The translations under genes were made by a program, and so were the position numbers. This document shows, in pieces, positions 1 through 64,000 of a stretch of DNA of 64,000 bases (position 1 is the stretch's first letter; every line of letters begins with the position of its first letter). This DNA is from Pseudomonadales bacterium (lineage in GTDB: Bacteria > Pseudomonadota > Gammaproteobacteria > Pseudomonadales > JAHRWD01), in contig JARGPR010000002.1 in the NCBI GenBank assembly GCA_029210125.1, positions 144,919 to 208,918 of the forward strand, given 5' to 3'. Below the pieces are notes generated by a model. The model did no database searches, had not been told where the DNA came from, and saw only the letters and a program-made list of their open reading frames with translations.

Positions 1-1
1 T

Positions 2-568
2 GCAGCGAAAAACTATGGCGCCAATGTATTCAGCTTCAGCCGAACACAAACGGGAACTAATATTGAAAACTCTTCAGCTGTATCGTCAGCCTTGGAAGAT
101 GTATTTCAACAGACCGGACAAATCGATTTCGTCGTTAACACAGCAGCAATATTGATTACCAAATCACTGGCTAATCTAGCCCACAAGGAAATAATTGACT
201 CCATTAATATTAACTACCTTGGGGTAATTAATGTAACTAAACATGCGTACGAATACCTGGATAAAACCAAAGGTAGCCTACTTTTATTCACTTCTAGTTC
301 CTATACGCGCGGCAGAGCAAATTATGCGCTTTATTCATCAAGTAAGGCTGCTGTCGTTAACTTTACACAGGCGATTTCAGAGGAGTGGGCGCCTCAATCC
401 ATTAATGTAAATTGCATCAACCCCGAGAGAACAGATACACCTATGCGCGTTGCCAATTTTGGAAATGAACCCAAGGAAACATTGCTGGACGCTAAACAGG
501 TAGCGATAAACTCACTAGACACATTGATCTCAAAGTTCACAGGACAGGTTATCGATGTTAGAAGATAA
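2..568 (+). CDS. SDR oxidoreductase, C-terminal part (5' end outside window)
   Basis: The frame is open from base 2, so the gene begins upstream of the window and 188 residues are visible. The Rossmann-type short-chain dehydrogenase pattern is clear: an NTAA segment in place of the usual NNAG, a catalytic serine stretch (TSSS), and the YSSSK version of the YxxxK catalytic motif. The ending, with NPERTDTPM, NFGNEP and TGQVIDVR, resembles the C-terminal domain of bifunctional cytidylyltransferase/SDR proteins that make CDP-activated polyols for surface polymers. The N-terminal nucleotidyltransferase half is not visible, so the bifunctional assignment is inference. The visible part looks intact, unlike the gene after it. 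It is transcribed opposite to the exopolysaccharide locus. Confidence 0.72.
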   Translation, partial: AAKNYGANVFSFSRTQTGTNIENSSAVSSALEDVFQQTGQIDFVVNTAAILITKSLANLAHKEIIDSININYLGVINVTKHAYEYLDKTKGSLLLFTSSSYTRGRANYALYSSSKAAVVNFTQAISEEWAPQSINVNCINPERTDTPMRVANFGNEPKETLLDAKQVAINSLDTLISKFTGQVIDVRR

Positions 569-575
569 TTATGAG

Positions 576-1502
576 ATGTTACGCAGAACACTTCTGAGGC
601 CGAGATGGGGCCGTGCACTTAAACGTGAAAGCTTAACCAACAAAACACCCCTGCTGATGCATTAAAAGGGTTGGATACAGTTTTACAAACCAATGGCTAT
701 GACCCAACCATTATTTGTCCTCTCTGCTGGCTGGCGATCTGGATCGACCCTTCTTCAGCGGATGTTAATAGGAAATGAACAATTGATGATTTGGGGTGAC
801 CCCTACCATCGATCAAACATCGTTGAATCCATGCTCGGGCAGCTAGCCCTATTACATGGTGGATGGCCTCCAGCGGAATACTACTTCGATAATTCTGATG
901 CTAACCTCAGTGAGTAGTGGTTAGCTAATTGCTTGCCAGAGCTACATTTACTTCGTAGTGCGCATTTGAGCTACTGGAAAACGTTGCTTGAATCTCCGTT
1001 GGCTCAACTGAATAAATCCCGATGGGGTATTAAAGAAGTACGTTGGGGCGCTAAACATGCTCATTACTTGTCATGGTTATATCCCAATGCCAAATTTGTG
1101 TATTTATACAGAAACCCTTATAACGCATATGCATCATTCTACGACTACCTATCCGCTGGCTTTTTATCTTGGTCAACTAAAGCCATTTTAACGGGTAGAG
1201 ATTACGGCGCCATGTGGGTTATAGGCTTGTTTACGAATTTAATGCCCTAACGGAGCAGGGTAAAGGAGTTGTAGTACGATATGAAGATTTGAAGAAACCT
1301 AAAACAAGACAAGACCTTATAGGCTATCTTGAGGTAGATCTTGTAGATGCCAATACGCTATCACGTATTGTGAAACCTGGTTTAATAGACAATGAACCAT
1401 CCCAAAAAAAGATACTTTCCAAAACTTGAAAAACTTGCGCTGGATTTAGCAGTTAGGAATACTGCCAAAAACTACGGTTATGATGATAGCGAATATTCAT
1501 AA
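576..1502 (+). pseudogene. Decayed sulfotransferase gene
   Basis: Fragments of one sulfotransferase-like protein lie in changing frames. The segment from 693 carries a good 5'-phosphosulfate-binding loop (SAGWRSGSTLLQRML). It is interrupted by an in-frame TAG at 915-917 and continues in the same frame to about 1210 with a YRNPYNAYASFYDYL segment that fits the 3'-phosphate-binding region. The protein then moves to another frame (RLVYEFNAL... VVVRYEDLKKP) and returns to the first frame near an A7 run at about 1404-1410, ending with NYGYDDSEYS and a stop at 1500-1502. Pieces upstream, from an ATG at 576, may be the eroded N-terminus with two more frame changes; that extension is less certain. 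Neighbouring genes are intact, which favours real decay over sequencing error. PAPS-dependent sulfation was presumably the ancestral role. Confidence 0.8.
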
Positions 1503-1524
1503 CTTAGATTTATTAATAATTAAC

Positions 1525-2391
1525 CTAATCAATACTCCATTTTTTTAGCCATTTTCCTGCGGCTGATAACATTGCCTCTCTTGCTTCATGAGTGGAGAAC
1601 GCCTGATCTGCATTCTCAATACCCACTCGATCTACGTTGGTACGGTTAAGCACTTTTTTCCATTCATCGGAATGCAATAAAAGCTCATCAAACTCATTAG
1701 CAGTGAGACTCAAACCGCTCATCATGAAAAGCATATTTCCTTTAAATTTGGTAGCCCCTATCAGCATTTTTTCCGGAAATGGTAGTGTATCTATCGATGT
1801 ACTGGCGTCACTTGCTACCATTTTCTTTTTACTGAACCCCAACCCACTAACAATGGTTTTCATAGCTGGAATTGGGTTGTATTCAAACCTCGCTACTTTC
1901 AACCAGAATGACGGTTCGAAAACTCGTTTTGCGTAGTGATCGCGTACAATCACTTTAGCGAAGCTTTCTTGTGTTCTGACCCATGGGTTGGCTAAAATCA
2001 AACCTGAAACTGCAGCGTTGCGGTGCCCATGAATTAAGGCGGCAGAGGCAGCATTACAGCCTCCCCACAAAATAACCTCTGTTATCGCGGGCTCTAGCTC
2101 CATTAGTGTGGTAATGGCTGAATCTATGTCATCACCAACGTGCTCAAAACCAGCATCTGTACCACTACTATCGCCAAGTCCACGATAGTCGAACCGCATT
2201 ACCGTGATACCTTCTTTAGAGAATCGTCGTGCCATTTTTATTAACTGCCGACCAAACCCGGCTCGATATTGCGGGCCTCCTGCAACAATAGAAAGAATGG
2301 CGATTTTTTTGGGTTTTTCAGGTATGTGAACAATACCCACCAGCGATTGCTCGTTGCATTGAAATACAACCGGCATCTCTCTCACATTCAT
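1525..2391 (-). CDS. Alpha/beta hydrolase 1, exosortase A system-associated
   Basis: A 288-residue alpha/beta-fold protein matching the type 1 hydrolase of exosortase A loci. It has the early AGGPQYRAGFGRQ stretch, the RFDYRGLGDSSG segment after strand 4, and a nucleophile-elbow region reading LWGGCNAAS. The expected Ser of GxSxG is replaced by Cys, so hydrolysis, thioester chemistry or loss of activity are all possible. It lies directly downstream of hydrolase 2 (stop and start adjacent at 2391/2392) and is last in the long minus-strand block. In other XrtA genomes these two hydrolases travel with an ACP, an acyl-CoA ligase and a decarboxylase. The substrate is unknown. Confidence 0.85.
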   Translation of the reverse strand: MNVREMPVVFQCNEQSLVGIVHIPEKPKKIAILSIVAGGPQYRAGFGRQLIKMARRFSKEGITVMRFDYRGLGDSSGTDAGFEHVGDDIDSAITTLMELEPAITEVILWGGCNAASAALIHGHRNAAVSGLILANPWVRTQESFAKVIVRDHYAKRVFEPSFWLKVARFEYNPIPAMKTIVSGLGFSKKKMVASDASTSIDTLPFPEKMLIGATKFKGNMLFMMSGLSLTANEFDELLLHSDEWKKVLNRTNVDRVGIENADQAFSTHEAREAMLSAAGKWLKKWSID

Positions 2392-3231
2392 CTATTTTTC
2401 TCTGAAATGTTGAGTGGTAAGTTCAACCAGGTTTGGGGTTCTGTCCTTGTCATGCAGCTGCCAAATTTGGGGGTCCGAAAACTTGTAAGGGTCTATAATG
2501 GAACCATGGCCGCGTAGTGTATCCATTGCTTTTAAGGCTGGAATTGGGAAAGGTTTTTCACTATCAACGACTCGCTCAAACCAGGTTATATCGATAGCTT
2601 GAAGATTGTCAAAATTTGAAAACTGAGCCTGGTCTAATCCTTTAGCTAGAGCGCCGGAAATTGGATAGCCGGCGACCTCCACAACTTCACCGGAGATGAA
2701 TCTATCTCTAATTTCTCGTGTATTTTCCGGTGGAAGGCCTCGATCAACCAAGGAGGCAACCCGATACCTAAGGTATTGCGTCAAAAATAGTTTTCCATTA
2801 ACTACCGGCTGCCATAAAAGCAAATTACGAATACGCTCAGGGGAGCTATTTGCAAAGTCGGCTGCCAGCAGGCAACCAAGGCGAAACCCCCATAACGAGA
2901 TGGGCCTATTGGTCTTATTTTCCAACCAGTTTGCTGCAATAGTTATATCGCTCTGCCAAATATCCCAACTAGCATCACTCAACTCGCCTTCGCTATCACC
3001 TGTTCCAAATGGATCAACTACAAGTGTCGAATAGCCTATTTTGGCAAATTCACGAGTTTGCCACGAAACTGCGGCACGACATCGATTCATCTCTTCTGCA
3101 AACGGAGGTATAAAAAGGAATGCACCTTTCTGGTCCCCTTGAGCGGCCTGAAAAAGAGCAAAAATACTTCCATGCTTCCCCTCCAGAAAAAATGCTTCGG
3201 GTATCGGTAATGTCGCTTTTTTTGTCATCAT
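2392..3231 (-). CDS. Alpha/beta hydrolase 2, exosortase A system-associated
   Basis: A 279-residue alpha/beta-hydrolase-fold protein of the type 2 family tied to exosortase A loci. Recognisable segments are FIPPFAEEMNRCR, VVDPFGTGDSEGE and SLWGFRLGCLLA. The position normally holding the nucleophile Ser carries Arg in GFRLG, which to my recollection is usual in this family and makes classical serine hydrolase activity doubtful. The start overlaps the stop of the upstream acyl carrier protein gene by four bases, so translation is probably coupled. A role in handling an ACP-bound acyl intermediate is suggested only by context. Confidence 0.86.
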   Translation of the reverse strand: MMTKKATLPIPEAFFLEGKHGSIFALFQAAQGDQKGAFLFIPPFAEEMNRCRAAVSWQTREFAKIGYSTLVVDPFGTGDSEGELSDASWDIWQSDITIAANWLENKTNRPISLWGFRLGCLLAADFANSSPERIRNLLLWQPVVNGKLFLTQYLRYRVASLVDRGLPPENTREIRDRFISGEVVEVAGYPISGALAKGLDQAQFSNFDNLQAIDITWFERVVDSEKPFPIPALKAMDTLRGHGSIIDPYKFSDPQIWQLHDKDRTPNLVELTTQHFREK

Positions 3232-3476
3232 CCCAATTTTGATTCTATAAAATTGCTAAGCGAACCAACGGTATGGAATATTTCTTCAGTGATTTCATCG
3301 TCTTCAATTTCACAACCGGTTTGCTCTTCAATACCAGTCACTAGGCCTACTATTGTCAAGGAGTTAAATTCGGCAAAATCCCCCATCAAACCTGTTTCTG
3401 CAGTAAGTTGGTCGGCACGACTACCTAATTGCATTATTTCTCTTAAAAGTTCGCGCGCTATTTCAAAAGATTCCAT
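3228..3476 (-). CDS. Acyl carrier protein, exosortase system type
   Basis: An 82-residue acidic four-helix carrier protein. The phosphopantetheine attachment region reads EFNSLTIVGL: the serine is present but the usual DSL is NSL. The following helix 3 region (EDDEITEEIF) is typical. Small ACPs of this kind occur in XrtA loci together with the two hydrolases that follow here, with a four-base overlap to hydrolase 2. It probably carries an acyl or amino-acyl group for transfer onto polysaccharide or another XrtA-linked product. The acyl-CoA ligase that would load it is not in the window. Fatty-acid-synthesis AcpP is unlikely given the context and the motif. Confidence 0.85.
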   Translation of the reverse strand: MESFEIARELLREIMQLGSRADQLTAETGLMGDFAEFNSLTIVGLVTGIEEQTGCEIEDDEITEEIFHTVGSLSNFIESKLG

Positions 3477-3526
3477 ACTGTTCTCAAAAATTATGTGCTG
3501 GTTATTAATTAACAGGCATTAACATG

Positions 3527-4288
3527 CTATTTGCTCTTATGAGCGTGAAACTCATCTTGCAAGACCATTACTTCATCTGCTATACCAATAAAGCTAAGGA
3601 TTTTCTTCTGGCCATCCCTATGGCTCATTTCACTGATATCAAATATCTTAAAGTACTCACCGTATTTTTTTTCGAGCCGAGTAGCTTCTTCATAATAGTA
3701 GTCCCAGTATTTCCCGATCGCTTCTTCCTTGCTATCTGCATCAAAATTCGGGAATGTCTTATCCCATACCGGATCAAGTTGCCAAGCCCGCCCATCGTGT
3801 TGTTGCCAAAAGTTTTTACTCTCGTGGTAAGGGGTTCGGGTTATTAATGACTTCAACCGATCAGCTACCCGTAGAGAAAACCAGCGGTTAATCGTTGATT
3901 TTTTTTGCCAGCTGCTGATTGTTTGAGAACGATCCCTTTTTATACAAACAAAACGAACATTCTGTGTTGTGTTTATAATTTCTTCAACGTAGCGCAAATA
4001 GTAGTAAGCGATATCCCCGAGAGTGGTTACCTGTTTTCGTTGTTGCAGCTCTGTATAAGTATCAACCGACGCTTGTCGCGAATAATCAATGGCCAATAAA
4101 TGCTTATCACCACCCGAAAGTATCGAACTGAATTCGTTGATGGTATTAAGAATAGGCTGGGGGTTACCCGCATGAACTGCGCCTGTGGGGTTCAGCTCAT
4201 GAAAACAAATAGTATCCGGCTGACTATTTATCAGTTGAGATAGGGAAGCGGTTCCTGTTCGGCCGGAACCTAAACCAAGTACGATCAT
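3527..4288 (-). CDS. Sulfotransferase family protein
   Basis: A 253-residue P-loop protein. The N-terminal 5'-PSB loop is VLGLGSGRTGTASL (residues 3-16), and a CIKRDRSQTISSW segment near residue 118 fits the 3'-phosphate-binding site with its Arg and Ser. It probably moves sulfate from PAPS to a hydroxyl of the exopolysaccharide or a lipid-linked intermediate in the cytoplasm. No signal peptide or membrane segment is seen. The gene follows the GT2 glycosyltransferase with a 26-base gap, so it belongs to the same transcript. A second, broken sulfotransferase lies at 576-1502; the two are not close copies. The acceptor cannot be predicted. Confidence 0.8.
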   Translation of the reverse strand: MIVLGLGSGRTGTASLSQLINSQPDTICFHELNPTGAVHAGNPQPILNTINEFSSILSGGDKHLLAIDYSRQASVDTYTELQQRKQVTTLGDIAYYYLRYVEEIINTTQNVRFVCIKRDRSQTISSWQKKSTINRWFSLRVADRLKSLITRTPYHESKNFWQQHDGRAWQLDPVWDKTFPNFDADSKEEAIGKYWDYYYEEATRLEKKYGEYFKIFDISEMSHRDGQKKILSFIGIADEVMVLQDEFHAHKSK

Positions 4289-4314
4289 TTATTTGACCTC
4301 ATAAAATAGTACGC

Positions 4315-5304
4315 TTACTTCGCTGTTAGCTTTCGCAACCATACGTAGATGGTATATATGAACCACTTTGCATCCAGGCACGATACATATGCGTGCCGTG
4401 CAAATAAGTAGGCCTGGCTATATTTCTTTTCCTGCATCAAAAGCGTTGTAATATGCTTAAGTGTATATATTTTATGCTGGGTTGCCTTGGAGACAATTTC
4501 CGCTGATTGGGCAAATAATATCGACTTATCAAGAAGATAGATGCGATACAACATTTTTTGAATTGTCCCAATGGTGGTAGAGACGTTAGCTAAATTTTTT
4601 GGATCAGGCGCGTTGTGTCTAGAAACTACCGCCGGATGAAAAAGTATTCTTTTTGCTTTATCGGTATAGCGCAGGAATAGATCCCACTCACACTCATAAC
4701 GGATTCCTTCATCCATTCCTCCAATATCCATATATAGGGAGCGACGAATAACCGTGGTATTTAAATGGGCAAACCCCGTACAAGCCATCAGATCGGCTGG
4801 GGTTACAGTGTGCATACCTTGACCATCAGCATCGCTGTGTCTGCTAGCAATTTGATCTAACCCTTCAAGCCATAGGGGCCCTTCTATTTTTTTTTCACCA
4901 AAATAGGCTGCCTGATTACCTAAATATACATCTGTATTTCCATCTTTGAGTCCTTGCCATGCCCGAGACAGGTGATCAACATCAGTCCAGCAGTCATCAT
5001 CATCCAAAAAAGTAACAAAACACCCAAACGCAGCTGAAACTCCGCGATTAATAGCACCACTTGGCCCATGGCCATTGAGTGTGTGTGGCAAATGTACAAA
5101 TCGCACCTTCCCTGAGTATTCAGTAGCCAAATCCAAATAGGCCTGCTCGTTTTCTCCATCAGAACCATCGTTAACGACTACTAATTCGAAATTGGCATGT
5201 GTCTGCGTCAGCACAGAATCAATGGCACTACGTAAAAGTTCAGGGCGATTTCGAGAAGGAATCACTACTGAAAAATCGATCTGGTTCTGGTTACTGTTTA
5301 TCAT
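4315..5304 (-). CDS. Glycosyltransferase family 2
   Basis: A GT-A fold glycosyltransferase of about 329 residues. It opens with FSVVIPSRNRPELL and has VVVNDGSDG and the metal-binding TFLDDDDCW, the DxD region. No transmembrane segment is evident, so it is a soluble or peripheral cytoplasmic enzyme adding one sugar to a lipid-linked oligosaccharide. I place the start at the ATG at 5304. Longer starts would run into the preceding gene, whereas this one leaves an 11-base gap after the ATP-grasp/phosphatase stop. Donor and acceptor are unknown. Confidence 0.83.
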   Translation of the reverse strand: MINSNQNQIDFSVVIPSRNRPELLRSAIDSVLTQTHANFELVVVNDGSDGENEQAYLDLATEYSGKVRFVHLPHTLNGHGPSGAINRGVSAAFGCFVTFLDDDDCWTDVDHLSRAWQGLKDGNTDVYLGNQAAYFGEKKIEGPLWLEGLDQIASRHSDADGQGMHTVTPADLMACTGFAHLNTTVIRRSLYMDIGGMDEGIRYECEWDLFLRYTDKAKRILFHPAVVSRHNAPDPKNLANVSTTIGTIQKMLYRIYLLDKSILFAQSAEIVSKATQHKIYTLKHITTLLMQEKKYSQAYLFARHAYVSCLDAKWFIYTIYVWLRKLTAK

Positions 5305-5315
5305 AAATCTATCGA

Positions 5316-7058
5316 TTACTTTTTGGGTGGCATTAAGTTGACTATTTCCCGAATGCTTGACGTGACTTCGCGCACACACTGTTCGTAAATTTCTCGCGCT
5401 TTTCCGTAGGGATCTGATATTTCCAAACCAAGAGTACTGTTTTTTTCATTTTTACCGAGAAGAAATGTTTTATGTGTAGCGCCGGGAAATTGATCCTGTA
5501 TTTTTTTAAAATGACTGTGCTCCATTACAAAAATGATATCACTTTCGGATAGCATATTTTCTGTCACTAACTTAGATGACCAGTACTGCATATCGACACC
5601 CATCTCACCAGCAATTTCGATCATTACTGGGTCTGCTGGACGGTTTTGCTCCTGATGAAAACCTGCAGAAACTATTTTTACATCAGTGTCTGGCATTAAT
5701 AACCGTATATATTGCTCAGCTAACGCACTACGATTGATATTTCCATAGCAAAGAAAACAGATCTGACGCGGTCTTTCGTTCTTGAGTTGCCGATATGCCC
5801 TACCCCAGTCACGAATACGCGCACGCTGATTTCTTCGTTCAGCGACTAAATTGCCAAACCTTGATATATATCCAGAAATAATTCGCCTGATATCGACTAA
5901 GCCGGGAAGAGGGTCACGTATGTCCTGTACATCGAATGAATGCTTGAATGAAAATATTCGCAAGAGGTCCGTTACTAACGAATATTTTGAGGGGTATTGA
6001 AATAAACGTTTTGGTGCATCTCTTCGCAGTATATGCTCATACCATTGAATATCTCGGGACAATACTCGCCCATATACACCCGCCCTCGCTGGCGCGCGAG
6101 GCTTTACATGTCCATCGACTAGCAGTTCAAAAAGCATAGCAGGGAAATCCGCACCTGCAGCTACAGCAAGTGGTAAAGATCCCCAGAAACGCCCGTTTAT
6201 TTCCATGATAGAAAAAGTTTGGTCGTGTGGGTTCCATTTGAATTCGACCATGGCTACTCCGTGCCATTTGAGCGCTTTTATCAGTGCCCGGGATGCATCA
6301 AGCAATGGCTCATCAATAGGAATACTTACCCTTAGACTGCTTCCACCACCTGTTAAAGGAACCTCATGCAATCTCAAGTGCTGAAATGCAAATTTAATAT
6401 CACCGTGATCAGCTATAAGTTCAATACCAACCCCTTGACCCGATATGTATTGCTGAATCAAAACTGAACCAAAATTGAGGCCATGTTTAACTTGTGCAAC
6501 AAGCTCACTGGCAGTAAATGCATACTCAACCATCAACTGTGATCGTGCGTTCTTTCCTCCACCAATCGATCGGGACGGTTTAATTACAACAGGAAAGTCG
6601 AGGCTATCTATGATTTCCGACAGCTGTTCGCGGGATTCGATATGGTGACTTTTCGGCACCGGTAACCCTAGCTGAGTTGCCAAACGTACAGTTTTTGCTT
6701 TATCTAACGCAACACAAAGAGCTTCGACAGGAGGGATCGCTAGAAGAGGGGCAATATCTGGATCTCCTAACAGCGCCTGCATCGGAACCATTGTTCGTTC
6801 GGTAACAGGTATCACTAAACGATACTTATGCGTTTTTATGACATCATCACACCAGCTAAGAAATGAAGTTTCACTCTCCAGTGGGTTAGGATAAATATGC
6901 TTCCGTGCAACAAAACGAGAATAACCTGCTATAGATTGAGGCACATGACTCGCAATATCTACCGAGACGCCTAAACGTGATAGAGATCGAGCGACACTGA
7001 GCGCTGGTACCGTATCACCATCTAGTACAAGTACGTCACACTTATATCTTCGCGTCAT
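5316..7058 (-). CDS. ATP-grasp ligase fused to low-molecular-weight protein tyrosine phosphatase
   Basis: A 580-residue two-domain protein. Residues 1-330 are an ATP-grasp fold like carbamoyl-phosphate-synthase L chains: a preATP-grasp region with VPVTERTM-like strand at about 82-90, FPVVIKPSRSIGGG (155-168) and the metal-binding MEINGRFWGS (285-294). A linker of about 100 residues leads to an LMW-PTP domain from about 431, with the phosphatase loop CYGNINR (437-443, CX5R) and the general-acid DPYGK near the C-terminus, both intact. Wzb-type LMW-PTPs dephosphorylate BY kinases of polysaccharide export, and one such kinase is encoded at 25914-26813. The ATP-grasp half probably ligates a carboxylate to an amine or amino acid. 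The combination in one chain is unusual. Confidence 0.85.
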   Translation of the reverse strand: MTRRYKCDVLVLDGDTVPALSVARSLSRLGVSVDIASHVPQSIAGYSRFVARKHIYPNPLESETSFLSWCDDVIKTHKYRLVIPVTERTMVPMQALLGDPDIAPLLAIPPVEALCVALDKAKTVRLATQLGLPVPKSHHIESREQLSEIIDSLDFPVVIKPSRSIGGGKNARSQLMVEYAFTASELVAQVKHGLNFGSVLIQQYISGQGVGIELIADHGDIKFAFQHLRLHEVPLTGGGSSLRVSIPIDEPLLDASRALIKALKWHGVAMVEFKWNPHDQTFSIMEINGRFWGSLPLAVAAGADFPAMLFELLVDGHVKPRAPARAGVYGRVLSRDIQWYEHILRRDAPKRLFQYPSKYSLVTDLLRIFSFKHSFDVQDIRDPLPGLVDIRRIISGYISRFGNLVAERRNQRARIRDWGRAYRQLKNERPRQICFLCYGNINRSALAEQYIRLLMPDTDVKIVSAGFHQEQNRPADPVMIEIAGEMGVDMQYWSSKLVTENMLSESDIIFVMEHSHFKKIQDQFPGATHKTFLLGKNEKNSTLGLEISDPYGKAREIYEQCVREVTSSIREIVNLMPPKK

Positions 7059-7144
7059 TTTACAATTTGACTCGATGAGTATTTTTCAAAAACATATCCC
7101 TTTACTAACTTCGATACTATGCGATATTAACGAAAATATTGCTG

Positions 7145-7810
7145 CTAATTCCAGTGCCCTGATTTCTTCAACTTGTTCATTAAACCCGGCAAAGGAAATC
7201 TTCTGGAATACGCGATTTTTGCATGCTTCAGCGATTGATCGTATCGAGCCATACGATAGTATAGAAGACCCAAATTGTAGTGCGCACTGGAGGATTTACT
7301 ATTTAGCTCAATTGACTTCAAATAGTTTTCTTCGGCTTTATCAAACAATTTCAACCGATCATTGTAAATACCATAGAGCAGGTAAACTACCGGATCATCT
7401 GGGGCATTAGCAATCGCCCTCAAAAAATAACAATTTACAGTGAAATAGCCAGTTTTATATTCTGGGTTAACTCGTTTTTGCGCTCGTTCCTGGTTAGAAA
7501 ATGCAGCCAATGCTCGGTGATGATTAGGAAAGGTTCTCAGCGTGTAATCTAGATCACCTTCAATAGTACCGCTCTCACCTGAAATTAATTGTTCAACCTT
7601 GTTGGTAAAGTGTGCATGCTCTACCACAGGCAGTTTTGTACGCCTATGCTCCAAGTTCGCGTAATTGTATGGCCCGTAATGATTGGCTAATGTTCCGCAC
7701 TCTAACGGCATTTTAGCTGATGCAGTAGTTGAAATGGCCGATACTAAAAACAAAAAAAATGGTGACCACAAGGTGCATTTTTTATTCATCAAAAAGCTCA
7801 CTCGACGCAT
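7145..7810 (-). CDS. Secreted TPR protein of the exopolysaccharide locus
   Basis: A protein of about 221 residues with an N-terminal signal-peptide-like segment (MNKKCTLWSPFFLFLVSAIS, cleavage likely after TASA) and two C-terminal tetratricopeptide-like units (PDDPVVYLLYGIYNDRLKLF, and SSAHYNLGLLYYRMARYDQS). The middle holds NHYGPYNYANLEHR and a DYTLRTFPNHHRAL segment. It is probably periplasmic and may scaffold other locus proteins. The start could be the ATG at 7810 or the ATG at 7789; the second puts the signal peptide at the very N-terminus. Longer starts would overlap the deacetylase gene. No specific function can be assigned. Confidence 0.7.
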   Translation of the reverse strand: MRRVSFLMNKKCTLWSPFFLFLVSAISTTASAKMPLECGTLANHYGPYNYANLEHRRTKLPVVEHAHFTNKVEQLISGESGTIEGDLDYTLRTFPNHHRALAAFSNQERAQKRVNPEYKTGYFTVNCYFLRAIANAPDDPVVYLLYGIYNDRLKLFDKAEENYLKSIELNSKSSSAHYNLGLLYYRMARYDQSLKHAKIAYSRRFPLPGLMNKLKKSGHWN

Positions 7811-7821
7811 TCTACATTTAC

Positions 7822-8790
7822 TCACATTGCTTTCTGATAAATTTGGGCTGCACGTAACAAAAATGAAATATCGCCGCGATCCCATGGCGTAAACCGAGGT
7901 AACTGCATCTTTGCACTGCTAGCTGTACCCACACCCCAGTGGGTTGTTAATGCAGCTTTAAATTCAAGTTTAGTTACAATATCTACGTGCTTATCAGTGT
8001 AATCGGACTGGTAGCGGCCATTCGGGTATGCAAAATAACGAACCGGATTACCGATAAGTTTTTCCAACTGCTCTTTACCTCCTGCTATCTCTTCTTCAGC
8101 ATCTTTGTCGCTTAGGCTTGCAAGAATAGGGTGAGTGACTGTATGGCCACCTATTTCAATGCCATTCGCATAAAGCTCTTGGACACCTTCACTGGTCAAC
8201 ATTAAATTGTCAGGCAATTTTGCTACGTTCCGCTGAAACCTATCTACAAATTCTTGCCGGATATGTGGGTCCAGGTGCTTTATAGTTCCAAGTATATTTG
8301 AGATAGTATGGACTTTTTCTTGCTCAGTTTCACATTTCATAATACCTAAGCCAAGCTCAGATAAATCAATCACTGGTTCAGGCCAATGGCGCACCGATTC
8401 AATAATCGAATCATTCCACATAATCCCACCATCCAAAAATCCCGTAGCAACGAACACAGTAGCAGGTAGTCTGTATTTTTTTAGAATAGGTAATGCAATG
8501 TGTAAATTATCGGCGTAACCATCATCAAATGTAATCGATACTGCACGCAATGGAAGTGTACCCAACTCCATACGGTTAATCGCTTCATCCAGTGGAAGTA
8601 CATTGAATAAATTGACCAATAAGCTCATTTGCTTATCAAACGTCGATCGGTCAGCTTCCCCTGGTCGAAGCGGGTCCGGCTTATCAAGGACTCGATGAAA
8701 AATTAGCACCCATAACTTCCGCTCCCCGCCCCACCGAGACGATAAAGAAAGGAGTGGTTTAATCCCGTGAGCCAGTAACGACGTTAACAT
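7822..8790 (-). CDS. Polysaccharide deacetylase (NodB family)
   Basis: A 322-residue carbohydrate esterase family 4 protein. The NodB signature is present: SITFDDGYADN carries the catalytic and metal Asp pair, GGHTVTHP carries the two metal-binding His, and RYFAYPNGRY is the arginine/proline motif. It opens with a LWVLIFHRV strand typical of deacetylases in exosortase loci. It would remove N- or O-acetyl groups from the polymer or its lipid-linked precursor. It is distinct from the XrtA-type deacetylase at 22142-22996, so the locus has two. It lies 23 bases after the O-ligase gene. Confidence 0.88.
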   Translation of the reverse strand: MLTSLLAHGIKPLLSLSSRWGGERKLWVLIFHRVLDKPDPLRPGEADRSTFDKQMSLLVNLFNVLPLDEAINRMELGTLPLRAVSITFDDGYADNLHIALPILKKYRLPATVFVATGFLDGGIMWNDSIIESVRHWPEPVIDLSELGLGIMKCETEQEKVHTISNILGTIKHLDPHIRQEFVDRFQRNVAKLPDNLMLTSEGVQELYANGIEIGGHTVTHPILASLSDKDAEEEIAGGKEQLEKLIGNPVRYFAYPNGRYQSDYTDKHVDIVTKLEFKAALTTHWGVGTASSAKMQLPRFTPWDRGDISFLLRAAQIYQKAM

Positions 8791-8813
8791 CTAAAAACCT
8801 ACAATCCGAATAC

Positions 8814-10106
8814 TCATACCTGCTTCACCCCAATTCCATCCCGCTCAGCACCCGTAATATCAGTACCGCTTTCAGTATACTCTTCATTCAATTGCCGTCT
8901 CAATATTTGAGTAAGCGCCACAAAAAACCAAGGCAAATCAAAATATGGCAGACTCAAAAAAGCTCCCCCAGTAAAAAAGGCAATAAAAGATACCTGACCC
9001 ATGCGAGCCAATATATTTATCTCCGACCAATCGTCAGCCCCAGTAGTCTTTCTAATTATTTTTGAAAGTGATCGCCAAGTGAGAATAAGTATCATGAGAT
9101 ACAGTATGAGGCCCAGCCATCCATGATCACCAAGAACACCAAAATAGATACTGTGAGCCGCATGCACATCTAGGGGGTTAGGGGCATATTTTGAAAATGT
9201 TTCGAACGTCCATGCTTTCAAACCACCGCCGGTAAAACGATCATTCGCGATATTAATGCTATATTTCCAAGCATTGATCCGCCCCATTGCTGAAGCATCT
9301 TCTTCGTAAGTCTGGATCGTTGACATGCGATCAAACCACGAGTCGGGCATAAAACCAATCCCACCAACTGCCACCAAAATAACAACAATACCCGTCACTA
9401 ATTTTTTTGAGGATTTTAGCCAGAAAAAAACTGCAACAGCGATAACCGCAAGTAGTGCACCCCTCGACTGGGACCCCAGTGCAGAGGCGAAGCTACTTAT
9501 CATGGCAAAGACTAAAAAGTATCTAAGCCACTTTTCTTCCGTAACTTTATACAAATAATACATCAGCGGAAGAATCATCAATGTTGACAATGCGAGTGCG
9601 TTATTCTCTTCAATAAAACTACCCGGCGGACCCCATACTCTAAATCCCCCCCCAGACAGAATCGTAAAAACGCCACCCTTAATACTAAAAAAACCTATCG
9701 ATAATACAATTACCCATACCAACTTGGTTAACCGCTCCTGATCGGTAATTAGCAATATCGTCAAAAATGTAATCAGCTGAATTTTTAGTATTCTAATATA
9801 GTAAACACTCGCAATTTCAGGGTATATCGCAGTGTAAGTTGTAACACTTATCCAAAATAGAAAGAAGTACCAGATTAAAATTGTCCCATTGAATGGGATA
9901 CCTTTTTTCTCCTTGCTGAATAAGATTGATACAAATAGCGTGATCGCAACAATTTGCGCAAAAGGCATATCGTAAGCAAACCCCCAACTGAGGCGATGAG
10001 GGTTCATATAGCTCAACCACGACCAAACCAAAATCCCGATATAGGGTTTACGTAGAATCAGCAGGAGACTGCCAAATACAATAGCGGTGATAAGTAGGTC
10101 GCGCAT
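8814..10106 (-). CDS. O-antigen-ligase/Wzy-like membrane protein, exosortase A-associated
   Basis: A 430-residue polytopic membrane protein with about 10-12 hydrophobic segments. The N-terminus (RKPYIGILVWSWLSYMNPHR, then SWGFAYDMPFAQIVA) is the hallmark of the putative O-glycosylation ligase of exosortase A systems. The large periplasmic loop has AAHSIYFGVLGDHGWLGL, the HxxY-type Wzy_C motif. It would polymerise or transfer lipid-linked glycan on the periplasmic face of the inner membrane. The start overlaps the stop of the upstream glycosyltransferase by one base (TAATG). Polymerase and ligase roles cannot be told apart by sequence. Confidence 0.88.
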   Translation of the reverse strand: MRDLLITAIVFGSLLLILRKPYIGILVWSWLSYMNPHRLSWGFAYDMPFAQIVAITLFVSILFSKEKKGIPFNGTILIWYFFLFWISVTTYTAIYPEIASVYYIRILKIQLITFLTILLITDQERLTKLVWVIVLSIGFFSIKGGVFTILSGGGFRVWGPPGSFIEENNALALSTLMILPLMYYLYKVTEEKWLRYFLVFAMISSFASALGSQSRGALLAVIAVAVFFWLKSSKKLVTGIVVILVAVGGIGFMPDSWFDRMSTIQTYEEDASAMGRINAWKYSINIANDRFTGGGLKAWTFETFSKYAPNPLDVHAAHSIYFGVLGDHGWLGLILYLMILILTWRSLSKIIRKTTGADDWSEINILARMGQVSFIAFFTGGAFLSLPYFDLPWFFVALTQILRRQLNEEYTESGTDITGAERDGIGVKQV

Positions 10107-11335
10107 TATTTTTTGACTCGGCTACTCTCGCTTTCAATGCTGTTAGGAAATAGTTTTTTATCCAGCGTAGCGCCAGTGAGCTGTTGATCAAACAATTGAA
10201 CAATTTTTTCTGCATTGTGGCTCCAATACAATTTTTGGTTCTCTATCGTTGCGAAAGCAGCTTCTCCCAGTTGATGCCGTAACTCTTCTGAAGAACACAG
10301 CCGATAAAGTTGATCAGAAAAATGGCTTGGCTGCTGAGCATCAAACATCAGTGCATTTTTACCGTCCATCAGTATTTCGCGAATATTGTCACTATTGGGA
10401 GCAAGGATTGCTTTGGCTAAAGCAAGGTACTCAAACAATTTTAGCGGTGAGGCGTATTCCACTACATCTGGCTGAAGAGCTATATCAAAAGTCGCGACCA
10501 GCCCTGGCATTTGATCTCGTCCAACTATGCCGGTAATCGTCATGCGACTTTCGATTCCAAGTGTTTTCGCAGTTTTCTCCAGATCTTCACGCGCCGGGCC
10601 ATCCCCTACTAAAAACAGGTGCCAGTTTTGTTCTTGATTTGCCGCAATTACTTCCAACACGCGATCCAGGCGATGCCATTCTCTTACAAACCCAGTAAAG
10701 CCAAGAACCAGCTTATCTTCGAGTTGATATTCTTTACGATGATTTTTTGCAAGATCACTTAAGGAATCGGCATCGGCAACAAATTTGTCGAAGTTGATGC
10801 CATTGGGTATTACTACGATTCGTTCTTCTGGAACGCCCTTCTCAATCACTTTTTTTGCCAGCACGCCGGTTACCGGCAAGACATACTCGGCATTGTTCCA
10901 GACGTAACGCTCACTCCAGGCAGCTAGCTTGTTTAACTGAATACTGTCATGTTGACTGCGCTCTGCATATAGCGGTGCGTTGACTTCAAGTAGCAGTGGC
11001 AATTTGTAGCGTTTTTTAGCCCATATGCCCGATGGAAAAAACAGGTTGTAGCGTTCATAGATGCAATCAGGTTGATGCGCTCTTATTAACCTGACCAGCT
11101 TGAAGTAATCAAAAAAGCTGTAGGCAAACTCCATCAACTCATGCACAAAACCTGGTAACAGGGTTCGAATATTTTTAACTAGACCAGAGCTTTTACCAAA
11201 GTCTTTATTGTTGATGGATGCCGGTTCGGCCATGATCACTTCATGCCCTAGTTCTCTAAGCGCGGTAACGATCTCTTCGATATGCACATATTGGCCATCT
11301 TTTGAGGCTACCCGGTGGTGATATAGTATTTTCAT
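10106..11335 (-). CDS. Glycosyltransferase family 4, exosortase A-associated (Daro_2409-like)
   Basis: A 409-residue GT-B enzyme. The N-terminus (ILYHHRVASKDGQYVHIEEI, then ALRELGHEV) is distinctive for the glycosyltransferase subfamily found in exosortase A clusters. The C-terminal GT4 nucleotide-sugar domain has LGFTGFVREWHRLD, LFLVGDGP and the EX7E-type region around YASPLKLFEYLALAKAI. It acts in the cytoplasm on the lipid-linked oligosaccharide. It is separated by 7 bases from the next upstream glycosyltransferase and overlaps the ligase gene by one base. Confidence 0.87.
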   Translation of the reverse strand: MKILYHHRVASKDGQYVHIEEIVTALRELGHEVIMAEPASINNKDFGKSSGLVKNIRTLLPGFVHELMEFAYSFFDYFKLVRLIRAHQPDCIYERYNLFFPSGIWAKKRYKLPLLLEVNAPLYAERSQHDSIQLNKLAAWSERYVWNNAEYVLPVTGVLAKKVIEKGVPEERIVVIPNGINFDKFVADADSLSDLAKNHRKEYQLEDKLVLGFTGFVREWHRLDRVLEVIAANQEQNWHLFLVGDGPAREDLEKTAKTLGIESRMTITGIVGRDQMPGLVATFDIALQPDVVEYASPLKLFEYLALAKAILAPNSDNIREILMDGKNALMFDAQQPSHFSDQLYRLCSSEELRHQLGEAAFATIENQKLYWSHNAEKIVQLFDQQLTGATLDKKLFPNSIESESSRVKK

Positions 11336-11342
11336 TCGTTTT

Positions 11343-12563
11343 CTATTGAAGCTTCACTGTATTGGAAGTTGGCCGGACCAGTATCTTGTTGAGCAGATCT
11401 GTCAGCCCATGAATTGTTTGTTGCCAGGAAAATTTTTCTGCATATCTACGTGTAGCATCAGGCTGGGGAGCAGACTCAAGCATTGCCTTAACAGCCAATA
11501 CGATGGCATCGGTGGATCGCTCGTCGATCAAACATCCTGCCTCCGGCGCTTTAACAATTTCTGGTGTGCCACCCACCCGGGTCGCTACCACTGGTGTTCC
11601 GCATGCCATTGACTCTAACAGTACATTGGGCCAGCCCTCTCGGCTTGATGCTAATATCAGCAGGTCTCCAGCACTGTAAATTTTCGCCAGTTCTGGCTGC
11701 GATACTTCCTCGATATGTTGAATCCTATCACTCACACCTAGCTCTTCTGCGGCTTGCATCAGCTCTGAACGTTGCTCACCGCTGCCGACTATCAACAAGC
11801 TGCAATCGGGCAATTTCTTCAACGCCTGCACAACCAAAGCATGGCCTTTCGGTTCAACCAAATTACCGACACTTATCAATATGCTGCCGGCTAGATTCAT
11901 CTGTTTTCGAACCGTTTGGGTATCATGCTTTACAAATAGCTCTGTATCCACGCCATTTCGGAGTACATGAACGTTATCCGGTGCAATACCTAGATTCGTC
12001 AGTTTTTCTTTTAGTGCTGCACTGACAGTAATATTTCCCGCCGCTCCCATTGCAGCCCACCGAATCAATTTCCCAGGTATTTTATAGCTGGATATCAGAT
12101 TGATATCGGTTCCTCTGGCTGTAATCAAATAGGGAACTTTAAGTATTTTTGCCACGATTGCGGTAGCCACCCCATCGGGATAAAAATAGTGCCCATCAAG
12201 CAGTTCAAATTTGAACCCATTTTTCCTGATTTTACGGGCACAAAAAAATAGCGACATCGCCAGGAAAAATGGTGTGAGCAACATACCTATTTTTGGAACC
12301 ACCAGGTAGCGCGGATGAAATACTTCAATGCCATTGCGCTGCTCATATTTGGGTATATCGGTATAGATTGAGTAGTGTTCCATTGATGCAATTTTGAAAG
12401 GAAACCAGGGAACGGGTGCGACCACCTGAGCTTCAACCTCACCACTTTTCAGCAGGTGTCGCAATCGTGTTTCAACAAAAATCCCATGTCGATGCTGGTT
12501 AGCATTCGGATAGAGTGTGGTTGCTACCAAAATGCGTTTTAACGGCCCCTTTTTTTCCAGCAT
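11343..12563 (-). CDS. Glycosyltransferase family 4
   Basis: A 406-residue GT-B glycosyltransferase. The N-terminal domain has TLYPNANQHRHGIFVETR and the DGHYFYPDGVATAIVAK acceptor region, followed by TARGTDINLI. The C-terminal domain has ILISVGNLVEPKGH, LLIVGSGEQR and the GT4 signature SREGWPNVLLESMACGTPVV with both glutamates. It resembles enzymes that extend exopolysaccharide repeat units. It is part of the same unidirectional block, 26 bases downstream of the amidotransferase gene. Sugar specificity is unknown. Confidence 0.86.
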   Translation of the reverse strand: MLEKKGPLKRILVATTLYPNANQHRHGIFVETRLRHLLKSGEVEAQVVAPVPWFPFKIASMEHYSIYTDIPKYEQRNGIEVFHPRYLVVPKIGMLLTPFFLAMSLFFCARKIRKNGFKFELLDGHYFYPDGVATAIVAKILKVPYLITARGTDINLISSYKIPGKLIRWAAMGAAGNITVSAALKEKLTNLGIAPDNVHVLRNGVDTELFVKHDTQTVRKQMNLAGSILISVGNLVEPKGHALVVQALKKLPDCSLLIVGSGEQRSELMQAAEELGVSDRIQHIEEVSQPELAKIYSAGDLLILASSREGWPNVLLESMACGTPVVATRVGGTPEIVKAPEAGCLIDERSTDAIVLAVKAMLESAPQPDATRRYAEKFSWQQTIHGLTDLLNKILVRPTSNTVKLQ

Positions 12564-12589
12564 AAATTAACTCAACACCAGTATCGTCA

Positions 12590-14485
12590 TCAGCTAAATT
12601 CAACATCAGTTGTCGTTAAATCAAACATCATTAGCGCCCATAGTGCCGCGCTATGGTCACGCTGACCGGACTGATGCTGTTCATAAAGCGTGGTTAAATA
12701 GCTGTGATCGAACAACCCGGTATCTACTAGGCGACCACCCAGAATAGATTCCTTTATTTTGCTTTTTAGCGGGCCTCTAAACCAGTTTGAAATGGGGATA
12801 GCAAAACCCATTTTGTCGCGATAGAGAATGTCATTGTGTAGATGGGGCTCGAGGGATTTTTTCAAAATATACTTGCCCTCTTGACCTTTCAGTTTAAGAT
12901 TTGACGGGATACCGGAAACCCACTCAATAAACTTGTGATCAAGCAGTGGTACTCGCACTTCCAAAGAGTGCGCCATACTTGCGCGATCTACCTTGGTAAG
13001 AATATCTCCGACCAGATAGGTTTTCATATCGATATATTGAATCAGTGACAAAGGGTCATCGGTAGGTGATTTTTGTGCATGGTGCTCAAACACCTCATTC
13101 ACACGGTAACCCTGAAGCTGTGATTTTAAAGACTCGCTAAACAACTCGGTTCGTTGCTCTGCGGAGGTATGGGAGACACTGTGAAGGTAGGCCTCTACCG
13201 AGTTTCGTGCCAACGCCTGAAAAGTGGTTTTCGCTCTGAAAACACGCGGCGCCCAATCTGCCTTTGGATAGAGTGTGCCAAGAGTTCCAAACAGTGGCTT
13301 ACGAAGACCTAAAGGTAACGCGGAACGAAGTTTCTCTTCATTCATATGCCAGCGATAACGCCGGTATCCGGCGAAATGTTCATCACCCCCATCACCGGAA
13401 AGAGCCACCGTCACTCGCTGCTTGGCGAGCTGACAAACCCGATAGGTTGGAATAGCTGAGCTATCCGCATAGGGTTCGTCATACAAAGCCGCTAATTTTT
13501 CTACCAGATCAAAATCATCGCTTCCAACCACCTGTTTAAGATGATTAGTTTGGTACTGATCCGCTACCTGTTGGGCGAACTCGGTTTCATTATATTGTTT
13601 TACGTCAAAGCCAATCGCACAGGTATTCACCGGCTGTTCCTGCAATTGTGCCATCATGGCAACAATTGCGCTTGAGTCTACGCCGCCGGATAAAAATGCG
13701 CCAAGCGGTACTTCGGCGACCATACGAATATCTACAGCTTCGCGAAGCCGCTCAATCAACTCTTCCTGTAGTGTCTGTTCTGAACCAAATTGCACCGGTT
13801 GGAACGGTACATCCCAGTATTCACGGGAGGGTGGCAACCCCTGATCCTGTTTGATGGTGAGGGTATGGCCAGGGCTCAGCTTGTAAACATCCTGAAATAT
13901 GGTTTTTGGTTCTGGGATGTAGCCTAGCGCAAAATAGTCCTCGACTGCTGTGGGTTCCATTTTTCTGGATAGCCCAGGGTGACACTTGAGTACCTTTAAC
14001 TCTGAACCGAAAATAAATTGGCCATCGGGTAGCATGGAGTAAAACAGTGGTTTTATTCCCAGGCGATCCCGCGCCAGAAACAGTGAGCGTTTATTGCGAT
14101 CCCAAATTGCAAAGGCAAACATGCCTCGGAATTTTTCAACACAAGCTTCACCCCAGGCACTCCAGCCGTGAACGATGACCTCGGTATCGCAATGGGTATT
14201 AAAAACAAAACCTTTTGCTTCGAGCTCTTTTCTAAGTTCCGGGAAATTGTATATCTCACCGTTGTATACCACGCAGACACTTTGGTCGTGATTAAACATC
14301 GGCTGCTGACCAGCAGAAAGGTCAATAATAGATAGCCGTCGGTGGGCCAGCCCAAGACCCGGTTCAAAATGGTGACCGCCCTCATCGGGGCCGCGGTGAA
14401 ATTGAGACTGGTTCATGCGCGCAAGCAGTTCTCGATCTATATCGCGCTTACCTTTGGTATCAAATATCCCTGCAATTCCACACAT
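12590..14485 (-). CDS. Asparagine-synthase-like amidotransferase, XrtA/PEP-CTERM system
   Basis: A 631-residue two-domain enzyme. The class II glutamine amidotransferase domain begins with the nucleophile Cys2 (MCGIAGIFDTKG), and RRLSIIDLS, YNGEIYNF and the glutamine-site GSELK-type region follow. The synthetase domain has the PP-loop FLSGGVDSSAIV and ALSGDGGDEHFAGYRRY. This family, usual in exosortase A loci, probably amidates a sugar carboxylate or another exopolysaccharide component instead of making free asparagine. In Zoogloea an asnB-like gene of such a locus is known to be required for floc formation. It is full length, with all key residues visible. Confidence 0.9.
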   Translation of the reverse strand: MCGIAGIFDTKGKRDIDRELLARMNQSQFHRGPDEGGHHFEPGLGLAHRRLSIIDLSAGQQPMFNHDQSVCVVYNGEIYNFPELRKELEAKGFVFNTHCDTEVIVHGWSAWGEACVEKFRGMFAFAIWDRNKRSLFLARDRLGIKPLFYSMLPDGQFIFGSELKVLKCHPGLSRKMEPTAVEDYFALGYIPEPKTIFQDVYKLSPGHTLTIKQDQGLPPSREYWDVPFQPVQFGSEQTLQEELIERLREAVDIRMVAEVPLGAFLSGGVDSSAIVAMMAQLQEQPVNTCAIGFDVKQYNETEFAQQVADQYQTNHLKQVVGSDDFDLVEKLAALYDEPYADSSAIPTYRVCQLAKQRVTVALSGDGGDEHFAGYRRYRWHMNEEKLRSALPLGLRKPLFGTLGTLYPKADWAPRVFRAKTTFQALARNSVEAYLHSVSHTSAEQRTELFSESLKSQLQGYRVNEVFEHHAQKSPTDDPLSLIQYIDMKTYLVGDILTKVDRASMAHSLEVRVPLLDHKFIEWVSGIPSNLKLKGQEGKYILKKSLEPHLHNDILYRDKMGFAIPISNWFRGPLKSKIKESILGGRLVDTGLFDHSYLTTLYEQHQSGQRDHSAALWALMMFDLTTTDVEFS

Positions 14486-14509
14486 CTAACGACTACTCAT
14501 TACTTACTA

Positions 14510-15658
14510 TTAGGTTAAAAGGTCGGCGTATACTTTTTGGTAACGATCAACCATATGCTCGAGACTGAACAGCTGCTCTATGCGGGTCCGTGCTGCCCTG
14601 CCCTGCTGTTCGACCAGAGTGGGCTGATCCAAATATTGCTTCATGGCATTGGACATCTCTTTTTTGTCCGTGACCGAAACCATCATGCCGGTTTCACCCT
14701 CTACGATCAGTTCTGAATTCCCACCAACGTTGGTCGCGATAACCGGCAGCCCGGTGGCCATTGCCTCCAGTATGGTGTTGGAAATCCCTTCGGCTAGTGA
14801 TGGCAAAACAAAAACATCCATCAACCGCATCCACTGTGCAACCTGTTCACTCGCACCCACTAAAAAGCAGGCATCTTTTAAACCAGACCGTTCAAGTATA
14901 GCCAACAACTGTGCTTTTTCCGTGCCATCGCCGACCAAAACAAGAAGTGCTTTGTCCTGATACTGAGGATGTTCTGTCAGCAAACAAACAAAGGCTTGAA
15001 GCAATAATTGCTGGTTTTTAACCTCGGCGAGACGGCCTACGGTTCCAAAAATCACGCAGTCCTGTTTTTCAAGAGGTGCGGGTATATTCGTGAGTTGGTG
15101 TGGCGCATCAGAAAAAAGATCGGCATCAACACCATTAATAATTTGTTCAATACGTTGTGGTTTTACCCTTACATCATCTTCAAGGTATTTTGCGGATTGC
15201 TGCGACAGCGCGATAAATCTTGAAACGAAAGGTGCGATTATTCGGCGTAATATGCGGTATTTCTGATTGCCGCCGGCAAGATCGCCCATATCCCAGCCAT
15301 GTTCACCATGAACCCTGGCTTTAACCCCCGCCAGCATTGCAACCACCTGGGTTTCCAGCGTCGCTAAATTGCGAGTGTGTACAATGTCGGGCTTAATCTG
15401 CCGCAGCAATTTCCACAGGCGAAGGAACATACCAAAGTCGTTGCCATCGCGTTTACCAAGTGAATGAATCTGAACCGTTGGCTGGGTGATACGTTTGAAG
15501 AACTCGGGGTTATATCCCGTCAAGCAGATAATCGTATGTTGATATTGATCTGACGGCATACGATTGATCAAATTCGCTACGCCATTTTCCAGCCCACCGA
15601 TATCAAAGCGGAAAACAATATGAGCGATATGAGTAGGTTTAGCTGCCATATTGTTCAT
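14510..15658 (-). CDS. Glycosyltransferase, PEP-CTERM/XrtA system (TIGR03088-like)
   Basis: A GT4 glycosyltransferase of about 382 residues. The beginning (IAHIVFRFDIGGLENGVANL) and the GEHGWDMGDLAGGN segment are the signature of the second XrtA-linked sugar transferase family. The C-terminal domain has FGTVGRLAEVKNQ, LLVGDGTEK and SLAEGISNTILEAMATGLPV. I chose the ATG at 15658 because GGGACTGGA lies at good ribosome-binding distance. An ATG at 15682 is also open, and one at 15649 is possible. The start overlaps the end of rfbB by about 20 bases, indicating translational coupling. Confidence 0.86.
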   Translation of the reverse strand: MNNMAAKPTHIAHIVFRFDIGGLENGVANLINRMPSDQYQHTIICLTGYNPEFFKRITQPTVQIHSLGKRDGNDFGMFLRLWKLLRQIKPDIVHTRNLATLETQVVAMLAGVKARVHGEHGWDMGDLAGGNQKYRILRRIIAPFVSRFIALSQQSAKYLEDDVRVKPQRIEQIINGVDADLFSDAPHQLTNIPAPLEKQDCVIFGTVGRLAEVKNQQLLLQAFVCLLTEHPQYQDKALLVLVGDGTEKAQLLAILERSGLKDACFLVGASEQVAQWMRLMDVFVLPSLAEGISNTILEAMATGLPVIATNVGGNSELIVEGETGMMVSVTDKKEMSNAMKQYLDQPTLVEQQGRAARTRIEQLFSLEHMVDRYQKVYADLLT

Positions 15659-16742
15659 CGATCCAGTCCCGGTAGCTGCCATCCAAAACGGTACGCCACC
15701 AGTTCTCGTTATCTAAATACCAGTCCAGGGTTTTTCCAAGTGCATTTTCAAAACTTTCTTGAGGTTCGTACCCTAGCTCGTTGCTGGCTTTGCTGGCATC
15801 CACTGCATAACGTCGATCATGGCCTGGTCGATCCGCCACATACGTAATCAGGCTATCGCTTGCTTGCCCTTTTGAAGCGGGTGCATCGGGGAAACGTTGC
15901 TTTAAATCCGTTTGTTCAGCGAAACGCGCATCAACCAAATCACACAGTGCTTTAACCAGGTCAATATTGGCCTTTTCGTTATTGCCGCCAATATTATAGG
16001 TTTCGCCAGCGCGTCCATTCGTCAATACCAGATCAATACCCCGGCAGTGATCTTCTACATATAACCAGTCTCGAATCTGCTGACCATCCCCATAAATAGG
16101 TAAAGGTTTTCCACTCAGAATATTGATAATACAAAGTGGGATCAGTTTTTCCGGAAAATGGAATGGTCCGTAATTGTTGGAGCAGTTACTGGTGGTGACA
16201 TCAAGCCCATAGGTATGGTGGTATGCACGGACCATGTGGTCTGACGCTGCTTTACTGGCAGAGTAAGGGGAGTTGGGCTGGTAAGCGGTGGTTTCAGAAA
16301 ATGCTGGATCGTCAGCGGTTAAGGTGCCGTAGACTTCATCAGTCGATACGTGATGAAAACGATGCGTGCTATCCGCCTGTTCTGTAAGCCATACCTGTCG
16401 CGCTGCCTTTAGCAGACTGTGGGTTCCGATGATATTGGTTTCAAGAAACTGATCCGGCCCGGTGATTGAGCGATCAACGTGGCTCTCTGCCGCAAAATGC
16501 ACAATGTCATCTACCTTCTGTTCACGTAGCAGAGTTTCTACTAACGACTGGTCGAGAATATCCCCCTTTACAAAGCTAAACCGATCATTTTTTTCTGCTT
16601 GCTCCAGGCTGTGGCGATTGCCTGCATAACTGAGAATGTCGAGAGCAATAACCTGATCATCCGGGTATTTTTTTAGCCAATAGTTGCAAAAATTGACTCC
16701 AATAAAACCGGCACCGCCGGTTACAAGTAACGTTTTACTCAC
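15639..16742 (-). CDS. rfbB: dTDP-glucose 4,6-dehydratase
   Basis: A 367-residue extended SDR. It has the NAD-binding TGGAGFIGVNF at the N-terminus, DILSYAGNRHSL, HFAAESHVDRSI, the catalytic STDEVYG and the YSASK form of YxxxK. It converts dTDP-glucose to dTDP-4-keto-6-deoxyglucose, the first committed step to dTDP-L-rhamnose. It is last in an rfbC-rfbD-rfbB order, 81 bases after rfbD. The dTDP-glucose-forming rfbA is not in the window. Rhamnose, or another 6-deoxyhexose, is therefore a likely constituent of the polymer. Confidence 0.95.
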   Translation of the reverse strand: MSKTLLVTGGAGFIGVNFCNYWLKKYPDDQVIALDILSYAGNRHSLEQAEKNDRFSFVKGDILDQSLVETLLREQKVDDIVHFAAESHVDRSITGPDQFLETNIIGTHSLLKAARQVWLTEQADSTHRFHHVSTDEVYGTLTADDPAFSETTAYQPNSPYSASKAASDHMVRAYHHTYGLDVTTSNCSNNYGPFHFPEKLIPLCIINILSGKPLPIYGDGQQIRDWLYVEDHCRGIDLVLTNGRAGETYNIGGNNEKANIDLVKALCDLVDARFAEQTDLKQRFPDAPASKGQASDSLITYVADRPGHDRRYAVDASKASNELGYEPQESFENALGKTLDWYLDNENWWRTVLDGSYRDWIDEQYGS

Positions 16743-16823
16743 GCTTTAAACCTATAATTCGTAGTTATTTTGTACTCGGAATACCGGTTGCCTTGTCTGT
16801 ACTCAGGTACTCCAATTTCGTTT

Positions 16824-17702
16824 CTAATCTTTACTTTCGTGAGCCAGAGCCTGTAACATTTTCCGTAACCGCACACGCCAATGAACAGCGGGGCATTGCA
16901 GTAGACCCCATGTTTCAGTTTTATCCAACACACTGAAAGCGGGCCGCTTGGCGGGTGTTGGATATGCATCCGTTCCAACCGGGTTGATCGGAATTGGTTT
17001 GGCAAGAAGACCTTGTTCAATGGCCTCTTCCTGAATAGCCACGGCGAAATCATACCAGCTGGCTACGCCCGCATCGGTCCAGTGCAGAATGCCTTTCAAT
17101 TCCGTCTGTTGAGCCATTTTCCAGATAACGTGCGCGAGCTCCCGAGCGTAGGTCGGGGTGCCTATCTGGTCCGCAACTACTCCAAGGGAATCCTTATCTG
17201 CCATCAATCGCAGCATGGTTTTAACGAAATTCCCACCAAAGCTGGAGTAGACCCAGGCGGTTCGCACAATTAGATAATTGTTCAGGCCAGAGGTTTGGAG
17301 GAGTTGCTCACCAGCGTATTTGGATTCACCGTAGCAGCCCAGCGGGTTTACTCTATCTGTTGGTTTATAAGGAGTGGATTGAGTGCCATCAAACACAAAA
17401 TCTGTTGATATATGTATAAGCCGCGCTTGAATTTTTTGGCAACCGGCAATGAGGTTGGCTACGCCGTCACGATTAATTTGATAGGCCTGCTTCGATTCCT
17501 GCTCCGCCTTATCAACCGCTGTATAGGCAGCGGCATTGATCACTAACTGAGGCTTAAACTCAGCCAATACCTGTTCAACCTGCTGTTGATTGCCGATATC
17601 CAATTGATCACGCCCAAGGGCTATAACTTCGATATCTGACCCAGCGGTAACTTGCAACTCCTGGCCAAGCTGGCCATTTGCGCCAGCAATCAGTACTTTC
17701 AT
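16824..17702 (-). CDS. rfbD: dTDP-4-dehydrorhamnose reductase
   Basis: A 292-residue SDR reductase. It has the nucleotide-binding IAGANGQLGQEL, the LDIGNQQQV segment, VINAAAYTAVDKAE, STDFVFDG with the catalytic Thr, and YGESKYAGE with YxxxK. It makes the final NAD(P)H-dependent reduction to dTDP-L-rhamnose. Its start overlaps the rfbC stop by four bases. The C-terminus RPAFSVLDKTETWG is typical, and length and motifs are normal. Confidence 0.95.
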   Translation of the reverse strand: MKVLIAGANGQLGQELQVTAGSDIEVIALGRDQLDIGNQQQVEQVLAEFKPQLVINAAAYTAVDKAEQESKQAYQINRDGVANLIAGCQKIQARLIHISTDFVFDGTQSTPYKPTDRVNPLGCYGESKYAGEQLLQTSGLNNYLIVRTAWVYSSFGGNFVKTMLRLMADKDSLGVVADQIGTPTYARELAHVIWKMAQQTELKGILHWTDAGVASWYDFAVAIQEEAIEQGLLAKPIPINPVGTDAYPTPAKRPAFSVLDKTETWGLLQCPAVHWRVRLRKMLQALAHESKD

Positions 17703-18247
17703 GGGTAGCTATCCGCCTGTTTAAAGGGCGTACCATTAACATCTTTTTCGGACAAAGTCGGCAGAGCATCCGCTGCAATTAGCCAGTCGATACCTAAATC
17801 CGGGTCATTCCAAAGCAAGCTGCGCTCATGTTCAGGCGCGTACAGGTCAGTGCATTTGTATACAAATTCAGCTTCGGCACTGGTGACATAAAAACCGTGG
17901 GCAAAACCCGGCGGCACCCATAACATACGTCTATTTTGCTCCGATAATGTCACCCCAACCCATTCACCGTAGGTCGGTGAGGATCTACGCATATCCACCG
18001 CCACATCGTACACTTCGCCCCGGACCACTCTCACCAGTTTCCCCTGGGGGTTTTGAATCTGGTAGTGCAGGCCTCTTAATATTCCCTGGGTAGAACCACT
18101 ATGGTTATCCTGTACAAAGTTCAGATCTAACCCAGCTTCGGAAAAATCCCGCGTGCTCCAGGTTTCCATAAAGAAACCCCGTTGATCACCAAAGACCTTG
18201 GGTTCAATAATGACTACATCGGGTATTTTGCTGGGTGTAAATTTCAC
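17699..18247 (-). CDS. rfbC: dTDP-4-dehydrorhamnose 3,5-epimerase
   Basis: A 182-residue cupin epimerase. Key segments are VVIIEPKVFGDQRGFF, FVQDNHSGSTQGILRGLHYQ with the catalytic His, GKLVRVVRGEVYDVAVD, and the LWVPPGFAHGFYV strand. It epimerises the 4-keto sugar at C3 and C5 between the RfbB and RfbD steps. It lies 44 bases downstream of the exosortase gene, so the rhamnose genes are embedded in the XrtA transcript. Confidence 0.95.
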   Translation of the reverse strand: MKFTPSKIPDVVIIEPKVFGDQRGFFMETWSTRDFSEAGLDLNFVQDNHSGSTQGILRGLHYQIQNPQGKLVRVVRGEVYDVAVDMRRSSPTYGEWVGVTLSEQNRRMLWVPPGFAHGFYVTSAEAEFVYKCTDLYAPEHERSLLWNDPDLGIDWLIAADALPTLSEKDVNGTPFKQADSYP

Positions 18248-18291
18248 AACGGCAAGAAATCCTGGTTAGCTATTAATCAGATTGTTTTTGG

Positions 18292-19854
18292 TTATTTGCT
18301 GTCGCCAAGCCACGGTACCAATAACGCGCTAAACGCTGAAAGGTTTTGCTGTTGTTGTTCCACGGTATCGTCATACTCCATAAATAAAATAACACCGGTC
18401 GCCGACTCATCACCCTTCTGTAATTTTCCGTATACACCGTACAATTTACCGAGATAATCATTAACGGTATTTTTTCCGGCGAGATGATACCAGCTCCAGA
18501 CTATAAGGTTGGTATTACTTGAGTGGAGTCGCGCCTGTTTTACCGTAGCCAATCCATCTGTATTGGGGACTGCAACGGTAGTGTCTTCCACCTGTCTCCA
18601 GTTTGAAAGCTCTTCAACTAAAAGATTTTGCGAATTGACCAACTCTGCATCCTGGCTTTGTCGTGGATAGTGCTCCAAAAAAAGACCGATTCGTTGATCA
18701 CCGTTACGATAAACCGCCTGCAGCTCAACCGATGCACCTGAATAGATCGGACGCCAGTCGCTTATAGGTTGTTGCTCTAATTGCCAAGGCCCAAAATTAG
18801 AAGGTAACTCGATTATTTTTGAAACCGTTTCTGTACTCTCTGGTGTCTGATCTTGATATGCCATTGCGGGCCAAACCAATATTAACGCAAGCGCAACAAC
18901 CACAACCGGCATGGATGCATGATAATCATTATTTGGAAACCGGCTTTCGCTAATGGGCTGATTTTCAATTGGTTCATCAATAGCTTCGTTCGCTTCTTTT
19001 TTAGATCGAACGTCATCTGCCCAAAACGAGCCAATATAAAACATGACAAACATCACTATCCCAAAAAACACCCAGCCATAAATAATATGATCTACGCCGG
19101 TCGCTAGTTTCATGCTACTAAAATGCCCGATCATCACGATCATAAACGCCCGGATACCGTTCGCTATGATCGGAACAATTATAAACAAACTAAAAAACAC
19201 CCAGCGCTTTAGCCTGGATGTAAAGGTGATATAACAATAGAGAGAGCCTAATGCTATGGAGGCGATCAAGTAACGAATACCACTGCAGGCTTCAACTACC
19301 GACCAATTTCCAGTTGGCAAGCTAAGGTGATTACCTTCCCAATAGATGGGTATTCCCGTCAGCTGAATTGAACGGATGGTAAAAAAAGCGGTGAATTCAA
19401 TCAGCGATGGAATCAGCCTTTCGCCGAAGGGAACCATAAAAAACAAAAAACAGAGCGGGAAAAGAATGGTGCGGGTGATGGACCAGCCGAACAGTGTCAA
19501 CACAGCAACCGGAATCATGGCGGTAAACATTAGCTGTTGTATAACGGCTATATCGACCAAGTTAGCGAAAAACCAGAACAGTCCGCAAAACGCCAATAAA
19601 ATCAACCCATACCCGTTTGTGTTTATGGGTTGCTGCGACAGTCGATCTCGCTTTTGCCAAATAAGATAAAGGGCAATGGGTAGTATCAAAAAACCATGGG
19701 CAAATGTTTCTGACCGCCACCAGATTTCGACCATCGACCAGGCGGTCTGCCAATATAAAAGAAGTGGCACGGCAAGCAGCGATGAATTAATCAGCAAGCG
19801 ACGCCTGATATTGGGTTCTGCTTCGTATTGATTTGACAGAGTAGAGTTATTCAC
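18292..19854 (-). CDS. xrtA: Exosortase A with C-terminal EpsI domain
   Basis: A 520-residue integral membrane transpeptidase-like protease, the processing enzyme for PEP-CTERM proteins. The N-terminal exosortase part (about residues 20-290) has some eight membrane segments. The three catalytic positions are Cys190 in VVEACSGIRYL, Arg235 in ANGIRAFMI and His256 in GVDHIIYGW. The C-terminal part (about 315-520) is an EpsI-like periplasmic domain with LPSNFGPWQL and a WYHLAGKNTVNDYLGK segment. XrtA cuts near the VPEP site of its substrates during their transfer across the inner membrane. One clear substrate lies at 33333-34307. It is embedded between a glycosyltransferase and the rhamnose genes. 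Confidence 0.94.
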   Translation of the reverse strand: MNNSTLSNQYEAEPNIRRRLLINSSLLAVPLLLYWQTAWSMVEIWWRSETFAHGFLILPIALYLIWQKRDRLSQQPINTNGYGLILLAFCGLFWFFANLVDIAVIQQLMFTAMIPVAVLTLFGWSITRTILFPLCFLFFMVPFGERLIPSLIEFTAFFTIRSIQLTGIPIYWEGNHLSLPTGNWSVVEACSGIRYLIASIALGSLYCYITFTSRLKRWVFFSLFIIVPIIANGIRAFMIVMIGHFSSMKLATGVDHIIYGWVFFGIVMFVMFYIGSFWADDVRSKKEANEAIDEPIENQPISESRFPNNDYHASMPVVVVALALILVWPAMAYQDQTPESTETVSKIIELPSNFGPWQLEQQPISDWRPIYSGASVELQAVYRNGDQRIGLFLEHYPRQSQDAELVNSQNLLVEELSNWRQVEDTTVAVPNTDGLATVKQARLHSSNTNLIVWSWYHLAGKNTVNDYLGKLYGVYGKLQKGDESATGVILFMEYDDTVEQQQQNLSAFSALLVPWLGDSK

Positions 19855-19875
19855 GATTGCTTGATCATACTAGGG

Positions 19876-21078
19876 TTATCCATCCAAAATAGAGTCCAGC
19901 TGCTGAAGGCAAGCATCCCAACTGTAATGCTCTTCAACCACTTTTCGGCACCTTTCGCCGACCAACTTTGACTCATTGGTACTTAGCAATTTGACCACTT
20001 TATTTGAAAATTGGTCCGGTTTATCCTGTATCAATACCTGAAGATCCGCAGGGATCGAGATACCTTCCATGGCGGCGGAGGTAGCCACAACCGCAGTAGA
20101 GTTCGCCATAGCCTCAAGTACCTTGTTCTGAATACCACGTGCTATCTGCAGCGGCGCCACCGCAACGTTTGCAAAATGTAGGTAGGGCCGAATATCCTCT
20201 ACTCGTCCGGTAACCGTAACCCCATCCCGTTTACCAAGCTCGATGACCTGGTTAGATGGATTGATGCCGACGATATAAAACTCTGCGGATCCTGCTATTC
20301 GTTTAATCTGAGGGAAAACCTCATCACAAAACCACTGAACAGCGTCCACATTCGCCCAGTAGTCCATTGCGCCGGTGAAAACCAAAACAGGGTTTTCATT
20401 TGGGTAAGGGTTTTCTAGCTGTGACGTATCGGAAAAATAGTCAAGGTCTACACCATTTGAAACAGCTCCGATTTTTTCCTGACTCTCGGGTGCCATCTGC
20501 TTAAAAAGTTCAGCTTCATGATCAGAGACAAAAAGGCTGGCATTGAACTGTGCCGCGGCTTTTCTCTCAAACTCAAGTAAGTATCGATGCTCCCGCTGAT
20601 ATACCCACTTCATAACGCCACTCTTTTTTTCCGCGTACTGTCGCCATTTATCTGAATCGACATCAACAAAATCGATGACTCTACGGCGATTTTGATACTT
20701 TGGATCCATGACATATTGAGCCATTGACGAGGAATACAAAAATAGCTTTTCCGGATTTTCTCGTTCTATAACCTGCTCAACCCAACGCTGAAGTTTTCGA
20801 TCAAAATAGTAGGGGTTAGATATTGGCTCCCGCAGGGCAAGTGCGGTCACTCCTTTTACCTGGGACCAGCGCGGACTTAGGGGCAAACAGAAATGCTCCT
20901 CCACATATTGTTCAAGGCCTTCCAGATACTGCCAGTCCTCCGCATCATCCACAAAGGTACCGAGGAAAATCCGGTATCTCTGAGATAGGTGCTTAAGAAT
21001 ATGGTAGGAGCGTATCTTATCGCCTTTGTTAGGGGGATACGGGATACGATGACTAAGGAAAAGAAGTGACTCTTTCAC
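19876..21078 (-). CDS. Glycosyltransferase, PEP-CTERM/XrtA system (TIGR03087-like)
   Basis: A 400-residue GT-B glycosyltransferase. The start (LFLSHRIPYPPNKGDKIRSY, then HILKHLSQRY) is diagnostic for the first XrtA-linked sugar transferase family. It also has VIDFVDVDSDKW, VSNGVDLDYF, VFTGAMDYWANVDAV and VAPLQIARGIQNKVLEAMA. It works in the cytoplasm on exopolysaccharide repeat-unit assembly. It is immediately upstream of xrtA (21-base gap) and two bases downstream of the FemAB-like gene. Confidence 0.92.
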   Translation of the reverse strand: MKESLLFLSHRIPYPPNKGDKIRSYHILKHLSQRYRIFLGTFVDDAEDWQYLEGLEQYVEEHFCLPLSPRWSQVKGVTALALREPISNPYYFDRKLQRWVEQVIERENPEKLFLYSSSMAQYVMDPKYQNRRRVIDFVDVDSDKWRQYAEKKSGVMKWVYQREHRYLLEFERKAAAQFNASLFVSDHEAELFKQMAPESQEKIGAVSNGVDLDYFSDTSQLENPYPNENPVLVFTGAMDYWANVDAVQWFCDEVFPQIKRIAGSAEFYIVGINPSNQVIELGKRDGVTVTGRVEDIRPYLHFANVAVAPLQIARGIQNKVLEAMANSTAVVATSAAMEGISIPADLQVLIQDKPDQFSNKVVKLLSTNESKLVGERCRKVVEEHYSWDACLQQLDSILDG

Positions 21079-21080
21079 TG

Positions 21081-22115
21081 CTAACCTAAATACTTAGAAA
21101 CCATAGGCCCTATAAATTGGCTCAAGCCAAGGGGCAATTTTTTCCAGGTATTCACCATGAGATTGTATTTCGGATTCATCGGGTTGATGTCTGGCATCTC
21201 TGTCGCTTTCACAAGGTGATATTCGTAAAACAGAGGCTGAGGCTCAAAACCCCAGTTTTTCTTAAAACTATAGGGCCCAGTACCCACCTTACTGCGGCCA
21301 TAATCAAATATCCGGACATCACGTTGGCTAGCATGGCACATCAGTGACCAATACATATAGTCGTTACCCTTCACTTGCCGTGCTTCTTCGGTACCACCAC
21401 CGTAATAGGGTAAAACTTCATCCTTGAAATAAAAATTCATCACACTGGCAATCAATTTATTTTCTTTACGAATAGTCAAAATATCACAGTCTGAGCCAAA
21501 CACCTCTTTGAGTACTTTGAAGTATTTTTTTGAAAAAACCGGCGTACCAAGATTCCGCACACTTGTAGCATAGGCCGTATAAAAATCATCGATATCTTTA
21601 TCAATATCCGACTGAAGATCGGCCTTTATACCTTTTCTAACAACAGCACGCTGTTTACGTGGAATCGCTTTTAGGTTTTCCTCTTCGTCAGCAGAAATCT
21701 CCTTACGAAAGGTCACGTACAGTTCCTTACAGGGCCAGTCTTGTCGGCTCCTTTTGATGTTTCGCATTTCAAGATAATCGACCTTTAGTCGATCAGCTAA
21801 ATCGCAGGCCTGGTCCTCTAAAAACCGCCTTGAGCTTTGATCATTGGCTGCAACACCACCGTAGACACAAAAAGGGCTAGAGGTTAGCGCATTGCCAAAC
21901 AGAAAACTTTTAACCTGTGCAAGAGGAAGCACAGCCTGGATTTCGCCGTTTTTTTCCGCGAACATAAAATAGGTTTTATGGCCGAATGCACGCTCAATTA
22001 CCTTCTTCCATTGTGACAGATGAAAAAAAGTTGCTTCAGGACAGTTTTCAACGAATCGATTCCACTGATCACAGGAACTCTGATCCAGATATCGTAGTGT
22101 AAATTCAGCAGACAT
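21081..22115 (-). CDS. FemAB-like protein, XrtA/PEP-CTERM system
   Basis: A 344-residue protein with paired GNAT-like folds. Recognisable segments are PEATFFHLSQWKKVIERAFG, LPLAQVKSFLFGNALTS, PFCVYGG, and near the C-terminus MYWSLMCHA, FDYGRSKVGTG and FKKNWGFEP. FemAB relatives transfer aminoacyl groups from tRNA. In XrtA loci this family is conserved but its substrate is unknown, with an aminoacyl or acyl modification of the polymer possible. It is soluble and cytoplasmic by appearance. It sits between the XrtA deacetylase and a glycosyltransferase with very short gaps. Confidence 0.92.
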   Translation of the reverse strand: MSAEFTLRYLDQSSCDQWNRFVENCPEATFFHLSQWKKVIERAFGHKTYFMFAEKNGEIQAVLPLAQVKSFLFGNALTSSPFCVYGGVAANDQSSRRFLEDQACDLADRLKVDYLEMRNIKRSRQDWPCKELYVTFRKEISADEEENLKAIPRKQRAVVRKGIKADLQSDIDKDIDDFYTAYATSVRNLGTPVFSKKYFKVLKEVFGSDCDILTIRKENKLIASVMNFYFKDEVLPYYGGGTEEARQVKGNDYMYWSLMCHASQRDVRIFDYGRSKVGTGPYSFKKNWGFEPQPLFYEYHLVKATEMPDINPMNPKYNLMVNTWKKLPLGLSQFIGPMVSKYLG

Positions 22116-22141
22116 ATAAAACAGACTTCCGATTAGAAATA

Positions 22142-22996
22142 TTAGACTGTATCAAGAAATACCCGATCAACCCTGTCCCAGTTGAAGTCATCCAACAGCG
22201 TTGTAATTTTATGGTAGTTTCGATCCAAATTAAGGTAATGCCGAACTTTTGTCTTTAGATCGATATCGGTTTGTCTGGGTTGATCAGGGTCAATTTCCCA
22301 TGGGTGGAAATAAAATATTGCAGGTTGTTGATCTTTTTGGTTAACACGTTTCACACCCCACCGGAACAGCCAATAGGGCAGCATTCGAAAATAACCTCCG
22401 CCACCACAGGGCAAGTTTTTTTCCAATACACGGGCGGTCGTGATAGGTATCTCTATTAGGCCATTGTCACACTGGTACATAAATCTGGGCGCATCAGGAA
22501 TACCGTATAAATCATGATGAATAGGCACAATACTCGAACTATAACGATGACCTGTTTCAAGAATTTCATCATGTGCCCACGGGTTGGTCTCATCAATAGA
22601 GTAGCTCGGAGCACGATACCCCTGCACTGCGGTACCCGAAAGATCCTCTAATATGGTTTTGGCTTTGGCTATATCTTCACGGAATTGCTCCCGCGTCATC
22701 AGGGTTGCCCGTTGATGTGAGTACCCATGGTTTGCCAACTCATGACCCTTAGCAACAATATCTCTAATGAGATTTGGACATCGCTCCGCGACCCAACCCA
22801 GGGTAAAAAATGTCGCCTGAATCTGTTTTTCTTCAAATAATTCAAGAATTTTATAGGTATTATTTTCCACACGAAGCGGTAACGAACCCCATTGATCGCG
22901 GTGGATAGTTTTTTCAAAAGCAGATACCTGAAAATAATCCTCTACATCGACGGTCATCGCGTTTACGGGGCCAGGAATGGTTTTAGAGGATTTCAA
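22142..22996 (-). CDS. Polysaccharide deacetylase, XrtA/PEP-CTERM subfamily
   Basis: A 284-residue NodB-fold deacetylase. The beginning AMTVDVEDYFQVSAFE holds the catalytic Asp pair, ATFFTLGWVAER follows, and ANHGYSHQR carries the metal-binding His pair. GYRAPSYSID is the arginine motif, and PCGGGGYFRMLPYWLF is characteristic of this subfamily. It probably deacetylates the exopolysaccharide during export. No signal peptide is visible, as is usual for this subfamily. It is 74 bases downstream of the ATPase gene. Confidence 0.92.
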   Translation of the reverse strand: MKSSKTIPGPVNAMTVDVEDYFQVSAFEKTIHRDQWGSLPLRVENNTYKILELFEEKQIQATFFTLGWVAERCPNLIRDIVAKGHELANHGYSHQRATLMTREQFREDIAKAKTILEDLSGTAVQGYRAPSYSIDETNPWAHDEILETGHRYSSSIVPIHHDLYGIPDAPRFMYQCDNGLIEIPITTARVLEKNLPCGGGGYFRMLPYWLFRWGVKRVNQKDQQPAIFYFHPWEIDPDQPRQTDIDLKTKVRHYLNLDRNYHKITTLLDDFNWDRVDRVFLDTV

Positions 22997-23070
22997 ACAA
23001 CATACTCCTTGGTTACATAAGAAAAGGCTTAAAAACAGGCCTGCTAATCAATAGGCAGAAACAAGTTACA

Positions 23071-24141
23071 CTAGGTGCCGTTTTTCATGGTATTCACAAC
23101 CGCTTTAAGCAAACCCATTTTACGCTGAAATGTATCTTCGAGTTCTTCGATAACATATTCAACGTCAACAATTCTCTTTTGCAATTCAGTAAGGTCAGCA
23201 TTGGTTTGAGGCATTGAGTAACCAGCACTGCCTTGCAATACTGGTTTCTGTGTTTGTTCCTCAGATCGCGCTGAAGGCCCTGGATCGTGAAACACCGATC
23301 CTTGCGCATTTTGAACTGGCTTTTGGTGTGCGGTTTCTTCCTGCAATTCTGATACGACCGCTCCAACTACCTCACTATCAAAACAGTGCAACTCTTCAAG
23401 GTAGCCGTATAAAAATAGTCGATCACAGAATACGTTAATTTTACGTGGTATGCCCTGTGTAAATCTAAAAATACTCTGATATGCTTGATCGGTAATTTCA
23501 GGATCCTGTTCCCAACCAACAAGCTTAAGCCTATGCTCAATATAGGCTCTGGTTTCCAGCTCATCCAGTGGCACAAGGTGGCATGAGGCAATAATTCGTT
23601 GCCGCAACTGTTCCATTTGCGGTGCTTGAATGACAGGCCTGAACTCTTCCTGCCCTAATAAAAACGTTTGCAGAAGCGGGCGATTTTCAATTTGAAAATT
23701 AGACAGCATTCGAATCTCTTCTACACTCGTCATCGGTAAGTTCTGCGCTTCATCAACAACGAGTAATACACGTTTACCTTCGCGATCAGAGTGATGAAGG
23801 AAATTTTCAAACTGCGCCAGCACCTCAGCCTTACTTAGTTCTTCAGTCGATAAACCAAATGCTCCGGAAACCACACGCAGCAAATCATTTTCCTGAAGAT
23901 TGGTGGTCACCAATTGTGCTGCAATATATTCATCTCGACCAAGTTCATCAAACAGGTTTTTCATCAAAGTAGTTTTACCGGTACCCACGCCACCGGTAAT
24001 CACAACAAAACCTTCGCCCTGGTTTAGACCATACTTCAAGTAAGACATAGCCCGTTTGTGGCTTCGGCTGCCAAAATAGAAGCGCGGATCAGGGCTTAAC
24101 TGGAAAGGCTGGGCGGTTAAATCATAAAATTCTTCGTACAT
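23071..24141 (-). CDS. XrtA/PEP-CTERM system-associated ATPase (ExeA/GspA-like)
   Basis: A 356-residue AAA-type ATPase starting MYEEFYDLTAQPFQLSPDPR, the ExeA-like signature. Walker A is GGVGTGKTTL and Walker B is VLLVVDEAQNL, with the sensor region QFENFL...RIIASCHL. The last 80 residues are linker and a heptad-like coiled-coil stretch (LQKRIVDVEYVIEELEDTFQ), possibly for oligomerisation. It probably energises or organises envelope assembly of the export machinery. It begins six bases after the stop of the outer-membrane protein gene. Confidence 0.92.
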   Translation of the reverse strand: MYEEFYDLTAQPFQLSPDPRFYFGSRSHKRAMSYLKYGLNQGEGFVVITGGVGTGKTTLMKNLFDELGRDEYIAAQLVTTNLQENDLLRVVSGAFGLSTEELSKAEVLAQFENFLHHSDREGKRVLLVVDEAQNLPMTSVEEIRMLSNFQIENRPLLQTFLLGQEEFRPVIQAPQMEQLRQRIIASCHLVPLDELETRAYIEHRLKLVGWEQDPEITDQAYQSIFRFTQGIPRKINVFCDRLFLYGYLEELHCFDSEVVGAVVSELQEETAHQKPVQNAQGSVFHDPGPSARSEEQTQKPVLQGSAGYSMPQTNADLTELQKRIVDVEYVIEELEDTFQRKMGLLKAVVNTMKNGT

Positions 24142-24147
24142 TGGTGT

Positions 24148-25905
24148 TTACTTTAAAGAGGTTGTAAGCTGGAACCGAATATGATTCTCGCTATAGTTGT
24201 TGTTTGCGGTACGATCAACGTTCTCAGCTAGGTGGATCGTCATTGAAAAGTCAGATTTACGGCCAATCTCCCTTGTAAAGTTCAAATCAGATGACACAAA
24301 ATCACCTTCAGTACCATCTGAAAACAGTTTTTCAGTGCGCTTTACTGATAAATTCAGGCTAGAGAAACGCCCCATACGCCAGGCCCAGTTTAGGCTTATT
24401 CCCTTGTCTTTTTCTTGTCGTGTATCTGTCAAATAGATACGCTCAGTCTGAAACAAAGTCCAGCCGATGTCGTTTCGTGCTGCATTATAGGTATAACCAA
24501 TGACGCCATGTTTATTGAGAAACTCGTCATTATTAATAGCAGAAAATGACTGAATACCAACAGGGAACTGAACTTCCGTGGGAGCTATATTAGAACTCCC
24601 TACGAACTCAAAATGGCAGCCTGAGTCAATCGGACTCAACGAACCAGCCGGACACGCAATGACTGCAGGTGCCTGGCCGGTTAAAAGCTGCCTCAGATCA
24701 GTTATCGACTCAGTATAGTCAGCAAACCAATTTCCGTTTCGAGACTTATTCGAAAACCCAAAACTGTAGGAATCACCATAGAAATCATTGCCAGTTGACA
24801 GATGCAAGTGGGTTCGAACGGTCGGGTCCCAGGTGATACGACTACCTATTGATTTCCTTTTCGCGTCCGGATCGATCGTGCCTTGATCAAAATTTCTAAT
24901 AGTTGAAAATAGAGTAAACGATGACTTGTAAGATGGCTGCCAGGTCAAATTGACGGTATTGAAATCGCTATCTGGTTGAACACCTCCAACGCTCACTCTG
25001 TGTCGGTATCGTGCCCAACCGGTATCGGCACTTACGCTATAGCTATCCCAACGATACCCGATTGAAATCGCGCCGTTTTCCGAACCACCCTGCTCATTGT
25101 TTTCATAATCAACCTGGTTTTGAGTATAGGTTGTACTCCAGAATATTCGATGACGCTGGTCGTGATTGGTTAAGACAAATCGGCTATTACTACCTGTGCT
25201 ATCCGTCTGAAATGAACTTGTACTCCCCGGAGCCGAGCCTGAAATATAGTCTACCTGATCAATCCCGACTCCTATTTCAAGCTGCGCGAAATTGCCTAAC
25301 TGGCTGTTCCATCTAGCGGAAACTCTATTTTGAAAAGTATCAAGTACATTAGCTGACCCAACCACAGAGTTCGCGCCCTGCAATCTTGATGAAATCAACT
25401 GCTGTGTAATCGCACTGTCGACATCCAGAATCAGATGCGTAGGAACCAATTCAACGCTACTCGCTAGTTTCATCGTTTGCCGCAAATCATCTAGATCATT
25501 ATGTTGCGCGTAATCAAAATAACTAATGACATAGTTGAAATCGAGATCAATCCTCGCACCATCCGCTCTGACCCCAAACGATGCTGACAGCTCCGTTATT
25601 AAATCATCTGACTCTGAATTATCTGATGATAGCCTAATGTTATCCGAATAAAGTTCTGATACGGTCGCAGCAGACAAAAACTCCCAATCCGCAGCCGAAA
25701 CAACCGGAACAGCACCTAAGAGAGCAATTAAGCTAACTAGTCGTCCAGCCTTGTTAAGATCGCAAGACCAGTAGTCTCGAACTTTTGATATGGGTACTCT
25801 TCTCGAAGCTCTACGTCTACCAGAACCCAAGCCAGATAGCCTACGTCGAGTCAATTGAGAAAAAACAGATCCAATTACCTTCACCAACAACTCGCTAAGG
25901 GGCAT
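24148..25905 (-). CDS. PEP-CTERM system-associated outer membrane beta-barrel protein (TIGR03016-like)
   Basis: A 585-residue protein with repeated alternating amphipathic strands and an SLxxxL-like barrel ending, fitting an outer-membrane porin that releases the polymer. The mature N-terminus has SELYSDNIRLSSDNSESD, typical of the family. A hydrophobic signal segment (LVSLIALLGAVPVVSAAD) lies only at residues 56-73, preceded by a basic 50-residue extension (RRRLSGLGSGRRR). No internal ATG or well-placed alternative start shortens it. It lies eight bases after the tyrosine kinase stop. Confidence 0.88.
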   Translation of the reverse strand: MPLSELLVKVIGSVFSQLTRRRLSGLGSGRRRASRRVPISKVRDYWSCDLNKAGRLVSLIALLGAVPVVSAADWEFLSAATVSELYSDNIRLSSDNSESDDLITELSASFGVRADGARIDLDFNYVISYFDYAQHNDLDDLRQTMKLASSVELVPTHLILDVDSAITQQLISSRLQGANSVVGSANVLDTFQNRVSARWNSQLGNFAQLEIGVGIDQVDYISGSAPGSTSSFQTDSTGSNSRFVLTNHDQRHRIFWSTTYTQNQVDYENNEQGGSENGAISIGYRWDSYSVSADTGWARYRHRVSVGGVQPDSDFNTVNLTWQPSYKSSFTLFSTIRNFDQGTIDPDAKRKSIGSRITWDPTVRTHLHLSTGNDFYGDSYSFGFSNKSRNGNWFADYTESITDLRQLLTGQAPAVIACPAGSLSPIDSGCHFEFVGSSNIAPTEVQFPVGIQSFSAINNDEFLNKHGVIGYTYNAARNDIGWTLFQTERIYLTDTRQEKDKGISLNWAWRMGRFSSLNLSVKRTEKLFSDGTEGDFVSSDLNFTREIGRKSDFSMTIHLAENVDRTANNNYSENHIRFQLTTSLK

Positions 25906-25913
25906 CGTTTACC

Positions 25914-26813
25914 CTATTCACGATCTGCACCATACCCGTAATAATAACCGTACCGATTGCTCGAGGAACGGCTTTTATTAAGTATCAAACCTATATCTCG
26001 CCTATTTCCCAAACGCGCAATTGCCTTTTTTACATCGGATTGTTTAGCGCTATTTTCAGCAACAACAAGCACCACCTGGCCGGCCAAACCAGCCAGGACG
26101 CTAGCCTCAGAAGTATGCATGAGAGGCGGGGAATCTAATATGATCACCCGATCGGGATACCGCCGCGAAAGTTCATCAATCAACTGCGCCATCTGCTTGC
26201 TAGCTAAAAGCTCAGTCGTCAAATGGTGGCGTTTACCAGCTTGCAAAAAACTCAAATCTTCGACGTTTGTCTGGCACAATAATTCCGATATATCACCAAA
26301 GTCACCGGACAAATAATCAACTAAACCAACATCTTCACTGACTCCAAACGTTTTTGCAACGCTGGGGTTAACAACATCTGCATCAATAAGCAATACACGC
26401 CGATTTTGTTCGTCAGCAATGCTAATCGCAAGGCTAATCGAGGTGAAGGTCTTCCCTTCACCAGGGGTCGCACTAGTAATCATAATCACATTATTGTGCT
26501 TACCATTGCGGTTTTTCCTCTCCTCAAAGGCGCGGTTCAATAGCGGGCGCTTGATCAACCTGTACTCTTCCTTAAAACGAGTTCGCTCCGAACCCGGAGT
26601 AATGATTCCTATCTGATCCAAACGCTCAAGATCAATATCACAACATGCCATGGCATGGCTTGGTTTGCTAGTCCGATCTATATGAGTGTTTGCAGCCGGC
26701 TCTGTGCTTACATTTTGGTTTATTATTTTTTCGATAGGCCTACTCGAAGTACTGCTATTATCACCCCCTGATTCAGACTTACTTTTGTTCAGAGCCTTCT
26801 CAATAATACTCAT
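25914..26813 (-). CDS. XrtA-associated BY-type tyrosine autokinase
   Basis: A 299-residue cytoplasmic kinase of the Wzc/CpsD type, starting MSIIEKALNKSKS as is usual in XrtA loci. It has the linker segment GIITPGSERTRFKEEYR, Walker A at TSATPGEGKTFTS, Walker A' at VLLIDADVV and Walker B at VIILDSPP. The C-terminal tail has five tyrosines within seven residues (YGYYYGY), the autophosphorylation cluster. It would control chain length through the separate Wzz-like membrane protein encoded just upstream. The cognate phosphatase may be the LMW-PTP domain encoded at 5316-7058. Confidence 0.93.
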   Translation of the reverse strand: MSIIEKALNKSKSESGGDNSSTSSRPIEKIINQNVSTEPAANTHIDRTSKPSHAMACCDIDLERLDQIGIITPGSERTRFKEEYRLIKRPLLNRAFEERKNRNGKHNNVIMITSATPGEGKTFTSISLAISIADEQNRRVLLIDADVVNPSVAKTFGVSEDVGLVDYLSGDFGDISELLCQTNVEDLSFLQAGKRHHLTTELLASKQMAQLIDELSRRYPDRVIILDSPPLMHTSEASVLAGLAGQVVLVVAENSAKQSDVKKAIARLGNRRDIGLILNKSRSSSNRYGYYYGYGADRE

Positions 26814-26889
26814 AGAACTCCCTCAATAGAAAACCAGCGCCCAACATAACCAATCCCACTTACTGAGGTTGACTCACGAATCAAAATAT

Positions 26890-28434
26890 TCATTTCAAAA
26901 ATATGCCAATTTGAACTACGTATACGAATAACAATAAAGCGATTAATGACAAAAAATATACCAATTGCTTTTTCCGTTCGAACGTTCGAACATCATTTTG
27001 GACTAGTGAAACCGTCCCCAATAATTGTAGGCCCGTAGCCTGAGTCAACATAAAAGCGCTATTAAACGTAGGCATTATCAAGCCAGCAATAAATGTAAGC
27101 CCGGTTCCAGCCGCCAATCCAACCACTAACACAATACTCGCAAACAATGCTCGATTCGGTCCTGTAGCCTGAAGTGGTACTCGCGGCGGGTCAATGACTC
27201 TAAATTTAATTTCCGATGAACTCTGATCTGCCTGCTGTGACAATACAGCCTGTTCACGTCGAACCAACAACTCGCTATGTTTCTTCTTAACAATATCGTA
27301 ATCACGATTTAACGATTTAAGTTGTGCTTCAACCTCAGGAACCGTATTCACCTGACCGCGAAGTGTATCCACTCGCTGCTGATAGTTTGTGACTCTAACT
27401 TGGAGGGATGAAATCGATGCTTCCAGCTGTGACAGGTTTAGCTTCAGCTGCTGATAATAGTTGCTACCGGTAAAAGCTGTTTCAGGAGAAACCGCACCCG
27501 CTTTACTTTCTGATATTTCCAGCTCCCTTTTTGATTCAAGGTCTGCGAGCGTACGCTTTATCGAAACAATATTGGGATGCTTATCCGTATATTTTAATAA
27601 CAAACTATCGAGTTGTGCAGTGAGGTTTTCTATCCTCGCATCGTACTGCGTGACGGGTTCCTCTTGCTCATGTAACTCAGGAATAAATACAGGTTCTTCG
27701 CCCTCTATTTCTTTCAGAAGTGTATTTCTTTTTTGCTCAGCTTCAGCAAGTTCAAGCTTTGATGATTCAAGTCGACCCACTTCATTCTTAAGCCGGGAGT
27801 AAAAACCACCGGATTCAGATAAAAATGCGACATTTTTCTGTTTAAATGCCTTCAGCTCGTTCTCCGATACCTTTAACCTCTGCTCATATTCTTCAATTTG
27901 CTTATCGATAAACCGTTGGGCTTTGACGGTATCTCCTTTTGCTTCACCAATGGTATTCTCAACAAACGTTGTCAAGACAGCCTGAACCAATCGTTTTGCT
28001 TTTTCAGGGTCTGGGTCAGAATAGTGGATTGTATATAAATTATCCTTGCTATCTTTTCTCATAGAAATTGACGATTTGACCTCTTTGATCAACTCATCAA
28101 AACCGGAATCATCACTTACCGTGAGGTCTAAATCGGCCATTCTGACGATTTTTTCGAGGTTTGGCCGACTAAATAACGTTCGCTCCATAAGACGAATTTG
28201 CTGATCACTATCCCCCTGAACCGTAAGCCCCCTCAATAGCGGCTTCAACAAACTTCGCGTGTCGACATAGACTCGTGCACTGACATCATATTCATCGGGC
28301 AGGTTATATACACCGATCCATCCGATGGAACATACCAACCACGCAATGCCCGCTAACCACCAGCGTTTACTCCACAGGTTACGCGCATATGACAGGACAA
28401 TTTCTAACTGTTCTTGCAACAAACTCTGATCCAC
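26890..28434 (-). CDS. XrtA system polysaccharide chain-length determinant (Wzz-like)
   Basis: A 514-residue inner-membrane co-polymerase. Transmembrane segment 1 is near residues 25-47 (WWLAGIAWLVCSIGWIGVY), followed by the Wzz domain DEYDVSARVYVDTRSLLKPL. A long periplasmic coiled-coil region has many heptads (about 170-420), then come the proline-rich IDPPRVPLQATGPNR before TM2 and a final TM3 at the C-terminus. It sets polymer length and links synthesis to the outer-membrane export lipoprotein. The kinase domain is a separate polypeptide, as is typical for XrtA systems. Confidence 0.93.
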   Translation of the reverse strand: MDQSLLQEQLEIVLSYARNLWSKRWWLAGIAWLVCSIGWIGVYNLPDEYDVSARVYVDTRSLLKPLLRGLTVQGDSDQQIRLMERTLFSRPNLEKIVRMADLDLTVSDDSGFDELIKEVKSSISMRKDSKDNLYTIHYSDPDPEKAKRLVQAVLTTFVENTIGEAKGDTVKAQRFIDKQIEEYEQRLKVSENELKAFKQKNVAFLSESGGFYSRLKNEVGRLESSKLELAEAEQKRNTLLKEIEGEEPVFIPELHEQEEPVTQYDARIENLTAQLDSLLLKYTDKHPNIVSIKRTLADLESKRELEISESKAGAVSPETAFTGSNYYQQLKLNLSQLEASISSLQVRVTNYQQRVDTLRGQVNTVPEVEAQLKSLNRDYDIVKKKHSELLVRREQAVLSQQADQSSSEIKFRVIDPPRVPLQATGPNRALFASIVLVVGLAAGTGLTFIAGLIMPTFNSAFMLTQATGLQLLGTVSLVQNDVRTFERKKQLVYFLSLIALLLFVYVVQIGIFLK

Positions 28435-28488
28435 CCAAAAAAGTTAAATCTGTATAGTAGCAATCTACTTAATAAAGCAGCTACTAAT

Positions 28489-29136
28489 CTAAAACCACGC
28501 CTCGGGAATGATCAAAATATCCCCCGGAAGAACCTCAACATTAGCACTGATATCACCATCCCGTATCAGATCATCTAGCCGAACTCGATATTCCTGCTGC
28601 TGCCCGGCAACGATTCGCACAATTGAAGCTTTATTTCCATCGGCGAAATCGGTAATGCCACCAACTGCAATCATCACATCAAGCATTGTCATATTTTGCC
28701 GATACGCTAGTGTTTGCGGCGACGTAGCCTCACCTAAAATCCTGACCTGTTCGGAATAAGGACCAACAAAACCACCCACGATCACAGTAACAATAGGGTC
28801 TTTAATATATTTACTCAAAACCTTTTCAATTTGGCGTGCGGTTTGAGTTGGCGTTTGCCCCGTCACTTTGAGGTCCTCAACCAGGTTGGTACTGATCATG
28901 CCATCCGGCCTAACCGTTACCGTGGTAGAAACCTCTGGATTATTCCATACAAAAATACTTAAAGAGTCTCCTGGTCCGACAAGATAATGATAATCGGAGG
29001 GCTGAGTCGTCGATGGCGGAATCATTTGCGCAGACGGCAACATTGGCTTGTCTGATGCGCAGCCAACTAACATGACCGAGCAAAAAATCCACACAAACCT
29101 CAACGACCACCGGTTTAACAATTTATTGGTATTCAT
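28489..29136 (-). CDS. XrtA system exopolysaccharide export lipoprotein (Wza-like)
   Basis: A protein of about 215 residues with a lipoprotein signal (VMLVGCASDKPML), then a polysaccharide-export (Poly_export) domain: YLVGPGDSLSIFVWNNPEVS, TVRPDGMISTNLVEDLKVTG, and a SLBB-like part (VRILGEATSPQTLAYRQ). It forms the periplasmic/outer-membrane exit for the polymer. The ATG at 29136 is preferred because GGAG lies just upstream and it gives a normal lipoprotein signal; an open start at 29205 would add a non-signal leader. It is the first gene of the long minus-strand block. Confidence 0.92.
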   Translation of the reverse strand: MNTNKLLNRWSLRFVWIFCSVMLVGCASDKPMLPSAQMIPPSTTQPSDYHYLVGPGDSLSIFVWNNPEVSTTVTVRPDGMISTNLVEDLKVTGQTPTQTARQIEKVLSKYIKDPIVTVIVGGFVGPYSEQVRILGEATSPQTLAYRQNMTMLDVMIAVGGITDFADGNKASIVRIVAGQQQEYRVRLDDLIRDGDISANVEVLPGDILIIPEAWF

Positions 29137-29402
29137 AAATTCCACACTTCTCCAGTTACGAGCAAACCTATCGGATAATTTTAGCACACATACAAAATGT
29201 AACACCCATCCTAACTATTTTTAAAAACAATTAGACTACAGATCTGACAAAACGCAGAAAACCTTTAATCGACAGTAGTACATCGCTATTTAGAGCTTTA
29301 ATTTGCAATATGTTAGTGCGATGATGCTTTTCTACTTACAAGAGCGGCGAGTGTTGGCCTTATCGTTCTACTTTTATACCGATCGATTTTAAATATGTAT
29401 TG

Positions 29403-30152
29403 ATGCACACTTCCCTAACAGATCAGTTTTTTTCGTACTTCACGCCGGTTTACGCCAACACCGATGCGCTGAAAGCTGAAGTTTATAGCATACGCCATGA
29501 TGTCTATTGCGATGAATTTGGCTTTGAGGCGGGCAACAGTAATCATGTTGAAAAAGATGCTTACGATGATTACTCCCACCATTTTCTAGTGCGGCACAAC
29601 AACAGTGACACTTACGCTGGGTGTATCCGACTAATCCTACCGTCTGCAAACCAACCCAACACACCACTACCTATTGAAGAACATTTCTTCGATATTCTCG
29701 ACACACAGGTGATAGACCCCAACACGTTAGTTCACGGTAGATTTGCAGAGCTATCCAGGCTTGCGGTGCACAGCAATTTTAGGAAACGTACCTCTGATAG
29801 GCGTCGGCCTGAAGGATTAACCGACAACCCCGAAGAACGCGAACACTCGAAACGCGCTTTCCCTCTAATCAATGTCGGCCTTTATCTATCCGCATTTTCT
29901 CTCGCCCTCTACTGCCACACTTATTACGGTCTAGACAATATTTTCATGGTGACAGAGCCACGGCTGGCAAGAAATATAAAACGATTCGGGTTGGCATTTG
30001 AGCAAGCAGGACCACTGGTCGAATACCACGGAGCACGCGCACCCTACGTATTTAAGGCAACTAATGAGCGAAACATGTCAGAAGAAACCAAAAACTTACT
30101 GGAGGGTATAAATGATATTCTCATTCAACAATTCAGCCCACACCTGCCGTAA
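29403..30152 (+). CDS. PEP-CTERM/exosortase system-associated acyltransferase (TIGR03694-like)
   Basis: A 249-residue GNAT-fold acyltransferase related to N-acyl amino acid synthases and LuxI-type autoinducer synthases. Segments: LKAEVYSIRHDVYCDEFGFE, the YAGCIRLILPS strand, FAELSRLAVHSNFRKR, and VTEPRLARNIKRFG. Such enzymes use acyl-ACP or acyl-CoA to acylate an amine. The ATG at 29403 is chosen; a TTG immediately before it is also possible. It is divergent from the export gene, and the 266-base spacer holds no consensus sigma-54 promoter. The ThiF-nitroreductase gene follows 15 bases downstream, so the two are probably co-transcribed. The product is unknown. Confidence 0.88.
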   Translation: MHTSLTDQFFSYFTPVYANTDALKAEVYSIRHDVYCDEFGFEAGNSNHVEKDAYDDYSHHFLVRHNNSDTYAGCIRLILPSANQPNTPLPIEEHFFDILDTQVIDPNTLVHGRFAELSRLAVHSNFRKRTSDRRRPEGLTDNPEEREHSKRAFPLINVGLYLSAFSLALYCHTYYGLDNIFMVTEPRLARNIKRFGLAFEQAGPLVEYHGARAPYVFKATNERNMSEETKNLLEGINDILIQQFSPHLP

Positions 30153-30167
30153 CGTCCATTCTCAAAT

Positions 30168-32180
30168 ATGAATACTCAAGACGAATTCAACTTCGATACC
30201 GCCTTCAGCAGAACGATAGGCTGGCTAACCAGTTCTGAACTGCACTCGATTAGAACAAAAAGGGTCGCTATTGCCGGCATGGGCGGAGTCGGTGGTATCC
30301 ACCTGCTAACACATACCCGGCTGGGAATATCCAATTTTAACATTGCCGATTTTGATCACTTCGATCTACATAATTTCAACCGGCAGGCCGGTGCCAATAT
30401 AGATTCGATAGGTGAACCCAAAACCGCCGTTATGGAAAAAATGGCCAAACAGATCAACCCCGAACTGGATATTCGGGTGTTTAAGCAGGGTGTGACCGAT
30501 GAAAATATCAACGATTTTTTAGCCGAGGTTGATATTTATGTCGATGCGCTGGATTTTTTTGCGCTCGATATACGCCGCAAAGTATTTGCCCGCTGCGATG
30601 AACTCGGTATCCCCGCCATCACCGCGGCCCCAATTGGTATGGGAGCAGGACTTCTAGCGTTTTTACCGGGAAAAATGAGCTTTGAGCAATACTTCAGGCT
30701 CGAAGGAAAAGATGAGCAAGAGCAGCTGATACGATTTTTGGTGGGATTGACACCAACTCCAATACAACGAATATATCTGGTCGAACCCTCCGCCGTTAAC
30801 TTCAATCAACGCAAGGCATCCTCCACCCCGATTGGCTGCGAACTCTGCGCCGGTTTTGCGGCATCCATGACCGTCAAAATACTATTGAAGCGAGGAAAAG
30901 TACCTTCCGCACCCCACGGCCTTCACTACGATGCCTACCTGAACAAACTAAAGAAGACCTGGCGGCCAATGGGTAATCGTAACCCACTACAAAAACTGAT
31001 CATTGCCCTGGCAAAAAAAATTATCCACGACGAGCCCTCCGTAGAGGAGCCTGAAACCATCACCTATTCGCGCTCTATTGAGCAGATTTTGGATATCGCT
31101 CGCTGGGCACCAAGCGGTGATAACAGTCAGGTTTGCCGATTCGAAATCATAGATGAAACCAGACTAATACTGCACACAGAGGATACCCGCGATCATTGCG
31201 TGTACGATTTACAAGGCCATGCAAGCCAGCTATCAACCGGTACTATGCTTGAAAACATCCGTATCGCTGCTACCCAATTTGGCCTAAAAACAAACTGGCA
31301 GATTGAAGACAATCCAGCAGAAAAAAGCCCAATAGAAGAAAACCCGGCAGGAAAAGACCCCGCAGAACAATCCCCCTCAATCCATATTCAGTTCCAGCCA
31401 GACCCCTCTATACAAAGAGACCCGTTATTTCCGCAGATTAAAATACGTTCAGTCAATCGAAAGCCCTACTCTAGGCAGCCACTATCTGATCGCCAAAAAA
31501 CCGCCCTGAACGAATCATTACCCGCGGGTTATAAAATCATCTGGATCGAAGGCCGCAAGCCAAAAACAGCCATCACAAAACTGCTGTTCAAAAATGCCGG
31601 TTTACGTTTGAGCCTACCCGAAGCTTACCCAACCCACAGCCAAAATATTGAATGGAGTGCTAGATTCAGCGAAGACAAAATCCCGGATCAAGCGCTAGGT
31701 GTAAACCCTATCACCCGAAAGCTAATGCGGTGGAGCCTACAGAGTTTCAAACGAGTCAGGCTTCTCAATAATTATTTGGGTGGTAGTTATGTGGCTAGAC
31801 TGGAGATGGATCTGATACCAAGCCTGATGAGCGGTGCACATTTCTTTATCGTTGCGGATCAAACACCAAAGCAGCCACAGGACTATATTCAAGCGGGTAT
31901 TGCAGCACAGCGGTTCTGGCTTACCGCTACCCGGATTGGTCTACAGCTACAACCTGAAATGACCCCGCTGGTCTTTGCTGAGTATATTGATCAGGATATT
32001 AAGTTTTCGGCCTCCCAAAAATATATTAACAGCGCTAGAACACTGCGCGGCCAACTGGCCAAACTGGTAACACCTGAAAACCCGCAGAACCTGGTATTTG
32101 CCGGGCGCATCGGGTCTGCAAGCATTGCAACCTCTCGCTCAACCCGTAAGCCGTTAGCGGATTTAACGATTGATCAGTAG
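30168..32180 (+). CDS. ThiF/E1-like adenylyltransferase fused to nitroreductase-like domain
   Basis: A 670-residue fusion. Residues 1-270 form an E1/ThiF fold: the ATP-binding AGMGGVGG (36-43), acidic loop and arginine finger DFDHFDLHNFNRQ (61-73), the VDALDF Asp motif (125-130), and a single CxxC (CELC, 224-227). The second half (about 300-660) resembles an FMN nitroreductase, with SRSIEQILDIARWAPSGDNS near 301-320 and AGIAAQRFWLTATRIGLQ later. A low-complexity Pro/Glu/Lys insert lies near 383-407. E1 domains adenylate carboxylates and nitroreductases can oxidise or reduce heterocycles. Together with the acyltransferase this suggests modification of an amino acid or peptide. No ubiquitin-like partner or precursor peptide is visible nearby. 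Confidence 0.87.
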   Translation: MNTQDEFNFDTAFSRTIGWLTSSELHSIRTKRVAIAGMGGVGGIHLLTHTRLGISNFNIADFDHFDLHNFNRQAGANIDSIGEPKTAVMEKMAKQINPELDIRVFKQGVTDENINDFLAEVDIYVDALDFFALDIRRKVFARCDELGIPAITAAPIGMGAGLLAFLPGKMSFEQYFRLEGKDEQEQLIRFLVGLTPTPIQRIYLVEPSAVNFNQRKASSTPIGCELCAGFAASMTVKILLKRGKVPSAPHGLHYDAYLNKLKKTWRPMGNRNPLQKLIIALAKKIIHDEPSVEEPETITYSRSIEQILDIARWAPSGDNSQVCRFEIIDETRLILHTEDTRDHCVYDLQGHASQLSTGTMLENIRIAATQFGLKTNWQIEDNPAEKSPIEENPAGKDPAEQSPSIHIQFQPDPSIQRDPLFPQIKIRSVNRKPYSRQPLSDRQKTALNESLPAGYKIIWIEGRKPKTAITKLLFKNAGLRLSLPEAYPTHSQNIEWSARFSEDKIPDQALGVNPITRKLMRWSLQSFKRVRLLNNYLGGSYVARLEMDLIPSLMSGAHFFIVADQTPKQPQDYIQAGIAAQRFWLTATRIGLQLQPEMTPLVFAEYIDQDIKFSASQKYINSARTLRGQLAKLVTPENPQNLVFAGRIGSASIATSRSTRKPLADLTIDQ

Positions 32181-32221
32181 CTGACCAACCTCCCAAGCAA
32201 ACAGCCCCGAACAAACCACCA

Positions 32222-33097
32222 CTATAGCAGTTTGGTTCTCATGCCAGACATTGCGAATGAAAAAACCAGATCACTGATGTCGCGTTTATGACAAGCAGGA
32301 AGCGCAGAACGCAGCTTTACCAGCTTCTGCTTCAGCTCTGGATCAAACTCAGCACGTCGCTCACTTTTGATAGCCACATTGTAGGGCACCAAAAAACTGG
32401 AATAGAGCTTGGCGTATTCTGACAACGATTCAGCAACCGCAGACTCAAAATCATTTTTACCAAAGGCTGCCTCCAGTGAATAGAGATAATCCAGGGTAAA
32501 AAGCTCCGCCTGCCGATCCGCATATTGATACGCAAAATAGTCAATGGTTTGTTGCGATTTTAGATGACCAAAATCAACTAGATAGACCCCACCGCCGGGC
32601 TTGAGCACCCTTGCAACTTCAGAAAACGTACGCTTTAGTGCGACTACATCAGGCAAGTGGTGAAGCGCTACGGTTGAATACACAGCATCTACACTATTGT
32701 CTTCAAAGGCTTGCAGCTTAGAGATGTCGGAACGCACAAAATCAACATTGACTAACCCAAGATCAGCCACATGAGCTTCCGCCCGCCCCAGCATCTGCTC
32801 AGACAAATCTACCCCGGTAAATTGGCACGATGGATGAAACTGCGCCACCATCGCCAGCTGGGTAGCGGGGCCACAGGCAAGGTCAATGACTCTATCACCC
32901 GGGCAGATTACCTCACTGATGTGCGCGCAATGATGCAGGTAAACGGGAGCCATAACCCCGTCTACCCGGCCAGCTTTTGTGTACGCGGCCACCTTGTCCG
33001 GATCATCCATCACCAAGTCAGGTTCGGTTTTTCGTGGCTGGGATTTAGCTCCTAACAACTCCCAAAATAATATTTTCGCCATGGCGACACTTGGCAT
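32222..33097 (-). CDS. Class I SAM-dependent methyltransferase
   Basis: A 291-residue methyltransferase. Motif I is VIDLACGPATQ (70-80), followed by FTGVDLSEQML, the FVRSDISKLQAF segment with motif II Asp, STVALHHLPD, and ARVLKPGGGVYLVDFG (motif III). The N-terminal part (DDPDKVAAYTKAGRVDG) and long C-terminal helical part are specific to its subfamily. It converges on the ThiF-nitroreductase gene, with 41 bases between stops. Context suggests it methylates the product of the acyltransferase/ThiF pathway, but a small-molecule substrate elsewhere cannot be excluded. Confidence 0.82.
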   Translation of the reverse strand: MPSVAMAKILFWELLGAKSQPRKTEPDLVMDDPDKVAAYTKAGRVDGVMAPVYLHHCAHISEVICPGDRVIDLACGPATQLAMVAQFHPSCQFTGVDLSEQMLGRAEAHVADLGLVNVDFVRSDISKLQAFEDNSVDAVYSTVALHHLPDVVALKRTFSEVARVLKPGGGVYLVDFGHLKSQQTIDYFAYQYADRQAELFTLDYLYSLEAAFGKNDFESAVAESLSEYAKLYSSFLVPYNVAIKSERRAEFDPELKQKLVKLRSALPACHKRDISDLVFSFAMSGMRTKLL

Positions 33098-33249
33098 AAC
33101 ACCCTCATTTCGTAGCTGATGAGTTAACGTTTAAGTAACTACCAGTTTAGTACAAAAAGGTACTGCCCATTTATAAAACTAACCCAAACTAGGCCATTCC
33201 AAAACCGGAATCAAAAAACCGCCGTTTTTCACACGCAAACTTCATGCAC

Positions 33250-33282
33250 AAAAAAGGGGGAGCCAATTATGACTCCCCCTTT
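33250..33282 (-). terminator. Rho-independent terminator of the PEP-CTERM gene
   Basis: Read on the minus strand, AAAGGGGGAG pairs with CTCCCCCTTT across a short loop and runs into a T6 tract. It lies about 50 bases after the stop of the PEP-CTERM gene and would isolate that gene from the downstream methyltransferase gene. Confidence 0.9.
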
Positions 33283-33332
33283 CGGTTTGTTGCTACCCCC
33301 CAACCTAGAGGGGTTAAATCTTGCTATTTCAA

Positions 33333-34307
33333 TTAAGCTTCACGACGCTTTCTTGAAAAACCAAGACCCAGCAGGCCAGCACCCAACAGTGCAATCATGC
33401 CAGGTTCTGGAACCATAGTTGCGTCGGCATTGGTAGTTGCACGCGCGCTCAACTGATAAGTGTGAGTCGAATCAAGCGAACTTGTTGCATAGCTGAAGTG
33501 TCCACTATTGGCTACACCTATGCTAGAACCTGCATACAGAGGTATACCATTCGCAAATGGTGAGTTTGCAGAACGCGTAGTGTTCAGACTAAAAGGGTTA
33601 TCTGCATCTACTGTACTTCCAACTACCCAGTTATCAACTAAAGTACCGCCTAGACTCAAATCCGACAAAGTGAAAACTACGCTATAGGAAGCAGTAGCAA
33701 ACGAAGGGAATATAGAATCGGAGGATACAAATGCTTCCAGGTAGGCAGTTGCATCGAAATCAACATCGATCGATCCGTTCACGTTACTAACCGTCCAGTT
33801 GGAATTAAGGTTGTTATTACCGGTACTGGAACCAGAATCCTGCCCTATTAAAGAAACGTAAGCAGCTGATTCAATGTCTGCGCCCGTAGCGGCATTAAGA
33901 CCTGTAATAGGTGAACCCACCTGATTTTGGTCAGCAGCAGCAAATTGGCTGCTTGGATCACTAGTAAGAGAACTAAAAATTGGGAATGCATTATCTACAA
34001 TTGCAGGGCAAGTGCCTACGCATGCGGGAGCCAAATCAATAGTACTGGCACTGATCGTACTACCACTATCGTTCAAAACCGTAGCGCCCAGCTGAGCACT
34101 TATATCAGCGGTACTGGTATAAGTAATTGCATTATTGAAATCTGCAATATCCAGCAGAGTACCGCCTTGCGAAAATTCCAAATTGTTAATTTGCAATACT
34201 GAAACCGCTAATGCGTCAGCTTGCACACTGCCGGCGCTGAACAACGCCAGACTGCCAACTGCGGCAACTGCGGCAACGCCATTTTTCTTAGTTTTAAAAG
34301 TTTTCAT
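33333..34307 (-). CDS. PEP-CTERM sorting-domain protein (exosortase A substrate)
   Basis: A 324-residue exported protein with a signal peptide (GVAAVAAVGSLALFSAGSVQA). The body is low in charge and rich in Ser, Thr, Ala, Asn and Asp, as is common for extracellular matrix proteins. The C-terminus is a complete PEP-CTERM domain: VPEP at 299-302, a hydrophobic helix at 303-317 (GMIALLGAGLLGLGF) and a basic tail (RKRR, 319-322). XrtA should cut near VPEP. There are two cysteines (CVGTC). The gene stands alone between a sigma-54 promoter and a strong terminator, so it is regulated separately from the polymer operon. Its role in the matrix is unknown. Confidence 0.92.
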   Translation of the reverse strand: MKTFKTKKNGVAAVAAVGSLALFSAGSVQADALAVSVLQINNLEFSQGGTLLDIADFNNAITYTSTADISAQLGATVLNDSGSTISASTIDLAPACVGTCPAIVDNAFPIFSSLTSDPSSQFAAADQNQVGSPITGLNAATGADIESAAYVSLIGQDSGSSTGNNNLNSNWTVSNVNGSIDVDFDATAYLEAFVSSDSIFPSFATASYSVVFTLSDLSLGGTLVDNWVVGSTVDADNPFSLNTTRSANSPFANGIPLYAGSSIGVANSGHFSYATSSLDSTHTYQLSARATTNADATMVPEPGMIALLGAGLLGLGFSRKRREA

Positions 34308-34358
34308 TTTTAAAATCCCAAATAGAAAGTTAATTTTATTACCTTACGCTTAGGATAA

Positions 34359-34375
34359 AGCAACCAGCGTGCCAA
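34359..34375 (-). promoter_or_regulatory. Sigma-54 (RpoN) promoter of the PEP-CTERM gene
   Basis: The minus-strand sequence TTGGCACGCTGGTTGCT matches the sigma-54 consensus (TGGCACG, four bases, TTGCT), with the invariant GG and GC separated by ten bases. Predicted transcription start is near 34348, leaving about 41 bases before the ATG at 34307, with GGGAT as ribosome-binding site. PEP-CTERM genes in other bacteria are known to depend on RpoN and the PrsK/PrsR two-component system, which fits this call. Confidence 0.9.
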
Positions 34376-34438
34376 AAATAAATAACCATATATATCAATC
34401 AGTTACGGACCACAGCAATTTCGACTCTGTAATTGTGT

Positions 34439-34475
34439 AAAAATAACTGACACTTTTTACTGCTCAGTTATTTTT
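34439..34475 (-). terminator. Perfect 12-bp inverted repeat after prsT: terminator, possibly also an enhancer site
   Basis: AAAAATAACTGA (34439-34450) and TCAGTTATTTTT (34464-34475) are perfect complements around a 13-base loop. On the minus strand it lies 20 bases beyond the prsT stop and ends in five Ts, so it can act as an intrinsic terminator, though the stem is AT-rich. It also sits about 90-127 bases upstream of the sigma-54 start, where activator sites are usually found. Confidence 0.6.
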
Positions 34476-34494
34476 CTCACTGCATGCCACCAAA

Positions 34495-37272
34495 TCACCT
34501 TGCCTTAATCTCAGCCAAAAGCTTTCTGGCTTGCTCACTCCGATCAAAGGCCGGTTGTTGTTCAAGCAGGCGTTCCAGCAGCTGTTTAGCGCCTTGTCGG
34601 TCACCCTTTTGATAAAGAATCAAACTATGGTAGTAGGCGTAGTTGGGATTATCGGGAAACCGTTCCCGAATTCGTGTTGATATACGCAGCGCCTTTTCAA
34701 ACTGTCGATTCTCCATCAACACCAAAGCGTGGGTACTCATCACCCCTACCATAGTAGGTGCTATCGAAACTGCTTTTTCAATCAGCTCTAACGCCCTTTT
34801 GGCATCGGTACTCCGCAACTGCCAGGCCAGATCGTTCAAGGCAAACAGGTAATTAGGGTGTTGAGATATAATACCTTCCAATAGGGCAATTGCGCGGTTA
34901 CTTTCACCCGCAATATTATAGTAGGCAGATAGGCCATAGCGGGCCACAACATCTTCCGGATACTGTTCACGCCATTGCTCCAATGTACTTATCGCTGCGT
35001 TCACTTCTCCAGCTAGCCACTGCACTTTCGCAAGCTCAAGAACGGTCTTTGAGGAGGGGGATGTATCAAGCGATTGCTGGTAGTAGGTAATCGCTTTTTG
35101 GGGTTGGCCAGTTCGGGTTTCGTGCCAGCCTTTTAATGCGAGCACCTCGGCATCCTGGGGCGAGTCTTTCAGCAACCCAGCCACTATTTCGGCAGCTTCT
35201 TTCGGTTTACCATCTATAACCAGCAATCTCGCCATGGCGATTTGTGATAGCCTGAATTTTGGTGCCAGCTCAAGGGATCGAGTAAGGCTATTTCTAACCT
35301 CGGTAATATTGTTATTTTTCAGGTAAACCGTTGCTGCAAGGTAATGTGCATAGGCATTATTTGGTGAACCTTCAAGCAACCTTGCTGATGTTTGCAAAGC
35401 ATCCCCCCTTTGCCCTGTTGCAAGCTCCGCTTCCAGCAGCAAAGCCAGCCAGCCAGGGGCTTGCATTATTTTTGCATCGCCGCTTTTAAGCAACAGCAAA
35501 GCCTTTTTTGGCTCTCCATACTGTAAATAGTGGGTCGCTAACTCTAATTTGGGCTGTGGCTGGGCCGGGTAGATATCGATGATTGCCTTGAGTTGCGCGA
35601 CCATAGCAGGTAGATTATTTTCAATTTTAGATAGCCCAGCGAGGGCCAGACTGGTCTTATAATGGTTTGGATGCAGGGCCAGCACCTGCTCATAGATAGT
35701 CCGCGCCTGATCATATTTATGATCTTTGATCAATATTTTTGCTAGATACTGTGCGGAACCGGGGGAACCTGGTTCTTTTTCAAGCGCCACTTCAAAAGCA
35801 GCTTTGGCACGCTGAAAATTCTCCCGATTCCATTCCAGCACACCCTCCAGATTCCATGAAGTAGCATCATCCGGGTGAGCCTTTCGAATAGCTCTAATAA
35901 TCTCAGCCGCTTCCTGATATTTTTTATTCTGAATATACAAAAATGCAATCAAACCCTGAGTTTGTGGCTGATCCGCATCAATTTCAAGTGAGGCCTGTAA
36001 CGATTCAATAGCCTCACCACCTTGACCACCCAACATCCTTGCAACCCCAAGACGGGTATGAATATCGGCCTCATCAGGACTGATTTCGGCAAGGTTTTCC
36101 AGATATTCAATACCCTTTGAGCTATCTCCTAAACTAAACTCGATCCGGGCCATCAGCCCATTGGAAAATAAATCTTTGGGAAAGCTTCTAATAACCGGTT
36201 CCAGGGTCACTTTCGCTTCCAGGAGATGACCAAGACGAAATTGAGCACTCGCTAGCGCTTTATGAGCGACCACTGAACGAGGGTAACTACTAATATAATG
36301 CTCCAGGTTTCGAGCTGCCTGGTTTAAATTGGAGAGCATCAGCTGAGAAACACCCAAAAAATAGTAGGTCGACAAGTGCTGGTCATTTAACGTTAACACT
36401 TGCTCAAACTCAGTCTGCGCCTGCTGATAATTACCATTTTTCAGTTCCAGCCGACCCGATGCAAAATATGCCATATAGTACTCAGAGGCTTGCTCAAGAA
36501 GTATATCCACATCCAATTTTGACTCTTCTGGACGATCCAGATCCACCAGAATAATTGCTCGCTTTGCTCGCACCAGATGATCAGCATCATCTAGCTCCAG
36601 CGCTCTGGAAAAACTACTTAATGCCTCCTTCAACATCCCTTTACCAAGAAAAAAATCCCCCTGAAAAGCCCATGCTACTGGCTCATTCGGGGCAATTTCC
36701 AGCAATTCAGAGATCAATTTTTCAGCGCCGCTAAGATCGTCCTGATTAGCCGCAACTTTAATGTGACCCAATCGTGCCAAAATATACTTTGGGTTCATTT
36801 TTAATGCTACGTCATATTCCCCAACCGCTTCCTTTGGTAGGCCGGTATTCAGAAATGCATCACCACGATATACGTGCAGAAGCATTTGATCTGCTTCCGG
36901 AAGGGAATCAAAACCGACAATTTCATCCAAAAGCTTTCTATATTTTCTTTGCAGCATCAATGCCTTGGCATATGATTTGAGCAGTGCGACGTTAGATACG
37001 CCCAATTCCCGTGCTTTGTCCAGCTCCTTTTCTGCACCGGGGCCATTGCCTATAGTGGCATACAGCTCACCAAGCATAAAACGCGCTTCCGGGTTGGAGG
37101 GTGCTTTCTTCAGGGCATTTTTCAGTTCAATTTCAGCAGCTTTGTATTCCCCGTTTTCATTAAACTCCTTTGCCCTGCCGATATGCTCTGGCGCGGTAAG
37201 ACTGTCTGTGCACCCCGCTAGGACAAGCACAAACGAAAGCAATACAATTTTCAATTTTTCCCTGAACAGCAT
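34495..37272 (-). CDS. prsT: PrsT-like TPR lipoprotein, XrtA/PEP-CTERM system
   Basis: A protein of about 925 residues with a lipoprotein signal (VLLSFVLVLAGC) followed by some 20 tandem tetratricopeptide units to the end. The beginning of the repeats, AKEFNENGEYKAAEIELKNAL, is characteristic of PrsT. The ATG at 37272 is chosen because AGGAG lies eight bases upstream; an ATG at 37293 is in frame but poorly placed. PrsT is probably an outer- or inner-membrane-anchored scaffold for the exosortase/polysaccharide machinery. In other genomes it neighbours the PrsK/PrsR regulators, which are not adjacent here. The next gene upstream is the RND transporter. Confidence 0.9.
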   Translation of the reverse strand: MLFREKLKIVLLSFVLVLAGCTDSLTAPEHIGRAKEFNENGEYKAAEIELKNALKKAPSNPEARFMLGELYATIGNGPGAEKELDKARELGVSNVALLKSYAKALMLQRKYRKLLDEIVGFDSLPEADQMLLHVYRGDAFLNTGLPKEAVGEYDVALKMNPKYILARLGHIKVAANQDDLSGAEKLISELLEIAPNEPVAWAFQGDFFLGKGMLKEALSSFSRALELDDADHLVRAKRAIILVDLDRPEESKLDVDILLEQASEYYMAYFASGRLELKNGNYQQAQTEFEQVLTLNDQHLSTYYFLGVSQLMLSNLNQAARNLEHYISSYPRSVVAHKALASAQFRLGHLLEAKVTLEPVIRSFPKDLFSNGLMARIEFSLGDSSKGIEYLENLAEISPDEADIHTRLGVARMLGGQGGEAIESLQASLEIDADQPQTQGLIAFLYIQNKKYQEAAEIIRAIRKAHPDDATSWNLEGVLEWNRENFQRAKAAFEVALEKEPGSPGSAQYLAKILIKDHKYDQARTIYEQVLALHPNHYKTSLALAGLSKIENNLPAMVAQLKAIIDIYPAQPQPKLELATHYLQYGEPKKALLLLKSGDAKIMQAPGWLALLLEAELATGQRGDALQTSARLLEGSPNNAYAHYLAATVYLKNNNITEVRNSLTRSLELAPKFRLSQIAMARLLVIDGKPKEAAEIVAGLLKDSPQDAEVLALKGWHETRTGQPQKAITYYQQSLDTSPSSKTVLELAKVQWLAGEVNAAISTLEQWREQYPEDVVARYGLSAYYNIAGESNRAIALLEGIISQHPNYLFALNDLAWQLRSTDAKRALELIEKAVSIAPTMVGVMSTHALVLMENRQFEKALRISTRIRERFPDNPNYAYYHSLILYQKGDRQGAKQLLERLLEQQPAFDRSEQARKLLAEIKAR

Positions 37273-37417
37273 AAAATCACTCCTAAAAAACATATTCTTA
37301 AGTAAAGTAGAACAAGCTTAACAGAATACGAACCCTGGTAAGGTTTGCATGCTGTTGGCTGCGTAGTAAGACAATTAGTTCCAAGCTAGACTCAGCGCTA
37401 TTCGCTCGTCGGGCAGG

Positions 37418-39703
37418 CTAAGACTGCTTCACCATCAGTAGAACAACCGGAAGGATAAAAAAATCAAACAGTATTGCGATAATAATGGTCATACCTACCA
37501 TCAATCCAAGGATGGAGTTTATCGCAAAGCTGGAGAGTGCCAGCACAAAAAAGCCAAGGGATAATACTACGGAGGTGGTAATCAATGCACCACCCACCGC
37601 ATCAAAGCTGTAGGTGATTGATTGTTCGGCATTTAGACCCAAAGCCTTTGTTGCGTGGATATATTTGCTTAAAAAGTGAACGGTATCGTCTACGACAATT
37701 CCTAGTGAAACACTAAATATGATCGATGCTGCCATATTGATCTCTTGAACTAGCAGCCCCCATATACCAAACGCAATGGCGGCGGGGGCAATATTGGGAA
37801 TTGTGGCAATTATTCCGTAGCGGAGTGAACCCAACGCAAAGATCAGGCATATCGAGATCAGGAAAAGGCTGATTACGGACCCTTCAACCATGCTACGAAT
37901 ATTGTTTTGTCCAAGATGGGCAAAAATGATAGAAATGCTTGAGCCGGTCGTGGCCAACTCCGGGGCGTTATTTTCTAACCAGTTGGCTGCTTTTCTTTCA
38001 AAAGCAACCATACCCTGGGACTTTAAACCCCTGAGGGAGATATTGATCTTAAGCGCGGATCGATCGAAACTAATCTGATTGTTTAAATCTAACCCGTAGG
38101 GCAAGGACATTTCATACAGCAACTGGTATTGGGAGGCCAATTGTGCGCTGACCGGTAACCGATACCACTGCTGCTCACCACTGTGAAGTGTACGATTGAG
38201 GCGTTTCAGTGTATCAGTATAGGTTGCGACGTGGGCAACATGGGGCTGGGTTCGCAACCACTCACTGAAAGCTTCTACTTTGCGAAGGAATTCGGGCTGA
38301 TTAATGCCGTTATCAGCACCGCTATCCAGTGAGTAAACCAACGAATGGACGCCGGTCAGATGCTGCTCTGTAAAATCGGTTGCATCACGAACCGAAACAC
38401 CCTTATCGAAATAGGCGATGGTATCGTCGTTTAGTTCGTTGCTTTGAATAAACCCAAGTAATAGCAAGATGATAGGTAACGCTGTCCAGAACAGTTTTTT
38501 TGGGTGGTTTAACACAACACTACAAGCCCAGCTCGATAGCATTTGGGATTTTAGAACCCTTGGCTGTGCTTTTGTTACCCAGCGAAGCGCTAGTGCAGGC
38601 AACAGCGCCATGGTGAAAAACCAGGCCGCTATCACGCCTAATCCCACCAGCGTCCCAAGCTCTCTAAGGGGTGGCGAATCGCTAAAGTTAACACTAAAAA
38701 AACCGATAGCTGTGGTAAAGCTGGTGATAAATATCGGCTTGATATTTTGCTCAAGACTAACACGCATGGCGTTTACTTTTTCATCACCACTTGCCAATCT
38801 TTGTAAATAGGTCGATAAAAGATGTACGCAGTCACATACGGCGAGGGTAAGAATAATAGTAGGTGCAGATACGTTCACCTGATTGATTGCAAAACCAAGC
38901 CAGCCCCCTGCCCCCATCGCAAACAAGACGCTACAACCTACAATAACCATTGAAATGAAGGCAGCGGGAATTGACCCAAGTAGATAGGCCATCAATAGCG
39001 AAACAACAACAAACATCAACGGGATCAGTGTTTGCCCATCCGAGAATGCAGATTCCTGAAATGCATTGGTGATTACGCTATTTCCGGTCAGGTATATCTT
39101 TGATTCTGGAAACAGCTCTAACAATTCATCTCTAAGCTGACGACTGGCGAGCACTATTTCTTCTACTTCCTGCTCGTTAGCACCCCCCTTGTCGGGGAAC
39201 TGCAACTGCACATAAACAGCGGTAACATCGGTTTTTTCAGAAACCAATTTATGAAGAATTTCTGGCTCTTCAATCGCGATTTGTCGTCTGACCAACATCT
39301 GTTCGACTGAAAGCGCCTCAAGATCCTCTATCAAATCGCCTACAAAAAGTTCATCGCCGTCTACAGTGGTGTGTTGATAATTGGTGATTGAATCAACTCG
39401 ATGTGAGTAGGGCAACAACCAGCTTTTTTCAGTTAACGCCAGCACCAGCGCAAGAGTCTGTTGAGAAAACACTTGCTGACTCTCGGGTGCAATCACGAAA
39501 ATCAGGTTGTCTTCGCGGCTGTAAGTATCTTCAATCTGATCAAAAGCTTCCAAAAACGGATCATTTTGGTCAAAAAATATTCTATAACTGGATTCGAGAT
39601 AAAGGTCTTTACAACCTATTGCCAAAAACGCAAGCAATACAAAAGAAATGAACGCTAAGCCCCAGCGCTTCTGAATCAGCCAACCTGCCAATAACTTGTT
39701 CAT
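37418..39703 (-). CDS. RND/MMPL-family transporter
   Basis: A 761-residue membrane protein with the duplicated RND plan: TM1 near residues 15-32, a large periplasmic loop, five grouped membrane segments (about 220-375), a second loop, and a second group (about 610-760). The sterol-sensing-domain-like cores include LAVCDCVHLLSTY and GIVVDDTVHFLSKY at equivalent places in each half. At this length it resembles MMPL or HpnN-like lipid exporters more than AcrB-type pumps, which are longer and have partners. No membrane fusion or outer-membrane partner gene is nearby. It may move a lipid or acylated product, possibly from the acyltransferase module, but the substrate is unknown. Confidence 0.82.
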   Translation of the reverse strand: MNKLLAGWLIQKRWGLAFISFVLLAFLAIGCKDLYLESSYRIFFDQNDPFLEAFDQIEDTYSREDNLIFVIAPESQQVFSQQTLALVLALTEKSWLLPYSHRVDSITNYQHTTVDGDELFVGDLIEDLEALSVEQMLVRRQIAIEEPEILHKLVSEKTDVTAVYVQLQFPDKGGANEQEVEEIVLASRQLRDELLELFPESKIYLTGNSVITNAFQESAFSDGQTLIPLMFVVVSLLMAYLLGSIPAAFISMVIVGCSVLFAMGAGGWLGFAINQVNVSAPTIILTLAVCDCVHLLSTYLQRLASGDEKVNAMRVSLEQNIKPIFITSFTTAIGFFSVNFSDSPPLRELGTLVGLGVIAAWFFTMALLPALALRWVTKAQPRVLKSQMLSSWACSVVLNHPKKLFWTALPIILLLLGFIQSNELNDDTIAYFDKGVSVRDATDFTEQHLTGVHSLVYSLDSGADNGINQPEFLRKVEAFSEWLRTQPHVAHVATYTDTLKRLNRTLHSGEQQWYRLPVSAQLASQYQLLYEMSLPYGLDLNNQISFDRSALKINISLRGLKSQGMVAFERKAANWLENNAPELATTGSSISIIFAHLGQNNIRSMVEGSVISLFLISICLIFALGSLRYGIIATIPNIAPAAIAFGIWGLLVQEINMAASIIFSVSLGIVVDDTVHFLSKYIHATKALGLNAEQSITYSFDAVGGALITTSVVLSLGFFVLALSSFAINSILGLMVGMTIIIAILFDFFILPVVLLMVKQS

Positions 39704-39922
39704 TTTTTGAATTCATATCTGTTTTCAATCATCCGATAAGTATAGCCATCAGGTTGCCTCTTCGTTCTATATATACACCTTAGTCATTACGGGGAAGTAA
39801 CATAAAGCCCTTAAACAAAAATCGATGAACCGAAATCTAACGCTGCATTTGACTTGATATCGATCAACACAAACAAAAAACTACACCACAACTAGTTCTG
39901 GAAAAAACCACGCATTTCCACG

Positions 39923-39928
39923 TATAAT
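39923..39928 (+). promoter_or_regulatory. Candidate -10 box for fabA
   Basis: A consensus TATAAT lies 39 bases before the fabA start in the 263-base divergent spacer. The matching -35 region is poor, which suggests activator help or a different main promoter. No clear FabR- or DesT-like palindrome was recognised. Confidence 0.4.
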
Positions 39929-39966
39929 CAGCCGGTTACAAACTCTTTTTTTCAAAAAATACAATT

Positions 39967-40482
39967 ATGAACAGACAAAGCTCTTTTGATCGCCAAGAAT
40001 TACTCAGCTGTGGCCACGGCGAAATGTTTGGCCCTGGTAATGCGCAGTTACCCACACCGAATATGTTGATGATGGATCGCATCACTAATATCACCGTCGA
40101 CGGCGGCATTGAAGGAAAGGGGGAGATCATCGCTGAGTTGGATATCAATCCGGATCTTTGGTTCTTCGACTGCCATTTCCCCGGTGACCCGGTGATGCCA
40201 GGTTGTCTGGGGCTTGATGCTTTGTGGCAACTGATCGGTTTTTTCCTGGCCTGGAAAGGAAACCCTGGACATGGTCGAGCACTAGGCGTGGGAGAAGTAA
40301 AGTTCACCGGCCAAGTATTACCTACGGCTAATAAAGTCACATATCATATCAATATGAAACGTGTCATCGAACGTAAACTGGTGATGGGTATCGGCGACGG
40401 TGTAATGCGAGTCGATGGTAAAGAGATTTACACCACTAAAGATTTAAAAGTTGGTCTTTTCACCAGCACTGAGAATTTTTGA
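39967..40482 (+). CDS. fabA: 3-hydroxydecanoyl-ACP dehydratase/isomerase
   Basis: A 171-residue hot-dog-fold enzyme, the normal FabA length. The active-site [12 protein letters not shown] gives His70, and [10 protein letters not shown] gives Asp84, matching the well-known E. coli residues. It dehydrates 3-hydroxydecanoyl-ACP and isomerises trans-2- to cis-3-decenoyl-ACP, the branch point to unsaturated fatty acids. fabB follows on the same strand after 133 bases, a common pairing in pseudomonad-like bacteria. It is divergent from the RND transporter gene. Confidence 0.97.
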
Positions 40483-40488
40483 GGGATG

Positions 40489-40515
40489 GATCTGGTACAT
40501 TGACCGCGCCAGATC
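40489..40515 (+). other. Stem-loop between fabA and fabB
   Basis: GATCTGG and CCAGATC form a perfect seven-base stem around a 13-base loop, seven bases after the fabA stop. No T-run follows, so it is not a standard terminator. It might protect the fabA transcript end or form part of a regulatory site. Confidence 0.5.
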
Positions 40516-40615
40516 AATATATCTGAAATTTACTGTCACAATTGCAGCGGCTATATTTAGTTATAATCTGCGACCGTAATAGCAACATTTTTGACCAACC
40601 ACATAGGACTACATC

Positions 40616-41833
40616 ATGCGTCGAGCCGTCGTCACAGGTATAGGCATTATTTCCTGCCTCGGAAATGATAAAGAAACCGTTCTGGATTCCCTCAAGCAGG
40701 GTAAATCTGGCATTAAATTTCAATCGGATTACGAAGAATTAGGCCTTAGAAGCCACATTGCAGGTACTGTTGATATCGATTTTTCCGAGCATATTGATCG
40801 CAAACAGCTTCGCTTTATGGGTGATGCTGCTGCGTATTCATATATCTCGATGCAACAGGCTATTGATGATGCAGGGTTGACTGAAGCACAGGTTTCCAAC
40901 CCTCGCACCGGAATTATCATGGGCTCCGGCGGTTCTTCCCCAATTAATCAGGTTGAATCTGCTGATATTTTACGCAACAAAGGTATCCGTCGAGTTGGAC
41001 CTTATCGTGTAACCCAAACCATGGGTAGTACCGTTTCCGCCTGCTTAGCAACACCATTTAAAATCAAAGGCGTGAATTACTCAATCTCCTCTGCTTGTTC
41101 CACTAGCGCTCACTGTATTGGCAACGCAATGGAACAAATTCAATTGAACAAGCAGGATATCGTTTTTGCCGGTGGCGGCGAAGAGTGCAGCTGGGCAATG
41201 TCCTATCTGTTTGATGCGATGGGTGCGCTCTCTTCCAAATACAACGACACTCCCGCCAAAGCATCGCGAACCTACGATGCCAACCGCGACGGCTTTGTAA
41301 TCGCAGGCGGTGCCGGGGTTTTGGTGATTGAAGAGCTGGAGCACGCATTGGCCCGTGGTGCAAACATCTATGCAGAGCTAGTCGGTTATGGCGCGACCTC
41401 CGACGGCCACGACATGGTCGCACCCTCTGGCGAAGGCGCAACACGCTGCATGCAGCAGGCGCTGGCAACCGTTGATGGGCCTGTTGATTACATCAACACC
41501 CACGGCACCAGCACACCGGCTGGCGATATCTGTGAGCTTGGCGCTATTAAAAATGTATTTGGCGATAACGTTCCCGCCATCAGCGCGACCAAGTCACTTT
41601 CAGGTCACTCACTTGGCGGAGCTGGTGTTCAGGAATCAATCTACAGCCTTTTGATGCAGCAGCATAATTTTATTGCTGCATCGGCCAATATCGAAGATCT
41701 CGATCCCGGGGCTGAAGGATTCCCGATTGTTACTGAACGTAAGGACAACGTCACACTAAACCGGGTTATGTCGAATAGTTTTGGTTTTGGTGGTACAAAC
41801 GCCTGCCTGGTATTCCAAAGTTATTCGAGCTAG
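40616..41833 (+). CDS. fabB: 3-oxoacyl-ACP synthase I
   Basis: A 405-residue condensing enzyme. The nucleophile Cys161 is in [12 protein letters not shown], and the two catalytic His lie in [11 protein letters not shown] and [11 protein letters not shown]. The ending [15 protein letters not shown] is typical. It elongates cis-3-decenoyl-ACP from FabA and is needed for unsaturated fatty acids. A TATAAT at 40562-40567 could give it a promoter of its own besides read-through from fabA. A strong terminator follows. Confidence 0.97.
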
Positions 41834-41862
41834 CGGGTTACCCTAAATTTAGCGTTAGATCT

Positions 41863-41898
41863 AAAAGCGCTTGCCAGAAATGGCAGGCGCTTTTTTTT
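41863..41898 (+). terminator. Rho-independent terminator of fabB
   Basis: AAAAGCGCTTGCCA, loop GAAA, TGGCAGGCGC and then eight Ts. The stem is perfect except for one G-T pair. It starts 30 bases beyond the fabB stop. The complementary A-run before the stem gives weak potential for bidirectional use. Confidence 0.95.
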
Positions 41899-42045
41899 GC
41901 CTTGGCGTTTGCTAAAACATACGCACAGCATAGCTGCTGCATACGTCAGGTAATCATGAGTACGTAACTCAAAGCGTGGAACTTTTTAGAGTATTACTTA
42001 GGAAATGAATAGCCGGAACAGCTATTGAATACAGAGAATCATTTT

Positions 42046-42121
42046 TGGTGCCCAGAGACGGAATCGAACCATCGACACGAGGATTTTCAATCCTCTGCTC
42101 TACCGACTGAGCTATCTGGGC
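42046..42121 (-). tRNA. tRNA-Phe (GAA)
   Basis: The minus strand reads GCCCAGATAGCTCAGTCGG at the 5' end, with an anticodon stem GAGGA/TCCTC around the loop TTGAAAA (anticodon GAA), a T-arm with GGTTCGATTCC, a paired acceptor end and an encoded CCA. Total 76 bases including CCA. tRNA-Phe beside yggX-mutY is also known from Pseudomonas. No duplicated 3' end, which would signal element integration, was noticed in the window. Confidence 0.97.
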
Positions 42122-42142
42122 GTGTATCAAAAACGAGGCGGT

Positions 42143-42171
42143 ATTAAACCCGCATAGCTGTTTTAAGTCAA
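42143..42171 (-). promoter_or_regulatory. Sigma-70 promoter of tRNA-Phe
   Basis: On the minus strand TTGACT (42171-42166) and TTTAAT (42148-42143) are 17 bases apart, followed by a GC-rich ACCGCCTCG before the tRNA, the discriminator type found at stringently controlled stable-RNA promoters. The -35 box lies partly inside a small hairpin (AACCGC, ATAA, GCGGTT; 42170-42185) after yggX. Confidence 0.75.
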
Positions 42172-42195
42172 CCGCTTATGCGGTTTATAGAGCAA

Positions 42196-42468
42196 TCAAT
42201 CGGTAGGTGGCACGTAGCCTTGAACCACTTCAACCGACTCATTCGAAAGGAACTTTTCCATCTCTGCAGATAAAAATTTCCGATCTGCAGACTTGGCCAT
42301 GACCAGCTGCTTTTCATTGATCAACATAGTCTGATAATTTTGCCACTCCTGCCATGCTTGAGCAGATACATTGTTAAAAATTTCTTCACCCTTTGGGCCA
42401 GGATAGGGTGCCTGATCAAGGCCTGGTTTTTCCTGTTTGTACTTCCGACAAAAAACAGTTCGTGACAT
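42196..42468 (-). CDS. yggX: Probable Fe(2+)-trafficking protein
   Basis: A 90-residue protein of the YggX family, beginning MSRTVFCRKYKQEKPGLDQAP with the conserved Cys7, followed by GPKGEEIFNNVSAQAWQEW and a VVQGYVPP end. It is implicated in protecting iron-sulfur clusters from oxidation and in iron handling. The gene starts six bases after the mutY stop, the usual mutY-yggX pair; MutY itself holds a 4Fe-4S cluster. Confidence 0.96.
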   Translation of the reverse strand: MSRTVFCRKYKQEKPGLDQAPYPGPKGEEIFNNVSAQAWQEWQNYQTMLINEKQLVMAKSADRKFLSAEMEKFLSNESVEVVQGYVPPTD

Positions 42469-42474
42469 TTTTAT

Positions 42475-43563
42475 CTATTCCTTTCCAAAGTTTTTTTGCA
42501 GTAATTTTTTAACCGGTGCGGGTAACCCTGCCGGCTTTTCCGAATGCGTAGGGTTATACCAGAAGCTACGATTTGGCTCCATTATATCTTTTGTGCTTTC
42601 CGCAACATCCACCCAAACCGGGTGGATCATCAGCTTAAAATGGCTAAAGGTATGACTAAAGGGTTTCTCGGCCTTAACAGTAAGCGGTGATTTACCGAGC
42701 CTTTCCAAACAATAATCTTCAACGCTATTGTTCAGGGGTAATTCCGGAAGAGACCATAACCCAGGCCAAATGCCCACGGGCGGTCGTTTATCAAGCAGCA
42801 CTTCATCATCCGAATTACTTAGTAGTAGAAATTGTATCTCTTTGACTGGTAAAACTTTTCGTGGCTTCGGCTGGGGATACAGCGTCACTTCATTCATTTG
42901 CAGAGCCTGACAGTTATCCGATACCGGACACAACTGACACTGTGGGTTATGCCGTGTGCAGAGTGTTGCCCCCAGGTCCATCATCGCCTGACTGTACTCA
43001 CCGGCTGTTTGTAAAGCTCCATGTTCGGGTGGATCAGGAGGAGTGTAGTGTTCAGCCAATTTCCAGAGTTGCTTCAGAGGTTCTCCTGAGCCTGGCCAAC
43101 CGGCCAGCCGGTGAACTCTGGCCAGTACCCTTTTTACGTTACCATCAAGAATCACTGCACGTTGAGCCATTGATATCGACAAAATCGCTCCCGCGGTAGA
43201 ACGCCCTATTCCCGGCAATTCAATTAGATCGTCAAAACTTTCCGGCAACTCACCGCCATGCTGCTCAACGACCTGCTGAGCGGCTCGTCGCATATTTCGT
43301 GCACGATTATAGTAACCGAGGCCAGTCCAGTGATGCAGCACCTGATCTTCTGTTGCAGCCGCCAGCGTAGCCAGAGTTGGGAAATGTTGGAGGAAATTCA
43401 AAAAATAGGGAATGGCGGTATCAACACGAGTCTGTTGTAACATGATCTCGGAAACCCAGACCCGGTAGGGCGAAATTTCCTGCTGCCAGGGCAAACCGCT
43501 ACGTCCATGTTTACGATGCCAATCCAACACAGGCTGATAAAAGAGTTTGGCGTTATCCAGCAA
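42475..43563 (-). CDS. mutY: A/G-specific adenine DNA glycosylase
   Basis: A 362-residue base-excision enzyme that removes adenine opposite 8-oxoguanine. The N-terminal catalytic part has SEIMLQQTRVDT with the catalytic Glu, helix-hairpin-helix ELPGIGRSTAGAI, the catalytic Asp in MDLGATLC, and the iron-sulfur ligands in CTRHNPQCQLCPVSDNC. The C-terminal Nudix-like 8-oxoG recognition domain has SLPELPL and FSHTFSHFKL. Length is normal. The gene starts directly at the asmA-like stop (43563/43564). Confidence 0.96.
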   Translation of the reverse strand: MLDNAKLFYQPVLDWHRKHGRSGLPWQQEISPYRVWVSEIMLQQTRVDTAIPYFLNFLQHFPTLATLAAATEDQVLHHWTGLGYYNRARNMRRAAQQVVEQHGGELPESFDDLIELPGIGRSTAGAILSISMAQRAVILDGNVKRVLARVHRLAGWPGSGEPLKQLWKLAEHYTPPDPPEHGALQTAGEYSQAMMDLGATLCTRHNPQCQLCPVSDNCQALQMNEVTLYPQPKPRKVLPVKEIQFLLLSNSDDEVLLDKRPPVGIWPGLWSLPELPLNNSVEDYCLERLGKSPLTVKAEKPFSHTFSHFKLMIHPVWVDVAESTKDIMEPNRSFWYNPTHSEKPAGLPAPVKKLLQKNFGKE

Positions 43564-45708
43564 CTAGAAACCCTTTAATAATTTTTTTAATTCGGTTTTT
43601 AATTTTTGTTCGGTTTTTTGTTCGAGTTTCTTCTTGGCTTTTTTACCTATCTGACGACTGATCTCCGCCGTATCGAGTTTGCATAATGACAATGGAGTAT
43701 CGCTAAAGGCACCTTTGCAGCGCACAGGCCAGCGAAAATCCTGCCATTTTTCAGATACTGAACAACCATTCAAATTTTGCTCACCGGACACAGCTAAAAA
43801 CAGCCGATAATTAAGCCTGCTTTGTGGAATATTGACCCAACCGTCACCGGTAACTTTGATGCTTTGCAGATCAATTGCCATATCCGGCGTTTTTAGAATC
43901 CCCTGACTGAGTTGAAAGGATCCACCCAATTGCTGAAAATCGGTATCAGGGCTCCAATCATATTCAGCCAAAGTTGTTTGGGAGACCGTCGCTACGCCCT
44001 TACAAGTCTGCTCGGTGAGATTAGTACCCTTTAGTTTTCCGTTAAGCACTTCAAGCCGCCCGGGGCCAGTGAGACTATTGATTAGCTGATCGACGGTTGT
44101 GCCCTGCATGCTCAGTTCAGCATTTAGAGCAGCCAGACCTTCGATCAAATCAACATCCATCACGGATTCCAGTAATGGTTGGATCTGAACGCCATTCAAA
44201 GTCGATGAAATATCAAGCTTCAGCAGCTCATCTTGAGCATTGGCCTTAGCGGTTAAGACAAGTTGCCCCTGATACATTTCTGCCTGAAACGGGTCAATCA
44301 GGATTTCGCCATCTTTGGCCCGAACGTTAAGCTTCAGGCTCGATAATTCCATCCCACCAAACTCAAGCGCACCGATACGCAGCTCACCTTGCAAATCTAA
44401 CCCGCGTAACATCTCGATGGGCAACGGCTGATCAGCGCCCGTTTGCTCCGCCTCTTGTGAATCCGAGTCGCTGGTCTGATCAGTACCCTTTGGAAGATAA
44501 CCATCCAGATCAAAATGATCCAGATCAAGATCCCAGAAAAGAGCACCGGTTTTAAGATCGGAAATACCCAGTCTGCCGGTTAGGGTCGAGCCATCCATTT
44601 TTAATTTAAAATCATTGATCGTCCATTGATTGGCAGAACCCAGCAAATTAGCCTTCATTGAGAGATCGGTTAAAGCGCTATTGTCTTTTAAGGTTGGAAG
44701 CGGCTGACCTATCATCTCCATCAGTTCTTTGGGATTAAATTCTGCTATACGAACCGAACCTGAAAAATTTGGAGCTGTGCTAATTGTTTCGCCCTGAAGC
44801 TTAAGAACCACCGGCAAATTCGCCACCTTTAACACCAGTGACTTGATATCTAGGGCATCTGTTTTGCGATCGAGGGACATATCCCCCTGTATCTCAAGGG
44901 GAATTTGTTTATCGTTGAAAGGCTCGCCGGATACACTGCCTTCCATCAATAGCTGCTTGAGATAAAGTGCGTAACCACCACGACTTATACCCATCATGCT
45001 GGATATTTCAGCTTCGAATGAAACCTCCGGTGAATGGTTTTTTAGCGCAAATGCGGCCTGCAATGGAAAGGTATTGTCTGAATTGATATCACTGGCAAGT
45101 AGGTGAATCAGATCAATATCAATTTTTTGATCGGTGACCTGATCTTTGAAATAAATCTGGGCATCTGTGATCTGAATTTGTGCAATGGCGATGCTGAAAT
45201 CAGGTTTTTCAGTACCCTCAGATTTGGGATTCTGAGCTGATTCGCTGCGCTTTGTTTTGTCGACAGCTCTATCGTTAGAATTTTGTGTATTTGCCGTTTG
45301 AGGTTTTTTAACGACAGATTCCCAGTTGGATCGGCCATTCTCATCTCGAATCAGGGCAAGCTTAAAACCACTCAAGATCAAAGCACCGACTTCAATATGA
45401 CCACTTAGCAGAGGCCACAATTTCAGTTCTGCGGATGCATTGGCCAGATGAATGAATTCAGTTTTTTGAAGCTGGTCCAGGGTATAGATATCGATCTGAT
45501 TGATATCGAACCCGATCCAGGGGAATAGTGACCAACCGATGTCACCTTTGATCTGCAGATCAATATTGGCCGCTGATTCCGCCGCTGCTTCGATTTCATC
45601 GCGGTACTCGTTGGGATCAACCAGTACCGCTAGCAGGATAAATGCGACTAGCAATGTAGCGATTATCGAAGCTGGCAGCGCTAACCATAGCTTTAGATTT
45701 TTCGACAT
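43564..45708 (-). CDS. AsmA family protein
   Basis: About 714 residues, with one N-terminal membrane helix (LWLALPASIIATLLVAFILLA) followed by DPNEYRDEIEAAAE and the AsmA-type repeats, IKGDIGWSLFPWIGFDI being the family hallmark. A C-terminal region typical of AsmA (GPGRLEVLNGKLKGTNL, QSIKVTGDGWVNIPQ) follows. AsmA-like proteins bridge inner and outer membrane and affect lipid transport and outer-membrane assembly. The ATG at 45708 has GAGAG upstream; a GTG at 45717 is also possible. The neighbouring mutY-yggX order matches Pseudomonas. Confidence 0.9.
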   Translation of the reverse strand: MSKNLKLWLALPASIIATLLVAFILLAVLVDPNEYRDEIEAAAESAANIDLQIKGDIGWSLFPWIGFDINQIDIYTLDQLQKTEFIHLANASAELKLWPLLSGHIEVGALILSGFKLALIRDENGRSNWESVVKKPQTANTQNSNDRAVDKTKRSESAQNPKSEGTEKPDFSIAIAQIQITDAQIYFKDQVTDQKIDIDLIHLLASDINSDNTFPLQAAFALKNHSPEVSFEAEISSMMGISRGGYALYLKQLLMEGSVSGEPFNDKQIPLEIQGDMSLDRKTDALDIKSLVLKVANLPVVLKLQGETISTAPNFSGSVRIAEFNPKELMEMIGQPLPTLKDNSALTDLSMKANLLGSANQWTINDFKLKMDGSTLTGRLGISDLKTGALFWDLDLDHFDLDGYLPKGTDQTSDSDSQEAEQTGADQPLPIEMLRGLDLQGELRIGALEFGGMELSSLKLNVRAKDGEILIDPFQAEMYQGQLVLTAKANAQDELLKLDISSTLNGVQIQPLLESVMDVDLIEGLAALNAELSMQGTTVDQLINSLTGPGRLEVLNGKLKGTNLTEQTCKGVATVSQTTLAEYDWSPDTDFQQLGGSFQLSQGILKTPDMAIDLQSIKVTGDGWVNIPQSRLNYRLFLAVSGEQNLNGCSVSEKWQDFRWPVRCKGAFSDTPLSLCKLDTAEISRQIGKKAKKKLEQKTEQKLKTELKKLLKGF

Positions 45709-45774
45709 TCTGCGCACTCTCTAATCGATAAACTTAATCACAATCCCTGTAAGTCATCACCGAGGGAATAATAC

Positions 45775-46845
45775 CTACTGATGGTAGACTGCAGAAAACT
45801 CATGTACGGCCTCAATAAAGGCACCCGCGTTTTCCGGTTTAACTTCAGGGGTGATGCCGTGACCCAGGTTAAAAATATGGCCCGAACCGTTGCCATATTT
45901 TGCCAGTATATTCTTCACTTCTTCTCGGATTCTCTTAGGGCTGGCGTAAAGCATGGTGGGGTCCATGTTGCCCTGCAGTGCAACTTTTCCACCCACACGT
46001 TGCCGAGCCACATCAATATCAATGGTCCAATCTAACCCAAGACAATCTGCACCGGAATCTGCCATCGGCTCTAGCCAAAGACCCCCGCCTTTGGTAAATA
46101 CAATAACCGGCACTCTGTTTCCATCTGCATCAGGCTTGAGCTGCTGAATAATTTTGCGCATATATTGCAGTGAAAATTCTTCGTAACCGGATGTGGTCAA
46201 CAGGCCACCCCAGGTATCAAATATCTGCACTGCCTGTGCGCCGGATTGAATTTGGCCGTTCAAATATGCAGCAACCGTGGTCGCCAGCTTATCCAGCAGC
46301 ATGTGCATGGCCTCGGGCTTATCCAGCATCAGCTGTTTAGCTTTTCGGAAATCCTTACTACCGCTACCTTCAATCATGTACGTTGCAAGCGTCCAGGGAC
46401 TGCCGGAAAACCCAATCAGCGGGACACGCCCAGCCAGCTCTTTGCGGATCACACTTACCGCATCCATCACGTAACTCAGATCATCGAGGGGATCAATCAC
46501 TGGCAACGCTTCAATATCCTCCATGTTGTTCAATGGACGTTTGAATTTCGGCCCTTCACCTTCGGCAAAATATAGCCCAAGCCCCATTGCATCGGGAATG
46601 GTAAGAATATCGGAAAACAGAATCGCAGCATCAAGTGGATAGCGATCAAGGGGCTGCATAGTCACTTCGCAGGCTAACTGTGGATTTTTGCAGAGACTCA
46701 TAAAGTCTCCAGCTTTAGCTCGGCTAGCACGATATTCAGGTAGATAACGACCGGCCTGCCGCATCATCCAGACCGGCGTCAGGTCAACAGGCTCACGCCG
46801 CAGGGCACGAAGAAAACGATCGTTTTTTAATTCAGTGTTCGCCAT
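45775..46845 (-). CDS. hemE: Uroporphyrinogen decarboxylase
   Basis: A 356-residue TIM-barrel enzyme. The N-terminal signature [17 protein letters not shown] carries the substrate-binding arginines, the [13 protein letters not shown] segment carries the catalytic Asp, and [16 protein letters not shown] and [10 protein letters not shown] are conserved. It removes four carboxyls from uroporphyrinogen III to give coproporphyrinogen III in heme synthesis. It begins eight bases after the gltD stop, so the two are likely co-transcribed, as in Pseudomonas. Confidence 0.97.
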
Positions 46846-46853
46846 AGGTTAGC

Positions 46854-48284
<1,431 letters not shown>

Positions 48285-48445
48285 TCAAATTTGCGGGCCT
48301 GTATTCCAGACTATTTTCAAAAACAGCTTGAGAATCACTGCCCACATGTTTATTCATTCCATGAACTTAATTGTTCAACGTTATGCTCAGGTACTGATAA
48401 GTTCCAGCTCTGTCAATTCAAATACTCGAAATTTCAGTATCTGGA

Positions 48446-51400
48446 CTACAGCCCACCCAGCAGCATAAGCGGATTAGACGCTTTTGGTTTTACCAACCAG
48501 AAATGCGGTACATAATCTTCAAAGTTATCTAGAATTTGCTTACCCCAGCTACTCCCAGTTTCATCAAAATAGTCACTAATGACGCCCCGTAGGTGGGTTC
48601 GATGACCTTCCATAAAGTCATTTCGGATACGGTCAATATCGACCAATTGATGGTTGTATCGATCAACAAACTGGTGATCCATATCAAGCACATAGGCAAA
48701 ACCACCGGTCATACCCGCGCCAAAGTTAACACCTGTTCCACCCAGGACAGTGATCACACCACCAGTCATATATTCACAACAGTGATCACCAACCCCTTCT
48801 ACTACCGCCTGTGCTCCGGAGTTTCGCACCCCAAAACGCTCGCCAGCACAGCCCGCAGCGTATAACTTGCCACCGGTCGCGCCGTACAGACAGGTGTTTC
48901 CGACAATAGGGGTTTCATTGCTTTTGAATCGACTGCCTTTGGGCGGAGCAACGACTAATTGACCGCCGGTCATACCTTTCCCAACAAAATCATTGGCATC
49001 GCCGGACAGGTACATATTTAACCCACCAGCATTCCATACACCGAAACTTTGACCCACGATACCTTCCAAACGAATGGTGACGGGGCTTTCGCCCATTCCG
49101 TGATTGCCGTGCCTGCGGGCAATTTCACCGGACAACCGTGCGCCTATCGAGCGATCACAGTTGGTCACATTGTAGGAGTAGGTACCGCCGGTACTGCCTT
49201 CAATAGCGGGCAATATTTCCGACACCATACGTTCTGCCAACAAACCTTTATCAAAAGGCGTATTGCGCTCCTGTTGACATACCTGAGCTTTGCCCTGTGC
49301 CGATTCGTGGCTTTCTAATATGGGTGAGAGATCAAGATTTTTTTGTTTATCGGTAAAGCCTTCTTCAACTGCCAGTAATTCTGTACGGCCAACCAGTTGT
49401 TCAAGGCTAGCGACACCTAAACTTGCCATCCACTCACGAGTTTCCATTGCGACAAATTTGAAAAAGTTCATCACCATTTCAACGTCGCCGATAAAGTGCT
49501 CCTCTCTTAATCCTTCGTGCTGAGTCGCAACACCAGTTGCGCAGTTATTAAGGTGGCAAATACGTAAATATTTGCAGCCCATAGCGATCATTGGGGTGGT
49601 ACCGAAACCGAAGCTTTCGGCGCCTAAAATTGCACCCTTGATCACATCAAGGCCGGTTTTAAGGCCACCGTCAGTCTGCACCCGAACCAGGCCACGCATA
49701 TCATTGCAGCGCAGTGCCTGGTGAGTTTCGCTCAAGCCCAGTTCCCAGGGCGAGCCAGCATAGCGAATAGAGGTCAGTGGACTTGCTGCTGTGCCGCCAT
49801 CGTAACCTGAAATTGTAATAAGGTCAGCATAGGCTTTGGTAACACCCGTGGCAATGGTTCCAACGCCGGGTTCAGAAACCAGCTTAACCGAGACCAGTGC
49901 CTCGGGGTTGACCTGCTTGAGGTCAAAAATAAGTTGCGCCAAGTCTTCAATGGAGTAAATATCATGATGCGGCGGCGGTGAAATCAAGGTAACGCCCGGG
50001 ACTGAATAGCGTAAACGGGCAATCAGCTCGTTGACCTTTCCGCCTGGCAACTGACCACCTTCACCGGGCTTAGCACCCTGAGCAATTTTGATCTGGATGA
50101 CTTCGGCATTAACTAGGTAGTGTGGGGTAACACCAAACCGCCCGGACGCGACCTGTTTGATTTTAGATACTTTTTCAGTTCCGTAGCGGGCTATATCTTC
50201 ACCACCTTCACCGGAGTTTGAACGCCCACCCAGACGGTTCATTGCGGTTGCTAGCACTTCATGAGCCTCTGGTGACAATGCACCAAGGGACATGCCAGCC
50301 GAATCGAAACGTTTAATAATGGCTTCGATAGGCTCGACCTGATCAAGTGGGATCGGCTTGATATCATCGCGCAATTTCAGCAAGTCACGAATTGTCGCAA
50401 CCGGGCGCTGATTCACTTCAGCTGCATATTCACGGAACTTCCCGTAATCACCAGTCTGCACTGCAGCCTGCAGGCTATTAACCACATCGGGATTAAATGC
50501 GTGATACTCACCACCATGGATAACCTTGTGCATACCGCCAACAGCAAGGGGTTTCCGTTCGGTCCAGGCATCCCGAGCAAGCCGTTTTTGATCATCTTCA
50601 ATGTTTGAGAAACTTGCACCTTGAATCCGGCTGGTTGCACCACGGAAACAGAGATCGACTACGTCGGAATCCAATCCCACTATTTCAAATAGCTGAGCAC
50701 CACGATACGAGGCCATGGTTGAAATCCCCATCTTGGAGAGAATTTTCAACAGACCTTTATTAAGACCTTTGCGGTAGTTTTTACGTGCTTCTCTTTTATC
50801 AATAAGCAGAGTGCCATTCTCAACCAGCGTGTCGATCACGTCATAACTCAGGTATGGGTAAACCGCGGTCGCACCAAATCCAAATAATGTTGCAAATTGG
50901 TGAGTATCCCGAACCGAACCGGTTTCGACAATGATATTAGTATCGCAACGTAATCCCTTTTGAATCAGTCGATGGTGCACTGCTCCGGTAGCCAGCAGCG
51001 CATGAACCGTTAGACACTCAGGAGTAATTGCTCGATCGGACAATACCAGCAGTGCAAGACCTTCTCTAACCGCTTTTTCCGCCTGATCACAAATTTTGAC
51101 GATAGCTTGTTCCAGGGAAAGTTCCGTGGCGTAATTAAGATCAATCGTTTCAATTGAAAATTCGGAACGATTGAGGTTTTTGAGCCGAGAAAATTTAGCC
51201 GTCGAAAGTACCGGCGAGGTCAATACGATACGGTTAGCGATATCCGGTGTTTCGTCAAACAGGTTTTTTTCACGACCAAGATTGGTCTCAAGCGACATCA
51301 CCACACCTTCGCGCAATGAGTCTATGGGAGGGTTCGTAACCTGGGCGAACTGCTGCCGGAAATAGTCGTATAAAGGGCGGACCTGCTTCGAAAGCACCGC

Positions 51401-52897
51401 CATTGGTACATCGTCACCCATGGAGCCGGTCACTTCCTGACCCGTTTCAGCCAGTACTCTCAGGACCATATCACGCTCTTCTAGTGAAACCTGGAATAGT
51501 TTTTGACTGGCTTTGCGCACCGCAGTATCAACGGGTACGTCCTCTATTACATTTTCAGTAAGTGATGATTCAACATGAACCAGATTCTCCTTCAACCACC
51601 TTTTATATGGATGGGCTGACTTCAACAACTGATCAATATCATCGGTGTGTAGTACTTTTCCGGCATGAATATCTACCGACAGCATCTCGCCCGGCCCCAA
51701 CCGACCTTTGGCGACCACCTCTTCTGGTTTGTAGTCGTTAACTCCTATCTCTGAAGCGACGGTGATACAACCATCATCGGTCATAACCCATCGAGCCGGC
51801 CGAAGCCCATTTCGGTCCAACACGCAGACGGCGTGGGAGCCATCGGTCATCACTACGCCTGCAGGGCCATCCCAGGCTTCCATCTGCAGCGCGTTAAATT
51901 CATAAAAAGCTCTTAACTCAGGGTCGATACTTTCATCATTTTGCCACGCGGGTGGAATCAACATGCGAACCGCACGATATAGGTCAACACCACCGGCGAG
52001 CAAAAACTCCAGCATATTGTCCATCGAGGACGAGTCTGAACCGGACTGATTGACTATTGGTGTAATTTGATCCAGATCCGGCAGCAAATCCGAACTAAGC
52101 TTCGCAGTGCGCGATACAGACCAGTTGCGATTACCTTGAATGGTATTGATTTCACCATTATGAGCAAGTAGTCGAAACGGCTGCGCAAGCGGCCAGCGCG
52201 GTTGAGTATTGGTAGAAAAACGCTGATGAAAGGTTACGATCGCAGTTTCCATGCGGGAATCTTTGAGATCCAGATAGAACTCCGGCAAATCCTCGGGCAT
52301 GACCAACCCTTTGTAGCACAGCACACTGCATGAGAGGCTGAGGATATAAAAATCCTCGTCATCAGCCAACGCCAATTCAGCTTTACGACCAGCTACAAAC
52401 AATTTCACGTTGAGCATATGCTCAACCAGATTGTCACCTTCGACAAATACCTGCTCAATGATGGGCAGGCTAGCGAGCGCGGTATCACCGCACGGTTCCA
52501 GGTTTACCGGGACTCTGCGCCAACCAACTACCTTTAAACCCTGAGCAACAAATTCCGTTTCCAAACGAGCTCTAGCTTTGCTAGCTTTTTCTTCATCCTG
52601 ACTAAGGAAAATCATACCAACGCCATAAAGCTCTGCCAGAGGCTGGGCAAAAAGGCCGTCGGTCACAACTCGTAAAAACGAGTCAGGTTTGCGCAGTAGC
52701 AAGCCACAACCGTCACCAGTCTTGCCATCCGCTGCAATACCGCCGCGATGAGTCATACAGGCAAGCGACCGTATCGCGGTATCAACTATTTTATGGCTTT
52801 GTTTACCTTCAATATTGGCAATTAAACCAAAACCACAATTATCCCTGAACTCATCAGGGTGATACAAACCGGCACCTAGCTGCTGCATAATGTGCAA
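48446..52897 (-). CDS. gltB: Glutamate synthase (NADPH) large subunit
   Basis: A 1483-residue enzyme with the full GltB plan. After a short propeptide, the class II amidotransferase domain starts with catalytic Cys21 (NCGFGLIA), followed by [20 protein letters not shown] central linking domain comes next, then the FMN-binding synthase domain with [11 protein letters not shown] and [14 protein letters not shown]. The 3Fe-4S ligands are in [15 protein letters not shown]. The C-terminal GXGXG beta-helix has [11 protein letters not shown] and [11 protein letters not shown]. It makes glutamate from 2-oxoglutarate and glutamine. AGGAAAG lies before the start. Confidence 0.97.
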
Positions 52898-53073
52898 ACT
52901 TTCCTTTCAAATCAAAAAGATAGGCCTCAAAATTGAAACTAACGAATTTTCGAGACGCAAAAATGGAGGGCCATTCTACACGGGTATCCAGCCGTGCTCA
53001 AATTACCCAAAAAAACAGGAAAAAGTGATCACATTCGCTGAGACTGAAGACTCGTAGCTCTACAAGCTGATTT

Positions 53074-54456
53074 TCATCGCTTGGCTTGGTACTTGCGAAT
53101 ACTGGATTGTATGGACTCCAGCTTTCGCGGCCAGGGTTTTTGGCGCTTTAAAGCACTAGGCAATTTTTTCACTCCCTTCGCTGCAGACCCCGAATCGAGA
53201 TACACACCAGCAACCACCATATACCATGGTTTATTGTTATGCCTGCCTCTGTAATATCGAAGTTGTGAAATATCCGAATACTTCCCAATAAAAGCTTTCA
53301 CACTGCTTTGGTCGTAGGTGGCGAATAGCTGCAATGTATAGCTATTGGGGTCTAACTCCAGCAGCTGCTTTTCATATCTTTCTCTTTGCGATAGTGGCGA
53401 CTGTACGATTGGTTCCGAGGGAATAGGCTGCCTTTTTTTTGCTGGGCCTGACTCCGAGTGTTGCGCCTTGGACGCTGGTGCCACCGGAGCTTTAGCTCCA
53501 AACGGAGATGCCTTGGCCACCGGTGCAGCCGCTATTACTGACACAGGTTTATCGGTTGAACGAACGACCAGCTCTTCAGATGGAATCAAATTCGATTCCT
53601 TCGCACTCTCGGGCGTCTTGATGGCAACCGGATCTGCGTCCTTAAGCGTAACAAATCCGCTGCCAAGCTTCGGCACTTCCAGTTCAATCTGTACAGGTGC
53701 CAGTGTTTGCTCAGTGCTTCGCTGCCCCAACAATGCCAAGATAACAATCACAGCAACTATAGAGATCACGATCAGATGAATCCGAGGAAAGCCAAAAACA
53801 TTTTTTGATTTCATCGCGTCAATAAATAGGGAAAAAAATCTCCCAGATTCCAAGTTGTTCCCACGCGCTCCCACTGCAGCTTTATTGAATTGAGTTTGAA
53901 AAGAAGGTTTTTTTTGGGAGGTGCCGGCAGCACTGTCACCAGCATTTGTTTGGGGATCAATCTGAAATTCATATATATCAGGAAGTGAGCCCCAATCAGG
54001 CTCTATGACCATATCGCCTTCGCTATAAATCAGCACAAATTGGAATGCCCCAAGATCAGCATCAAGTTCCGAAAGTCGTTGAATATGTATAAGAGCTGAG
54101 ACATCTAGAAGCTGCGCGTTGCGGACAAAGACAACTGACTTTTGCGCGTACTGTTGATCCCGCTGAAAATTATGCAGTAAATCCGTTAGTGTCCTCAGAT
54201 CAGAGCGTTGATAATTGATCCCAAATCCCAGCGCAATCAGCGACAACAGTTGCAGATCATTAGTCGTACTAGATAATTCAATAGAACAGAGGCGAAGCTG
54301 ATCCTCAGCGCATCGATGCTCAAGCGCCCGCAGCCATGTGGATTTGGTTTCAGAGCTCTCACCACGAACCAGCAAGACAGAACGCCCGTAATGGATCAGG
54401 TGCAGGGCTTGTTGAAGCTTCTCTTCAACGCTGTTTTGATCCGAAGAATAATCCAT
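53074..54456 (-). CDS. damX: DamX-like SPOR-domain cell-division protein
   Basis: About 460 residues in three parts: an N-terminal cytoplasmic AAA-like domain, one membrane helix (about 226-244), and a periplasmic Pro/Ala/Lys linker ending in a SPOR domain (SYTLQLFATYDQSSVKAFI, WYMVVAGVYLDSGSA), which binds denuded septal peptidoglycan. The P-loop is degenerate: GESSETKST (32-40) lacks the Gly before Lys, and the Walker B region reads VVFVRNAQL. ATP hydrolysis is therefore unlikely. The start at 54456 avoids the long overlap with aroB that a 54543 start would need. The aroK-aroB-damX order is classic for gammaproteobacteria. Confidence 0.87.
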   Translation of the reverse strand: MDYSSDQNSVEEKLQQALHLIHYGRSVLLVRGESSETKSTWLRALEHRCAEDQLRLCSIELSSTTNDLQLLSLIALGFGINYQRSDLRTLTDLLHNFQRDQQYAQKSVVFVRNAQLLDVSALIHIQRLSELDADLGAFQFVLIYSEGDMVIEPDWGSLPDIYEFQIDPQTNAGDSAAGTSQKKPSFQTQFNKAAVGARGNNLESGRFFSLFIDAMKSKNVFGFPRIHLIVISIVAVIVILALLGQRSTEQTLAPVQIELEVPKLGSGFVTLKDADPVAIKTPESAKESNLIPSEELVVRSTDKPVSVIAAAPVAKASPFGAKAPVAPASKAQHSESGPAKKRQPIPSEPIVQSPLSQRERYEKQLLELDPNSYTLQLFATYDQSSVKAFIGKYSDISQLRYYRGRHNNKPWYMVVAGVYLDSGSAAKGVKKLPSALKRQKPWPRKLESIQSSIRKYQAKR

Positions 54457-54490
54457 ATTTGAATCAGTAAAATTCAATCCAACTAATGAC

Positions 54491-55567
54491 CTAATTTGGC
54501 GGGGGGAGTGTTTCACGCAGTAAAACGGGATCAATATCAACACAGACCCGCGCCTCGCCCAATGATTTAAGCAATACTAGCCTCAAATTACCGTCCAGTA
54601 CTTTTTTATCTAGCATCATCTTTTGCAAGAAGTCATCAGGACCCATACCAATAGGAGGCCTTGTAGGCAACCTGCATTTCTCAAACAGGTTCATTATTCG
54701 ACCAACATCATCATCACTAAGCCAGCCCATTCGCCTTGATAAATCAGCTGCCATCATCGTCCCTGCGGAAACCGCTTCCCCATGCAACCAATTTCCATAA
54801 CCCTGACAAGCTTCAATCGCATGCCCAAAGGTATGACCAAGGTTCAGAGTGGCACGAACTCCCGACTCAAATTCATCCTCCGCAACCACTTCTGCTTTGT
54901 TTTTGCAGGAACGGAAAATTGCTTCAACCAAATATTCGTTATCACGTTCAAGCAGATGATTGATGTTGTCTTCCAGCCATTCAAAAAACTCTGGATCTCG
55001 AATCAATCCATACTTTATAACTTCAGCCAAACCGGCGGAAAGTTCTTTTTCCGGCAAGGTAGTAAGCGTTTCGGTATCAATGATCACCGCATTGGGTTGA
55101 TGAAAGGCACCGATCATATTTTTTCCAAGCGGATGATTCACGCCGGTTTTACCTCCGACCGAAGAATCCACTTGCGACAACAGGGTGGTAGGCACTTGAA
55201 TAAACGCAACACCGCGCTGGTAACAAGCGGCCGCAAAACCGGTCATATCCCCAGTAACTCCACCACCCAGGGCGATCAGGGTAGCGGTACGATTGTATTT
55301 GTCCTTCAGCAATCGATCAAAAATTTGCTGTACGGTCTCGATATTCTTATGTTCTTCGCCATCAGGAAGTATCAATGTCGAAACGGAAAAACCTGCCAAT
55401 GCACTGCAAAGTTGCTTTAAATATAACGGCGCGATAGTCTGATTGGTAATCACTAGTACTTGGCTCCCTTTGATATGCGGGAGATAGGACGCGGGATCGC
55501 TTAAGATTCCGGGAGCAATATAGATTGGATAGGATCGATCACCAAGATCCACGCTGAGTTTTTTCAT
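54491..55567 (-). CDS. aroB: 3-dehydroquinate synthase
   Basis: A 358-residue NAD- and metal-dependent enzyme of the shikimate pathway. It has LPDGEEHKN, the [19 protein letters not shown] loop, [21 protein letters not shown], and the metal ligands in [11 protein letters not shown] plus [11 protein letters not shown] chose the ATG at 55567 because ACAGGA precedes it and the protein then begins [17 protein letters not shown] as in its family; a start at 55621 would add 18 unrelated residues. The 254-base gap to aroK is longer than usual. Confidence 0.96.
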
Positions 55568-55726
55568 TCCTGTTATGGGGTCTCCGCCAAAGAGTTTGTT
55601 AATAGGCTGCCCGAAATACAATAAGCGTCTCCGCGCTCAATTCCAACTGCTAGGCATCCAAAGCTGTGCTATTGATATAGCCATTTAGACAATAATTAGA
55701 TACCAGCAGGCATTGTAACGTAGGGC

Positions 55727-55746
55727 ACCTGATTTTGGCATCAGGT
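55727..55746. other. Small hairpin in the aroK-aroB spacer
   Basis: ACCTGA and TCAGGT form a six-base stem around an eight-base loop within the 254-base spacer between aroK and aroB. No T-run follows on either strand. I see no gene in this spacer and no clear promoter was defined. Confidence 0.35.
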
Positions 55747-55821
55747 AGGAGGGGGATTATTCGATCGCAGGATCACGCCTTGTCGGCCCAAGCTAAGGCC
55801 TATAGCAGCCTAGCTGATCCA

Positions 55822-56361
55822 CTAGTCAGCGCAGAGTTTATTGTTGCTCAACTCTTCAACAATTTGATCGGTGACAGCTCGTGCGGTTTTGTGATCGGTG
55901 TTGATCACGAAATCTGCTACTTCGCGATAAAGTGGGTCCCGCTCCCGAAACAAATTTTCCAGAACTTCTCTAGGGTTGTTTGTCTGCAACAAGGGCCGAT
56001 TGCGGTCTTTTGCGGTCCTGACGGACTGTTGATCGACAGATAGTTTCAGATAAATCACGTTACCACGAAGCCGAAGATTTTCGCGAGTTTCCTGCTTTAG
56101 TACCGCTCCGCCACCCGTTGCCAACACTATATCCGAACGGTTTGTCAGCTCATCAAGCACATCTTTTTCCCGCCGCCGAAAACCTTCTTCACCTTCGACA
56201 TCAAAGATCCAGGGTATATCAGCGCCTGTTCGGCGTTCAATTTCATGATCGGAATCCTTAAACTCCAGACCTAACCGTTTTGCGAGCATTCGTCCTATGG
56301 TGCTTTTCCCAGCGCCCATCGGCCCCACGAGAAAAATACGCTCACTCACTAGTAGACTCAC
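55822..56361 (-). CDS. aroK: Shikimate kinase I
   Basis: A 179-residue P-loop kinase. Walker A is [13 protein letters not shown], the shikimate-binding Asp and Arg are in [25 protein letters not shown] carries the second Arg, and [10 protein letters not shown] and DRNRPLLQ (lid) are conserved. It phosphorylates shikimate. The start is a GTG at 56361, with another GTG at 56349 possible; no in-frame ATG is near. It lies 34 bases after the pilQ stop, the classic pilQ-aroK-aroB order. Confidence 0.95.
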
Positions 56362-56395
56362 TCATAGTAGTAGCCATAGGGTCAGCAGACAGCTA

Positions 56396-58417
56396 TCACT
56401 CTTCATCCACTAAACGTGGAGTAATAAATATCAATAGTTCGGTCTTGCTAGTCGTTACCGAAGTCTTTTTAAACAGCGCACCAACATAGGGGATATCTCC
56501 CAGGAATGGTGTCTTGGTTTCACTCTTAACATCTTTGGTGCTAAATACCCCTCCAAGCACAACGGTTTCACCGTTTGATACTAAAACCTGAGTAGTAATT
56601 TCATTGGTATCAATCGTGGGAACGCTATCCACTGTTATCGTCCCTACTGAATCCTGGCTGACAACCAGATCCATAATAATACGATCATCGGGGGTAATTT
56701 GCGGCGTAACGTCGAGCGCTAAAACTGCGGATTTAAACGCGGTAGTGCTTGCACCGCTGGAGGAGGCTTCTTGGTACGGGATTTCAGTGCCCGATTCGAT
56801 TCTGGCTTTCTGGCGATCAGCCGTCAGTATTTTTGGCTGGGAAACCACTTCACCATTACCAGAACCTTCAAGCGCGGATAACTCAAGTTCCAAAGTATTT
56901 GAACCCCGCGCTAAACCTAACCTAAAGGTGGTTTGGCTACCTTTGTCAACACCAAGGTCAACAATCATGCCACTGGCTGCGTTGCCTCCTGCAGTGTATG
57001 CATTATTCCCCGAAACCCGAGAATAACCGCCACCCCATTTTATACCGAGATCTTTGCTATAGTCTGCATTGGCCACCACAATGCGCGCTTCGATAGAGAC
57101 TTGCCGGATTGCCACATCCAGCTCCTTAAGCAGCTCACGAACCTCTGTGAGTTTTGGAGCTATGTCCTGGACAATCAGAATATTAGTCCGATTATCAACT
57201 GCTGCTTTACCCCTGCTCGAAAGAATCCCTTTCTTTCCAGTCAATAGCTTCAATACATCCTGAGCCTTTGCATATCGTACGTTAATAAATTCTGTGTAAA
57301 GCGGCGCTAATTCCTTTACCTGCCGCAAAGTTTGTAATTCTAGTTTTTCACGAGCCGCAATCTCAGCCGCAGGCGCAACCATTAATACGTTGCCATTCTG
57401 GCGTTTATCCAAGCCCTTGGTTTTCAAAATCAGGTCCAACGCTTGATCCCAGGGAGTATTCTTGAGCCTAAGGGTAATTCGGCCGGAAACGGTATCACTT
57501 GCCACAAGATTGAGATCAGTGAAATCAGCAATTAGCTGCAAAACAGACCGCACTTCAATATCCTGAAAGTTCAATGAAAGCTTTTCACCTACGTATACAA
57601 GCTGACCGAGTTTACGTGTCTTCAATTCCTCACCGACAGCCGGCTTGACTGTCAAGGTGAAAACATTATCAACTTGATAGGCAAGATACTGATAATCACC
57701 TTTGGGTTTAACCGCTATTACAGGCTGTCCATTGTCTACGGTCGCATCCAACGAGACCACTGGTGTTGCGAAATCAGTCACATCAAGCTTACGACGCAAA
57801 GGTTCAGGCAGTTGGGCTCCCGAAAACCGAATTAAAATATTCTCACCTTCCTCTTGAACGTCAGGATTTGCACCTGAATCTGATAACCGAACAATAACTT
57901 TACCGCCACCTTCTTCATCGCGCCGGAAATCGATATCCTCCACGCGGGTCAATGCAGCGGCTTTAGCTGTCATATTAGCGCTTGCGGAAACTCCACCTGA
58001 CTTCGTTGCAGCAAAACCACCTTCGGTTCCACCTACAAGAACATATAAATTATTGCCATCAATACGCGTTGAGTACTGATCTAGACGATCCAGACTAATA
58101 ATTACCCTGGTACGGTTTTTCGCCTCAAGCACCGTCACACTGCGCGCATTAGCAAAATTCAGTTTATGATTTTTTTTGTTCAATCCACTGGACACGTCCA
58201 GCAAGTCCAAGGCAATTCTGGCAGGCTTTTCTATGGTATAGCCCTTTGGTTCAGGGGGAGCACCATCAAACGTTAAGTGTATCTCGAACAGATCATTGGG
58301 GAGAGATGAAAATTCAACATCTTTTATTTCAACCTTCGCAGCCTCTGCGACTGACACCGTGACAAAGGTCAACAGTAACACCTGTATTAGGCTATTTAGC
58401 CGATGCATTAACCACAT
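56396..58417 (-). CDS. pilQ: Type IV pilus secretin
   Basis: About 673 residues. A signal peptide (LIQVLLLTFVTVSVAEA) is followed by two AMIN peptidoglycan-binding domains (VEIKDVEFSSLPNDLFEIHL first, then a second near ALTRVEDIDFRRDE). Secretin N-domains include NLVASDTVSGRITLRLKNTPW, and the C-terminal secretin ring has SALEGSGNGEVVSQPKIL and VVLGGVF. It forms the outer-membrane gate for the pilus fibre. I prefer the ATG at 58417 because it puts the signal peptide at the N-terminus; ATG 58471 and GTG 58486 are also in frame. Confidence 0.95.
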   Translation of the reverse strand: MWLMHRLNSLIQVLLLTFVTVSVAEAAKVEIKDVEFSSLPNDLFEIHLTFDGAPPEPKGYTIEKPARIALDLLDVSSGLNKKNHKLNFANARSVTVLEAKNRTRVIISLDRLDQYSTRIDGNNLYVLVGGTEGGFAATKSGGVSASANMTAKAAALTRVEDIDFRRDEEGGGKVIVRLSDSGANPDVQEEGENILIRFSGAQLPEPLRRKLDVTDFATPVVSLDATVDNGQPVIAVKPKGDYQYLAYQVDNVFTLTVKPAVGEELKTRKLGQLVYVGEKLSLNFQDIEVRSVLQLIADFTDLNLVASDTVSGRITLRLKNTPWDQALDLILKTKGLDKRQNGNVLMVAPAAEIAAREKLELQTLRQVKELAPLYTEFINVRYAKAQDVLKLLTGKKGILSSRGKAAVDNRTNILIVQDIAPKLTEVRELLKELDVAIRQVSIEARIVVANADYSKDLGIKWGGGYSRVSGNNAYTAGGNAASGMIVDLGVDKGSQTTFRLGLARGSNTLELELSALEGSGNGEVVSQPKILTADRQKARIESGTEIPYQEASSSGASTTAFKSAVLALDVTPQITPDDRIIMDLVVSQDSVGTITVDSVPTIDTNEITTQVLVSNGETVVLGGVFSTKDVKSETKTPFLGDIPYVGALFKKTSVTTSKTELLIFITPRLVDEE

Positions 58418-58496
58418 ACCGTTATTACCTGTGTTGTTCGTTTTATGTTCATTTATGTACTTTTTACACATTCTAAAACCAAGCACGCTCTAAACC

Positions 58497-59039
58497 TCAC
58501 TCGTCCACTGCTAACCGTTGCGGTCGTTCTAACCAGCCACCCTGCCCATCCGGAACAATTTCAACTATCTCTACATAGCCGTCAAGCGTGTTGATCACTT
58601 TACCATGGTTGCGTCCCAGGTAGTTACCATTGGTAATGGTATAGATACCACCTTGGCTATCGTTAATTAGAGCCCACACACTGGAATTTTTTTCGATACT
58701 GCCTACCATTTTAAGAGCCGCTAAATTAAAGCCCTCCAAATATTCCTTTGGCCGATTCATATCAGGCGCAATCGAGTGGTCAGTTTGCACCTTCACTTTC
58801 TTCATATCGAATTCGACAGGTGGTGAAAAGGGATCTCTCAAACGAGCCGCTTTATATGAAAATGACTCATATGACTGAAATATCGGTAACGGCTCAATCG
58901 CACCCCGCGGCCTATTATTTACTTCTTCCATAAAAGCACTGAGATCGCGCGTATTATTTTCGACCGAACAGCCTGACACCAAGCCAAGCGCAAAACAGCA
59001 AATCCCAATCAAACGAACTCTGGATATTAAAAACATCAT
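58497..59039 (-). CDS. pilP: Type IV pilus lipoprotein
   Basis: A 180-residue lipoprotein with a lipobox (FALGLVSGCSVEN). RDPFSPP and the C-terminal beta domain (LEGFNLAALKMVGSI, VRVGNYLGRNHG-like segment, WLERPQRL) match PilP. It links the inner-membrane PilMNO platform to the PilQ secretin. Its start directly follows the pilO stop (59039/59040). Confidence 0.96.
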   Translation of the reverse strand: MMFLISRVRLIGICCFALGLVSGCSVENNTRDLSAFMEEVNNRPRGAIEPLPIFQSYESFSYKAARLRDPFSPPVEFDMKKVKVQTDHSIAPDMNRPKEYLEGFNLAALKMVGSIEKNSSVWALINDSQGGIYTITNGNYLGRNHGKVINTLDGYVEIVEIVPDGQGGWLERPQRLAVDE

Positions 59040-59660
59040 CTACTTACCTCCCCGCCCTTTGTAACGATAAGTTTTTGCTGTAATCGAGAGGTTAAGCGCC
59101 CCATCATTTGCCGGGCTGATTTTAAAATCGTGCAAGGTCACAATTCGAGGAAGATTAGCAACACCACTGACAAACCCACCTATGTCATGATAGGTACCAC
59201 GAGCCTGAATCTGAATCGGTAACTCTACGTAAAACTCCTGAGTTTTTTCTGCTCCGAGCCGTATACTATTAAAATCCAGTCCAGCACCACTACCCGTGCG
59301 GGTAATATCCTCGAGAAGCCCAGGAACTTCAGTGTCTTTTGGCAGCTGCTCAAGTAATGCACCAAAAGAAGCTTCCATTTCATTCATCTGCTTTTTATAG
59401 GCATTAAGATTAGCCGCTTTTTTGGCCTTATTCTCATAGCTACCCTTAAGGTTAAGCTCCTTTTTTTGCAATGTTTCGTATTGCTTTTGCATATCCTGAT
59501 AATAAAACCAGTAACCGCCTGCGATAACCAAACAAAATAACAAAAGGCCCGCAACAACCTTGATCGGTGCAGGCCAAATACCCACATTATTCACATCAAG
59601 GTCATTGATATCGAACTCACGGAGCTTATCGATAATGCTCGTCAAATCCATACTTGCCAT
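59040..59660 (-). CDS. pilO: Type IV pilus alignment protein
   Basis: A 206-residue bitopic inner-membrane protein. It has a short cytoplasmic N-terminus (LREFDINDLDVNNVGIWP), one membrane helix (about 30-52), a coiled coil (QKKELNLKGSYENKAKKAANL) and a ferredoxin-like periplasmic domain with VELPIQIQARGTYHDIGGFV, typical of PilO. It pairs with PilN to align the pilus machine. It lies three bases after the pilN stop. Confidence 0.96.
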   Translation of the reverse strand: MASMDLTSIIDKLREFDINDLDVNNVGIWPAPIKVVAGLLLFCLVIAGGYWFYYQDMQKQYETLQKKELNLKGSYENKAKKAANLNAYKKQMNEMEASFGALLEQLPKDTEVPGLLEDITRTGSGAGLDFNSIRLGAEKTQEFYVELPIQIQARGTYHDIGGFVSGVANLPRIVTLHDFKISPANDGALNLSITAKTYRYKGRGGK

Positions 59661-59663
59661 CTC

Positions 59664-60214
59664 TTATTTTTTATCACGTGTGCTTAAATTAACCGTCAAT
59701 ACGAAATTACTCGCTTGCTCACCGTAGGAGGGGTTTGCTTTGACAGAACTTAAATTTGGTCCGGAAAACCACATAGAGCGATCTAGTTTCCGCATTAACT
59801 CAGAAACTCGATTATTCGATTTCGCTACACCTATAATAGAAAGGGCACCAGCTTTATAGGTGACATTGGTGTAATGAACCCCGTCGGGGAGCGTGCGTAC
59901 AAGCTCATCAAATAACCTGACTATAACAGGACGATTCCCTTGCAAAGATTGAATGACATTCATTCGCTCAATCAGCTCCTCCCGCTTTTGTTGTAGCTGA
60001 TTAATCTCAGAGTTCTGTTGATCTAATTTTTTGATCTCTTTGGTTAAGTAACTATTTCTTGAGACCTGATACTCAATATCTGTACCAATAGAACGACCCG
60101 CCAGAAAAAGTAACCCTAGGGCAATTATTACGACTCCAACAAGGGAAGTAAAAAACTCCTTTTTCTTTTCTTCGCGAAGTTCCTCGCGCCATGGCAATAA
60201 ATTAATTTGAGACA

Positions 60215-60215
<1 letters not shown>
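59664..60215 (-). CDS. pilN: Type IV pilus assembly protein
   Basis: A 183-residue bitopic protein beginning MSQINLLPWREELREEKKKE, the conserved N-terminus that docks into PilM. One membrane helix (about 22-42), a coiled coil and a small periplasmic fold follow. The ATG at 60215 overlaps the pilM stop by one base (TAATG), which decides the start against a longer frame from 60245. Confidence 0.96.
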
Positions 60216-61300
<1,085 letters not shown>

Positions 61301-61378
61301 CTAGCTGATAATCATCTAATTAAATATCAAGAACCCCAATTGCGCAAACACTACACATAAATAATTTATTTACCATAC

Positions 61379-61387
61379 TGCTATAAT
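61379..61387 (+). promoter_or_regulatory. Candidate extended -10 promoter of ponA
   Basis: TGCTATAAT combines a consensus TATAAT with the TGn extended -10 element, 54 bases before the ponA ATG, in the pilM-ponA divergent spacer. The -35 region is AT-rich and weak, as allowed for extended -10 promoters. Confidence 0.6.
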
Positions 61388-61441
61388 ATAAGAGATTATT
61401 TTCTGACCATCTTTCCCTCCCAGGCATAGCATTCTACCCAC

Positions 61442-63898
61442 ATGATTCGCGACACCAAGAACAAAGCGTTGTCACTATTTTTATGTTCAATTTGCGGATC
61501 AGTGCTGATTTTTTCAGGCTTGTTTGTTTATTTTCAACCTAGATTACCCAGTATCGAAACGCTCAAGGAAATCAAACTTCAAACCCCACTATTGATCTAC
61601 TCAAATGATGGCAAGCTCATCGGGGAGTTTGGTGAGAAACGAAGAACCCCTATACTATATGAAGAAATCCCACCATCGTTCATACATGCTATTTTAGCCG
61701 CAGAAGATAGTCGGTTTATGCAACATTTTGGAATCGATCCAATAGGATTAAGCCGAGCAGTCATGCAATTGATCCAGACTGGACAAATGCAAACTGGTGG
61801 CAGCACAATTACCATGCAGGTTGCTAGAAACTATTTCCTGAGCAGAGAAAAAACCTTTACTCGAAAATTCAATGAGATTCTTCTTTCAATTCAAATAGAG
61901 CAACAATTAACCAAACAAGAGATTCTGGAACTCTACGTTAACAAAATTTATCTAGGTCATCGTTCCTACGGAATCGAGGCTGCGGCGCAGGTATACTACG
62001 GAAAACCGATCCAAGATCTTAGCATTGCCCAACTCGCAATGATTGCGGGACTACCCAAAGCGCCTTCCTCATATAACCCAATATCGAACCCATCAAGAGC
62101 TCTGATCCGCCGCAACTGGATCCTCAACCGAATGAGGAACCTCGGCTATATCGACCATAAAACCTTCGAGCAAGCGATAAAAACCCCGGTTACCGCGCGC
62201 TATCACGGACCACAAACTGAATTACAAGCTCCCCACGTAGCGGAAATGATCCGCAAAGAGATGATTCGGCGGTACGGATTAAGTGCATATACCGATGGTT
62301 ATCAAGTCTACAGTACGCTTAACAGTAAATATCAACAAGCCGCCAATCAAGCGGTGCTCGACGGACTTGAAAGTTATCATAGACGACATGGCTATGATAA
62401 TAGTGGAGTAGAAACACTCGTCGACACGCTGCCAGATCACTCAACACTTATTCAGCGTCTCAGAAAAAAACCACAACTCGATGGGCTTGAAGCCGCTGTT
62501 GTGCTAAGCACTCTACCCCAGTCGGCTCAATGCCTTATACGAAGTGGCGATGAAGTCGATTTAGCCTGGGATGGGCTAAAATGGGCCAGACCTTATATCA
62601 GCGCCAACCGAAGAGGGCCTGCTCCCTCTTCAGCTAGTGACATTTTGAAACCTGGAGATTTGATTTATATCCGCCAACAAGCCGATGGCCATTGGCAATT
62701 GAGTCAAAAAACCCGGGCACAAGCTGCACTGATATCAATGAATCCGAATACTGGCTCAATCGAAGCCTTAGTAGGGGGTACAAACTATCAACAAAGTCAT
62801 TTCAACCGAGTCACCCAGGCAACTCGGCAGCCCGGCTCTAACTTCAAACCCTTCATTTATACAGCAGCACTGTCAAACGGTTTCACCGCCGCAAGTTTGC
62901 TTAATGATGCTCCGATAGTATTCGAGGACAACAACCTCGAAGATAGTTGGCGTCCCCAGAATTCCAGTGGCAAGTTTGGCGGGCCAACACGGCTTCGTAA
63001 GGCGTTGTACCAATCAAAAAACCTGATCTCCATTCGGTTACTTAAAACCCTGACACCCAAGGTTGCAATCAATTACGTCCAGCGCTTTGGTTTCGATAAC
63101 AAAGCGCTACCAAATGACCTTTCCCTTGCACTAGGCAGCGCAGCTCTTACACCGCTAGATATCGCAACGGGATACAGTGTTTTTGCCAACGGCGGCTATA
63201 AAGTTTCGCCTTATATCATGAGTGAAATTCGTAACAGGGAAAACGAAACCATCTATCGATCTACTCCAAAAATAGTGTGCACTGGCTGTTCGATTCCTCC
63301 GGACACAATCCCTACGGAGGGAGCTAGAGAAGAAGGAGTAGAAAAAAGCGAGACAAAAACCGAAAGCACGCAGCCACAACCTGACGCACCGGAATTAGCT
63401 GCCAGAGTGGTCGATGAACGCACAGCCTTCATCATAAATTCGATGCTCCGAGACGTCATTCTTCGAGGAACAGGCACCAAAGCAAAAGTACTCAACCGGG
63501 GTGATCTGGCGGGAAAAACCGGCACTACCAATGATCAGTTTGACGCATGGTTTTCGGGCTTTAACGGCAACCTGGTCACCACTGTATGGGTGGGTTTTGA
63601 TCAACCTCAAACCCTGGGTGCGCGAGAATACGGTAGCAAAGCCGCTCTACCTATCTGGATCGACTTCATGAGAACAGCCTTGCAAAACCAGCCCGAAATT
63701 ATGATGAAACAACCGGATGGCATGGTTGTGGTTCGAATTGACCCAACTACCGGAGAGCGCGCCACTGCCAGTCAGGAGGATGCGATTTTGGAGATTTTCA
63801 AGATAGAAAACGCGCCAAAAGAATCTTCCTCCGAGGCCAGCACACGACAAAAAAAAGAGACAAACTCAGGATCCGATACGATCAAACAGTTATTTTAA
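61442..63898 (+). CDS. ponA: Penicillin-binding protein 1A
   Basis: An 818-residue bifunctional class A PBP. It has an N-terminal membrane helix (about 10-31), then the GT51 glycosyltransferase domain with AAEDSRFMQHFGID, GGSTITMQVARNYFL and NKIYLGHRSYGIEAAA. An OB-like insert follows. The transpeptidase domain has the active-site SNFK in RQPGSNFKPF, SKN as the SxN motif and KTGTTND. It polymerises and crosslinks peptidoglycan. A 30-residue Glu/Thr/Ser-rich insert sits around CTGCSIPPD...TESTQPQPD. Divergence from pilM is the standard gammaproteobacterial arrangement. Confidence 0.97.
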   Translation: MIRDTKNKALSLFLCSICGSVLIFSGLFVYFQPRLPSIETLKEIKLQTPLLIYSNDGKLIGEFGEKRRTPILYEEIPPSFIHAILAAEDSRFMQHFGIDPIGLSRAVMQLIQTGQMQTGGSTITMQVARNYFLSREKTFTRKFNEILLSIQIEQQLTKQEILELYVNKIYLGHRSYGIEAAAQVYYGKPIQDLSIAQLAMIAGLPKAPSSYNPISNPSRALIRRNWILNRMRNLGYIDHKTFEQAIKTPVTARYHGPQTELQAPHVAEMIRKEMIRRYGLSAYTDGYQVYSTLNSKYQQAANQAVLDGLESYHRRHGYDNSGVETLVDTLPDHSTLIQRLRKKPQLDGLEAAVVLSTLPQSAQCLIRSGDEVDLAWDGLKWARPYISANRRGPAPSSASDILKPGDLIYIRQQADGHWQLSQKTRAQAALISMNPNTGSIEALVGGTNYQQSHFNRVTQATRQPGSNFKPFIYTAALSNGFTAASLLNDAPIVFEDNNLEDSWRPQNSSGKFGGPTRLRKALYQSKNLISIRLLKTLTPKVAINYVQRFGFDNKALPNDLSLALGSAALTPLDIATGYSVFANGGYKVSPYIMSEIRNRENETIYRSTPKIVCTGCSIPPDTIPTEGAREEGVEKSETKTESTQPQPDAPELAARVVDERTAFIINSMLRDVILRGTGTKAKVLNRGDLAGKTGTTNDQFDAWFSGFNGNLVTTVWVGFDQPQTLGAREYGSKAALPIWIDFMRTALQNQPEIMMKQPDGMVVVRIDPTTGERATASQEDAILEIFKIENAPKESSSEASTRQKKETNSGSDTIKQLF

Positions 63899-64000
63899 CC
63901 AGCCAAAAGTATGCTTGGGTTAACGGTCTCTAACACCTAAAAGATACAAATAGGTTAGAATAGCCATTTTGAGTACAGCTGTAGGCTTAGAGGTAAATTT

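Follow-up and report, generated by a model that had tools for sequence, protein, structure and literature searches.

Organization of the locus

The stretch of DNA analyzed here, 64,000 nucleotides from a Pseudomonadales bacterium and hereafter called the window, carries three adjacent genes for an acyltransferase, a ThiF-nitroreductase fusion protein and a methyltransferase. An ORF check recovered all three between positions 29403 and 33097, and profile searches confirmed the claim of an earlier note on this DNA that they lie beside an exosortase A (XrtA) system and a PEP-CTERM gene. The relevant features are as follows.

18292-19854, minus strand: exosortase A (XrtA) fused to EpsI (TIGR03109, 343 bits, cut-off 208)
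28489-29205, minus strand: XrtA-system exopolysaccharide export protein, divergent from the acyltransferase gene (TIGR03027, 237 bits, cut-off 180)
29403-30152, plus strand: predicted acyltransferase, an OxzA/NAS-like N-acyl amino acid synthase of the PEP-CTERM/exosortase-associated kind (TIGR03694)
30168-32180, plus strand: ThiF-nitroreductase fusion (PF00899, PF00881, PRK08223, PRK14851, Rv1355c family)
32222-33097, minus strand: SAM methyltransferase, optional tailoring partner (Methyltransf_25/11)
33333-34307, minus strand: EDSAP-1 family PEP-CTERM protein (NF041538, 222.8 bits)
37418-39703, minus strand: RND transporter of the HAE3/MMPL type, possible exporter (TIGR00921 and TIGR00833, both below cut-offs)

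The full exosortase A exopolysaccharide locus, XrtA itself included, spans 7.8 to 29.2 kb of the window and contains genes for exopolysaccharide export, chain-length, kinase, FemAB, deacetylase and amidotransferase functions. The EDSAP-1 gene and the gene for the XrtA-system TPR protein PrsT lie on the side of the trio that faces away from this locus. Another Pseudomonadales genome (L022) has the trio genes in identical order, with proteins that are 78-84% identical, indicating that the grouping is more than chance. Gene neighborhoods in several other families also place the export-protein gene close to the acyltransferase gene, and in Rubrivivax gelatinosus UBA/ThiF-type genes have been tabulated as adjoining the export gene (PMC3684757).

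A perfect sigma-54 promoter match, TGGCACGCTGGTTGCT, precedes the EDSAP-1 PEP-CTERM gene by about 50 bases (34359-34374, minus strand) and was the sole exact match found by a site search of the window. The L022 orthologue of this gene is also preceded by a similar site, the genome encodes a PrsR regulator (727 bits), and an RpoN-dependent PEP-CTERM gene has been published for Aquincola (PMC9850573). The same search detected no sigma-54 site with up to 2 mismatches upstream of either the acyltransferase or the methyltransferase gene, and co-regulation of the trio with the PEP-CTERM gene by sigma-54 is therefore unsupported. Between the methyltransferase and PEP-CTERM genes, a terminator-like hairpin could be read by eye. 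Genes for FabA and FabB (39967-41833) follow the RND gene, and L022 retains the gene order from the acyltransferase through FabB.

The acyltransferase and the fusion protein

The acyltransferase gene starts with the ATG at 29403 (an in-frame TTG lies at 29400) and encodes 249 amino acids. Its product scored 224.6 bits against TIGR03694 in the profile search, well over the curated cut-off of 111.95, and the genome contains an exosortase, so that the protein can be assigned to the PEP-CTERM-linked N-acyl amino acid synthases. It also matched FeeM and Autoind_synth. The E-x-D-x-x-D and E-x-S-R motifs of the LuxI/FeeM type are retained across the aligned relatives (the misframed L041 row was disregarded when the motifs were read). 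Craig et al. linked such synthases to PEP-CTERM loci in 2011 (as cited in PMC4897644 and PMC7293339). The ATG of the fusion gene follows after a gap of 15 bases, and the fusion thus has the adjacent synthase gene typical of OxzB and TrzS.

The fusion protein of 670 amino acids is encoded by a single ORF and combines a ThiF domain (PF00899, E = 7e-38) with a nitroreductase domain (PF00881, E = 5e-10). It matched PRK08223 and PRK14851, and its second half matched the Rv1355c family model at a score below the cut-off of that model. Its counterparts in Pseudoalteromonas sp. XMcav2-N and in three other members of the genus are 45-47% identical to it over the full length, and a Rheinheimera maricola fusion is 43% identical. 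The fusion was present as a single copy in 4 of 60 Pseudoalteromonas genomes, and at the one locus that we read (L023) the acyltransferase gene adjoins it. A likeness to OxzB of P. rubra itself is judged from genus, architecture and single copy number. A tblastn search of plasmids for a named OxzB or TrzS gave partial matches only, mainly to the ThiF part.

Alignment of 13 full-length fusions with E. coli ThiF showed that the GxGGxG loop, the arginine of the NxNRQ motif and D129 are invariant among the fusions. D129 aligns with the conserved ThiF/MoeB aspartate near the ATP alpha-phosphate, the type of residue that was mutated in TrzS as D217A (PMC12856293). These residues are consistent with the earlier proposal that the E1 domain adenylates a carboxyl group. 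In the oxidase half, the WAPSGDN (FMN) motif is also invariant and the QP motif nearly so. The fusion has one CxxC and thus lacks the two-CxxC zinc motif by which sulfur-carrier-activating E1 enzymes (MoeB/ThiF proper) are recognized. The earlier note had taken the single CxxC as a reason for caution. However, CxxC is not conserved among fusions and varies even within Pseudoalteromonas, where GCQLA is found, so that judging from the alignment the missing second CxxC is uninformative and no warning sign.

An AlphaFold2 model of the fusion, calculated from 14 sequences and without ligand, had a mean pLDDT of 77.5 and a pTM of 0.58, a value at which the relative placement of the domains is unreliable. 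Residues 10-272 of the model matched ThiF (Z 25.8), and residues 300-670 matched Acg (2YMV, Z 27.2, rmsd 3.0 over 297 residues), which is likewise the nearest reported fold for the TrzS oxidase (PMC12856293). Both folds are predicted, and the ATP and FMN pockets look intact in model and alignment. The top structural match for the cyclase (ThiF) domain, residues 7-260, was substrate-bound AclA of Tenacibaculum discolor (9egb, Z 28.2).

Co-inheritance with exosortase A

We surveyed 143 genomes of the class, which with few exceptions represent different families, counting a cyclase at E <= 1e-20 and XrtA above its cut-off. The cyclase was found in 17 genomes, XrtA in 27, and both in 16. In other words, 16 of the 27 genomes with XrtA had a cyclase, compared with 1 of the 116 without it (Fisher p = 3.3e-13, or 1.7e-12 after dropping the genome of the window). 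The only cyclase genome without XrtA, G098, is a draft assembly in about 560 contigs. Where cyclase and XrtA were on the same contig, they were 10-45 kb apart in all seven genomes. TIGR03694 was present in 15 of the 17 cyclase genomes. The earlier view of an acyltransferase acting on an amino acid, in a gene group tied to PEP-CTERM/XrtA loci, is supported. Of the cyclases in the class sample, 7 were fusions, and XrtA accompanied 6 of these; in G139, ThiF domain and oxidase are encoded by two adjacent genes.

The methyltransferase gene, which is convergent with the fusion gene and whose product gave Methyltransf_25/11 and UbiE/BioC-like matches, was much rarer. Relatives of at least 53% identity occurred in only 3 of the 143 genomes, namely that of the window, G061 and G134. 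The orthologues in the latter two, which represent two other families, are 53-60% identical, and in each case no more than 3 kb separates the gene from that of the cyclase. The sole other relative (36%) is on a contig with XrtA and TIGR03694 but without cyclase. The co-inheritance test proposed in the earlier note came out in favor of its idea for the cyclase with XrtA (p about 3e-13); the methyltransferase was present in just 3 of 17 cyclase genomes. The methyltransferase is a real but optional partner, and the trio is a core pair with an optional gene. What is new here is that the acyltransferase-cyclase pair travels with the exosortase A/exopolysaccharide machinery in the class sampled; in the searchable papers, we found no statement tying the oxazolone cyclase/oxidase to exosortase.

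In a midpoint-rooted tree built from 33 cyclase domains, the fusions of Pseudoalteromonas fall within a well-supported (98/99), mostly XrtA-linked set, beside Rheinheimera, which has XrtA. A genome-wide check of one of the Pseudoalteromonas genomes, sp. XMcav2-N, which keeps the pair, gave no match to exosortase A. The direction of change on this tree is conditional on the midpoint root. Fused and split forms require at least 5 changes, indicating that the fusion is labile. For a group of stand-alone cyclases (L028, L029, L031-L034, L042, L045, L046, L048 and L050), most of which are in XrtA genomes, the surrounding stretch showed no flavin oxidase. Some XrtA-linked cyclases thus lack an adjacent desaturase, and these enzymes might form a saturated oxazolone or rely on a distant oxidase.

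Relatives of the RND transporter, all counted together, are no more than 20 kb away from the cyclase or acyltransferase gene in 7 of the 17 cyclase genomes, against an expectation of about 0.6 (p about 2e-6 under a generous distance limit, 2e-5 without the genome studied here). In methanotrophs, a 41-42% identical relative occurs in the stretch around the cyclase; pumps of the type found here (41-46%) are often sited elsewhere in the genome. In parallel to the RND gene near the present cluster, mmpL9 flanks the tyz genes of M. tuberculosis (PMC10404671). Export of the lipid by an RND/MMPL-type pump is a reasonable inference.

Proposed pathway and alternatives

OxzAB of Pseudoalteromonas rubra and both TyzABC and TrzAS of M. 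tuberculosis make N-acyl oxazolones, contrary to the statement in the earlier note that no product had been shown for such genes (PMC10404671, PMC12856293). In these systems, an aromatic amino acid is N-acylated by OxzA, TyzA or TrzA, and the ring is closed by a ThiF protein or domain with ATP and desaturated by a flavin oxidase with O2, activities that reside in OxzB, TyzB/C or TrzS (PMC10404671, PMC12856293). The P. rubra system, which yields N-acyl tyrazolone and phenazolone, likewise has an acyltransferase gene adjoining a ThiF-nitroreductase fusion; the pair described here differs in being situated at an exosortase A/exopolysaccharide locus with methyltransferase and RND genes nearby. TrzAS (Rv1356c-Rv1355c) and TyzABC have the three activities predicted for this pair. 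TrzS is also a fusion, and gene pair and gene order are as in oxzAB and trzAS. However, these mycobacterial proteins are distant in sequence, TyzB and TyzC are separate, and an exosortase context has not been reported. The stieleriacine clusters of Stieleria (Planctomycetota) share NAS, ThiF, nitroreductase and methyltransferase genes, and in S. maiorica a PEP-CTERM gene and exopolysaccharide genes are nearby (PMC7293339, PMC12479983). In Stieleria, the ThiF and nitroreductase genes are separate, and the isolated products are open-chain N-acyl (dehydro)tyrosines.

Sequence, model and homology together suggest that acyltransferase and fusion very probably constitute an OxzAB-type N-acyl oxazolone pathway. 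The acyltransferase would attach a fatty acyl group to the alpha-amine of a (probably aromatic) amino acid. The ThiF domain would then adenylate the carboxyl group with ATP, and attack by the amide oxygen would close the 5(4H)-oxazolone (azlactone) ring. Desaturation of the alpha,beta bond by the flavin-oxidase domain, with O2, would yield a conjugated alkylidene oxazolone. In the few genomes with the methyltransferase, this enzyme may methylate the aromatic or the ring-opened product. The lipid may leave the cell through the nearby RND/MMPL-type pump. The first three steps are transferred from characterized homologues, and the conserved residues and the fold support them. We infer the last two steps, and a cell-surface role with XrtA and exopolysaccharide, from gene neighborhoods; the nature of the product, the amino acid and the exopolysaccharide link are likewise predictions. 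A RiPP peptide route of the PaaA/MccB kind shares the E1 fold, but the protein families, the adjacent synthase and the fused oxidase favor the oxazolone.

The oxazolone could instead be an intermediate on the way to an open-chain N-acyl 2,3-dehydro amino acid, here perhaps methylated, as the physiological product, with stieleriacines, thalassotalic acids and kyonggic acids as models; we regard this as unlikely. Oxazolones hydrolyze readily, and open-chain forms may therefore arise during extraction. Clusters with NAS, ThiF and nitroreductase genes (in Stieleria also a methyltransferase gene) do yield such compounds with the oxazolone unseen, and UbiE-like methyltransferases are encoded both in the window and next to the Stieleria neptunia cluster (PMC12479983). 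However, the expected tryptazolone went undetected after acetic acid quenching in the TrzS work (PMC12856293), and M. tuberculosis extracts held intact oxazolones (PMC10404671).

The earlier note had considered that the trio builds a lipid anchor or modifies PEP-CTERM proteins or peptides. That the genes are linked to XrtA and to a PEP-CTERM gene would fit, but characterized homologues use free N-acyl amino acids, and Pseudoalteromonas sp. XMcav2-N keeps the pair with no exosortase A match. Moreover, 11 of the 27 XrtA genomes have no cyclase, indicating that it is dispensable for sorting. A peptide product or lipid anchor is thus unsupported and in our view very improbable. We give almost no credence to an acyl-homoserine-lactone-like quorum signal made by the acyltransferase and tailored by the fusion, for despite the Autoind_synth match and LuxI/TraI-type matches below NCBIfam cut-offs, the best AHL synthase model scored 31.8 bits against 224.6 for TIGR03694.

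Possible role of the oxazolone

The physiological role of oxazolone lipids has been stated as an open question (PMC12856293). In Methylomonas sp. LW13, the distinct polysaccharide band disappeared when an N-acyl amino acid synthase of the PEP-CTERM/exosortase type was disrupted, and it returned on complementation (PMC11072679). A role of the predicted N-acyl oxazolone pathway in polysaccharide biology fits this knockout, and at the level of the genus, two Methylomonas genomes gave a cyclase match.

A bolder idea, which we consider a long shot, is that the exosortase A/exopolysaccharide system makes direct use of the oxazolone. An azlactone is an activated acyl donor, and outside the membrane the oxazolone could react with free amines of deacetylated polysaccharide (a deacetylase is encoded in the XrtA locus) or of PEP-CTERM surface proteins, and so link lipid, sugar coat and protein. 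If this were true, the non-exosortase oxazolones of Pseudoalteromonas would be a derived offshoot.

In view of the tight co-inheritance with XrtA in the class sampled, and of the nested position of the Pseudoalteromonas enzymes within exosortase-linked lineages, the role of oxazolone lipids is best sought at the bacterial sugar coat. The neighborhood pattern thus suggests a testable part for these unexplained lipids in exopolysaccharide biology.
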